DNA from: an uncultured Desulfocapsa sp.
GTDB lineage: Bacteria; Desulfobacterota; Desulfobulbia; Desulfobulbales; Desulfocapsaceae
Assembly: GCA_947311435.1 (NCBI GenBank)
Contig: CAMZKT010000004.1
Span: forward strand, 1-44,566
Reading direction: 5' to 3'
Length of the DNA stretch: 44,566 nt
Below, in pieces: positions 1 through 44,566 of this stretch. The translations under genes and the position numbers were made by a program. The notes under the pieces were generated by a model. The model saw only the letters and a list, made by a program, of their open reading frames with translations, ran no database searches and was not told the DNA's origin. Numbering within the stretch: the first letter of the stretch is position 1; each line of letters starts with the position of its first letter.

Positions 1-1
1 A

Positions 2-265
2 GGGGATGTTATTGTAGCCACAGTAAAGGAGGCTCTCCCAAATGCGAAAGTAAAAAAGGGAGATGTAGTGAAGGCGGTTATTGTACGCACAGCAAAACAA
101 ATGAAACGTATGGATGATACCTGGGTTAAATTTGATGAAAATGCTGCTGTAATCCTCTCTGGAACCGGTGACCCAGTAGGAACACGAATTTTCGGACCAG
201 TAGCTAGAGAACTGCGTAACCAAGGATTTATGAAAATTATTTCTTTGGCACCCGAAGTTTTATAA
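2..265 (+). CDS. rplN: 50S ribosomal protein L14, 5'-truncated by window edge
   Basis: Open from window start in frame 2: ...[35 protein letters not shown]...[28 protein letters not shown], the L14 C-terminus; followed by rplX. Confidence 0.97.
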
Positions 266-322
266 TACGTTTTTTTGAAGCCATGAAATTTCTTGTGAAT
301 TGCATGGAAAAAGGTACTCAAA

Positions 323-655
323 ATGGCAAAGGGACAGACATACCTGAAAAAAGATGACCAGGTTGAAGTAATTGCAGGGAAAGATAAAGGAAGAGTTGGT
401 AAAATCTTGAAAGTTTATCCTGCAAAGGAACGAGCCTTAGTGGAACGCATCAATATGGTAAAGCGTCACACAAAAGGTACAGAAATGAACCAGCAGGGGC
501 AGATAGTTAATAAAGAAGCCTCTATTCATGTTTCTAATCTGCAATTGATATGTCCGGAGTGTACCAACACCGGACGGATTGGCAAAAAACTCTTAGAAGA
601 TGGGACCAAAGTTCGCTTTTGTAAGAGCTGTGGCGAGTCCATCGAGACAAAATAG
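323..655 (+). CDS. rplX: 50S ribosomal protein L24
   Basis: [26 protein letters not shown] motif; operon position. Confidence 0.97.
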
Positions 656-689
656 TAAACGGTAAAATGGCAATTGCCAGGAGTATCAA

Positions 690-1238
690 ATGGGTTCGCT
701 GAAAAACCATTATCAAACAGAATGTAAACCGGCTCTTCAAAAGGAATTTGGCTATGAAAATGTTATGCAGATTCCACGACTCGAAAAAATAATTTTAAAT
801 ATGGGGCTCGGTGAAGCTGTACAGAATCCTAAGATTATTGAAGGGGCGGTCGAAGAATTGACCCGTATTGCAGGACGAAAAGCAGTGGTCACCAAAGCTA
901 AAAAATCAATAGCAGGATTTAAATTGAGAGAAGGAATGCCAATTGGCTGTCGTGTGACATTACGAGCTGATGTTATGTACGATTTCTTCAGTAAACTGGT
1001 AAACATTGCATTACCGCGAGTTCGTGACTTCAGGGGAATATCTCCGAAAAGTTTTGATGGAAGGGGTAATTTCTCAATGGGTGTAAAAGAACAAATTATA
1101 TTTCCTGAGATTGATTACGATAAGATTGACAAAATAAAAGGTTTAAATATAACAATCGTTACATCTGCACCAACTGATAAAGAGGCGTTGAGTCTTTTAA
1201 AAGGCATGGGAATGCCTTTTAAGGCAATAAAAGGATAA
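690..1238 (+). CDS. rplE: 50S ribosomal protein L5
   Basis: Typical L5 ([20 protein letters not shown]...[21 protein letters not shown]). Confidence 0.98.
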
Positions 1239-1336
1239 ATTTTTGTGTGTTAGTTTAAAGTTTGCTCAAAAAGTAAACTTGGTTCACACAGAAGCTTAAT
1301 TATAGAACGATAGAATTATAAGAATCGGAGGACGGT

Positions 1337-1522
1337 TTGGCTAAAAAATCTCTCATTGCGAAAGCAAAAAGAACGCCAAAATTTGCGGTAAGGAAATACA
1401 ATAGGTGCCCTCTTTGTGGACGCCCTAAAGCGTTCATTCGCAAGTTCGGAATTTGCCGTATATGTTTTCGAAAATTAGCATCAAGTGGTCAGGTTACAGG
1501 CGTAACTAAATCATCCTGGTAA
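1337..1522 (+). CDS. rpsN: 30S ribosomal protein S14, type Z (zinc-binding)
   Basis: 61 aa, [25 protein letters not shown] (CxxC...CxxC), TTG start. Confidence 0.97.
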
Positions 1523-1570
1523 CTGTTAACAACAAAATCGAAAATATTTTTTTGATAAGGAGAGTTCGCG

Positions 1571-1969
1571 ATGTCCATGAGCGATCCCCTGGCAGATATG
1601 CTGACCAGGATAAGAAATGGAGTTATGGCAAAATTTGACTGTGTCGTTATGCCTACTTCCAAAACAAAAGTAAATATTGCAAAAGTTCTTCACGATGAGG
1701 GGTACGTTGCCGGCTATAAAGTAAACGATACCGGGACACAAGGAACCTTGACCATCACTTTAAGATATACCGTCGATCATACGCCTGTAATCTCAGGACT
1801 AAAAAGGATCAGTAAACCAGGTTTACGTAAATATGCTAAAGCTGGTGAGATACCGAAGGTTCTGAATGGTCTTGGAATTGCAATTCTTTCAAGCTCGAAA
1901 GGCGTAATTACTGATAAAACCGCAAGAGCTAGTAATGTAGGCGGAGAGATTCTTTGTGAGGTCTGGTAA
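1571..1969 (+). CDS. rpsH: 30S ribosomal protein S8
   Basis: MSMSDPLADMLTRIRNG...SSSKGVITDKTARASNVGGEILCEVW. Confidence 0.98.
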   Translation: MSMSDPLADMLTRIRNGVMAKFDCVVMPTSKTKVNIAKVLHDEGYVAGYKVNDTGTQGTLTITLRYTVDHTPVISGLKRISKPGLRKYAKAGEIPKVLNGLGIAILSSSKGVITDKTARASNVGGEILCEVW

Positions 1970-1992
1970 GACCAGCAGATAAGGAGTTAGTT

Positions 1993-2535
1993 ATGTCTCG
2001 TATTGGAAAACAACCTATTCTTGTTCCCTCTGATGTCAAAATTGATATCAAAGGTCAAAGGATTTTTGTGTCAGGTAAAAGCGGTAAGCTCGAGCGCGAA
2101 ATTTTACCAGAACTTCAAATCTCCTTGAAAGATCAAGAAATTATAGTTGAGAACCGTGATAACAGTAAAAGAACTAATGCTTTTCGCGGTATGACAAGAA
2201 GTTTAATTAATAATATGGTCGTTGGGGTTAGCAAAGGCTTCAGAAAAACACTAATTGTTGAAGGGGTTGGTTACAAAGTTAATGTAGCAGGCAAAAAACT
2301 TACTTTAAATGTTGGTTTTTCAAACCCTGTTGAATTTATGATTCCTGACGGGACATCTATAAATGTTGAGGGTAATAACAAAATTATAGTTGAATCCATA
2401 GACAAGGAATTGCTTGGGCTTACTACTGCAAAAATTCGACAAATACGAAAGCCTGAACCATACAAAGGAAAAGGCATTCGTTATGAGGATGAACATATTA
2501 TACGTAAAGTAGGTAAGGCAGGAGCAGCAGCTTAA
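1993..2535 (+). CDS. rplF: 50S ribosomal protein L6
   Basis: MSRIGKQPI...IRQIRKPEPYKGKGIRYEDE. Confidence 0.98.
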   Translation: MSRIGKQPILVPSDVKIDIKGQRIFVSGKSGKLEREILPELQISLKDQEIIVENRDNSKRTNAFRGMTRSLINNMVVGVSKGFRKTLIVEGVGYKVNVAGKKLTLNVGFSNPVEFMIPDGTSINVEGNNKIIVESIDKELLGLTTAKIRQIRKPEPYKGKGIRYEDEHIIRKVGKAGAAA

Positions 2536-2587
2536 GTAAACGAACCAACGCACTAAGCGTTAGTTAATCTCATAATGGTAGGGAATA

Positions 2588-2953
2588 ATGGCTAAGACAC
2601 ATCCTAAGATTACAGCCAGGGCAAAACGAGTCCGACGTATTCGAAAAAAAATAATTGGTGACAGTGTTCAACCTCGTCTTAGAGTTTTTAAGAGCAATAA
2701 GCATATTTACGCGCAGATTATTGACGATTCTGCTGGTAAAACCCTTGCGTCCATGTCGACTGTTGAAAAGGGATTTACAAAGTCAGAAGCAAGAGATAAG
2801 ACTGCGAATGCTAAGCAGGTAGGTATATTATTGGCTGAGGCTGCAAAAACAGCCGGTGTAACGACTGTAGTGTTTGATCGAGGTGGATATATTTATCATG
2901 GTCGAGTGAAAGCACTTTCCGAAGGAGCCCGGGAAGGTGGGCTGCAATTTTAA
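2588..2953 (+). CDS. rplR: 50S ribosomal protein L18
   Basis: [25 protein letters not shown]...[26 protein letters not shown]. Confidence 0.97.
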
Positions 2954-2979
2954 AGAAATATATTTAAGGGGGGGGTCCC

Positions 2980-3492
2980 TTGGCTGATTTTAAACGTTCA
3001 AGGAACGAAAGTTCTGATGAATTCATAGAGAAAATTGTATTTATTAATCGTGTTGCAAAAGTTGTAAAAGGTGGACGGAGATTTAGTTTTAGTGCCATTG
3101 TAGTGGTTGGTGATGGCAAAGGGAAAATTGGGTACGGTCTTGGTAAAGCAAATCTCGTACCCGAGGCAATTCGTAAAGGCATAGAAAGGGCCAGAAAAGA
3201 TATGACTTCTGTATCCATCACGGATATCTCCATCCCTCACCAAGTGATTGGAAGATACGGAGCTGGTAAAGTGTTGCTTAAGCCTGCTTCTGAAGGAACC
3301 GGTGTAATTGCTGGTGGTCCTGTTCGTGCAGTACTAGAAGCCGTTGGTGTGCATAATATACTCACCAAATGTCTTGGATCTCATAATCCTCATAATATGG
3401 TTAAAGCGACTTTAGATGGCTTGAAAGGTCTTAGGACTGCTGCTAAAATTGCAGAAATGCGCGGGAAGAGCGTTGATGAGATTCAAGCTTAA
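2980..3492 (+). CDS. rpsE: 30S ribosomal protein S5
   Basis: [29 protein letters not shown]...; TTG start directly after a G8 tract. Confidence 0.97.
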
Positions 3493-3579
3493 TGATATAG
3501 CAAGATACAGGGGATCAGGAACTCATATTCCTCAGCTACCCCCTCATTTCTATTTAAAAATGGAATTAAAGGAAGTCAA

Positions 3580-3762
3580 ATGTCCGATATAATAACATTT
3601 ACTTTAGTCAAGAGTGCAATTGGCAGCACAGAGAAAATTCGTGCCACGCTCACTGGACTTGGGCTGACAAAAATGCATAAAAGGGTAACCCGTAAAGATA
3701 CGCCTGAAATTCAGGGTATGCTCAATAAGGTCGCACACCTTGTTCGTGTAGAGGAGGCATAA
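3580..3762 (+). CDS. rpmD: 50S ribosomal protein L30
   Basis: 60 aa, TLVKSAIGSTEKIRATLTGLGLTKMHKRVTRKDTPEIQGMLNKVAHLVRVEE. Confidence 0.96.
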   Translation: MSDIITFTLVKSAIGSTEKIRATLTGLGLTKMHKRVTRKDTPEIQGMLNKVAHLVRVEEA

Positions 3763-3763
3763 C

Positions 3764-4213
3764 ATGATAAATCTAGGAAATCTTTCTCCGAACAAGGGAG
3801 CAAATAAACAACGTAAAAGACTTGGACGGGGTCCTGGGACAGGGCATGGTAAAACAGCAGGACGTGGTCACAAAGGCTTTAAATCAAGGTCTGGGTCAGG
3901 CATAAAACCCGGATTCGAAGGTGGCCAGATGCCTATACAAAGGCGCCTCCCTAAACGAGGATTTAACAGCGTTAATACGAAAAAATATTCCATTGTTACG
4001 CTTTCACACTTAAATGATCTTGAAACTGAGGCCGAAGTAAACACCAAATTACTTGTTGAACTTGGTATTGCAAAGGATGGCCTTCCAGTTAAAGTTCTTG
4101 CAAATGGTACTATAAATAAAAGTGTTAAGGTTGCAGTAGAGAAGGTCAGTACAGGGGCGAAGGCAATGATTGAAGCTGCAGGCGGAACTGTCGTAGAAGT
4201 AAATAAAGACTAA
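3764..4213 (+). CDS. rplO: 50S ribosomal protein L15
   Basis: GRGPGTGHGKTAGRGHKGFKSRSGSGIKPGFEGGQMPIQRRLPKRGF. Confidence 0.97.
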   Translation: MINLGNLSPNKGANKQRKRLGRGPGTGHGKTAGRGHKGFKSRSGSGIKPGFEGGQMPIQRRLPKRGFNSVNTKKYSIVTLSHLNDLETEAEVNTKLLVELGIAKDGLPVKVLANGTINKSVKVAVEKVSTGAKAMIEAAGGTVVEVNKD

Positions 4214-4272
4214 ATAGTTTTATACTCCCAACTTGAAGCTACTTAAATCTGGCTTCTATATGGAAAATAATT

Positions 4273-5571
4273 ATGAGCGGACTTCAAAAAGGTGGGAAAA
4301 TATCCGACTTAAGAAAGCGAATTATCTTCACTCTTCTTATGCTTGCAGTGTACAGAATGGGTGTTCAAGTGCCAACTCCGGGGATTAATGGTGAAGCCTT
4401 AGGTGCTTTTTTTGCTCAAAATGCTGGCACACTGTTTGGCATGTTTAATATGTTTTCCGGCGGTGCTCTAGCAAATTTTTCCATATTTGCACTAGGGATT
4501 ATGCCATATATCTCGGCATCTATTATTATCCAATTACTCACTGTAGTAATTCCACAACTTGAAACACTTAAAAAAGAAGGTGCATCTGGACAGCGTAAAA
4601 TTACACAATATACAAGATACGGGACCATAGGGTTAAGTATTATACAGGGTACATTTATCGCTACGGGGCTGCAAAGCATGGTAGGTCCGGGAGGTGAGCC
4701 AATCGTGTTAAACCCCGGTACCCCCTTTATACTTATGACGATGCTAACGCTTACAGCCGGGACATCCTTTATAATGTGGCTTGGTGAACAGATGACAGAA
4801 AGGGGAATAGGTAATGGAATCTCTCTTATTATCTTCGCAGGTATCGTTGCTCGTGGACCGTCTGCGTTAATTAATACCTTTCAATTAATTAAAGCTGGTG
4901 AAATAACACTTTTTTTCGTTCCACTTATTTTACTATTTATGATTGTAGTAATAGCTGTGATTGTATTTTTTGAAACTGCACAAAGACGGATCCCAATACA
5001 ATATGCTAAACGTGTTGTGGGAAGAAAAGTATATGGTGGGCAAAGTTCTCATTTACCTCTAAAGATTAATATATCTGGTGTTATTCCTCCAATTTTCGCG
5101 TCGTCCATAATGATGTTTCCTGCAACGATTGGCAGTTTTATCCAGATAGAATGGGTTCAGAAGATTTCAGCTGCTTTGTCTCCAGGTAATGTTTCGTATT
5201 ATATTTTGTATATAGGTATGATTATATTCTTCTGCTTTTTTTATACTGCTGTAACTTTTAAACCTGAAGATGTCGCTGATAATCTTAAAAAGAATGGTGG
5301 ATTTGTGCCAGGTATACGTCCAGGGCGACAAACCGCCAATTTTATAGATAAAGTACTCACTCGCCTTACCGTTGTTGGGGCAATCTATTTGAGTGTAGTT
5401 TGTGTTCTACCAGATGTAATGATATCGAAGTTTAGTATTCCGTTTCACTTTGGCGGGACTGCCCTTCTCATTATTGTAGGAGTTGCAATCGATACTGTTT
5501 CGCAGGTACAATCTCAAATGGTTATGACGAATTACGAAGGATTTATGAAAAAATCCGGTTCTACGAGATAA
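4273..5571 (+). CDS. secY: Preprotein translocase subunit SecY
   Basis: Multi-pass protein with SecY motifs (FNMFSGGAL..FSIFALGIMPYISASIIIQLL; RRIPIQYAKR; PGRQTANFID). Confidence 0.98.
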   Translation: MSGLQKGGKISDLRKRIIFTLLMLAVYRMGVQVPTPGINGEALGAFFAQNAGTLFGMFNMFSGGALANFSIFALGIMPYISASIIIQLLTVVIPQLETLKKEGASGQRKITQYTRYGTIGLSIIQGTFIATGLQSMVGPGGEPIVLNPGTPFILMTMLTLTAGTSFIMWLGEQMTERGIGNGISLIIFAGIVARGPSALINTFQLIKAGEITLFFVPLILLFMIVVIAVIVFFETAQRRIPIQYAKRVVGRKVYGGQSSHLPLKINISGVIPPIFASSIMMFPATIGSFIQIEWVQKISAALSPGNVSYYILYIGMIIFFCFFYTAVTFKPEDVADNLKKNGGFVPGIRPGRQTANFIDKVLTRLTVVGAIYLSVVCVLPDVMISKFSIPFHFGGTALLIIVGVAIDTVSQVQSQMVMTNYEGFMKKSGSTR

Positions 5572-5581
5572 AAGGAAGATC

Positions 5582-6379
5582 GTGAGTTGTTGTGCTGCAG
5601 GCCAATCAGCCTCAAAACCTATACTGGTTAAGTCATCTGATGATATTAAAATCATGTATGATGCTAATCAGATTGTTGCAGAAGTGCTCTGCATGTTGCG
5701 AAAAACTGTAACAGTTGGGATGAGTACTTATGAATTGGATAAAATGGCTGAGGATTTATGTCGTAAGCGTAATTCCACCCCTGCTTTTAAGGGCTATCAT
5801 GGCTTCCCTGCATCACTGTGTGTTTCAATTAACGAGGAAGTAGTACATGGTATCCCTTCTCGTAAAAGAAAACTCAAAAAAGGTGATATTCTTTCAGTGG
5901 ATTTTGGGGTTTGTTATAAAGGCTTTTATGGTGATTCCGCCATAACAATACCTGTTGGGAGGATCGATCACGACACCCATAGGTTGCTTACAACCACAGA
6001 AGAATCCCTGCAACTTGGCATTGAACAGGTGATTATAGGAAATAGAATCTCTGATATTTCACAGGCTATTCAAGAATGTGTCGAAACCAATGGGTTCACG
6101 GTTGTACGTCAATTTGTTGGGCATGGCATCGGTACTTCTCTTCATGAGGGGCCTGAGATACCGAACTACGTTCAAAAAGGATCTCGTTCCCCAAGATTGA
6201 TAGAAGGAATGGTGATTGCCATTGAACCAATGGTCAATCTAGGAACGCACAAAGTTACTGTTCTCAGGGATGGATGGACGGTTGTAACAGCTGATAAGAT
6301 GCCATCAGCTCATTTTGAGCATTCTGTTGCTGTAACCAAAGCAGGTCCACTTGTCCTCAGTAGTCGAGAAAATATTTAG
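5582..6379 (+). CDS. map: Type I methionine aminopeptidase
   Basis: KGYHGFPASLCVSINEEVVHGIPS, SVDFGVCYKGFYGDSA, GHGIGTSLHEGPEIPNY, IEPMV; GTG start. Confidence 0.96.
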   Translation: MSCCAAGQSASKPILVKSSDDIKIMYDANQIVAEVLCMLRKTVTVGMSTYELDKMAEDLCRKRNSTPAFKGYHGFPASLCVSINEEVVHGIPSRKRKLKKGDILSVDFGVCYKGFYGDSAITIPVGRIDHDTHRLLTTTEESLQLGIEQVIIGNRISDISQAIQECVETNGFTVVRQFVGHGIGTSLHEGPEIPNYVQKGSRSPRLIEGMVIAIEPMVNLGTHKVTVLRDGWTVVTADKMPSAHFEHSVAVTKAGPLVLSSRENI

Positions 6380-6471
6380 AGGAAAAGTAAGAAAATACTT
6401 CTCTTTTTTACGAGGATATATTAGTATATTCTCTTTTTCGATTTCATTATGTTAGTTTCAGGAGTGAATTT

Positions 6472-6708
6472 ATGGCCAAAGAAGAAGCCATTGAAGTAGA
6501 AGGTACTATTGTAGAACCTCTTCCCAACGCTATGTTTCGTGTGGAATTGGATAATGGTCACAAGGTTCTGGCTCACATTTCAGGTAAAATGCGCATGCAC
6601 TTTATCAAAATTTTACCCGGAGATAGGGTTACTATCGAACTTTCACCCTATGACTTAACTAGGGGTAGGGTAACTTTTCGGGCCAAAAATAATAAGAAGA
6701 AAAAATAA
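6472..6708 (+). CDS. infA: Translation initiation factor IF-1
   Basis: [53 protein letters not shown]. Confidence 0.97.
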
Positions 6709-6720
6709 GAGAGTTACTTT

Positions 6721-6834
6721 ATGAAAGTTAGATCTTCTGTAAAGAAAATGTGTAGTGATTGTAAAATATACAAAAGAAAAGGTGTCGTCCGAGTTAGCTG
6801 TAAAGTGAAGAAACACAAGCAGCGTCAAGGATAA
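6721..6834 (+). CDS. rpmJ: 50S ribosomal protein L36 (37 aa; absent from supplied ORF track)
   Basis: Manual translation [37 protein letters not shown]; Zn-type CxxC...C...H; between infA and rpsM. Confidence 0.97.
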
Positions 6835-6893
6835 GCAAGTTGATTTGGGACGGGCAATTATTGTGATTTCCAATTATTTGAGGAGTAGGTATT

Positions 6894-7256
6894 TTGGCAC
6901 GCATAGCGGGAGTTGATCTCCCTAAAAATAAACATATGGATCGGGCGCTCACCTACATCCATGGACTTGGTCTTACGTCAGCACGACAAATATTAGATAG
7001 GGCTGATTTGCCATATACTATGAATAGTGATGACCTTGGGGGCGAAGATATTACTCGTATTCGTAAAATTATTGAGTCTGAGTACACCGTAGAGGGTGAC
7101 CGTCGCCGCGAAGTGTCCATGGATATTAAGCGACTCACCGATCTTGGTTGTTATCGTGGGCGTCGCCATCGCATGGGGCTTCCATGTCGCGGGCAGAAAA
7201 CCAAAACAAATGCTAGGACTAGGAAGGGACCACGTCGTGGTGCTGGTCGTAAATAA
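6894..7256 (+). CDS. rpsM: 30S ribosomal protein S13
   Basis: [13 protein letters not shown]...[29 protein letters not shown] start. Confidence 0.98.
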
Positions 7257-7278
7257 TTTATACATACAGGTGTAAAAC

Positions 7279-7674
7279 ATGGCTGCAGCGAAGCGTGCCG
7301 GATCAGGTAAGAAGAGAGTAAAAAAGAATATTCCTGAGGGAGTAGTTTTTATATATTCAACATTTAACAATACTATCGTTACCATATCGGATAAACAAGG
7401 AAATGTTATATCTTGGTGTTCGGCAGGCGTTTTAGGATTTAAGGGATCTCGTAAGTCGACTCCTTTTGCAGCCCAAAAGGCAATGGCTGAGGCTGCAGAG
7501 AAAGCAGCAGAACACGGCCTGAGAAAAATTGAAGTTCGTGTCAAAGGGCCTGGGCCTGGGCGCGAAGCTGCACTGAGAGCCTTGATAAATACAAGATTTG
7601 AAGTAAGCAAAATTGTTGACGTGACTCCAGTTCCGCATAATGGTTGTAAACCACCTAAGCGTCGTCGTGTCTAA
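7279..7674 (+). CDS. rpsK: 30S ribosomal protein S11
   Basis: [24 protein letters not shown]...[17 protein letters not shown]. Confidence 0.98.
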
Positions 7675-7698
7675 TTGACCGGAAGAATCGTTTTATTA

Positions 7699-7742
7699 CC
7701 CTCTTCCACTTTATCTGTATAACAGAATGATTGGATAGAGGG
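7699..7742 (+). promoter_or_regulatory. Imperfect inverted repeat in the rpsK-rpsD spacer (candidate rpsD leader structure)
   Basis: CCCTCT-TCCA ... TGGA-(T)-AGAGGG, with an internal CTGT-ATA-ACAG mini-hairpin. Confidence 0.45.
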
Positions 7743-7773
7743 AATTAAGTACTCACAAAAATCGGAGAATATA

Positions 7774-8403
7774 GTGGCTAGATACACAGGAGCTGCCTGT
7801 CGTCGTTGTAGACGAGAAAACCTTAAATTACATCTAAAAGGTGATCGTTGTTATTCGGATAAGTGTTCGTTTGAAAGAAGAGCTGTTCCGCCAGGTCAGC
7901 ATGGACAATCTCGCTTTAGAAAAGTATCTGATTATTGCATACAGCTCAGGGAAAAACAAAAAGTAAAAAATATCTATGGGATGCTCGAGGGGCAGTTTCG
8001 TAATTATTTCCATAAAGCGGATCAGCAAAAGGGTATCACAGGTGAAAATTTACTCATAATGCTTGAGCGACGACTTGATAATGCAACCTTTCGGCTGGGT
8101 TTTGCCTCTTCTCGAAAACAAGCAAGGCAAATGGTTCGCCACAATCATATCTTGGTCAATGGAATTAAGGTCAATATCCCTTCTTTTCTTGTATCAATTA
8201 ATGATGTGATTACCATCAAAGAGAAAAGTAGAACTAATACTTATATTATTGATAGCATGGAAGCAGTAGCTAGGCGTGGTATCCCTACATGGCTTGAGCT
8301 TGATAAAAATGCATTTAAGGCCACGGTTAAGGCTCTGCCTAATCGCGATGAGATTACTATGCCAATTCAAGAACAACTGATTGTAGAATTGTATTCCAAA
8401 TAA
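7774..8403 (+). CDS. rpsD: 30S ribosomal protein S4
   Basis: [19 protein letters not shown]...[37 protein letters not shown] start. Confidence 0.98.
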
Positions 8404-8461
8404 TCTTTTAAATCAGGGCTTAAAATAGTAGTACTATTGCAAACTAGAAGGTAGAAAATTC

Positions 8462-9508
8462 ATGACTGAAACTGTTGAAGAGGCCCTCCCTATCTATCGG
8501 AACTGGCACGAACTGATACATTCAAACCCAATCGAAGTAGATAAGGAAAAACATAGCAATATTTATGGAAAGTTCGTATGTCAACCTCTTGAAAGGGGGT
8601 TTGCTGCAACCATTGGTAACTCTCTAAGGCGTATTCTCCTTTCCTCCATTCAAGGCACAGCAATTACAAGTGTTAAAATTGATGGTGCTTTGCATGAATT
8701 CACATCCATGGAGGATGTCAAGGAAGATGTTAGTGAGATTATAATTAATCTTAAACAAGTGCGTCTTCAATTACAGTCTGATGAAACTCAAACAATAAGT
8801 ATCAAGAAGACTGGACCAGGTCGGGTAACTGCTGCTGATATTACCGGAAATATTAATGTAGAAGTTATGAATGAAGATCAACTTATTTGCACACTGACCG
8901 GTGATAGAGATTTCCATGCTGAACTTACTGTTGAGTGGGGCAAAGGATATCAGCCTGCAGAGGCGCAATCCAAAGATGATCTAGCCATTGGGCAGATTCC
9001 AATAGATGCCATTTTTACCCCTATTCGTCAAATCCAATATTCAGTCTCAAATGCTCGCGTTGGGCAGCAGACCGATTATGATAAATTGACGATAGAGGTC
9101 GAGACTGATGGGAGTGTTAAGCCTGAAAATGCATTGGCATTTGCTGCAAAAATACTTAAAGAACAGATGACACCATTTATCAACTTTGATGAAGAGAAAG
9201 TTGAACCGGAGAAAATCGAAGAAGGAATAACAGATCATGAGCCACTTAATCCAAACCTGGATAAACCGGTTGAGGATTTAGAACTTTCAGTGCGCTCTGC
9301 TAATTGCCTTAAAAATGCTGATATCAATTTTATTGGTGAGTTGGCGCAGAAATCTGACCAGGAAATGCTCAAAACTAAAAACTTTGGTCGGAAATCATTA
9401 AATGAAATCAAACTGCTTCTCACTGAGATGGATTTGACCCTCGGTATGAAAATAGAAAACTGGACTCCTCCTGAAATTCAAGAAAGCAGTGAAGATACGG
9501 AGCTATAA
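8462..9508 (+). CDS. rpoA: DNA-directed RNA polymerase subunit alpha
   Basis: [26 protein letters not shown]...; alpha-[24 protein letters not shown]. Confidence 0.98.
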
Positions 9509-9565
9509 AAGCTTTTACTATTGATCAATTACCTGCATTACAGGTGTTGAGTTGAGGATATAATT

Positions 9566-9952
9566 ATGAGACATAGGAAATCGGGAAGAAGACTTGGTCG
9601 TACTACTTCACACAGAAAGGCGATGGTACGGAATATGGTTACTTCTGTTTTTGAGCATGAGCGTATCGTTACCACAACTCCCAAGGCCAAAGAGGTCAGA
9701 AAAGTTGTGGACAAAATGATCACTCTTGCAAAACGAGGTGATTTGCATGCGAAACGTCAAGCAATGAGTTTGATTCAATCCCGGGATGTTGTAGCCAAAC
9801 TTTTTGATGAGATTTCAGAACTTTTTGCAGACCGAAACGGTGGATATACTCGAATCATCCAAACTGGACAACGTAGGGGGGATGCCGCTCCTATGGCCAT
9901 ACTCGAACTTGTCACTTACTCAGCAGATGTCGGAGAAGAGCCCGAAAATTAA
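9566..9952 (+). CDS. rplQ: 50S ribosomal protein L17
   Basis: [37 protein letters not shown]. Confidence 0.98.
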
Positions 9953-9973
9953 ATCTAAATTCTTTTTAATAAT

Positions 9974-10012
9974 AAAAAGCTGACAGGGGTAAAATCCTGT
10001 CAGCTTTTTTTT
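9974..10012 (+). terminator. Intrinsic terminator after rplQ
   Basis: AAAAAGCTGACAGG-GGTAAAAT-CCTGTCAGCTTTTT followed by further T residues (14-bp stem, U-tract). Confidence 0.93.
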
Positions 10013-10044
10013 TAACTTTTTTTCTATTGTATTGAGAGTAATCA

Positions 10045-10812
10045 ATGAATACAGAAAAACAATTTCCCCCTGGAATGTTGCCACTAGGTAAGGATAAGTT
10101 TAATTTTCACTGCCATGAAGGTGTTGACTGCTATATGCTTTGTTGTAAAAACGTCGACATGTTTTTGTATCCATACGATATCATTTGTTTGAAAAACTTT
10201 CTCAATATCTCCTCTCAAAAATTTCTTGAAAATTATACTCGCGTAATCTCAGGAGTTGGACATCCATATTTTCCTTCGATAATGCTCAGGTTAACTGAAG
10301 ATGGAACTAATGCCTGTCCTTTTCTCCAAAAAGACGGTTGTGGGGTGTATGAAAATCGTCCCTCTTCCTGTCGAACATACCCTCTTGAACGAGGAGTAGA
10401 TCTTTCTCCAGAAAAATCTTTGGAGTCCGATTTTTACTGTATGACTAATCATGAGTATTGTTTAGGTCATTTCGAAAAAAAAACGTTTACAGTCAAACAA
10501 TGGATAAGGAATCAAAGGTTGGAAGATTATAATTTGATGAATGATCTCTGGTCCGAAGTAGATACTCTCTTTTCCGATAATCCCTGGGGGGGGGAGGGCA
10601 GTGGAGGGCCAAAGCAACAGATTGCTTTTACTGCATGCTACGATATTAATAATTTTCGCTTACTGGTTGCTCAGCATGATCTACTCCATCGATTTAGGAT
10701 CAATCGTGAGCAAAAAAGAAACATCAAAGAAAAAGATTCAGAAATGTTAAAATTTGCGTTTGAATGGGTGAAAAACTTTTTAGGTGCTCCATCGTCTTTG
10801 ATTGGGCTGTGA
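10045..10812 (+). CDS. YkgJ-family / UPF0153-like cysteine-cluster protein (putative Zn or Fe binding)
   Basis: CHEGVDCYMLCCKNVDMFLYPYDI...CPFLQKDGCGVYENRPSSCRTYPLERG cysteine pattern. Confidence 0.8.
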   Translation: MNTEKQFPPGMLPLGKDKFNFHCHEGVDCYMLCCKNVDMFLYPYDIICLKNFLNISSQKFLENYTRVISGVGHPYFPSIMLRLTEDGTNACPFLQKDGCGVYENRPSSCRTYPLERGVDLSPEKSLESDFYCMTNHEYCLGHFEKKTFTVKQWIRNQRLEDYNLMNDLWSEVDTLFSDNPWGGEGSGGPKQQIAFTACYDINNFRLLVAQHDLLHRFRINREQKRNIKEKDSEMLKFAFEWVKNFLGAPSSLIGL

Positions 10813-10821
10813 GGAACAATA

Positions 10822-10883
10822 AAATACTGAAGTGATGCAATAGTATTTGTTACTGCTTGTTTAAGCAATGTCTTGCCAGACAT
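10822..10883 (+). other. Row of three stem-loops between the YkgJ-like gene and rpsB
   Basis: AAATACT-N13-AGTATTT (10822-10848); GCTT-GTTT-AAGC (10855-10866); ATGTCT-TGCC-AGACAT (10868-10883). Confidence 0.45.
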
Positions 10884-11047
10884 GTTGCGGTATGGTAATA
10901 GAAAATATTAAACTTTTTTTGTAGTCGTCTTTTCTACATATAGTAGGAACGATATAATTCGCACATCCCCTGTTTTCCGGTGTTACAAGATTGTTACATT
11001 CTTGTGATGAAAGTGGGATGGACGTCAAACCGGATAGGAGAAATAGT

Positions 11048-11842
11048 ATGTCTAAGGTTACAGTTAAGGAAATGCTTCAGGCTGGCCTCCATTTTGGCCA
11101 TCAGACTCGTCGTTGGAATCCCAAGATGAAACCCTTTATCTATGGACCAAGGAATGGGATTTATATTATCAACCTTGATAAAAGTAAAAAACTCTTTGAT
11201 GTAGCATCTGAATTTATAACTAACGAAATTTCAGGCGGTGGAACACTATTGTTTGTCGGGACAAAACGTCAGGCAAGGAATATTATAAAAGAAGAGGCTG
11301 TCCGATGTGGCATGCCCTATGTTGATCACCGGTGGTTGGGGGGGATGCTCACCAACTTCCAGACAATAAAGAATTCCATCGAACGACTTAAATCGATAGA
11401 ATCTATGCAGGAAGATGGTTCCATTAATCGTTTTCCAAAAAAAGAAATCTTATTAATGGGGAAAGAGCGAGTAAAGCTAGAACGAAATGTTGGGGGAATA
11501 AAGAATATGCGTAATATTCCTACAGCTATTCTTGTGATTGATCCTAGAAATGAATCTATCGCCATAAACGAAGCAAAAAAATTACGGATACCCGTAATTG
11601 CCTTAACTGACACCAACTGTGACCCAGACGGAATTGATTATATTATACCTGGTAACGATGATGCTATTCGTTCAATTCGTCTTATTTGTACCCAAATCGC
11701 AGAAGGTGTGCTTGCTGGACAGGCCGCCCGTGATGGAGATGATGCGTCTGATGAGGCAATGATTGCCGCAATGGGTGATACAGGTGCTGAACAAGTCGTA
11801 GTCTCTAATGAGGCAGAGCCCATTTCAACAGTACAAGAATAA
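11048..11842 (+). CDS. rpsB: 30S ribosomal protein S2
   Basis: [46 protein letters not shown]...; start trimmed from 10991 to the ATG at 11048, which has upstream GGATAGGAGAAA. Confidence 0.97.
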
Positions 11843-11909
11843 AAACTCCATTTTTTTTAGGTTGTGATCCAGGGTTGGTTCGTTAGTGGTGATCGACCTG
11901 TTATGTTTT

Positions 11910-11956
11910 CTCTAACTAATGGGATTATAACAATATTTGTCTATCATTAGTTAGGG
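11910..11956 (+). other. Long inverted repeat in the rpsB-tsf spacer
   Basis: CTCTAACTAATG (11910-11921) ... CATTAGTTAGGG (11945-11956); inner 10 bp perfect, 23-nt loop. Confidence 0.65.
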
Positions 11957-12008
11957 TGTAAAAAGTACTCGTGGAAGTCTTGCTGACAGTATTTATGGAT
12001 CATAGTGA

Positions 12009-12031
12009 AAAGGGGCTATATAAGCCCCTTT
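12009..12031 (+). other. GC-rich stem-loop in the rpsB-tsf spacer (possible weak terminator/attenuator)
   Basis: AAAGGGGCT-ATATA-AGCCCCTTT, 9-bp perfect stem; no long U-tract after it. Confidence 0.65.
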
Positions 12032-12071
12032 GTTATGTCTGCAGTATCCTGGCGGTGATAGTGGTAGCTGT

Positions 12072-12099
12072 AGCAGGTTCTGTAATTACAAAACCTGTT
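12072..12099 (+). other. 28-nt near-perfect palindrome in the rpsB-tsf spacer
   Basis: AGCAGGTTCTGTAATTACAAAACCTGTT, one internal mismatch and one G-T pair; followed by T and ACAAAA. Confidence 0.6.
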
Positions 12100-12195
12100 T
12101 TACAAAATCAAACCCTGAATTACCCAAAAATTGATAACATCTTGTTGCTTTGCTTATATTGAATATGAAAGCAGGCAGTTATGAGGAGAAATATT

Positions 12196-12789
12196 ATGAA
12201 AATTACAAGTCAAATGGTAAAAGACCTGCGTGATAAAACTGCTGCAGGTATGATGGATTGCAAAAAAGCATTGAGTGAAACCGATGGAGATATGGAAAAG
12301 GCCGTAGATCTTCTTCGTCAGAAAGGTCTTGCTGTTGCTGCAAAACGTGCTGGCCGAGATACAAGTGAAGGTACCATTGAAACATACATTCATGCTGGTG
12401 GAAAAATTGCTGCAATGGTTGAACTGGCCTGTGAGAGCGACTTTGTCGCAAAAACAGATGATTTCAAGGAATTCGCTCGTGAGCTTGCTCTTCACGTTGC
12501 TGCTGTTAATCCAGTTGCCATTAGTCGTGACGAAATTCCTGAAGAAATTCTTTCTCGAGAGAAGGAAATATATGTTCAGCAGGCGCTGGATTCTGGAAAA
12601 CCAGAAAATATTGTCGAGAAAATGGTCGGTGGAAAATTAGAAAAATTTATCAAGGAAATCTCCTTACTTGATCAGCAATTTGTCAAAAACCCAGATTTTA
12701 CTATTCAGGAACTGGTAACAGAGCTTATTGGTAAGATGGGTGAATCCATTACAATTAAACGTATAGCCCGTTTTCATGTTGGGTCTTGA
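12196..12789 (+). CDS. tsf: Elongation factor Ts (short form, ~197 aa)
   Basis: MKITSQMVKDLRDKTAAGMMDCKKALSETDGDMEKAVDLLRQKG; start at second ATG of the ORF with GAGGAGAAA upstream. Confidence 0.96.
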   Translation: MKITSQMVKDLRDKTAAGMMDCKKALSETDGDMEKAVDLLRQKGLAVAAKRAGRDTSEGTIETYIHAGGKIAAMVELACESDFVAKTDDFKEFARELALHVAAVNPVAISRDEIPEEILSREKEIYVQQALDSGKPENIVEKMVGGKLEKFIKEISLLDQQFVKNPDFTIQELVTELIGKMGESITIKRIARFHVGS

Positions 12790-12948
12790 TTGAAACAAGA
12801 ACTATCTAGTACGTGATGGTTTTAAATTGGTGTAAAAGACCGTGTGTTTCTAGCACCCATTTATGGCCGTCACCCTGTTGGTAAAAGATGATAACGAATA
12901 GTTAGGACGATTGGTAGTTTTTTTGTGTTTTCCGGGAGAGGAGTCTCA

Positions 12949-13662
12949 ATGAATTTGAAGTATAAAAGGATAATGCTCAAACTGAGTGGTGAGGCCCTTA
13001 TGGGTGACGATTCTTTTGGTATTAATAACGGTGTGCTTCAAGACATCTCATCTGAAATAAAGGGAATTGTTGATCTCGGGGTTGAAGTTGCTATTGTAAT
13101 TGGAGCAGGTAATATATTTCGAGGTGTGAAAGGTGCAAGTCTGGGAATGGACAGGACAACTGCTGATAATATGGGCATGCTTGCAACTGTTATTAACTCA
13201 CTTGCTTTACAGGATTCTCTTGAGCGTTCAGGGATAGCGACCAGGGTATTATCTGCTATCCCTATGCGTCTCGTCTGTGAGCCATATATTCGCCGTCGTG
13301 CAACACGTCATCTGGAAAAAGGGCGGATTGTTATATTTGCAGCAGGAACCGGGAATCCATATTTTACCACAGACTCTGCGGGGGTGCTCCGTGCACTTGA
13401 AATTGATGCAGATATAATTATAAAGGCTACGAAAGTTGATGGGGTGTATGATAAAGATCCTGTAGTCCATGATGACGCTGTCAAGTTTGAAAAACTCTCG
13501 TATGATGAGGTGCTTAGCCGAAACTTGCGTGTTATGGATGCGGCGGGTATTGCACTTGCGAAGGAAGACAATAAACCGATACTTGTGCTCAATATGACAA
13601 AGGTAGGTAGTATTCGTCGTGCTGTCTATGGTGAGAAAATTGGCAGCCTGATCTGCCGATAG
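12949..13662 (+). CDS. pyrH: Uridylate kinase
   Basis: [20 protein letters not shown]...GAGNIFRG...[16 protein letters not shown] at 12949. Confidence 0.97.
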
Positions 13663-13800
13663 ACAGATCACTGATGATTATCTCACGGTTTGTTCTCGTT
13701 TAACGTAATTTGGTAAAGGTGTTTAGGTAGCAGAAACAACTTCAATTCGAGTCGTTGGATTAGGCCGAGAATATGTATTAAGGAAAAAGGGGTGGTGAGT

Positions 13801-14355
13801 ATGAATGAAGTTATACTGGAGATGGCAGAAAAGATGGAAAAAAGTGTCGACTCTTTTAAAAAGGAACTGTCAAAAGTACGTACCGGCAGGGCTTCAATTT
13901 CACTCCTTGATGGTATTTCTGTGGACGCATACGGAAGTCCAATGCCGATGAATCAGGTTGCTACAATGACAATCCCAGAAAGCAGGATGATCGCTATCCA
14001 GCCTTGGGATCCACAGATGGTTCCAGCTATAGAAAAAGCCATTATGGCCTCGAATCTTGGGCTTGCTCCTGCAAACGACGGAAAGGTCATTCGTCTTACC
14101 ATTCCTCAGCTTACTGAAGAACGTCGTAAAGAGTTGGTTAAGCAAGTCCGTAAAGTTGCTGAAGAGTTTAGAGTTTCCATACGTAGTATAAGGCGTGAAG
14201 CTATCGATATACTGAAGCAACAGAAAAAAGATAAAGAAATCTCCGAAGATGATCTTTTTAAGCTCCAGGATGACGCCCAAAAAGAGACCGATACATACGT
14301 AAAAGAAATTGACGCAGTAACTGAACACAAAGAGATAGAGATGATGGAAGTGTAA
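13801..14355 (+). CDS. frr: Ribosome recycling factor
   Basis: KMEKSVDSFKKELSKVRTGRASISLLDGISVDAYGSPMPMNQVATMTIPESRMIAIQPWD. Confidence 0.97.
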   Translation: MNEVILEMAEKMEKSVDSFKKELSKVRTGRASISLLDGISVDAYGSPMPMNQVATMTIPESRMIAIQPWDPQMVPAIEKAIMASNLGLAPANDGKVIRLTIPQLTEERRKELVKQVRKVAEEFRVSIRSIRREAIDILKQQKKDKEISEDDLFKLQDDAQKETDTYVKEIDAVTEHKEIEMMEV

Positions 14356-14567
14356 AGAAGCATCGCTTCTTATGATGAAAATTGGAAAATTGCCGATAGG
14401 CAACTGACAGTTATTGAGACCCTGCAGAAAATCCTCTGATCCAGTATTCAGTCATCGAAAGTGAAGGTTCCCCCCCCCGATTTTTCGGAGTAAAATATTT
14501 ACGCTTTGAGAGTGCAGTCTATATTGATTTAAAGAAAACTGCCGTAACTTAATACCTGCTGAAAGCC

Positions 14568-15314
14568 ATGTCTGTCCAACAATCCTTTGATTCATTACCT
14601 ATTCCGCGCCATGTTGCAATTATAATGGATGGGAATGGCCGATGGGCAAGGAGTCAACATAAGCCTAGACTTTTTGGGCATAAGGCTGGGGTTGATTCTG
14701 TTCAAGAAGCTGTTGAGTGTGCCGGGGAGTGGGGAATTGAAGTTCTCACGCTTTATGCATTCTCAACCGAAAACTGGAAACGGCCTGCGGATGAAGTTGG
14801 TGGTCTTATGGGACTCCTGAAAAATTATTTACTCAAAGAACTTTCCAGGATGTTAAAAAATAACATCAGGTTAACCTGTATTGGGGACATAGAAAAACTA
14901 CCAACGGATGTTCGTGCAGTTCTTGAAACAAGTATTAAAGAGACATCTGGTAACGATAAACTTACTCTGAATCTTGCCCTAAGTTATGGTGGACGTGCCG
15001 AACTGATTAGAGGGATACGTAATATTGTTGAAAAGGTGCGCTCAGGAAAGTTGTCGGTGAGTGACATAGATGAAGATTGTATGGATGCACACCTCTATAC
15101 AGCTCATTTGCCTGATCCGGATCTTTTGATTCGAACAGGCGGGGAATCAAGACTTTCTAATTTTCTTTTATGGCAGGCTTCATATGCAGAAATTTATTTT
15201 ACAGATGTTATGTGGCCTGAATTTCGTAGAAATGCTTTTCTCGATGCTCTTCGTGAATATCAGAACCGTGAACGTCGTTTTGGTAAAACAAGTGCACAAA
15301 TAAAAAGTGGGTGA
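14568..15314 (+). CDS. uppS: Undecaprenyl diphosphate synthase (cis-prenyltransferase)
   Basis: PRHVAIIMDGNGRWA...LTLYAFSTENWKRP...PDLLIRTGGESRLSNFLLWQASYAEIYF. Confidence 0.97.
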   Translation: MSVQQSFDSLPIPRHVAIIMDGNGRWARSQHKPRLFGHKAGVDSVQEAVECAGEWGIEVLTLYAFSTENWKRPADEVGGLMGLLKNYLLKELSRMLKNNIRLTCIGDIEKLPTDVRAVLETSIKETSGNDKLTLNLALSYGGRAELIRGIRNIVEKVRSGKLSVSDIDEDCMDAHLYTAHLPDPDLLIRTGGESRLSNFLLWQASYAEIYFTDVMWPEFRRNAFLDALREYQNRERRFGKTSAQIKSG

Positions 15315-16120
15315 CACACATGAATCGGGTTGTCCCTGGTGTTTGTCTGGCGATTTGCTGGGTACTCCTTCTTGTAAAAGGATCAGTTGTTTTTTTTGCC
15401 GGGATCCTTTTGGTAGGATTAACCATCGGAGCCTATGAATATGGGAGGATGCTGCTGTCCGATATATCCTCGATTAATACAGCTTTTCTGGCTTTCCTTA
15501 CTATCCTTCCTCTTCTTTCATCTTATGCCTTCCCCACAGTTGGTTCAAGTGGCGGATTAGTTCTTGCATTCTTACTTATTTCGTTCTGGGTTCTTGCAAC
15601 ATATAAACATGATTTTGACAGCCTGATTTTTTTCACTAAATGTTGTGCGGGACTTTTATGGATTGGATTCTTAGGGACACATTTATTTCTGATACGGACA
15701 CTCCCTGAAGGTAATGCCTGGTTGCTTATTTTGACTGGTATTACAGCAGGCTCAGATTCCGGTGCGTATTACACAGGCCGTGCCTTTGGTAAGACTAAAT
15801 TAAGTCCATTAATCAGTCCTAATAAAACCATCGAAGGGGCTATAGGGGGTATTATAACTGGAATGGTCATAGCTATTCTATTGGCTGTGATTCTGTTACA
15901 CACTGTCCCCTGGATTTTTGTCCTCGCTTCCGCCCTTATTCTTGGTGTTGTTGGGGTCTGTGGAGACCTTCTGGAGTCGGTAGTCAAACGGGCAACTGGC
16001 ACCAAAGATTCCGGATCCATCCTTGGAGGACATGGAGGTATACTCGACAGGGCCGATTCTATCCTCTTTGCAGCACCTGTTCTCTATTACCTTCTCCTTG
16101 TCTCTTTTCCTATACCATGA
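15311..16120 (+). CDS. cdsA: Phosphatidate cytidylyltransferase
   Basis: C-terminal signature [42 protein letters not shown] overlap with uppS (alternative ATG at 15320). Confidence 0.95.
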
Positions 16121-17274
16121 AAACTCTTACTCTTTTAGGTTCCACCGGATCAATAGGTTGCAATGTACTCGAAGTAGTGCGGAGTTTTCCTAATCGATAT
16201 CGTGTAGCAGGTCTGGCTGCCGGGAAAAATATAAAAAAAATTGCCGAGCAAACTCTTGAGTTTCAACCAGAACTCATTTCTGTTGCTGACCCTGACGATG
16301 CCGATAGACTGTGTAAACAACTACCCATTGAGTTTAGGGACAGGATTCGATACGGGAGGTCTGGCAGCCAGGAGGTTGCAGCTCTTGATTCTGCCGACAT
16401 GACCTTGTCGGCAATTGTTGGAGCCGAAGGATTGCTGCCCACTCTTGCAGCCATTGAGGCAGGGAAGGATATAGGGCTTGCCAACAAGGAAACCTTGGTC
16501 ATGGCAGGCAAACTAGTTATGGAAAAATGTAAGGAAAAAGGTGTAAAGCTCCTTCCAGTGGATTCAGAACATAGTGCTATTTTCCAGGCTCTTGAGGCAG
16601 GGCACACGGATGATGTGAGCAAAATTATTCTCACCGCTTCTGGAGGACCGTTTAGAGAGAAAAGCCTTCGGGAACTGGCTCAGGTGACACCCGAGCAGGC
16701 ACTTAATCATCCCAACTGGGATATGGGGCGAAAAATTTCCATCGACTCTGCGACCCTTATGAATAAGGGCCTTGAAGTAATAGAGGCGAAATGGCTTTTC
16801 GATGTGAGCGTTGATGCAATAGAGGTGGTTGTCCACCCTCAGTCTATTGTTCATTCTCTGGTTGAATATCGGGATGGTTCGGTGATTGCTCAGCTTGGAA
16901 TACCAGATATGCGAATCCCGATTGCCTATGCTTTGTCATATCCAAGGAGATTATCAATGCCACTTCCGGGGCTCAATCTCACTCAATGTGCTCATTTGGA
17001 GTTTCATAAACCTGACTACCAAAAGTTTAAAGCTTTGGCTCTTGCCTTCAAGGCGATCCGTCAAGGTGGGGTTTTACCTGCAGTACTTAACGCCGCCAAC
17101 GAAGTTGCTGTCGATGCTTTTCTTGATAAAAAGCTGGCCTTCCTTGAAATTGCCACAACAGTGGCTACTGTTATGGATCAGGTACAGACAGGGAGTGAAG
17201 ATTCGCTCGCTGATATCCTTGCTGCTGACAAGGCGGCAAGAGATGCTGCAACTGCACTGATTGCTGCGGCGTGA
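16117..17274 (+). CDS. dxr: 1-deoxy-D-xylulose 5-phosphate reductoisomerase
   Basis: [16 protein letters not shown]...[14 protein letters not shown]...[18 protein letters not shown] overlap with cdsA. Confidence 0.97.
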
Positions 17275-17438
17275 GTAAACGTGAATTCTCACGATATTGT
17301 GCGTTATCAGTGGGGTGACGTGTTTTTTCTACTCCGGTATCATTGAACCTCGCATCTCTGCTAAACGTGTCAATTGTAGGATTTAGGGAGTATGAAATCC
17401 TTCCAATCATTAACACTCTAGACTTTACAGGTTTTTTT

Positions 17439-18518
17439 ATGAATACTGCTTTTTCATTTATTGTTTGCCTGGGAATCCTTATTTTTGTGCACGAGTTAGG
17501 ACATTTCCTGTTTGCTAAATTATTTAAGGTGAGAGTTCTCAAGTTTTCTCTTGGCTTTGGCCCTAAAATTTACAGCAAAACCGTTGGAGAGACCGAGTAT
17601 CAGTTGAGCGCATTGCCTCTTGGTGGCTATGTGAAGATGTTCGGTGAAAATCCGGATGAACAAAGTGAAGCTGGGCTTGAGGACAAACAGGCATCGTTTG
17701 CGCATAAAACTGTATGGCAGCGTTTTATGATTGTTCTTGCGGGCCCACTGTTTAATCTACTCTTCACAGTTGTACTCTTCTTTTTTGTCTTTTTATTTGT
17801 TGGTCTTCCCGATGCCCGTGATACCACAAAGATAGGTGGGGTGACAGCAGATTCTCCGGCAGAAGTGGCGGGCATACAAAAAGATGATATTATCCTTACA
17901 ATTAACGGCCAAGCCACCACCGGGTGGCTTGATGTCCTTAATCTGGTCAAGGATTCCAAGGGAGATCCCATGAAGTTTTTGCTTGTTCGTGCGGATAATG
18001 AAGTTGAATTACTTGTCACTCCCACCGTGCAGCCAGTGAAAAATATTTTTGGAGAAGAGGTTGGTCAGCGTTATATGGTTGGTATTATGAGGGCCGAAGA
18101 GCTTTTCTATGCTCCAACCGGGCCAGTTGGAGCAATTACTGCAGCATGCCAGCAGACCTGGATGTATATTAGTTTAACAGTTCTTGGTTTTGTAAAACTT
18201 ATTCAACAGGTGGTCCCTGTTTCAGAACTTGGCGGGCCTATCCTGATAGCACAAATTGCCGGAAAACAAATGCAGGCCGGTTGGATAAATTTTATCTTTT
18301 TCACAGGACTATTGAGTGTCAATCTTGGTATCTTGAATCTTCTGCCCATCCCGGTACTTGATGGTGGACATCTGATGTTTCTCAGTTTGGAAGCGGTTCG
18401 CCGTAAACCAATGAGTGAAAAAATGCAAATTTTTGCACAGCAGGTGGGGATAGCCTTCCTCGGCGTTGCCATGATATTTGTTTTTTACAATGACATTGCC
18501 AGGATTTTCGGGTCGTGA
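17439..18518 (+). CDS. rseP: RIP zinc metalloprotease RseP (site-2 protease family, PDZ domain)
   Basis: FVHELGHFLFAKLFKVRVLKFSLGFGP; LLPIPVLDGGHLMF; PDZ-like VTADSPAEVAGIQKDDIILTINGQ. Start trimmed to ATG 17439. Confidence 0.95.
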   Translation: MNTAFSFIVCLGILIFVHELGHFLFAKLFKVRVLKFSLGFGPKIYSKTVGETEYQLSALPLGGYVKMFGENPDEQSEAGLEDKQASFAHKTVWQRFMIVLAGPLFNLLFTVVLFFFVFLFVGLPDARDTTKIGGVTADSPAEVAGIQKDDIILTINGQATTGWLDVLNLVKDSKGDPMKFLLVRADNEVELLVTPTVQPVKNIFGEEVGQRYMVGIMRAEELFYAPTGPVGAITAACQQTWMYISLTVLGFVKLIQQVVPVSELGGPILIAQIAGKQMQAGWINFIFFTGLLSVNLGILNLLPIPVLDGGHLMFLSLEAVRRKPMSEKMQIFAQQVGIAFLGVAMIFVFYNDIARIFGS

Positions 18519-19237
18519 ATATTGACAATCCTCTGCTTTTGTCTGTAGATACTGCCACTTCATGCAGCAGTGTGGCGCTCACCCGGGGAGGTGTTTATGG
18601 GGGCGTTTCCATTGCCGCGCTCAGCTTAAACAGCAAAGTTACTCATTCCAGACGTTTACTGGCAGGAATTGATTGGCTCCTTAATGAAAACAACATGTGT
18701 CTTGCTGACATAGATGCATTGGCAGTGGGGCTTGGGCCTGGATCGTTTACTGGACTACGTATAGCAATGGCCACAATGAAGGGTATGGCTGTTGCTATGG
18801 GAAAACCACTTTTAGGTGTTTCCACACTTGATGCTCTAGCTTTTAATTGCTCGGGTGGACAAGCTCTTTGTGCACTCATTGACGCAAGAAAGAGAGAAGT
18901 CTACAGACGGTGGTATCAGCCAGACGAAAACACTATTTATCGTGCTCATGGGGAAATTGCAGCTCTTCCCCCCGAGGAGATGATTAAGGAAGTTACAGGG
19001 GAAAGCCTTTTTGTGGGGGATGGACTTTTGAGTTACGGAGATCAGCTGAAAACAGTGCTTGGCAAGAAGATGGTCATGGCACCTCGCAGCCTTTTTTCTC
19101 CTTCCGCAGAAGCCATCGGATTTTTATGTTGTGAGCAGTTGGAGGCAGGTGCAATTATGGATATTGAGACAGCCGTTCCCCTGTATGTCAGGTCGTCCGA
19201 TGCAGAGCTCAACCTAGCCAAGAAATGTAACTCCTAA
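18515..19237 (+). CDS. tsaB: tRNA threonylcarbamoyladenosine biosynthesis protein TsaB
   Basis: LLSVDTATSCSSVAL...VGLGPGSFTGLRIAMATMKGMA; overlaps the rseP stop. Confidence 0.93.
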   Translation: MNIDNPLLLSVDTATSCSSVALTRGGVYGGVSIAALSLNSKVTHSRRLLAGIDWLLNENNMCLADIDALAVGLGPGSFTGLRIAMATMKGMAVAMGKPLLGVSTLDALAFNCSGGQALCALIDARKREVYRRWYQPDENTIYRAHGEIAALPPEEMIKEVTGESLFVGDGLLSYGDQLKTVLGKKMVMAPRSLFSPSAEAIGFLCCEQLEAGAIMDIETAVPLYVRSSDAELNLAKKCNS

Positions 19238-19378
19238 TGTCTTGAAATGTTGCAGAATAGACTGAGATGTGCGTAAGTATTACGGCGTGTAAGAAAACGT
19301 TATGATACCCCCGAACTATAAATGCTTGTGGAGCATTCCGACCTTTCATCTTCCAACCAGAGCATACGACACAGAATA

Positions 19379-20449
19379 ATGATATTGAGAAGACAAACAA
19401 GAAAGATATTTGTGGGTAATGTTCCAATTGGTGGTGGAAGTCCCATTGCTGTTCAGTCAATGACGAATACTGATACCAGGGATGTTGACACAACCGTTGC
19501 TCAAATTGAGACATTACAGGACGCAGGTTGTGAAATAATTCGGGTTGCCGTGCTAGACCAGGATGCCGCTGTAGCCATAGCGTCCATCAGGGAAAAAATT
19601 CGTATCCCCCTTATAGCAGATATCCATTTCGATCATAGACTTGCCGTTGCAGCCATGGAAAATGGGGCACAGGGTATCCGAATTAATCCAGGAAACCTCG
19701 GCGGCCCGGAAAAACTGGGAAGGGTGGTTGCTGCGGCCAGGACCCATAAGGTTCCCATTCGGGTTGGAGTGAATTCAGGTTCCATTGAAAAGGATCTGTT
19801 AAAAGAGTTTGGCTATCCCACCGCCGATAAACCAACCGCACTGATAGAAAGTGCCATGAGAAACGTACACCTGTTGGAAGAACAGGGGTTTGAAGAAATA
19901 AAAATTTCAATTAAATCTTCAGATACACTCACAGCAATAAGTGCGTATCAGCAGTTGTCCAAGCTTACAGATTATCCTCTTCACCTCGGTGTTACAGAGG
20001 CAGGTGGCTTGATTGCAGGTACTGTAAAGTCAAGTGTTGCTCTTGGCATACTCCTTCATCAGGGAATAGGAGATACTTTTCGCATATCACTGACCCGTGA
20101 TCCGGTCGAGGAAATTCGGGTCTGTTTTGAGCTTCTCAGGTCACTTAAGATTCGAGAACGCGGTCCTGAATTAATATCATGCCCCACCTGTGGGAGAACC
20201 AGAATTGATCTTTTTTCCATTGCAGAAGAAGTTGAACGCTACGTGCAGACCATGAAGTCCTCCATTAAGGTTGCTGTGATGGGGTGTGTCGTCAATGGCC
20301 CAGGGGAGGCCAAAGAGGCAGACATTGGGATCGCTGGCGGGAATGGAGTTGGCATAATTTTTAAAAAAGGAAAGATATTCAAAAAAGTAAAAGAGAAAGA
20401 TTTGCTGGAAACCTTTCTGGCAGAATTAAAAAAGATAGAAGCTAAGTAA
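19379..20449 (+). CDS. ispG: 4-hydroxy-3-methylbut-2-en-1-yl diphosphate synthase
   Basis: GGGSPIAVQSMTNTDTRDVDTTVAQI...RINPGNLGG...SCPTCGRTRIDL...MGCVVNGPGEAKEADIGIAGG. Confidence 0.97.
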   Translation: MILRRQTRKIFVGNVPIGGGSPIAVQSMTNTDTRDVDTTVAQIETLQDAGCEIIRVAVLDQDAAVAIASIREKIRIPLIADIHFDHRLAVAAMENGAQGIRINPGNLGGPEKLGRVVAAARTHKVPIRVGVNSGSIEKDLLKEFGYPTADKPTALIESAMRNVHLLEEQGFEEIKISIKSSDTLTAISAYQQLSKLTDYPLHLGVTEAGGLIAGTVKSSVALGILLHQGIGDTFRISLTRDPVEEIRVCFELLRSLKIRERGPELISCPTCGRTRIDLFSIAEEVERYVQTMKSSIKVAVMGCVVNGPGEAKEADIGIAGGNGVGIIFKKGKIFKKVKEKDLLETFLAELKKIEAK

Positions 20450-20552
20450 CTGCTCACAAGATACCTACGCCAGTGTGGCCATGGAAAGATGTGGTGCTCT
20501 GTGAACAGTGATGTTCAGATAAAAAATAGAAAAGTCATTAAGGTTTGATCGC

Positions 20553-22262
20553 ATGAGGTTTTCAAAATCACTTATTCCAACACTCAAAGAGAATCCTGCA
20601 GAAGCAGAAGTATCCAGTCACCGTCTTTTGCTGCGTGCTGGATTTATTCGTAAACTGACAGCAGGTATTTACACCTATCTTCCCCTGGGCTTAGCCGCTG
20701 TTCGTAAGGTTGAAAACATTGTTCGTGAAGAGATGAACAGGGCTGGTGCCCAGGAAATACTCATGCCCATGGTGCAACCTGCTGATTTGTGGCATGAAAC
20801 TGGACGTTATGAAAAATATGGGCCGGAACTGTTACGTTTTGTGGATCGGCATGAACGCGAATCCTGTTTGGGACCCACCCATGAAGAGGTGATTACAGAT
20901 CTTCTTCGTCGGGAGGTTCGATCTTATCGGGATCTCCCCCAAAACCTCTACCAGATTCAAACAAAGTTCCGTGACGAGATTCGACCCCGATTTGGATTAA
21001 TGCGTGGTCGTGAATTCATTATGAAGGATGCCTATTCTTTCGATGTGGATGACAGATCAGCAGAGGAGTCCTACCAGCGGATGTTTGATGCCTATATGCG
21101 TATTTTCAGTCGTTGCGGCCTGGATTTCCGACCGGTTGAGGCGGATTCGGGAACAATAGGTGGAAGTTTTTCCCACGAGTTCATGGTGCTTGCTGATACG
21201 GGTGAAGATACGTTAGTGATCTGTAGCAGTTGTGACTATGCAGCCAATAGTGAAAAGGCAGCGGTTATGGCTGTGACTGAGGATCCAAGTCCCATGCTTG
21301 ATCTTGAAAAAATCGAGACGCCGGGAAAACGGAAGGTTCCTGTTGTGTGCGAATTTTTAGGAATTGAAGCTCAGGAACTTGTGAAAACCATGGTCTTTAG
21401 TGCAGCTGGTGAACCCGTGGCTGTTTTGGTGCGGGGAGATCGTGAAGTTCAGGATGTAAAGCTCAAGAATCTTCTTGGTGTTGCTGATGTTGAAATGCTT
21501 GGCGATAAAGATGTCTTTGACGCAACAGGAGTACCAACTGGATATCTCGGACCAATTGGTCTCAAGATAAAGCTTGTTGTCGATAACGAAGTTGCAGCCA
21601 TGAAAAACTTTGTGACCGGAGCCAATGAGAAAAACTATCATTGTAGAAACGTAAATATGGGACGTGATTTTGAGGCGTCAGCCGTGGCAGATCTTCGTCA
21701 GATCACAGATACAGACCCGTGTCCCTCCTGTGGCGAGAAACTTGTCATGAGAGAGGGCATAGAAGTCGGCCATGTCTTTAAACTTGGTACCGGCTATTCC
21801 GAGGCAATGCATGCCGTTTTTCAGGATAGTGACGGCCAGGACAAGCCCATGGTTATGGGGTGTTATGGTATTGGTGTGAGTCGAATCGTTGCTGCTGCCA
21901 TTGAGCAGAATCATGATGAAAATGGTATGGTCTTCCCTCTGCCAATCGCCCCTATGCAGGTTATTCTCTTAAACCTCGGGGTGAAGGATGTACAAATCAC
22001 TGAAGCTTCAGAGCTTTTGTATAAGGAGCTGTTGGAGAAGGGTGTTGATGTCCTGCTTGATGATCGTGATGAACGACCAGGATCGAAATTTAAAGATGCT
22101 GATCTTCTGGGTATTCCACTCCGCTTAACTCTTGGGAAAAGTTTTAGTAAAAATGGTCTTGTGGAGCTTCGACACAGGAGCAATGGCGCAACCGAAGAAC
22201 TGTTACCTCATCAGGTAACAGAGAGGGTGCTAAAAATAATCAACCTTGCAGCAACAAAGTAG
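20553..22262 (+). CDS. proS: Prolyl-tRNA synthetase, bacterial type with editing insertion
   Basis: [46 protein letters not shown]...GPTHEEV...[19 protein letters not shown]. Confidence 0.97.
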
Positions 22263-24452
22263 ATGGGAAAAGGCAATACACACATGGCAGGTCAGGAAGG
22301 TCTTAGAACCCTGACTAAAACCTATCTCCACGGTGTGGATCTCAAACCCATTGATAAGGCTTGGGATCTGGCTGTTGCAGTTCATAGTGAGAGGCAGCAT
22401 TTTTCGGGAACACCCTACCTTGAACATGTTCTGAACGTGGCTAACACGCTCGCATCCATGCATCTTGATCTTGATACTATTGTTGCAGGCTTGCTTCATG
22501 GTGTGTTGAAAGAAGGGATCTCCCATGCTGAGCTGCAAAAGGAGTTTGGTGATAGTGTGGCCATTATAGTTGACGGTTGTACTCGTATTACCAATGTTCG
22601 CTATAATTCCAAGTTGGCTCACCAGGCAGAAAATGTCAGGAAAATGCTTCTGGCCATTGCAGTTGATATAAGAGTATTGCTTGTAAAGCTTGCGGACAGG
22701 CTTCAGGATATGTGCCTGCTAGAGACAGTCGCAACAGAAAGACAGCGCGAAATAGCCCGCGAAACAAAAGATCTTTATGCACCGCTTGCATCACGTCTCG
22801 GGATTGATTGGATGAAGCGGGAGTTGGAAGACCTTGCCTTTCAATATCTCTATCCCGATGAGTATCTTGACCTGGTGACAAGGCTCGAAAGTTCTCTTGA
22901 AGAGCGGCAGAGATATGTGGATGAAGTCATCAAAATTTTTCAGGAGAAACTTGCTGCGAGTAAAATCAAGCCAATTCGTGTTATCGGAAGACCAAAACAT
23001 CTCTATTCCATCCATAGGAAACTTGTTGCCCAGAAAATTCCATTGGAAAGGGTTTACGATAAGGTCGCGTTCCGTATTATTGTGGATACGGTCAAGGAGT
23101 GTTATGAGGCGCTTGGTGTTATTCATGCGAATTGGGCTCCGGTTCCGGGGCGTATTAAAGATTTTATCTCGGTACCCAAGGCGAACAATTACCAGTCCAT
23201 GCATACCACTGTGGTTGGGCCGAGAGATCATTTTATAGAGATTCAGATCCGTACAGAAGAAATGAATCGTATTGCTCAGGAAGGTGTTGCTGCACACTGG
23301 GCTTATAAAGAGGGACAGAATGTAACAGAGACAGATACCAGACTGTTTAAAGATTTGAAAAATCTTGTCAAAACCCTTCAGGAAGTAGAGGATCCTCGAG
23401 AATTTCTTGAGACTGTTCATGGGGAACTTGACACTCCTGAGGTCTATGCTTTAACTCCAGCCGGAGAAGTGAAGGAGTTTCCCAAACATGCCTGTCCCAT
23501 CGATTTTGCCTATTCAATTCACACGGAAGTTGGAGACCACTGTGTCGGGGCCAAGGTAAACGGAAAACTTGTTCCGCTGAAATATTCCATTCAAAATGGT
23601 GATATTCTGGAAATTATCACCTCCAGCAGTCAGCATCCGCGACGTGGATGGCTGAAGCTTGTAAAAACCAGTAAAGCAAGAGCTAGAATACGTTTCTGGC
23701 TGCGCAGGGCCGATCGGGTAAAAGCACTTAATCTTGGTCGTGAGATATGTGAAAAAGAGCTAAAAAAATATGATACCACCCTGAAGAGAATGGTCAAGAG
23801 TGGACAATTGAAGCAGCTGTTGAAGGATTTACGGTCTAACTCTCTGGATGATATGTTGGCCAAAGTGGGGAGTGGAATGATTGCTATTTCACATCTGATA
23901 CGCGCCCTTCAGCGTGTTTTGGTAGCACAGGATAGCGTAGGGCAGAGGATCACTGCTGAAGAATCCGTTTCTGTCAGGCAGGCGCATCTTGAGACGGCTC
24001 GCAAAAGGGATCGATCAGGGCCGGCCATATGTATTGATGGTGTCGAGGATATGCTGGTTAAGATTAGCCGTTGTTGCAATCCTGTTCCTGGTGATTCCAT
24101 AATGGGCTTCATTACCAGTGGCCGTGGTATTTCTGTACATAAGAAAGAGTGTGTTAATTTACAGGCAACAGATCCTCAGAGATGGATTGATGTGGAATGG
24201 ACTGCTATCCGGGAGGAGGGACACAGGGTTGAACTCAAGGTCAGTGCCGAGAATGGCAAAGGTGTTTTTGCAGCCATTAGTAGTGCCATCGGGGCTGACG
24301 ATGCAAATATTATAGAAATATCTGCCCGCACAACTCCGGCAGGTACTGCTGAATTTCACATTGTTTTGGAAGTGGATGGCCTGGAACATCTGCAGCTGCT
24401 TCTTCAGCATCTTCGACAGATGGAGCAGGTAATAACTGCAAGACGGTTATAG
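22263..24452 (+). CDS. Rel/SpoT-family (p)ppGpp synthetase with degenerate HD hydrolase site
   Basis: Synthetase YDKVAFRIIVDTVKECYEALG...GRIKDFISVPKANNYQSMHTT...EIQIRTEEMNRIAQEGVAAHWAYKEG; TGS PIDFAYSIHTEVGDHCVGAKVNGK; C-terminal ACT. HD region reads YLEHVLNVA...LLHGVLKEG...KLADRLQDM. Confidence 0.93.
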   Translation: MGKGNTHMAGQEGLRTLTKTYLHGVDLKPIDKAWDLAVAVHSERQHFSGTPYLEHVLNVANTLASMHLDLDTIVAGLLHGVLKEGISHAELQKEFGDSVAIIVDGCTRITNVRYNSKLAHQAENVRKMLLAIAVDIRVLLVKLADRLQDMCLLETVATERQREIARETKDLYAPLASRLGIDWMKRELEDLAFQYLYPDEYLDLVTRLESSLEERQRYVDEVIKIFQEKLAASKIKPIRVIGRPKHLYSIHRKLVAQKIPLERVYDKVAFRIIVDTVKECYEALGVIHANWAPVPGRIKDFISVPKANNYQSMHTTVVGPRDHFIEIQIRTEEMNRIAQEGVAAHWAYKEGQNVTETDTRLFKDLKNLVKTLQEVEDPREFLETVHGELDTPEVYALTPAGEVKEFPKHACPIDFAYSIHTEVGDHCVGAKVNGKLVPLKYSIQNGDILEIITSSSQHPRRGWLKLVKTSKARARIRFWLRRADRVKALNLGREICEKELKKYDTTLKRMVKSGQLKQLLKDLRSNSLDDMLAKVGSGMIAISHLIRALQRVLVAQDSVGQRITAEESVSVRQAHLETARKRDRSGPAICIDGVEDMLVKISRCCNPVPGDSIMGFITSGRGISVHKKECVNLQATDPQRWIDVEWTAIREEGHRVELKVSAENGKGVFAAISSAIGADDANIIEISARTTPAGTAEFHIVLEVDGLEHLQLLLQHLRQMEQVITARRL

Positions 24453-24550
24453 GGGAGGCTGGAGCCAGATAGAAGCCACACCGGTCATTTGTGTGTGGGG
24501 TACTGTGAGCCGTGACCTCAAAAGACCAAGATTTCTTTAGGAGGAAAAAT

Positions 24551-25122
24551 GTGAAAGAATATATCTACGTAGTGTTTTCCGGAAGATACATTGGTCGGCT
24601 AGAGTCGAAGCAAGAGAAGCAGCAAACAGACTCCTCGCGCAGTTGAAGAACCATACAGCAATGCAAGTTTGTCAGATATGTGGCAATGATATCGATTTTA
24701 GACTTCATCATTGTCCCCATTGTGGAAACGAACAGGAAAAAGATGGACAGAATCAATTCAAGGCAGGGAGAAGAGAACTTCATCAGAAAACCATAAATCT
24801 TGAGAAAGGACTCCCAACTGTTCAACAGGCTCTGATAAAATTTGAGCAGGAATTAAAGACCGCACGTCTCGAACGATACCGTTTACTCACCTTGATTCAC
24901 GGCTACGGTTCCACGGGAAAGGGTGGTGTAATTCGGCTTGAATGTCGAAAAACCCTCGATTATTTCCAAAATAAAGGTAAAATAGTACAAGTGATCTATG
25001 GCGAAGATTTCCATCACCGGCACGGTGTGGTAAAACATCTCTTGAGTAGATTTCCAATTCTATCCCGACATCCACATTTGAATAAGAAAAATAAAGGAAT
25101 TACAATCATACTGTTGTTTTGA
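24551..25122 (+). CDS. Zinc-ribbon + Smr (MutS2 C-terminal-like) domain protein; probably frameshifted near its 5' end (intact frame from ~24601; supplied ORF starts at TTG 24643)
   Basis: CQICGNDIDFRLHHCPHCGNE zinc ribbon; LEKGLPTVQQALIKFEQELKTARLERYRLLTLIHGYGSTGKGGVIRLECRKTLDYF Smr core. AGGAGG ribosome site precedes GTG 24551 in another frame. Confidence 0.6.
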
Positions 25123-25253
25123 AAACGTGATTTTTGGCAGATTAGTGCTTTTCGTTGTGAACAGTTAACTTGCGAGATGCTGAAAAATGCTTATATGTTT
25201 GGTAGTTCAATATTACTGACGTTATCACATTATTTAATTTAAAGGAGTTTGAA

Positions 25254-25970
25254 ATGAAGCGAATTGTAGGAATTGCCCTTGTTGCATGTCTTAGTGTTCC
25301 CTGTGCAGTATTGGCAGTAGATGCCGGAAAGACAGCTGAGTTGACATCATTTAAAGATAAGCTCAGTTACAGTATGGGCCTTGATATGGGGAAATATCTT
25401 CATAACATAGGTGAAGAGATTGATTATGACCGTTTGATACTTGGTTTACAAGGTGGGTTTGAAGGGACGGAAGCCCTGCTGAGTATAGAAGAGATGCAGA
25501 GTGTGCAGAAAGAGTTTGCTGAGAAAATGCAGGCAAAGCAGGAAGCGCAGATGAAAGCTATTCAGGAAAAGAACCTGAAAGCCGGAGAAAAATTTCTTGC
25601 AGAAAATAAAACTAAAAAAGGCGTTATTGTAACAGAAAGCGGTCTGCAGTATGAAGTTATAAAAGAAGGCAATGGTGCCACACCAGGCCCTGAGGATACG
25701 GTTAAAGTACATTACAAAGGAACAAAACTTGATGGAACTGTTTTTGACGATTCCAATAAGCGTGGAGAACCAGCGATATTTGGTGTTACCCAGGTAATAC
25801 CAGGGTGGAGTGAGGTTTTACAGCTTATGAAAGAAGGTGCAAGTTACCGTGTTGTTATTCCATCGGATCTTGCATATGGGGAGCAGGGTGTTCCGCCAAT
25901 GATAGAACCAAATTCTGTGCTTGTTTTTGAGGTGGATCTTCTTTCCATCGAGAAGTCCACAAAGGAGTAA
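25254..25970 (+). CDS. FKBP-type peptidyl-prolyl isomerase, Mip/FkpA-like, exported
   Basis: Signal peptide MKRIVGIALVACLSVPCAVLAVDA; N-terminal LSYSMGLDMGKYL dimer domain; FKBP core VKVHYKGTKLDGTVFDDSNKRGEPAIFGVTQVIPGWSEVLQLMKEGASYRVVIPSDLAYG. Confidence 0.93.
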   Translation: MKRIVGIALVACLSVPCAVLAVDAGKTAELTSFKDKLSYSMGLDMGKYLHNIGEEIDYDRLILGLQGGFEGTEALLSIEEMQSVQKEFAEKMQAKQEAQMKAIQEKNLKAGEKFLAENKTKKGVIVTESGLQYEVIKEGNGATPGPEDTVKVHYKGTKLDGTVFDDSNKRGEPAIFGVTQVIPGWSEVLQLMKEGASYRVVIPSDLAYGEQGVPPMIEPNSVLVFEVDLLSIEKSTKE

Positions 25971-26007
25971 GCACTACCCGTTTGATTCTACTCCACGGGA
26001 GGTATTT

Positions 26008-26133
26008 ATGGCTAAAAAGAAAAAGAAATGTTGCAAGAAGATTGAAAAAAAAGGACGTTGTTGTAAGGGCTGTCCACTTCCTGATGATAAAATTAAGAAG
26101 AAAGAGAAAAAATTCAGGAAAACAATGAAGTGA
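26008..26133 (+). CDS. 41-aa Lys/Cys-rich miniprotein
   Basis: MAKKKKKCCKKIEKKGRCCKGCPLPDDKIKKKEKKFRKTMK*; GGGAGG 7 nt before the ATG; start trimmed from the 25921 ORF, which overlaps the FKBP gene. Confidence 0.7.
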   Translation: MAKKKKKCCKKIEKKGRCCKGCPLPDDKIKKKEKKFRKTMK

Positions 26134-26616
26134 TAAAAAAAAAATCAGGAAAAGTGTACATTATTAATGATGTGCGTGATACTGTGCTGAGTACCGTGTG
26201 GACTCTTAACGTACTTTTTGAACAGAATCTGTACGGTACTTATTACGTATCGTCAAAAATCTCTCGTTTGTCAGGCAGGTAGGGATTTCACCTTTGTTTT
26301 CATGAGATTGTGGACGGTGTGTTGCTACTGTTGATGCTTTTTGCCGTTCTGATATCTCCTCAGTGTGTTACCGTTTAAATCCAAGGAATAATAAGCCTTC
26401 AGTCGCCGCTGGACCAGCAAACCTTTCAAGGCAGTGTATTGGCGAAGCCGGATCGGTTATGCTGGTGTCCTCGGTAATATTGAAGGAAGGCCAAGTACTT
26501 TTATAAGAGATTTATAAAAACTTTAGCAACTCTCTTTACATATTTTGTCTGTTTTGTATTGTAGAGAGAATTGTTTGGGGAACTTAACGAAATTACAGAC
26601 CTTACTTGGAGTTTTT

Positions 26617-27414
26617 ATGAAAATCAGTCTCAGTTTGGATCAGGAATTATGTACTCAATGTTATTCTTGTATCTCAGAATGTCCCTTTGATTTATTAAGT
26701 GAAGATAAAGAGGGGTTTCCTCAGTTACGGAAAGCTGCGGTAAAGAGATGTATGCGGTGTGGACACTGTATGGCTGTGTGTGTCGCCGATGCGTTGGATA
26801 TCTCAATTTCCCCACTTGAGAGCAGCCCACCTGTGGATAGATCGCTGTTGCCAAGCCCGGAATCGCTTAAACATTTTTTAGAGGGTAGACGTTCTATTCG
26901 AACGTATCGAAAAAAATCGGCGGATCGTGCTACTTTGGAAAAGCTTTTAGATGTCAGTCGTTACGCCCCCAGTGCCCACAACAAACAGCCTGTCCACTGG
27001 ATAATTGTACAGGATTCGGAAGAAGTGAAACAGATTGCTGGGCTGGTAGTGGAATATATGAAGGAGCTGAAAATCTTTCCTGGTTTACTGCGTGCGTGGG
27101 ATCAGGGAGTTGATAAGGTTCTTCGTGGGGCTCCCCACCTTGTTGTTACTCACTGCGACCCTGGATACAGCGAGCACCCGATGGAAGATTGTACACTGGC
27201 CACTGCATACTTTGATCTTGCGGCCAACAGCTATGGAATGGGGAGTTGCTGGGCCGGGTTCCTTGTTCAGGCTGCGGCTAAATATCAACCTTTGATTGAC
27301 GCCTTTAACCTTCCAGAGGGGCATAAGGTGTATACTGCACTCATGCTTGGCTACCCTAAATATCGATACCGTCATATTCCGCAAAGGGATGAACCAAAGG
27401 TGACCTGGAAATAG
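26617..27414 (+). CDS. Nitroreductase family protein with N-terminal 2x[4Fe-4S] ferredoxin domain
   Basis: CTQCYSCISECPFDLL...CMRCGHCMAVCVADALD; nitroreductase domain RRSIRTYRKKSADRATLEKLLDVSRYAPSAHNKQPVHWIIV. Confidence 0.93.
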   Translation: MKISLSLDQELCTQCYSCISECPFDLLSEDKEGFPQLRKAAVKRCMRCGHCMAVCVADALDISISPLESSPPVDRSLLPSPESLKHFLEGRRSIRTYRKKSADRATLEKLLDVSRYAPSAHNKQPVHWIIVQDSEEVKQIAGLVVEYMKELKIFPGLLRAWDQGVDKVLRGAPHLVVTHCDPGYSEHPMEDCTLATAYFDLAANSYGMGSCWAGFLVQAAAKYQPLIDAFNLPEGHKVYTALMLGYPKYRYRHIPQRDEPKVTWK

Positions 27415-27455
27415 CGGTTCTCAGAGTATTTCTATAGAAGGCATGTGGATGAACA

Positions 27456-28115
27456 TCACAAGCAGTCGGATGACTGCAGAGTTGCCTGTAATCCTTCCAG
27501 CAATACAAAACGGCCAAGAGAGATCACCGGACAGGGAAGGGAACCGACAAAAAGAGGGTTGCCGCAAAGCCCGCCTGAAAGGTATAATTCCCTTGGCCGT
27601 TTAGCAAAGTCGTATGCGTTCAGAGCAATTCCCTTTACAAATTTCGCCACTGCTTCAACTTCGTTTTCTCCATTTACCACTGCGTCAAAAATGTTGCTCA
27701 TCCCCAGTACTCCGCAGGTGATAGAGAAGGCACTTTTCGGGATTGGCATCTTTGAAAAATCAAGGTTATAATATTTCTCTAGCAACTCAATGGTAAAACC
27801 CATTGAAGCTCCACATTCGGCATTCCACCCCATATCTTTGATCTTCCCGTCATTGTAGGTGACATATTTGATATCCCGGCTGCCGCAATCGAGAAGGGTG
27901 AATGTCTTTTTCCTGATGAGTGTTAGTCCGCCCCGTGCCAGTGCAGTAAGTTCGTTTACATACTGTTTGGCGTACCGTTTACCGTTATGGCCTGTGGCAA
28001 TATCGACTTTCATAGTTTTTCGGTCGATTGTATTGGTGGCCATTAGTCGTGGAGCATCGACGGAATGAGTGTCGAGAAGTTTACAGTAGGTCGTTCCAAA
28101 GTCGGCAAGCAGCAT
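27456..28115 (-). CDS. BadF/BadG/BcrA/BcrD-type (2-hydroxyacyl-CoA dehydratase activator-like) ASKHA ATPase, compact
   Basis: LLADFGTTYCK (phosphate-1), LLDCGSRDIKYV (GGQDxK-like), WNAECGASMGF and SITCGVLGMSNIF at the positions of the HgdC cluster cysteines, LYLSGGLCGNPLFV (adenosine motif). Confidence 0.78.
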   Translation of the reverse strand: MLLADFGTTYCKLLDTHSVDAPRLMATNTIDRKTMKVDIATGHNGKRYAKQYVNELTALARGGLTLIRKKTFTLLDCGSRDIKYVTYNDGKIKDMGWNAECGASMGFTIELLEKYYNLDFSKMPIPKSAFSITCGVLGMSNIFDAVVNGENEVEAVAKFVKGIALNAYDFAKRPRELYLSGGLCGNPLFVGSLPCPVISLGRFVLLEGLQATLQSSDCL

Positions 28116-28129
28116 GATTTTACTCCCGC

Positions 28130-28879
28130 TTATTTTTCAGAGAGTTCAAGAAAAGCCTGAATTTTTGCCTTGGCACTGGAACCGGCAGTTACGTCGCAAT
28201 CGAGATACAGGGCATAGGGGTGCCTGCTGGCCAGGTGACTGGCAAGTGCAGTTTTGGCACAAAACGATTGGGCAAAGAATACAGTTGGTATATCGGGGTT
28301 GTAGTGCATTTCAAGGTCGAGATTGTCAGGTGTTTTATTCTCCATGCACCGCGTCCATCCGTAGATGTGAGTAGTGTCGGGAAAGAACTCCAGCAGTGAG
28401 AAATCCCTTGGCGGTACACCCCAGAACCCGGCCGTCGGGGTACATGGAGCAATATTGTCAAGGTATGGATGTGGATTTTGAACAGTGGCTGTAATCGCAG
28501 CCATCTTGTCTGTAAGCTTCATCCGGGCTTTACAAAGAGGAATCCCAAAGCCGGTGGAATCATTGTTCCTCGTCCGTAAAATACGGCAATTCGGTAGTAT
28601 ATCATCTAGAACCGTTGCTGTATGTACTGCACAGTCGCATTTTCCGGAACCTGTATCTATATAAATCAGCTCCGGTTGAATGGCCAGGCTGTTTGCAATA
28701 ACGGTTCGCAGTATGCCACAGTAGACCCGTGGAAGAAGCGGGGAGGCTGTTTCAATGTCAATTCTGCCCTGCGGTTCATCAAGGTCAAATATTTCATGGT
28801 CGGGGCTTGCAATGTGCTTTATTATTGAGAGGGGAGGAACACCAACAATTCCAATCCTGTGTTTCTTTTGGGTAACCAT
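28130..28879 (-). CDS. Uncharacterised Cys-containing protein co-transcribed with the activase
   Basis: 249-aa ORF in operon arrangement (1-nt overlap with the lptG stop, 14-nt gap to the activase); eight cysteines including KCDCAVH, APCTPTAGFWGVP, SFCAKT, LDCDV; no family recognised. Confidence 0.75.
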   Translation of the reverse strand: MVTQKKHRIGIVGVPPLSIIKHIASPDHEIFDLDEPQGRIDIETASPLLPRVYCGILRTVIANSLAIQPELIYIDTGSGKCDCAVHTATVLDDILPNCRILRTRNNDSTGFGIPLCKARMKLTDKMAAITATVQNPHPYLDNIAPCTPTAGFWGVPPRDFSLLEFFPDTTHIYGWTRCMENKTPDNLDLEMHYNPDIPTVFFAQSFCAKTALASHLASRHPYALYLDCDVTAGSSAKAKIQAFLELSEK

Positions 28880-29961
28880 CAGCCCCCCTGTTTACGTAGA
28901 AGAAAAAAGCCGCTACATCCAAATATGATGTGAATCAGGGAGGCCGCAAGAATGGGAGATACGTAGCCCACTTTGGCAAGAGATTGCAAGGCTCCCCAGA
29001 TGCCCCAGGCAAAAAAGGCCATACCGCAGCTCACAGGGATGGCGACGGAGAGATCCTTTCCCCATTTCTTGTAGGTTATCAGGAGTACAGGTAACCCAAG
29101 GAGTAGCAGGGGAATCCCGAGCAGAGTATAGGAAATCCTGCCGTAAAAGTTGGTTTGGGCAACGACAGTTTCGGCCTCTGTCTCCTGCTTGTACATTGCT
29201 TGAAACATCTCCGTCAAAGGGAGCTCCGCCGCCTGATATTCAGGGATGAAAAATGACTCTGGCTCTTCGGGGAAAGGGAATGTCTGGCTGGCAAAAATGC
29301 TGGTGAGATATTTGTCCCTGTTGATATGGGTTTGGACTTGACCATCGCTCAAGTGCCATCCTGTCTCATTCCACTCTGCTTTTTTTGCAGAAACAAGGGT
29401 CATCAGTTTGTGCTTTTCCCCCCAGCTGGAGTAGGAGAAATCAAGAAATATATTTTTCTTGGGCCATGGCCTGGCAAAGGAGTAAAAACCTTCTTTCCCC
29501 TTATAGTAATAGCGGCCATTCCTGTATATCCCCAATGGAATTTTTCCTCTTACATCCTCGTACCAGATGGTGTTGGTTGCTGCTATCGTTCGTGGGAGGA
29601 TCCACTGGGCCATGGCCAGAAAAAGCATGGTAAAAAGAAGTGCTCCGATGAGAATTGGATTTATAATGGTTCGCATGTGGATTCCGCTGGCCATCATAGC
29701 TGTGAGTTCATTATTATGACTGAGCACCCCCAGGCTGATAACTCCTGCAAGCAGGATAAGAATTGGCCCGAGCATATCTATAATGAAGGGAGTGCTAAGA
29801 ATAAAAAACTGAAGAATCAGTCCGAATGACTTGTCTGCATTGAGAAACTTGTCAATTTTTTCAAAGAAATCTATGAGGATATAAAGAGAAAGAAAGCCTA
29901 CCGTCACAATGAAAAAGGTGCGGACAAATTGAGAGAGTATATATCGATTTAGAAGTGTCAC
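28879..29961 (-). CDS. lptG: LptF/LptG-family LPS export permease (LptG-like)
   Basis: MTLLNRYILSQFVRTFFIVTVGFLSLYILIDFFEKIDKFL...NELTAMMASGIHMRTI...; C-terminal TM bundle. Confidence 0.88.
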   Translation of the reverse strand: MTLLNRYILSQFVRTFFIVTVGFLSLYILIDFFEKIDKFLNADKSFGLILQFFILSTPFIIDMLGPILILLAGVISLGVLSHNNELTAMMASGIHMRTIINPILIGALLFTMLFLAMAQWILPRTIAATNTIWYEDVRGKIPLGIYRNGRYYYKGKEGFYSFARPWPKKNIFLDFSYSSWGEKHKLMTLVSAKKAEWNETGWHLSDGQVQTHINRDKYLTSIFASQTFPFPEEPESFFIPEYQAAELPLTEMFQAMYKQETEAETVVAQTNFYGRISYTLLGIPLLLLGLPVLLITYKKWGKDLSVAIPVSCGMAFFAWGIWGALQSLAKVGYVSPILAASLIHIIFGCSGFFLLRKQGG

Positions 29962-29967
29962 GAATCA

Positions 29968-30348
29968 TTACCAGCGGAAGAGGCGATGGGCCAGCAGGAA
30001 ACCGACGGCAACCATTACAAGTCCAAAAAAATTGGAAAGAGCGAGATACGTAAAAGCCTGTATGTGCTCACCCACTTTAAAAAGCTGGACAGTTTCTCGG
30101 GCAAATGTTGAAAATGTTGTAAATCCTCCGAGAAAACCTGTGAATAAAAAAAGTCTGAATTCATTATTGATCTGCACCCGGTCAAACAGGGACCAGAGCA
30201 TGCCTATCAGTAAACATCCAAGGAGGTTGGCGACAAATGTACCCGTTGGAAAGGCACGGGTATGGTAATTTCCTGCAATGAGCATGATGAGGTACCGTAT
30301 GACTGAACCCAACGCTCCACCAAGAGCCACTGCAACTATTTTTTCCAT
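29968..30348 (-). CDS. crcB: Fluoride ion transporter CrcB/FluC
   Basis: VALGGALGSVIRYLIM...FPTGTFVANLLGCLLIGML...LFTGFLGGFTTFSTFARE. Confidence 0.95.
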   Translation of the reverse strand: MEKIVAVALGGALGSVIRYLIMLIAGNYHTRAFPTGTFVANLLGCLLIGMLWSLFDRVQINNEFRLFLFTGFLGGFTTFSTFARETVQLFKVGEHIQAFTYLALSNFFGLVMVAVGFLLAHRLFRW

Positions 30349-30483
30349 ACCCTTGAGATTTTGTTTTTTTGTCTTTTGTCTTTTTTTCTATTAAGATTTA
30401 CATTTTTATTATTATGTTTGGAAGTAGGTACCATCATAGGTGTCTGACGTCAAGGATAAGGAGTTATTCAGGAAGGCTGAGGT

Positions 30484-32115
30484 GTGAGAATTATGAATCC
30501 CATGGTATGTTCGGTTTATGTTGAGGCAGAAGCACCCGGTTTGCAGGATAATACCGGAGATCTTGATAGGTTACAGAGAGCGGTTGCGGTAAAACTTGGT
30601 GATGGACGTCCGCTTGGTATTGCGTATGAATGTATGACAACTGTTGCACGAGCATTTCGTGATGCTGGATTTTCCGGCTATGCACTTCTTAATAACCTTG
30701 AGTTATCTTGGATGATTGTAGGGTTTTCTGCGGAGAATCCTGATATTATTGCCGGAATGGCACTCGATCTTGGGACAACTCATCTTGAGGCAACACTTCT
30801 CAATTTGCACAATGGGGATATACTGTCTGAGGGAAATCTTGAGAATGCTCAGATCGAATTTGGCGCAGATATTCTGAGTCGGATCCATCATGCAACAGCA
30901 AAGCGGCGTCAGCAAAAAAATCTGGCAGTGGATTTTCAGGATCCCGGTCTGGATGAACTACAGCATGTGGTTGTTGCTACTATCAATGAACTTGCAGATA
31001 TTCTCGCAGAACGTGCAGGCTTGAGCACGAAGACAATCCATGCTCTGTCGGTCTCAGGGAACACCACCATGGCCCATTTCCTTCTGGGGCTTGATCCTTT
31101 TTATATTTGCCGGGAACCCTATATTCCTCTTTTTAACCGTGCACCTGTTCTCTATGGCAAACAGCTTCAACTTGCCATTCATCCCATGGCGCCTGTCTGG
31201 ATAATGCCTTCCGTCGGCAGCTATTTTGGTGGTGATTTGATTTCCGGGATTCTCGCTTCGGGTATGGCTCACTCTGAAAAAACCAGAATGCTTATAGATG
31301 TTGGAACCAATGCTGAAGTGGTGCTTGGTAACAGTGAATGGCTGATTGCGTGTGCAGGCGCCGCTGGGCCGGCACTGGAAGGTGGCGTTGCACGAATGGG
31401 GATGAGGGCGGGGCCAGGCGCTATAGAGTATGTATCAATTCATCCGGATACCTATGAATTGGAATACCGGACAATTGGAAAAGTCGCACCTGTGGGGATA
31501 TGTGGCTCGGGGCTTATTGATCTGGTGGCAGCTTTGTATTTGACCCGAATGATAGATATCCGAGGGAAATTCAGAAATCCAGATACGGAAAAGGATGTGG
31601 CAAGAGCAGCATTCATGAAAAAACATCTTGTAAAACGAGAGGGCTGTTTATGCTTTGTCTTGACAGGAGAGGATGGTGTGGAGAACTGTGGGGATGTCGT
31701 CCTTGAGCAGATAGATCTCGATGCCATGATACGATCCAAGGCCGCCATGTATGCGATACTTACCACATTGATTAACCAGGTAGGGCTTGAGTTCTCTGAA
31801 CTTGAAGAAATCATTGTGGCAGGAGCCTTTGGCCGTCATATCAACCCTCAGCATGCAAAAACACTTGGAATGCTGCCAGACTTGCCTCTTTCTGTATACC
31901 GTGCGATTGGCAATAGTTCGCTGCGTGGCGCAGAAAAAGTGCTGCTTGATGAAGCAGCAAGAAAAGCTTGTGAACAAATTGTTTCCAGTATCACCTATCT
32001 GGAATTAAACGTAAACCAGGAGTTTATGATACGTTTTTCCGGGGCACGTTTTATACCGCATACAGACCCTGCGCTGTTTCCGTCAGTCCCGTTCTTCAAC
32101 CCCGAGGGGTCGTAG
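30484..32115 (+). CDS. RACo / DUF4445-like ASKHA protein (corrinoid activation/regeneration family) lacking the N-terminal [2Fe-2S] domain
   Basis: MALDLGTTHLEATLLNLHNGDIL...SVSGNTTMAHFLLGLDP...LIDVGTNAEVVLGN...CAGAAGPALEGG...CGSGLIDLVAALY...IIVAGAFGRHINPQHAKTLGMLPDLP; no CxxxxCxxC ferredoxin motif at the N-terminus (GTG 30484 or ATG 30493 start). Confidence 0.85.
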   Translation: MRIMNPMVCSVYVEAEAPGLQDNTGDLDRLQRAVAVKLGDGRPLGIAYECMTTVARAFRDAGFSGYALLNNLELSWMIVGFSAENPDIIAGMALDLGTTHLEATLLNLHNGDILSEGNLENAQIEFGADILSRIHHATAKRRQQKNLAVDFQDPGLDELQHVVVATINELADILAERAGLSTKTIHALSVSGNTTMAHFLLGLDPFYICREPYIPLFNRAPVLYGKQLQLAIHPMAPVWIMPSVGSYFGGDLISGILASGMAHSEKTRMLIDVGTNAEVVLGNSEWLIACAGAAGPALEGGVARMGMRAGPGAIEYVSIHPDTYELEYRTIGKVAPVGICGSGLIDLVAALYLTRMIDIRGKFRNPDTEKDVARAAFMKKHLVKREGCLCFVLTGEDGVENCGDVVLEQIDLDAMIRSKAAMYAILTTLINQVGLEFSELEEIIVAGAFGRHINPQHAKTLGMLPDLPLSVYRAIGNSSLRGAEKVLLDEAARKACEQIVSSITYLELNVNQEFMIRFSGARFIPHTDPALFPSVPFFNPEGS

Positions 32116-32125
32116 AATACGAACA

Positions 32126-34417
32126 TTAAATCCCCTTCTTATATTGCAAATTGGTGGTAGGGGATATCAAATGATCAATATTTTGCTTTTCCCCAGTGGT
32201 ATCACGGAGTAGTTCTGAAAATATCCTGGTTAATTTGGCTTTATCCACAATGACTGCAGTGTCTGTTGTGATATCTCTTAAATCAATGAAAAAGGATGTG
32301 AATTTCTCGGGGATATCAATAGGGATGTCTGCGTTCAAGAAGTTGATATTGTTGTAAATACAGTTGTGTTCGTACGGGTTCTTCTTGATGTAAAATGTCT
32401 CATCTTGCATATTGTTGAGAGTGGCGGATTTTGTACACCCTTTAATGCAGTGTTGATCCATGCGTTCTTTTGAACAACCGGAAACATGATGAAAGAGGCA
32501 TTGCCTGCTGGTCATGAGTAACAAGGGATGATATATGCTATAGAAGAGGCTAAATTGCTTTGGTTTTCGAATTGTTTTAATCTGTGTTTTACTGAGCTCA
32601 TTTGAGATAAACGCCCCCATACAGTTAAAAGACTTTTTTAAACATAGCAGTCCATGGGAGTTGGCCAAGTTAAGGTATGGTCCTGCAATCCAGGGGATGT
32701 TCATCTTCCAGGCATAATATGCTATGCCAGTATTGTTGGTCATTACACGTTGCGGTCGTATTTGTTGAAGTAGATCCACCGCAGCAGTAAAGTGCTCTCC
32801 AATTAAAATAGCTGGAAATACAGGTGATATGTGTGGATTGTTCAGCAAAAGGTCTCTGTACTCAGAAATATTGTTCTGAAGAAAATCTGGAAGTTGAAAA
32901 TAAATGTCAGCATTGGTTTCGTCGCCCAGGTGTATGTCTTTTTGTGAAGAAATAAGTACAGAGAGCGAGGTGTCTATTCTTCCACCTGTTTGTTTTATTG
33001 TTTGGGGCGTAGTCATTGGAAGCGTGAACTCGTCAATGCCATTTAAGGTTGATAAAACAGATCGTTGTAGTGACTTTATGGCTTTGAACGGGAGGAAGAG
33101 ATCTTTGTCGAGATCCTGTAAAGAAAGATGAAGTAATTGGTATCCCGAAGAATTGATCACTCCGAAAACTTTTTGCAGTGTATCAAATCCCAAGCAGCCA
33201 TCATTACGGTCTTGCTTTGAGATTCCATATCCACAGGATCTGTTTCCGGAGGATCTCTTCACAAGTACATGGTGTGAGTATACGTTAAAAGAGATCGCAT
33301 CTGTTTTGACCGAAACTTTGAGTGGGGAACCGGGATTCCCGGAAATATGTATTTCTACTGGTGTCCTGCAAGTTTTTAAGTGCGATATTTTTTTCTTTAC
33401 ATGGTGAATAATATCGCTTCTGTCCTGATAGATCTGCCTTTTTGCCCGTTCCATGCCGGTGTCAGTGCAATCACCATTTTTTTCAGCTAAATAGCGTGCT
33501 GAATTATCTCGGGGGTTATCTGTAAACATGCTTTTGTGAATATTTCCGTGAAGGAATCCATTGGAAAATCCACGGTTAAATATAGTATGCAATAAGCTGT
33601 CTTCCTGGCCTACAGTGTTCTGTCCAGATACTTTTCCAAGCTGTTTTCTCCACGCCTCCACAACGACATAAACGTAATGAAATTTTTTTATTCTTCCTTC
33701 TATTTTAAGAGAATCAACCTTCGACTCAACGAGTTGTGGGAGATCAAAAAAAGTTGAAATATCTTTAAGATTTAACGGATATTGTTTTCCTTGTGTGGTC
33801 GTGATGTATTGATCTCTGCAGGGTTGACCGCATCTACCTCGGTTGCCCGATGTTCCATTTTGTACCGAACTCATATAACACATCCCGGAAAAACAGAGGC
33901 AATGTGAACCGTGAACGAATACTTCTGTCGAAATATCATGGGAATGGGCAAAGGAACTGAGATGGGTAATCTCATTGAGATTAAGTTCTCTACACAGGTT
34001 TACCCGGTTGACCCTGAGTTGGCGTAAAAAAAGGATCTGCCCTTCATTATGGGTTGTGAGTTGGGTGGAGGCGTGAATCTTAAGACTCTTGAAGTGTTCA
34101 TTCAGCAGGCAAAGTAATCCAAAATCCTGGACAATTACAGCGTCAAGTCCCACGTTGACGATTCTGTTCAGTAAAGAAATAATTGCTGGTATTTCCGCTT
34201 CCAGTAGAATTATATTGAGTGCGAGAAAGACTTTGCAGTTATTTTTATGGGCTAGGTGTACAATCCCGATCAGATTTTCAATCGAGAGGTTTTCGGCTCG
34301 GTTTCGGGCGTTAAACCTGTTCAGGCCGCAGTACACAGCATCGGCACCTGCGGCGATGGCTGCTTTAATTGAGTCAATATCGCCACCAGGTGCTAATAAT
34401 TCGGGGATTTTTTTCAT
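32126..34417 (-). CDS. Peptidase U32 family protein (RlhA/TrhP-like, long form)
   Basis: PELLAPGGDIDSIKAAIAAGADAVYCGLNRFNARNRAENL...VFVHGSHCLCFSGMCYMSSVQNGTSGNRGRCGQPCR; C-terminal SRQCLFHHVSGC. Confidence 0.92.
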   Translation of the reverse strand: MKKIPELLAPGGDIDSIKAAIAAGADAVYCGLNRFNARNRAENLSIENLIGIVHLAHKNNCKVFLALNIILLEAEIPAIISLLNRIVNVGLDAVIVQDFGLLCLLNEHFKSLKIHASTQLTTHNEGQILFLRQLRVNRVNLCRELNLNEITHLSSFAHSHDISTEVFVHGSHCLCFSGMCYMSSVQNGTSGNRGRCGQPCRDQYITTTQGKQYPLNLKDISTFFDLPQLVESKVDSLKIEGRIKKFHYVYVVVEAWRKQLGKVSGQNTVGQEDSLLHTIFNRGFSNGFLHGNIHKSMFTDNPRDNSARYLAEKNGDCTDTGMERAKRQIYQDRSDIIHHVKKKISHLKTCRTPVEIHISGNPGSPLKVSVKTDAISFNVYSHHVLVKRSSGNRSCGYGISKQDRNDGCLGFDTLQKVFGVINSSGYQLLHLSLQDLDKDLFLPFKAIKSLQRSVLSTLNGIDEFTLPMTTPQTIKQTGGRIDTSLSVLISSQKDIHLGDETNADIYFQLPDFLQNNISEYRDLLLNNPHISPVFPAILIGEHFTAAVDLLQQIRPQRVMTNNTGIAYYAWKMNIPWIAGPYLNLANSHGLLCLKKSFNCMGAFISNELSKTQIKTIRKPKQFSLFYSIYHPLLLMTSRQCLFHHVSGCSKERMDQHCIKGCTKSATLNNMQDETFYIKKNPYEHNCIYNNINFLNADIPIDIPEKFTSFFIDLRDITTDTAVIVDKAKLTRIFSELLRDTTGEKQNIDHLISPTTNLQYKKGI

Positions 34418-34572
34418 AAGGTCAATTGGTAACCGTCCACTGGAATGAGCCTGAATGTTATTGCCATTTGCTTTATACTTTATTTTATTCTTGTTTGCCT
34501 TGTTCGCCGAAATAACTTATTCGATATTTGGCTGAATATACATTTATTATTTACCAGGATCCAGGCGTAATC

Positions 34573-35370
34573 ATGTCTACCAAAAAGAACTCCATGTCTA
34601 ATTACCGCATGACTATTTACTATGATGGACGAGATTATCTGGGGTGGCAGCGACATGGGGATAAACCAACGGTTCAGTATGCTCTTGAACAGGCAGTGGG
34701 GAAACTGTTTGATATTCGTTCCGCAGTAAGAGCTTCTGGACGTACCGATCGTGGTGCCCACGCCAATGGTCAGGTGGTCAGTGTTGAACTGCCTGTGGGG
34801 TTGAATGTGGAGGAATTAAAAGAACAATTTAATGGTGTGCTTGCTGAGACTGTACGGGTGCTGGAGGTGAGTGAGGCGCGGCGTGACTTTCACGCCTGTG
34901 ATAGTGCAATCGGTAAATGCTATCGCTATGTGATCTGGAATTATAAAAAGCTGCCAGTAGAACGTGATGGGCGGGTTTGGCACGTTAAAAGTCATCTTGA
35001 TGTAGAGGCAATGATGGCTGCCTGTTCTGTTTTTGAGGGGAAACATGATTTTGCTTCATTTGCCACACGCCCAAACTTTAAACAAAAAGTGACCACTCGT
35101 ATTGTGAGCCGGGCTGTTATGCGTCAGGATCTTCCTCTAATAACGTTTGAAATCTGCGCAGACGGGTTTCTCTATAAGATGGTACGTAATATTGTTCGCT
35201 CCATCGTCAAGGTTGGAGAAGGGCGGTACACACGCGATGATCTCCAACGTATTCTAGAGGAAAGAGATCGCAAAGCAGCGCCGGGAACGGCGCCGGCATC
35301 GGGATTGTATCTGGAAAAGGTCTATTATTCAGCAGATGAAATGATTGAAGACGGTAGGGGCCTTATTTGA
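34573..35370 (+). CDS. truA: tRNA pseudouridine(38-40) synthase TruA
   Basis: YDGRDYLGWQRHGDKPTVQYALEQAVGKL...RASGRTDRGAHANGQVVS...FEICADGFLYKMVRNIVRSIVKVG. Confidence 0.96.
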   Translation: MSTKKNSMSNYRMTIYYDGRDYLGWQRHGDKPTVQYALEQAVGKLFDIRSAVRASGRTDRGAHANGQVVSVELPVGLNVEELKEQFNGVLAETVRVLEVSEARRDFHACDSAIGKCYRYVIWNYKKLPVERDGRVWHVKSHLDVEAMMAACSVFEGKHDFASFATRPNFKQKVTTRIVSRAVMRQDLPLITFEICADGFLYKMVRNIVRSIVKVGEGRYTRDDLQRILEERDRKAAPGTAPASGLYLEKVYYSADEMIEDGRGLI

Positions 35371-35373
35371 CAA

Positions 35374-35874
35374 ATGAGTAAATTTGAACATCAGCGTCAC
35401 AAGCCCGGTACTGGGCTGACCAGGTCGCGGGAGATAATCGTTGCCTGTGCGCCAATGAAAAGTAATGTAAATATTTCAAGTATAGTACGGACAGGGAGCG
35501 CAAGTGCCATAGAACGTCTTGTCTTAACCGGCAACGTAAATCTGATTAAAAAGATTGCCCGTGATGGTGAAGCAGAACTGGATATTTCCACACACAGGAC
35601 ACTACTGCCCGTGCTGAAAAGGTTAAAAAAAGATGGCTACAGGCTGGTGGGTCTTGAGCAGACAACGAATTCCCAAAGCTTGTATTGTTATCAATTTGTG
35701 CGGCGTACTGCGCTTGTTATAGGCAACGAGCGTACCGGGCTGACCACAGACATTCTTGATGTGCTTGATAATGTTGTAGAGATTCCGGTATATGGGTTGC
35801 CCCACAGCTTCAATGTTGCCATGGCCACCAGTATGGCACTGTATGAGTATTGCCGGCAGTTTCCTCAAGGGTGA
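35374..35874 (+). CDS. SpoU/TrmH-family (SPOUT) RNA methyltransferase
   Basis: NISSIVRTGSASAIERLVLTG...ALVIGNERTGLTTDIL...IPVYGLPHSFNVAMATSMALYEYCRQ. Confidence 0.9.
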   Translation: MSKFEHQRHKPGTGLTRSREIIVACAPMKSNVNISSIVRTGSASAIERLVLTGNVNLIKKIARDGEAELDISTHRTLLPVLKRLKKDGYRLVGLEQTTNSQSLYCYQFVRRTALVIGNERTGLTTDILDVLDNVVEIPVYGLPHSFNVAMATSMALYEYCRQFPQG

Positions 35875-35997
35875 TATTTTTTCACCGGAATCATGGTTGC
35901 TCCAGTTGCTCTACGGGCTTGCATTTTTATAAACCCTTGGCTATACTTTCGCTCGTTGTTTCCTGAGTTTTACCGTTATGGTTGCAGGATGCTGAAT

Positions 35998-36043
35998 ATT
36001 TTATCCGGTTTCTGCCAGGATAGGCAGTGCCCTGGATAAAAAT
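35998..36043 (+). other. Inverted repeat upstream of the DHH phosphoesterase gene
   Basis: ATTTTATCC-GG...GCC-AGGATA-GGC...CC-T-GGATAAAAAT; outer 8-bp perfect stem and nested GCC/GGC. Confidence 0.5.
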
Positions 36044-36106
36044 TATGAAAGGAACTGATTACGACTATTTTATCGTTTTCCAGAATAGTTCGTAGCGGTG
36101 CTTTAC

Positions 36107-37120
36107 ATGGCAAATAAAATATATAAGAAGTATCGGAAGGGGGCTTGGAAGAGTGCCCGTGAACGCTTGCATGGCTTTTGGGCTATTTTCGAGAAGGAAG
36201 ACACTGTTCTTATCTGTATTAATGCCGATCCCGATGCATTGGCTTGTGCCCTGGCTATTAAACGCCTGTTGCGTTATCGCGTCAAACAGGTGTTAATTGC
36301 CCACCCCAATGAAATTCGTCGCTTAAATAATGTTGCAATGGTTGAGCGATTAAAAATTCCGCTGGAACGTCTCGGTAATGTTAAAGTGCAGGAGTTCAGC
36401 AAAAAAGTAATTGTTGATTCTCAACCCACTCATCTTCCCGTTTTTGAAAAGATTGATTTTGACGCCATTATTGATCATCATCCCATTGTCAATGGTGGCT
36501 ATTCTGCTTCATTTGTAGATATCCGTCCGGAATATGGTTCCTGTTCAACCATGCTGGTGGAGTATTTACGTGCCGCCAATATGAAACCATCCGTGGCAAT
36601 GGCAACGGCATTGTTTTATGCAATCAAGGTGGACACACAGGATTTCTCTCAGCGGGCCCTGCTAGCGGACGGTATCTCTTTTCGCTATCTGTTCAATATT
36701 GCCAATCGGAACCTCGTAAAGAAGTTCGAGCTTGCCGACATGCGTCGTTCCGAGCTGAAGTATTTTAATATAGCACTCCAAAATCTTAAGTATTCCAAAG
36801 CACGTCTGTATACCCATGTGGGTAGAGTGAGAAGCCCGGATATCCTTGTTAATATAGCTGATTTCCTCAATCATGTAGATAAAATTGATTGGGTGTTTGT
36901 CTCTGGGATTCATGGTGAAAGGCTGGTGGTCATTTTCCGTTGTGATGGGTATCGTAAGAGTGCGGGAAAGCTTGCAGAGCGGATTTTTGGTGCACTGGGA
37001 TCGGCCGGTGGTCACAAGGAGTCTGCAAGAGCAGAAGTTCCTTTGAAAAAGCTATCCCTGGGGGATAAAGAATTTACAACCAATACTCTGAAACGTTTGG
37101 CAACAAGGCATATGAAATAA
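36107..37120 (+). CDS. DHH-family phosphoesterase (NrnA-like nanoRNase/pAp phosphatase family)
   Basis: NADPDALACALAIKR, IDHHPIVNGGY, GSCSTMLVEYL, AIKVDTQDF, GGHKESARAEV; ATG 36107 (ORF track begins at 36098). Confidence 0.88.
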   Translation: MANKIYKKYRKGAWKSARERLHGFWAIFEKEDTVLICINADPDALACALAIKRLLRYRVKQVLIAHPNEIRRLNNVAMVERLKIPLERLGNVKVQEFSKKVIVDSQPTHLPVFEKIDFDAIIDHHPIVNGGYSASFVDIRPEYGSCSTMLVEYLRAANMKPSVAMATALFYAIKVDTQDFSQRALLADGISFRYLFNIANRNLVKKFELADMRRSELKYFNIALQNLKYSKARLYTHVGRVRSPDILVNIADFLNHVDKIDWVFVSGIHGERLVVIFRCDGYRKSAGKLAERIFGALGSAGGHKESARAEVPLKKLSLGDKEFTTNTLKRLATRHMK

Positions 37121-37146
37121 GGAAAGCGCTACATACTTGACTGGCT

Positions 37147-37177
37147 CGCAATGTACACTTTGAAAGTGTGTTTTGCG
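37147..37177 (+). promoter_or_regulatory. Near-perfect palindrome/hairpin upstream of the glgC pair
   Basis: CGCAATGTACACTTT-G-AAAGTGTGTTTTGCG; 14 of 15 positions pair (2 G-T), centred on G37162. Confidence 0.6.
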
Positions 37178-37212
37178 ATGCCCTCAATCTCAATTCTAAC
37201 AAAGGGTGACCG

Positions 37213-38478
37213 ATGCTGAAACCTTCAACGCTTGCAATGATTCTGGCCGGAAGTCGTGTCGACAAATTGAATGTCCTGACCTATTATCGCCCGAAATCCA
37301 CAGTGCCCTTTGGTGGTTTTGCCAGAGTGATAGATTTTCCTCTCAGCAACCTCCTTCATTCCGGTATCGAGAAAATTGCAATTCTCTCTCAGTATCGGAG
37401 CTATTCATTAATAAATCATATTGGTACAGGTGCTGCCTGGGATATGATTGGCCGCGACCGAGGTGTTTACATACTTCCTCCCTTTAAAGACAACAATACC
37501 AGTGGCGATACAACGGACTGGTATCGTGGTACAGCCGATGCTGTGTACAAGAACCTTGACTTTGTTCGTTATCATAATCCAGAGGAGATCCTTATCTTGT
37601 CGGGTGATCATATTTATAAAATGGATTATGAGGAGGTTATTGCCTACCACCATAAAAAAGGTGCCGATATGACTATTGGTTTTGTCCAGGTCGGTAAAGA
37701 AAAAGCACATCAGTTCGGGATTGCAGAGATTGACAATGAAGACGGGGAAAGGGGTGGCCGTGTAAAACAGTACTGGGAAAAACCTGAGAATCCTGAAGCG
37801 GATTGGGCCTCACTTACTGTTCTTATTTTTAAACCGGAAATCCTGTACAAGGCTCTTCATGAGAACCAGGTGTCCGATTCTTTTGAGTTTGGCCGTGATA
37901 TTATTCCTCAATTAATGGCACAGGGAAAGAAAATATACGGATATAAACACAAAGGCTATTGGGGATACACTGGGACAATAGAGGAATATTGGCAGGCTAA
38001 CATGGACTTACTTGGTGAGAACCCGGCTATTGATATGGAGGCCTGGGGACTACGGTCCAATATGGATCATCGCGGGATAAGCGATGCACAGCCGGCACTA
38101 TTATATGAAGACGCAGAGGTGCATAACAGTCTTGTGTACAATGGCTGTGTTGTTGAGGGAACAGTGAAAAACTCTGTCCTGTTTCCTGGCGTTCACGTGG
38201 GGAAGGGTGCTGTTGTTGAAAATTCTGTTCTTTTTTTCAGCAATCACATTGGTGAAGATTGCAGGTTCAACAAAGTTATTACTGATGTGAAATCTGTATT
38301 TGGCAAGGGCGTTTGTATTGGCCCTGAAACGGGTACAAATGCAGAACATGTTACGGTTATTGGCTGGAACAGCAGCGTTCCCGATGGAGTACGTATTGGT
38401 GAAGGAGCGACGGTTTATCCAAATCTTCATCCGGAGCAATGGCCGCTGGAAGTAAAACCTGGGGAGGTGTTGAGATGA
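37213..38478 (+). CDS. Glucose-1-phosphate adenylyltransferase-like protein with degenerate catalytic motifs (GlgD-like?)
   Basis: ILAGSRVDKLNVLTYYRPKSTVPFGGFARVIDFPLSN, GDHIYKMDYEEV, YWEKPENP, YWGYTGTIEEYWQANMDLL. Confidence 0.88.
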   Translation: MLKPSTLAMILAGSRVDKLNVLTYYRPKSTVPFGGFARVIDFPLSNLLHSGIEKIAILSQYRSYSLINHIGTGAAWDMIGRDRGVYILPPFKDNNTSGDTTDWYRGTADAVYKNLDFVRYHNPEEILILSGDHIYKMDYEEVIAYHHKKGADMTIGFVQVGKEKAHQFGIAEIDNEDGERGGRVKQYWEKPENPEADWASLTVLIFKPEILYKALHENQVSDSFEFGRDIIPQLMAQGKKIYGYKHKGYWGYTGTIEEYWQANMDLLGENPAIDMEAWGLRSNMDHRGISDAQPALLYEDAEVHNSLVYNGCVVEGTVKNSVLFPGVHVGKGAVVENSVLFFSNHIGEDCRFNKVITDVKSVFGKGVCIGPETGTNAEHVTVIGWNSSVPDGVRIGEGATVYPNLHPEQWPLEVKPGEVLR

Positions 38479-39740
38479 GAACGAAAAAAGAGGCCTTGGT
38501 TCTTCTTCTAGCCGGCGGGGTTGGTAGTCGTTTAAATATTCTGGTACAGAGTCGTGCCAAACCGGCAGTACCATTTGCCGGCGTGTATCGTATCATTGAT
38601 TTCAGTTTGAGCAATGTGATGAATTCCGGGCTTACCAAAGTAGGAGTTCTTACACAATACAAGCCTCTTTCTTTGATGCGCCATCTGGGTATGGGGGCAG
38701 CCTGGGATTTTGCCGGGCGTAGCCGCGGAGTGAAAATTCTTCCTCCTCATACTGGCTTTAAGGATTCTGACTGGTATAAAGGAACTGCTGATGCGGTGCG
38801 ACAAAATATAGATTTTCTTGAGAAAAATCCAGCGGATGAGGTGGTTCTTCTTTCTGGCGATCACATCTATTATATGGATTTTGATGCCATGCTGGAATAT
38901 CATCGTTTTAAAAAAGCGGATGTGACCATCGGAATGATGGTGGTGCCCATGAGCGAAATTCATCAGTTTGGTGCAGGTATTACCAACGATGAAAATCGCA
39001 TTATTGATTGGGAGGAAAAGCCGGAAAATCCTAAAACCAATCTCGCCTCAATGGGTATATATGTGTTTGATTACAAGTACCTGCTTGATACCCTCTATAA
39101 AGACAGGGCAGAAGTTGATTTTGGTATGCACATTTTACCACGGGCCATTGATAATGATAATGTCTTTGCCTATCCCTTTTATGGCTACTGGCGTGATGTT
39201 GGAACCATCCAGTCCTATTGGCAGGCCAATATGGATGTGATACGGCGGGACAGTGACATTTCCCCGGCAGAGTGGGGAGTGAGAACAAACATTGAGTCAG
39301 AAGGGCGGCCGGCGGATCGCCCGCCTGCACGATTCGGTAATGACGCCAAGGTGAGCTCTTCGATGATATCCTCTGGCTGTGTGGTGAAGGGGACTGTCGA
39401 AAATTCTGTTTTGGCACCCGGCGTGATTGTTGAAGAGGGGGCTGTAATCAAGGATTCCATTCTCTTTGCAGATTGTATTGTGGGGAAAAACAGTACAGTC
39501 GACCTGAGTATTTGTGATAAGCGGGCACATATCTCAAATCATGTTGTTGTGGGATCAGGGATGAATCATAAAACCCCCAATTTTCTCCATCCAAAGCATC
39601 TCTATAATGGGATAAGCCTTGTTGGAAAAGAGGCAGTAATACCTGCTGAAACGGTTATTGGCCGGAATTGCATTATCAATTCAAAAACCGATGAGAGTGT
39701 GTACTCTTCTAAAGTCGTGGAAGATGGCGATACGGTTTGA
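38475..39740 (+). CDS. glgC: Glucose-1-phosphate adenylyltransferase
   Basis: LLAGGVGSRLNILVQSRAKPAVPFAGVYRIIDFSLSNV, GDHIYYMDFDAML, WEEKPENP, YWRDVGTIQSYWQANMDV. Start set to the ATG at 38475 (MRTKKEALV), overlapping the upstream stop (TGAGATGA context). Confidence 0.93.
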   Translation: MRTKKEALVLLLAGGVGSRLNILVQSRAKPAVPFAGVYRIIDFSLSNVMNSGLTKVGVLTQYKPLSLMRHLGMGAAWDFAGRSRGVKILPPHTGFKDSDWYKGTADAVRQNIDFLEKNPADEVVLLSGDHIYYMDFDAMLEYHRFKKADVTIGMMVVPMSEIHQFGAGITNDENRIIDWEEKPENPKTNLASMGIYVFDYKYLLDTLYKDRAEVDFGMHILPRAIDNDNVFAYPFYGYWRDVGTIQSYWQANMDVIRRDSDISPAEWGVRTNIESEGRPADRPPARFGNDAKVSSSMISSGCVVKGTVENSVLAPGVIVEEGAVIKDSILFADCIVGKNSTVDLSICDKRAHISNHVVVGSGMNHKTPNFLHPKHLYNGISLVGKEAVIPAETVIGRNCIINSKTDESVYSSKVVEDGDTV

Positions 39741-39787
39741 CTGAGAGCGGCTTGTAAAAGAGAGGAAAATACCAAGCTGATAAGTGA

Positions 39788-39864
39788 TGGTGATCCCGGC
39801 GCGATTCGAACGCGCGACACCCAGATTAGGAATCTGGTGCTCTATCCTGCTGAGCTACGGGACC
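39788..39864 (-). tRNA. tRNA-Arg, anticodon CCU
   Basis: Reverse complement GGTCCCGTAGCTCAGCAGGATAGAGCACCAGATTCCTAATCTGGGTGTCGCGCGTTCGAATCGCGCCGGGATCACCA; cloverleaf, GTTCGAATC T-loop, encoded CCA, anticodon loop TTCCTAA. Confidence 0.97.
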
Positions 39865-39956
39865 ATCAAAAACCATCGGCGGGATAATACCAGTAAACTG
39901 AAACGAATGCCAATGAATTTTAATGGAGCCGGGTCTGAATTTCTCCTGAGTGAATT

Positions 39957-42900
39957 CTACTTCCTTAGCCCCGGTACCTTGATGCCGTCATCATCAAGTT
40001 CAATGGTGTAGAAAATGTCCACAGCATTCCTGTCTGATCCTGTTGTTGTCTCCACATGAATATTACGGTTCAGCCGATAACGGGTGATAAATTCACTGTC
40101 ACCCGTTTTAACATCGGTATCCACCGCCACAGAGAGTTTATTGTTGATTTGTCGGCCAATGGAGAGCATTGCTCCTTTTCCCGCGTCATCGGGGGCAGCC
40201 CCGGTGAGCAGATAGGATATGACATGGCTTTCGGACATGGGCGGGTTGGAGAATGTCGTGATTCTGGGTTTCCGGGCAGGGCCGATGGCGAATATTCCTG
40301 CAACAACATCTCCCACAGTTCTTGTGGCTCGAAGGTTGATCCCCGGTTGACTTAGAGGACCGCCCGGGAAGGAAATTACCCCTGTTTCTATTGCTAAATC
40401 CTGACCATAGGCTCGAAAACTTCCCTGCTTGATGTGGAGAGCTCCACTTCCTTTGATTTGTTCTTCTGGCTCCGAAAGAAGTGTCAGTTGTCCGTCCACA
40501 AAGGCATTGAGTCCAAATCCTGCAAAGTGGACATCCTCGCCCAGTGTTATTTTAAGGAGCATCTGGAAGGGAGCCTTGGGATCTTCTTTCTTTTTCTCCT
40601 GAATAATAACCATATCCGAAGATACTGACTGGCTTCCAGGAGGAAGCTCACGTAACAGTATGTCTGCCTTTGGTATGCTGGCTTCTCCGGTGAGGCTCAT
40701 TAAGCCGTCTTTTTTCTCAAAGAGGATATCGGAAGAAAGAAACACCTGGGTTTGTGGGAGATGTATCAGTCTGAAGTTGTCAGCTTTGAGGCTTGCTCGT
40801 GCCAACATGTTTTTGTTTTGATCTCTGTTGAGGTCGATATGGCCATTCAGTTCCATTTCTCCACCCGGGGATGTAAACGCTCCCTTAAGGGTCAGCTCTC
40901 GGCCGTCGGCCAGAACATCCAGTGTGGTGTCTGCCAGGTCAAGACCTGCCATTGGGATGAGCATGTGAGCGATATTGATTTGCCCCTTACCATTTATTTC
41001 AGGGTTTGCAAGAGTGCCAAGAAGAGTAAAATTCAGATCAATGGAGCCGTCAATATCTTCAACATCCGGAGCAAGTGCCTCGATCAGATCAAACTTACCG
41101 GCATCCATAAAGATCTTAGCGTTTAACCTGGCATCGCCGCCAATATCTTTTTGTAAAAGGTCTGGTGACTGGACTGTAGCCTTGATGATATTGGAGTCAA
41201 CGCTGAGCAGAAAGTCAGCTGAAAGAGCATCGTCCATTATTTTGAGATTGAGATCAGCCCCTTCATGAGGAAGTTCAATGGCTTGTGTTTTTGTGGTGTA
41301 TTGGATGCTTCCAGGTGTTATGTGAGCGACCACATCTGCTTTGAGAGTGTTATGAAATGAGGCAGTTGCCTCTGCCGAGAAGTGGCCGGTCAGCCCTTCA
41401 AGTGTCTCCGGGAACCAGGGCGCGAGCCAGGCAAGGGGGATCTCGTCTATCTGCATGTCTCCCTGGCTGCTACCGCTTTCTCCGTCCCATGCTCCCTTCA
41501 GGCAGAAATCCGCATTTTCCCTGGTCAGGCAGAATGTATCGAGCGATGCAGAGGCCGAATCAACAGAAATGGTGGCTGCTTTGTGTGACTGCCAGGTTCC
41601 GAAATCCGTAGAAGTGGCGGTAACATTCTCGATGAGGCCCTGCCAGGTATCAGCACTGTACACGCCATTCAGGGTGAAATTCATATCTGCCATCTCATGG
41701 TCAAGCTTCAGGAGAATAGTATGTTTTTCTCTGTTGCCATCAGCATGTATGCTCAAGGCTTTGACCTGGTTTTCCTTGTACTGGAGTTTGGCTGCTGCAA
41801 TATCAAGGGAAAAAGGGTCTTCCCAACTGAGATCCACTGTTGCTTTGGCATCGATTTGCTCCAGGAGAAAGTGTGAATAGTGTATTTTTTCACCTGAAAG
41901 ATCAATGTTCAGGAGCGGTGCTGTCATTGCTTTTTGTATGCTTCCACTGCCTTTGAGTTGCCCGGACGCGTCGGGGAGAAGGTCAGAGAAATCAACGATA
42001 TCTACTTTCCATTGTAGATTTGATTGTTCGCCGAGACTTCCTTCCGCCGTTATTGTTGCTCTGCCGGACGATACGGTAAAATTTTGAATGGTGATGGAGT
42101 CAGGCTGCATAGCCAGACTACCGGTTCCATGAATGGGGAGCTCCCGTAGCTGTCCTGAAAGTTGTTCAATGATGAGTTCGGCACTGACACCCTTTTCGTC
42201 TATTTTGCCACTGCTCTGCAACAGCCAGTCCAGTCTGCCCGGCCAGTTTGCATATTCTACTCCAGGGTTAATCTGCTTCGCTTCGCTGTGTATGTCCCAT
42301 TTTAGCATTGGTACCCACTCTGTGTTCCCCCTCAGATCAAGCTTGCCATCAAGAAGGTCCAATGTGAGATGAAGATTTTGAAAGCCCGCTGTGCTGGCCT
42401 GTGTGTTCAGAGTAATATTCCCTTCAGGGATCTGATGTCCTGTTACTGCAGCAGTGAGCAGTAGATGAAAGTCATCCGCCTTCCCCTCGATGCTGGCTTG
42501 CCCCTGCAGGCTTTTGTAGTCTGCGTCTCCTGTGATTGGCCATTGCAGCTTATGCCATGTTAACAGAAGATCAAGTTCCTGTTCCATACTTGCTGTTCCT
42601 GCAAGTGTCATACGTGTTGCCGTATGTGGGTGGAACAGGACGAGATTTTTGATGTCAAATATGAGTTTTTCCAGGTCTGCTTCCATGTTGAGGTCACCGT
42701 CCCAGTTCATTGCTCCATCGTTTTTATCCCGTATTTGAAGAGATGATGTGATTTTTGCATGCTTAAGGCTTCCGTTACCGGACAGTGATCCACTGATAAG
42801 GCCTGGAGTGTCAGGAAAAAAAACATCCGGCCGGAGTTCGCTTATTTCTGTTTGAGCACTCCAGAGAGGATCAGCAAGAATGTTCTCCATGTCCATAATC

Positions 42901-43628
42901 AGGTTTGCGGTAACATCTCCACTGATGTCTTGCTGCATGTGTATCGTTTTTTGCAATTCTCCGGAATATTCTCCCTTAATTGTGAGAGATGGAAGGTCGG
43001 AGGCTAGCGTTTTAATCACTGTTTTTAGCTCAAACGGGTAGCTGCCCACCGGGTTGAGGTTTCCGCTAGCTTGAAGGGAGGCCTCGTCCAGGTCTGCTGA
43101 GAGCTTGTGTAAATGTATGCCCCCTGTATCCCATAAAAGGGAAAATTCTGCTTCGTGGAGCTGTATGCTTTTGCTGTCAGCATTGGAGAAGAAGGTGAAA
43201 TTGCGGAGACTGAGCTTGTCTATACTGACTGTTATGGGAAGAGTCAATTCCGGCAGGAGAAGAGATCCTTTCTTTTCCGGTTGAGTTGTGTTTGCCTGGG
43301 GGAGAACAGTGTGGGAAACGGTAGCGGCGGAAAATTCAAGAATATGAAAGTGAAGCTTAAGCAGGTCTGTACTTTTCCAGTCGAGTACTAAAGAGGCAAC
43401 TTTGGTAATTCCAGAATTGTTTGTAAAGAGAATGTCACGAAGTTCCAGGCGATCAAGTATTCTCCCCTTCGTTGAACCAACTTGCAGGCTGTCGTCAAGA
43501 ATTCTTTCAAGTTGAGCGATGGTGAACTGTGCACCTCTTTCTGTCCCAAGCAGAAAGAGGAAACTTGTAAAAAGAAGAAGAGAGAGGGATACCAACGTGA
43601 CGACGAGGCGGATAATGAATTTCTTCAC
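39957..43628 (-). CDS. tamB: Translocation and assembly module subunit TamB (AsmA-like/DUF490)
   Basis: ~1220 aa, N-terminal TM, repetitive beta-rich body; C-terminal GSGALHIKQGSFRAYGQDLAIETGVISFPGGPLSQPGINLRATRTVGDVVAGIFAIGPARKPRITTFSNPPMSESHVISYLLTG. Likely GTG start at 43628 in a GTGA overlap with tamA (ORF track start is 43661). Confidence 0.92.
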   Translation of the reverse strand: MKKFIIRLVVTLVSLSLLLFTSFLFLLGTERGAQFTIAQLERILDDSLQVGSTKGRILDRLELRDILFTNNSGITKVASLVLDWKSTDLLKLHFHILEFSAATVSHTVLPQANTTQPEKKGSLLLPELTLPITVSIDKLSLRNFTFFSNADSKSIQLHEAEFSLLWDTGGIHLHKLSADLDEASLQASGNLNPVGSYPFELKTVIKTLASDLPSLTIKGEYSGELQKTIHMQQDISGDVTANLIMDMENILADPLWSAQTEISELRPDVFFPDTPGLISGSLSGNGSLKHAKITSSLQIRDKNDGAMNWDGDLNMEADLEKLIFDIKNLVLFHPHTATRMTLAGTASMEQELDLLLTWHKLQWPITGDADYKSLQGQASIEGKADDFHLLLTAAVTGHQIPEGNITLNTQASTAGFQNLHLTLDLLDGKLDLRGNTEWVPMLKWDIHSEAKQINPGVEYANWPGRLDWLLQSSGKIDEKGVSAELIIEQLSGQLRELPIHGTGSLAMQPDSITIQNFTVSSGRATITAEGSLGEQSNLQWKVDIVDFSDLLPDASGQLKGSGSIQKAMTAPLLNIDLSGEKIHYSHFLLEQIDAKATVDLSWEDPFSLDIAAAKLQYKENQVKALSIHADGNREKHTILLKLDHEMADMNFTLNGVYSADTWQGLIENVTATSTDFGTWQSHKAATISVDSASASLDTFCLTRENADFCLKGAWDGESGSSQGDMQIDEIPLAWLAPWFPETLEGLTGHFSAEATASFHNTLKADVVAHITPGSIQYTTKTQAIELPHEGADLNLKIMDDALSADFLLSVDSNIIKATVQSPDLLQKDIGGDARLNAKIFMDAGKFDLIEALAPDVEDIDGSIDLNFTLLGTLANPEINGKGQINIAHMLIPMAGLDLADTTLDVLADGRELTLKGAFTSPGGEMELNGHIDLNRDQNKNMLARASLKADNFRLIHLPQTQVFLSSDILFEKKDGLMSLTGEASIPKADILLRELPPGSQSVSSDMVIIQEKKKEDPKAPFQMLLKITLGEDVHFAGFGLNAFVDGQLTLLSEPEEQIKGSGALHIKQGSFRAYGQDLAIETGVISFPGGPLSQPGINLRATRTVGDVVAGIFAIGPARKPRITTFSNPPMSESHVISYLLTGAAPDDAGKGAMLSIGRQINNKLSVAVDTDVKTGDSEFITRYRLNRNIHVETTTGSDRNAVDIFYTIELDDDGIKVPGLRK

Positions 43629-44566
43629 AGTGTTGCTCCAAAACCGATATGGATTCTCCAATCATTCAGATCCGGGTTCTCGCTCACGGGATAGGCGATA
43701 TCGATACGCAGTGAACCAAAGGGGGCCAGCCAGCGGAATCCAATGCCGCTGCCCATGTACAGCTTGTCCAGTGTGTCGTTATACGAATTCCCCGCATCGA
43801 CAAAAGCAGCAAGGACCCATTTTTCTGCAATGCGGTGGTCGTATTCAAAACTTCCTGATACTACATGCTTGCCACCAACCCCACTTCCCTTCTCATTTAC
43901 AGGCCCCAGAGACTCATAGGCATACCCGCGGACGGAATTGTCCCCACCGCTAAAAAACCTGAGTGACGTGGGATATATGTCGTAATTGTCCACCCAGGAA
44001 GTTCCTATTTCCAATCGCGAATCCAGGCGCCCGTTTTCGCCGAATCCCATCATGTATCGTCCTTTCAGGTGCAGACGAGTATAAGATGTGTCTGAGAGCA
44101 GTGCTTCTGCGCTTCCACGGAGATCTGCAAACAGGAGGTGACCAGATTGGGGAAACATGGAATCCTCAGTGTCTGAAAAACGAATGATTCCCCCTGCACT
44201 GAAAAGCGTGCTGCTCTCTTCCGGCTCGTGCTGAATGGTAAAACTCTCATTTGAGGCAAGGAGGAAGCCTTTATAGAAGAAGGTGTCGGAAAGGTTTCTT
44301 CGGACAAAGGCGGTTTCCAGGTTAAAAGTTGTGCTGTTTGTGTCGGGAGTTTCCTCATATTCATAGCTGGCTGTTGATACCCATCGATCTGTGAGGGGAT
44401 TGACAACGGGAATATTATATTGTGCGTGGAAAACGCCTTCTTTTGCCGAGAGCTTCGTGAAGATTTCAGAATGATGACCATGGCGGTTGATAAGTCGGTT
44501 GTCCCAACGTGCAGAACCATGTATCCCGGTATCTGATTCATAGCCGATTCCAAAGAGAAACTTGTG
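43625..44566 (-). CDS. tamA: TamA-like outer-membrane (BamA/Omp85 superfamily) beta-barrel protein, N-terminus beyond the window
   Basis: The frame stays open past the listed Met (44158) to the window edge: HKFLFGIGYESDTGIHGSARWDNRLINRHGHHSEIFTKLSAKEG...FFSGGDNSVRGYAYESLGP...GSGIGFRWLAPFGSLRIDIAYPVSENPDLNDWRIHIGFGATL. Confidence 0.92.
   Translation of the reverse strand, partial: HKFLFGIGYESDTGIHGSARWDNRLINRHGHHSEIFTKLSAKEGVFHAQYNIPVVNPLTDRWVSTASYEYEETPDTNSTTFNLETAFVRRNLSDTFFYKGFLLASNESFTIQHEPEESSTLFSAGGIIRFSDTEDSMFPQSGHLLFADLRGSAEALLSDTSYTRLHLKGRYMMGFGENGRLDSRLEIGTSWVDNYDIYPTSLRFFSGGDNSVRGYAYESLGPVNEKGSGVGGKHVVSGSFEYDHRIAEKWVLAAFVDAGNSYNDTLDKLYMGSGIGFRWLAPFGSLRIDIAYPVSENPDLNDWRIHIGFGATL

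Follow-up and report, generated by a model that had tools for sequence, protein, structure and literature searches.

A shortened relative of the HgdB/HadC/BzdN/DCCP fold class and a divergent HgdC-type activase as a probable minimal two-component ATP-driven reductase of Desulfobulbales

A pair of adjacent genes from an uncultured Desulfocapsa sp. probably encodes a minimal two-component ATP-driven reductase, composed of a short HgdC-type activase (ACT) and a 249-aa protein (P249) that would be a shortened and CoA-independent member of the HgdB/HadC/BzdN/DCCP fold class. The genes are located in the analysed stretch of 44,566 nt (the window), which represents contig C4 of a 2.45-Mb draft genome that is 89% complete. 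To our knowledge, ATP-driven low-potential electron transfer is found in few systems, namely nitrogenase, benzoyl-CoA reductase, 2-hydroxyacyl-CoA dehydratases, DCCP, and a few cofactor activators. ACT would be a small ATP-using electron pump, and P249 is very probably its partner protein, a cut-down relative of the enzymes by which electrons are forced onto molecules of very low reactivity. The genes of the locus are:

28130..28879, minus strand: P249 open reading frame, 249 aa, ATG start
27456..28115, minus strand: ACT open reading frame, 219 aa, ATG start
28879..29961, minus strand: LptF/LptG-family permease, upstream of P249
30484-32115, plus strand: RACo/AcsV-like corrinoid-activator protein

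Both open reading frames named in a preliminary description of this DNA proved to be real and, as described there, are separated by 14 nt, with P249 upstream of ACT. Conservation analysis showed that P249 and ACT are same-strand neighbours in all 109 loci that could be measured. In 97 of these 109 pairs, the spacing falls between −20 and +60 nt. Overlaps, a signature of translational coupling, occur in 62 of the 109; the pairing is far beyond chance. Among 194 genomes of the order, ACT is present in 161 and P249 in 159, and comparison of the two lists showed that all 159 P249-positive genomes also carry ACT, the two ACT-only genomes (G502 and G537) both being incomplete MAGs. A scan of GTDB genomes with a degenerate pattern, which reaches close relatives only, yielded 137 P249 relatives. 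The 80 that were kept all belong to assemblies of Desulfobulbales type or to proteobacterial MAGs with less precise names, and wherever a locus is long enough to reveal gene order, ACT essentially always comes after P249. A search of plasmids gave zero matches.

Two distant families of the same phylum, f20 and f42, also have the pair (about 40–50% identity), and P249 occurs in all analysed genomes of the respective orders (8/8 and 5/5). Judged from N-terminal sequence only, lysyl-tRNA-synthetase-like and ABC-transporter-like genes flank the pair in f20, and a hydrolase-like gene lies downstream of it in f42. Since the pair is kept in these families with different neighbours, the unit of conservation is the two genes alone, and no further conserved operon member travels with them across the three lineages. 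The preliminary description had treated the two genes as a unit, and their co-occurrence across the order and in two other families agrees with this. The LptF/LptG permease gene precedes the pair in most loci of Desulfobulbales, is absent from this position in the two other families, and is not thought to be part of the pair's function; a link with LptG or other flanking genes was rejected, as it is not kept outside Desulfobulbales. In the window, a single LptF/LptG-family gene adjoins P249 and a CrcB-like gene lies directly upstream of the permease, while the genes upstream of lptG vary among other Desulfobulbales loci.

Based on its sequence, ACT is a short, divergent HgdC-type (BcrAD) ASKHA activase; 4eht and 1hux each exceed it by about 50 residues. 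It matches Pfam BcrAD_BadFG (E=1.3e-4) and TIGR00241 (E=4.9e-9), in both cases with a significant E-value and a score below the curated cut-off; TIGR00241 is matched by 41/41 ACT homologues. The best PDB match is the 2-hydroxyisocaproyl-CoA dehydratase activator (4eht, 3.7e-7), and further matches are HgdC (1hux, 4.8e-7) and the DCCP reductase (7yyl_E, 9.6e-5). ACT also weakly matches bzdQ. In the alignments with 4eht and 1hux, the ACT motif NAEC101GASMG is placed under NDKCAAGTG and ITC134GVLGM under STCTVFAES, and thus C101 and C134 match the cluster ligands of the solved activases, which confirms the earlier by-eye alignment of two ACT cysteines with cluster ligands. Both residues are conserved in 116/116 homologues. 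The codons concerned, together with that of a third cysteine, are:

27813..27815, minus strand: ACT Cys101 codon, candidate bridging-cluster ligand by HgdC/HadI alignment
27714..27716, minus strand: ACT Cys134 codon, candidate bridging-cluster ligand by HgdC/HadI alignment
27885-27887: ACT Cys77 codon, in the second phosphate motif

The ASKHA phosphate and adenosine motifs (DFGT..K, DCGSRD, and SGGLC.N) are present in ACT and conserved in the alignment, the second phosphate motif reading D-C-G-S-R-D where HgdC has D-I-G-G-Q-D. Three further cysteines, C77, C184, and C195, are nearly invariant. Cys184 is located in the adenosine motif, and Cys77 (in DCGSRD) and Cys184 could together be a family signature of ACT. 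No other BcrAD proteins were found in the same genome (89% complete). Methanogenesis marker 15 (TIGR03286) is, like ACT, an activase-like protein, and a link to the methanogenesis markers had been suggested previously. This link was rejected: TIGR03286 does not match the ACT of the window and matches 2 of the 41 homologues weakly (best E about 0.015), so that marker 15 would be no more than distantly related to ACT.

Structure prediction identifies P249 as a putative compact two-domain relative of the HgdB/HadC/BzdN/DCCP fold class, which probably accepts the electron and serves as the catalytic or the relay protein. An AlphaFold2 model built with 46 homologues (pLDDT 88, pTM 0.84) was compared by Foldseek to 350,542 PDB chains. 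The top nine matches are all HAD/benzoyl-CoA reductase subunits, and at E≤0.001 the model matches 2-hydroxyisocaproyl-CoA dehydratase and class I benzoyl-CoA reductase chains exclusively (best E 5.6e-7; TMq 0.54–0.64). For a second model, that of a P249 homologue from family f42 (40–41% identical to the P249 of the window, pLDDT 83), all eight matches at E≤0.001 are HadC, DCCP, MbdN, and BzdN-type chains (TM 0.46–0.53, with high rmsd over long alignments), and the nitrogenase MoFe protein is next after these eight. Generic Rossmann-like proteins rank far lower, with probabilities of about 0.5 or less and TM values of 0.2–0.3.

The models and Foldseek matches predict two four-stranded alpha/beta domains. 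In the AlphaFold2 model, the eight strands comprise residues 7–12, 28–32, 71–75, and 99–103 of one domain and residues 150–153, 170–173, 199–204, and 223–228 of the other. The modelled protein has neither an N-terminal helical region nor an intermediate helical domain, and helix 122–134 and a linker alone join both domains.

At the sequence level, P249 of the window gave no Pfam match at E≤10 and no NCBIfam match, and P249 does not reach the gathering score of Pfam PF06050. HGD-D is the commonest Pfam match among P249 members (13/46, weak, best 9.8e-5), and a genome search with the HGD-D profile picked up the P249 of G543 at 9e-4. When P249 and HGD-D profiles were compared domain by domain, the scores of like domains were reached by 6/200 (N-N) and 1/200 (C-C) column shuffles, whereas those of crossed domains were reached by 93/200 and 118/200 shuffles. 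Full-length hhalign of P249 with DCCP-like HGD-D proteins was not significant, a local HMM of DCCP-like proteins searched against P249 and background gave a best E of 0.22, inseparable from the background, and a PDB sequence search with the P249 profile gave zero matches. P249, which the preliminary description had left unassigned, matched no unrelated family.

P249 contains nine cysteines (C54, 81, 83, 98, 116, 146, 178, 207, and 228) instead of the eight counted previously, and four of them, C54, C81, C178, and C207, are invariant in 113/113 sequences. C116 and C146 are mostly conserved and have been lost independently in different lineages. The invariant positions are:

28718..28720, minus strand: P249 Cys54 codon, first canonical HGD-D cluster cysteine (LPRNTC) by profile alignments
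28637..28639, minus strand: P249 Cys81 codon, second canonical cluster cysteine (TCDG) by profile alignments
28346..28348, minus strand: P249 Cys178 codon, GWTRC motif, putatively the ESC cysteine of DCCP-like proteins, from topology by eye
28259..28261, minus strand: P249 Cys207 codon, QSFCAK, putatively the third canonical cluster cysteine (FCQPY), from topology and motif

P249 would thus carry three canonical cluster cysteines, C54 and C81 as placed by profile and C207 as suggested by topology. C178 is positioned after the second strand of the C-terminal domain and C207 after the third, and the C-terminal AKIQAFLEL would correspond by topology to LKTRVEAFVEM; C178 is a possible fourth ligand. 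A double cubane has six cysteine ligands (PMC11971306). P249 has cysteines at four of the six DCCP double-cubane positions, fewer than the [8Fe-9S] cluster requires, with two equivalent positions not occupied by cysteine. We rejected a six-cysteine double-cubane site in P249 as unproven, given the independent variation of C83, C116, C146, and C228. Ordinary HGD-D proteins carried by many Desulfobulbales (L145-L174) show a DCCP-like six-cysteine pattern with the motifs LPRNTC, LCP, TCDG, SGCP, ESC, and FCQPY.

Among the known systems, DCCP:DCCP-R (7yyl, 6eno) resembles the pair in having one HGD-D-fold protein and one HgdC-type activase with no second dehydratase subunit, and its chains are matched by both P249 (f42 homologue model) and ACT. 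DCCP reduces small molecules in vitro. Unlike DCCP (about 420 aa), P249 with its 249 aa has no N-terminal helical part and no intermediate domain. In the HadBC/HadI system (3o3m, 4eht), the P249 fold is closest to HadC (3o3m_B/D) and ACT is closest to HadI, and HadBC and P249 have the three canonical cluster cysteines in common. However, HAD works on CoA esters as a heterodimer, whereas P249 has neither a second subunit gene nor an intermediate domain. P249 also matches MbdN/BzdN-type chains of the class I benzoyl-CoA reductases BzdNO/BzdPQ and MbdON/MbdPQ. These are four-gene systems with CoA substrates, in contrast to P249, which has no CoA-channel domain; in BzdNO, this channel is formed by the intermediate domain (PMC11971306). 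TudS, the 4-thiouridine-5'-monophosphate desulfidase, is like P249 a shortened member of the fold family and carries a [4Fe-5S] cluster (PMC11971306), but it consists of one domain and has no activase, while P249 has two domains and an activase. The diversity of BCR, HAD, and DCCP has been attributed to sub-cluster loss, and the biological function of DCCP has been described as unknown (PMC11971306). No described short HGD-D/activase pair was found in the open-access literature, to which the search was confined.

By analogy with HadI, DCCP-R, and BzdPQ, we propose that one [4Fe-4S] cluster would sit between the two subunits of an ACT homodimer, bound by C101 and C134 from each, and that the dimer would take an electron from ferredoxin or a similar donor. 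ATP binding and hydrolysis by ACT would then drive a very-low-potential electron into an Fe-S cluster of P249, with which ACT presumably interacts physically. This cluster would be held by C54, C81, and C207, with C178 as the likely fourth ligand or an active-site thiol, and P249 would either reduce a small molecule itself or hand on the electron. P249 is probably inactive on CoA esters because the intermediate helical domain with the CoA channel is absent from the model, which would make the pair CoA-independent. The fold of activase partners, the cluster cysteines, and the gene pairing support the earlier proposal of a two-gene reductive-activation module with P249 as the target. As a CoA-channel-free member of 249 aa that occurs with a single activase across an order, P249/ACT would be the smallest two-component version seen here; it would be a tractable model for the mechanism of ATP-driven electron transfer and would signal an unrecognised reductive step in sulfur-cycling bacteria. 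More tentatively, and with somewhat more doubt than confidence, the pair could represent an unrecognised class of CoA-independent ATP-driven reductases, being the smallest activatable member of the nitrogenase-like/double-cubane fold, with a four-cysteine or rearranged Fe-S site, and carrying out an important low-potential reduction conserved in Desulfobulbales and two further lineages.

Several other explanations were weighed, and for ALTERNATIVES we tested an accessory role to HGD-D proteins, the acetyl-CoA pathway, RACo, and methanogenesis marker 15. As a sub-version of the two-component reductase, P249 might serve as a BzdN/HadC-like relay that passes electrons from ACT to a third, unlinked metalloprotein. 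The best matches of the f42 homologue model are the electron-handling HadC, BzdN-type, and DCCP chains and not catalytic subunits, the fourth invariant cysteine C178 could close an open iron site, and the pair has no additional conserved operon partner. We nevertheless regard a relay as rather unlikely: the P249 model from the window also matches catalytic-type subunits, the related DCCP is self-sufficient, and the pair has no constant third companion gene in the three lineages. P249 could in principle be unrelated to the HGD-D class, with the Foldseek matches reflecting a double Rossmann-like architecture of a generic kind, as P249 resembles HGD-D weakly in sequence and the alignments require long gaps. 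This is improbable, since generic Rossmann-like proteins score far below the family members (TM 0.2–0.3), the two models and the Pfam HGD-D matches agree, and the activase partner of P249 comes from the very family that fits this fold. Slightly less probable still is a highly divergent CoA-ester dehydratase or reductase with a second subunit encoded elsewhere. The P249 fold and the activase family would fit such an enzyme, and ordinary HGD-D proteins occur in 106 of the 194 genomes of the order; however, P249 (249 aa, 8 strands) is devoid of the CoA-channel intermediate domain, and the pair has one subunit gene in place of two different HGD-D subunits. Moreover, at least 14 P249-positive genomes carry no ordinary HGD-D protein, namely the genome of the window and at least 13 others, including the single-contig, 99%-complete G106, and therefore the pair is not accessory to an ordinary HGD-D protein. 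The dehydratase subunits that had been noted as missing near the pair were not found anywhere in the 89%-complete genome.

The fold class and the three-cysteine cluster site shared with TudS, the TudS precedent itself (PMC11971306), and the sulfur metabolism of the hosts would be compatible with a TudS-like sulfur-transferring function of P249. We consider this very improbable, because the ATP-using activase is inseparable from P249, whereas TudS has not been described as needing one, and because P249 keeps both domains and TudS one. Least probable of all is that the pair and the nearby RACo/AcsV-like protein jointly and reductively activate the corrinoid protein in the acetyl-CoA pathway. In most Desulfobulbales loci, the RACo-like gene lies upstream in divergent orientation, and its product appears to have no N-terminal ferredoxin domain, since the NCBIfam match begins at model position 127 and omits that part. 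Yet this explanation is largely refuted by distribution: in genus g19 and in the two other families the pair has no RACo nearby, the genomes of g19 keep the pair without acetyl-CoA synthase (CdhC), and in genus g10 CdhC occurs but the pair does not. The acetyl-CoA pathway link was rejected on these disagreeing distributions of CdhC and the pair, and the RACo link because adjacency is confined to part of the order and the genome of the window encodes another RACo, on contig C24, whose open frame is longer (674 aa). A minimal, probably CoA-independent reductase remains our preferred explanation for P249 and ACT.

Further observations concern the surroundings of the pair. Neighbouring homologues of the RACo/AcsV-like protein are of similar size. 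A two-[4Fe-4S] ferredoxin domain fused to a nitroreductase-family domain is encoded at 26545-27414 on the plus strand, and this fusion gene is convergent with the activase gene in genus-level relatives only. The gene at 24643-25122 on the plus strand encodes a 159-aa protein that weakly matches zinc-ribbon and Smr domains, and it is conserved between the RelA/SpoT-like and FKBP-type genes.
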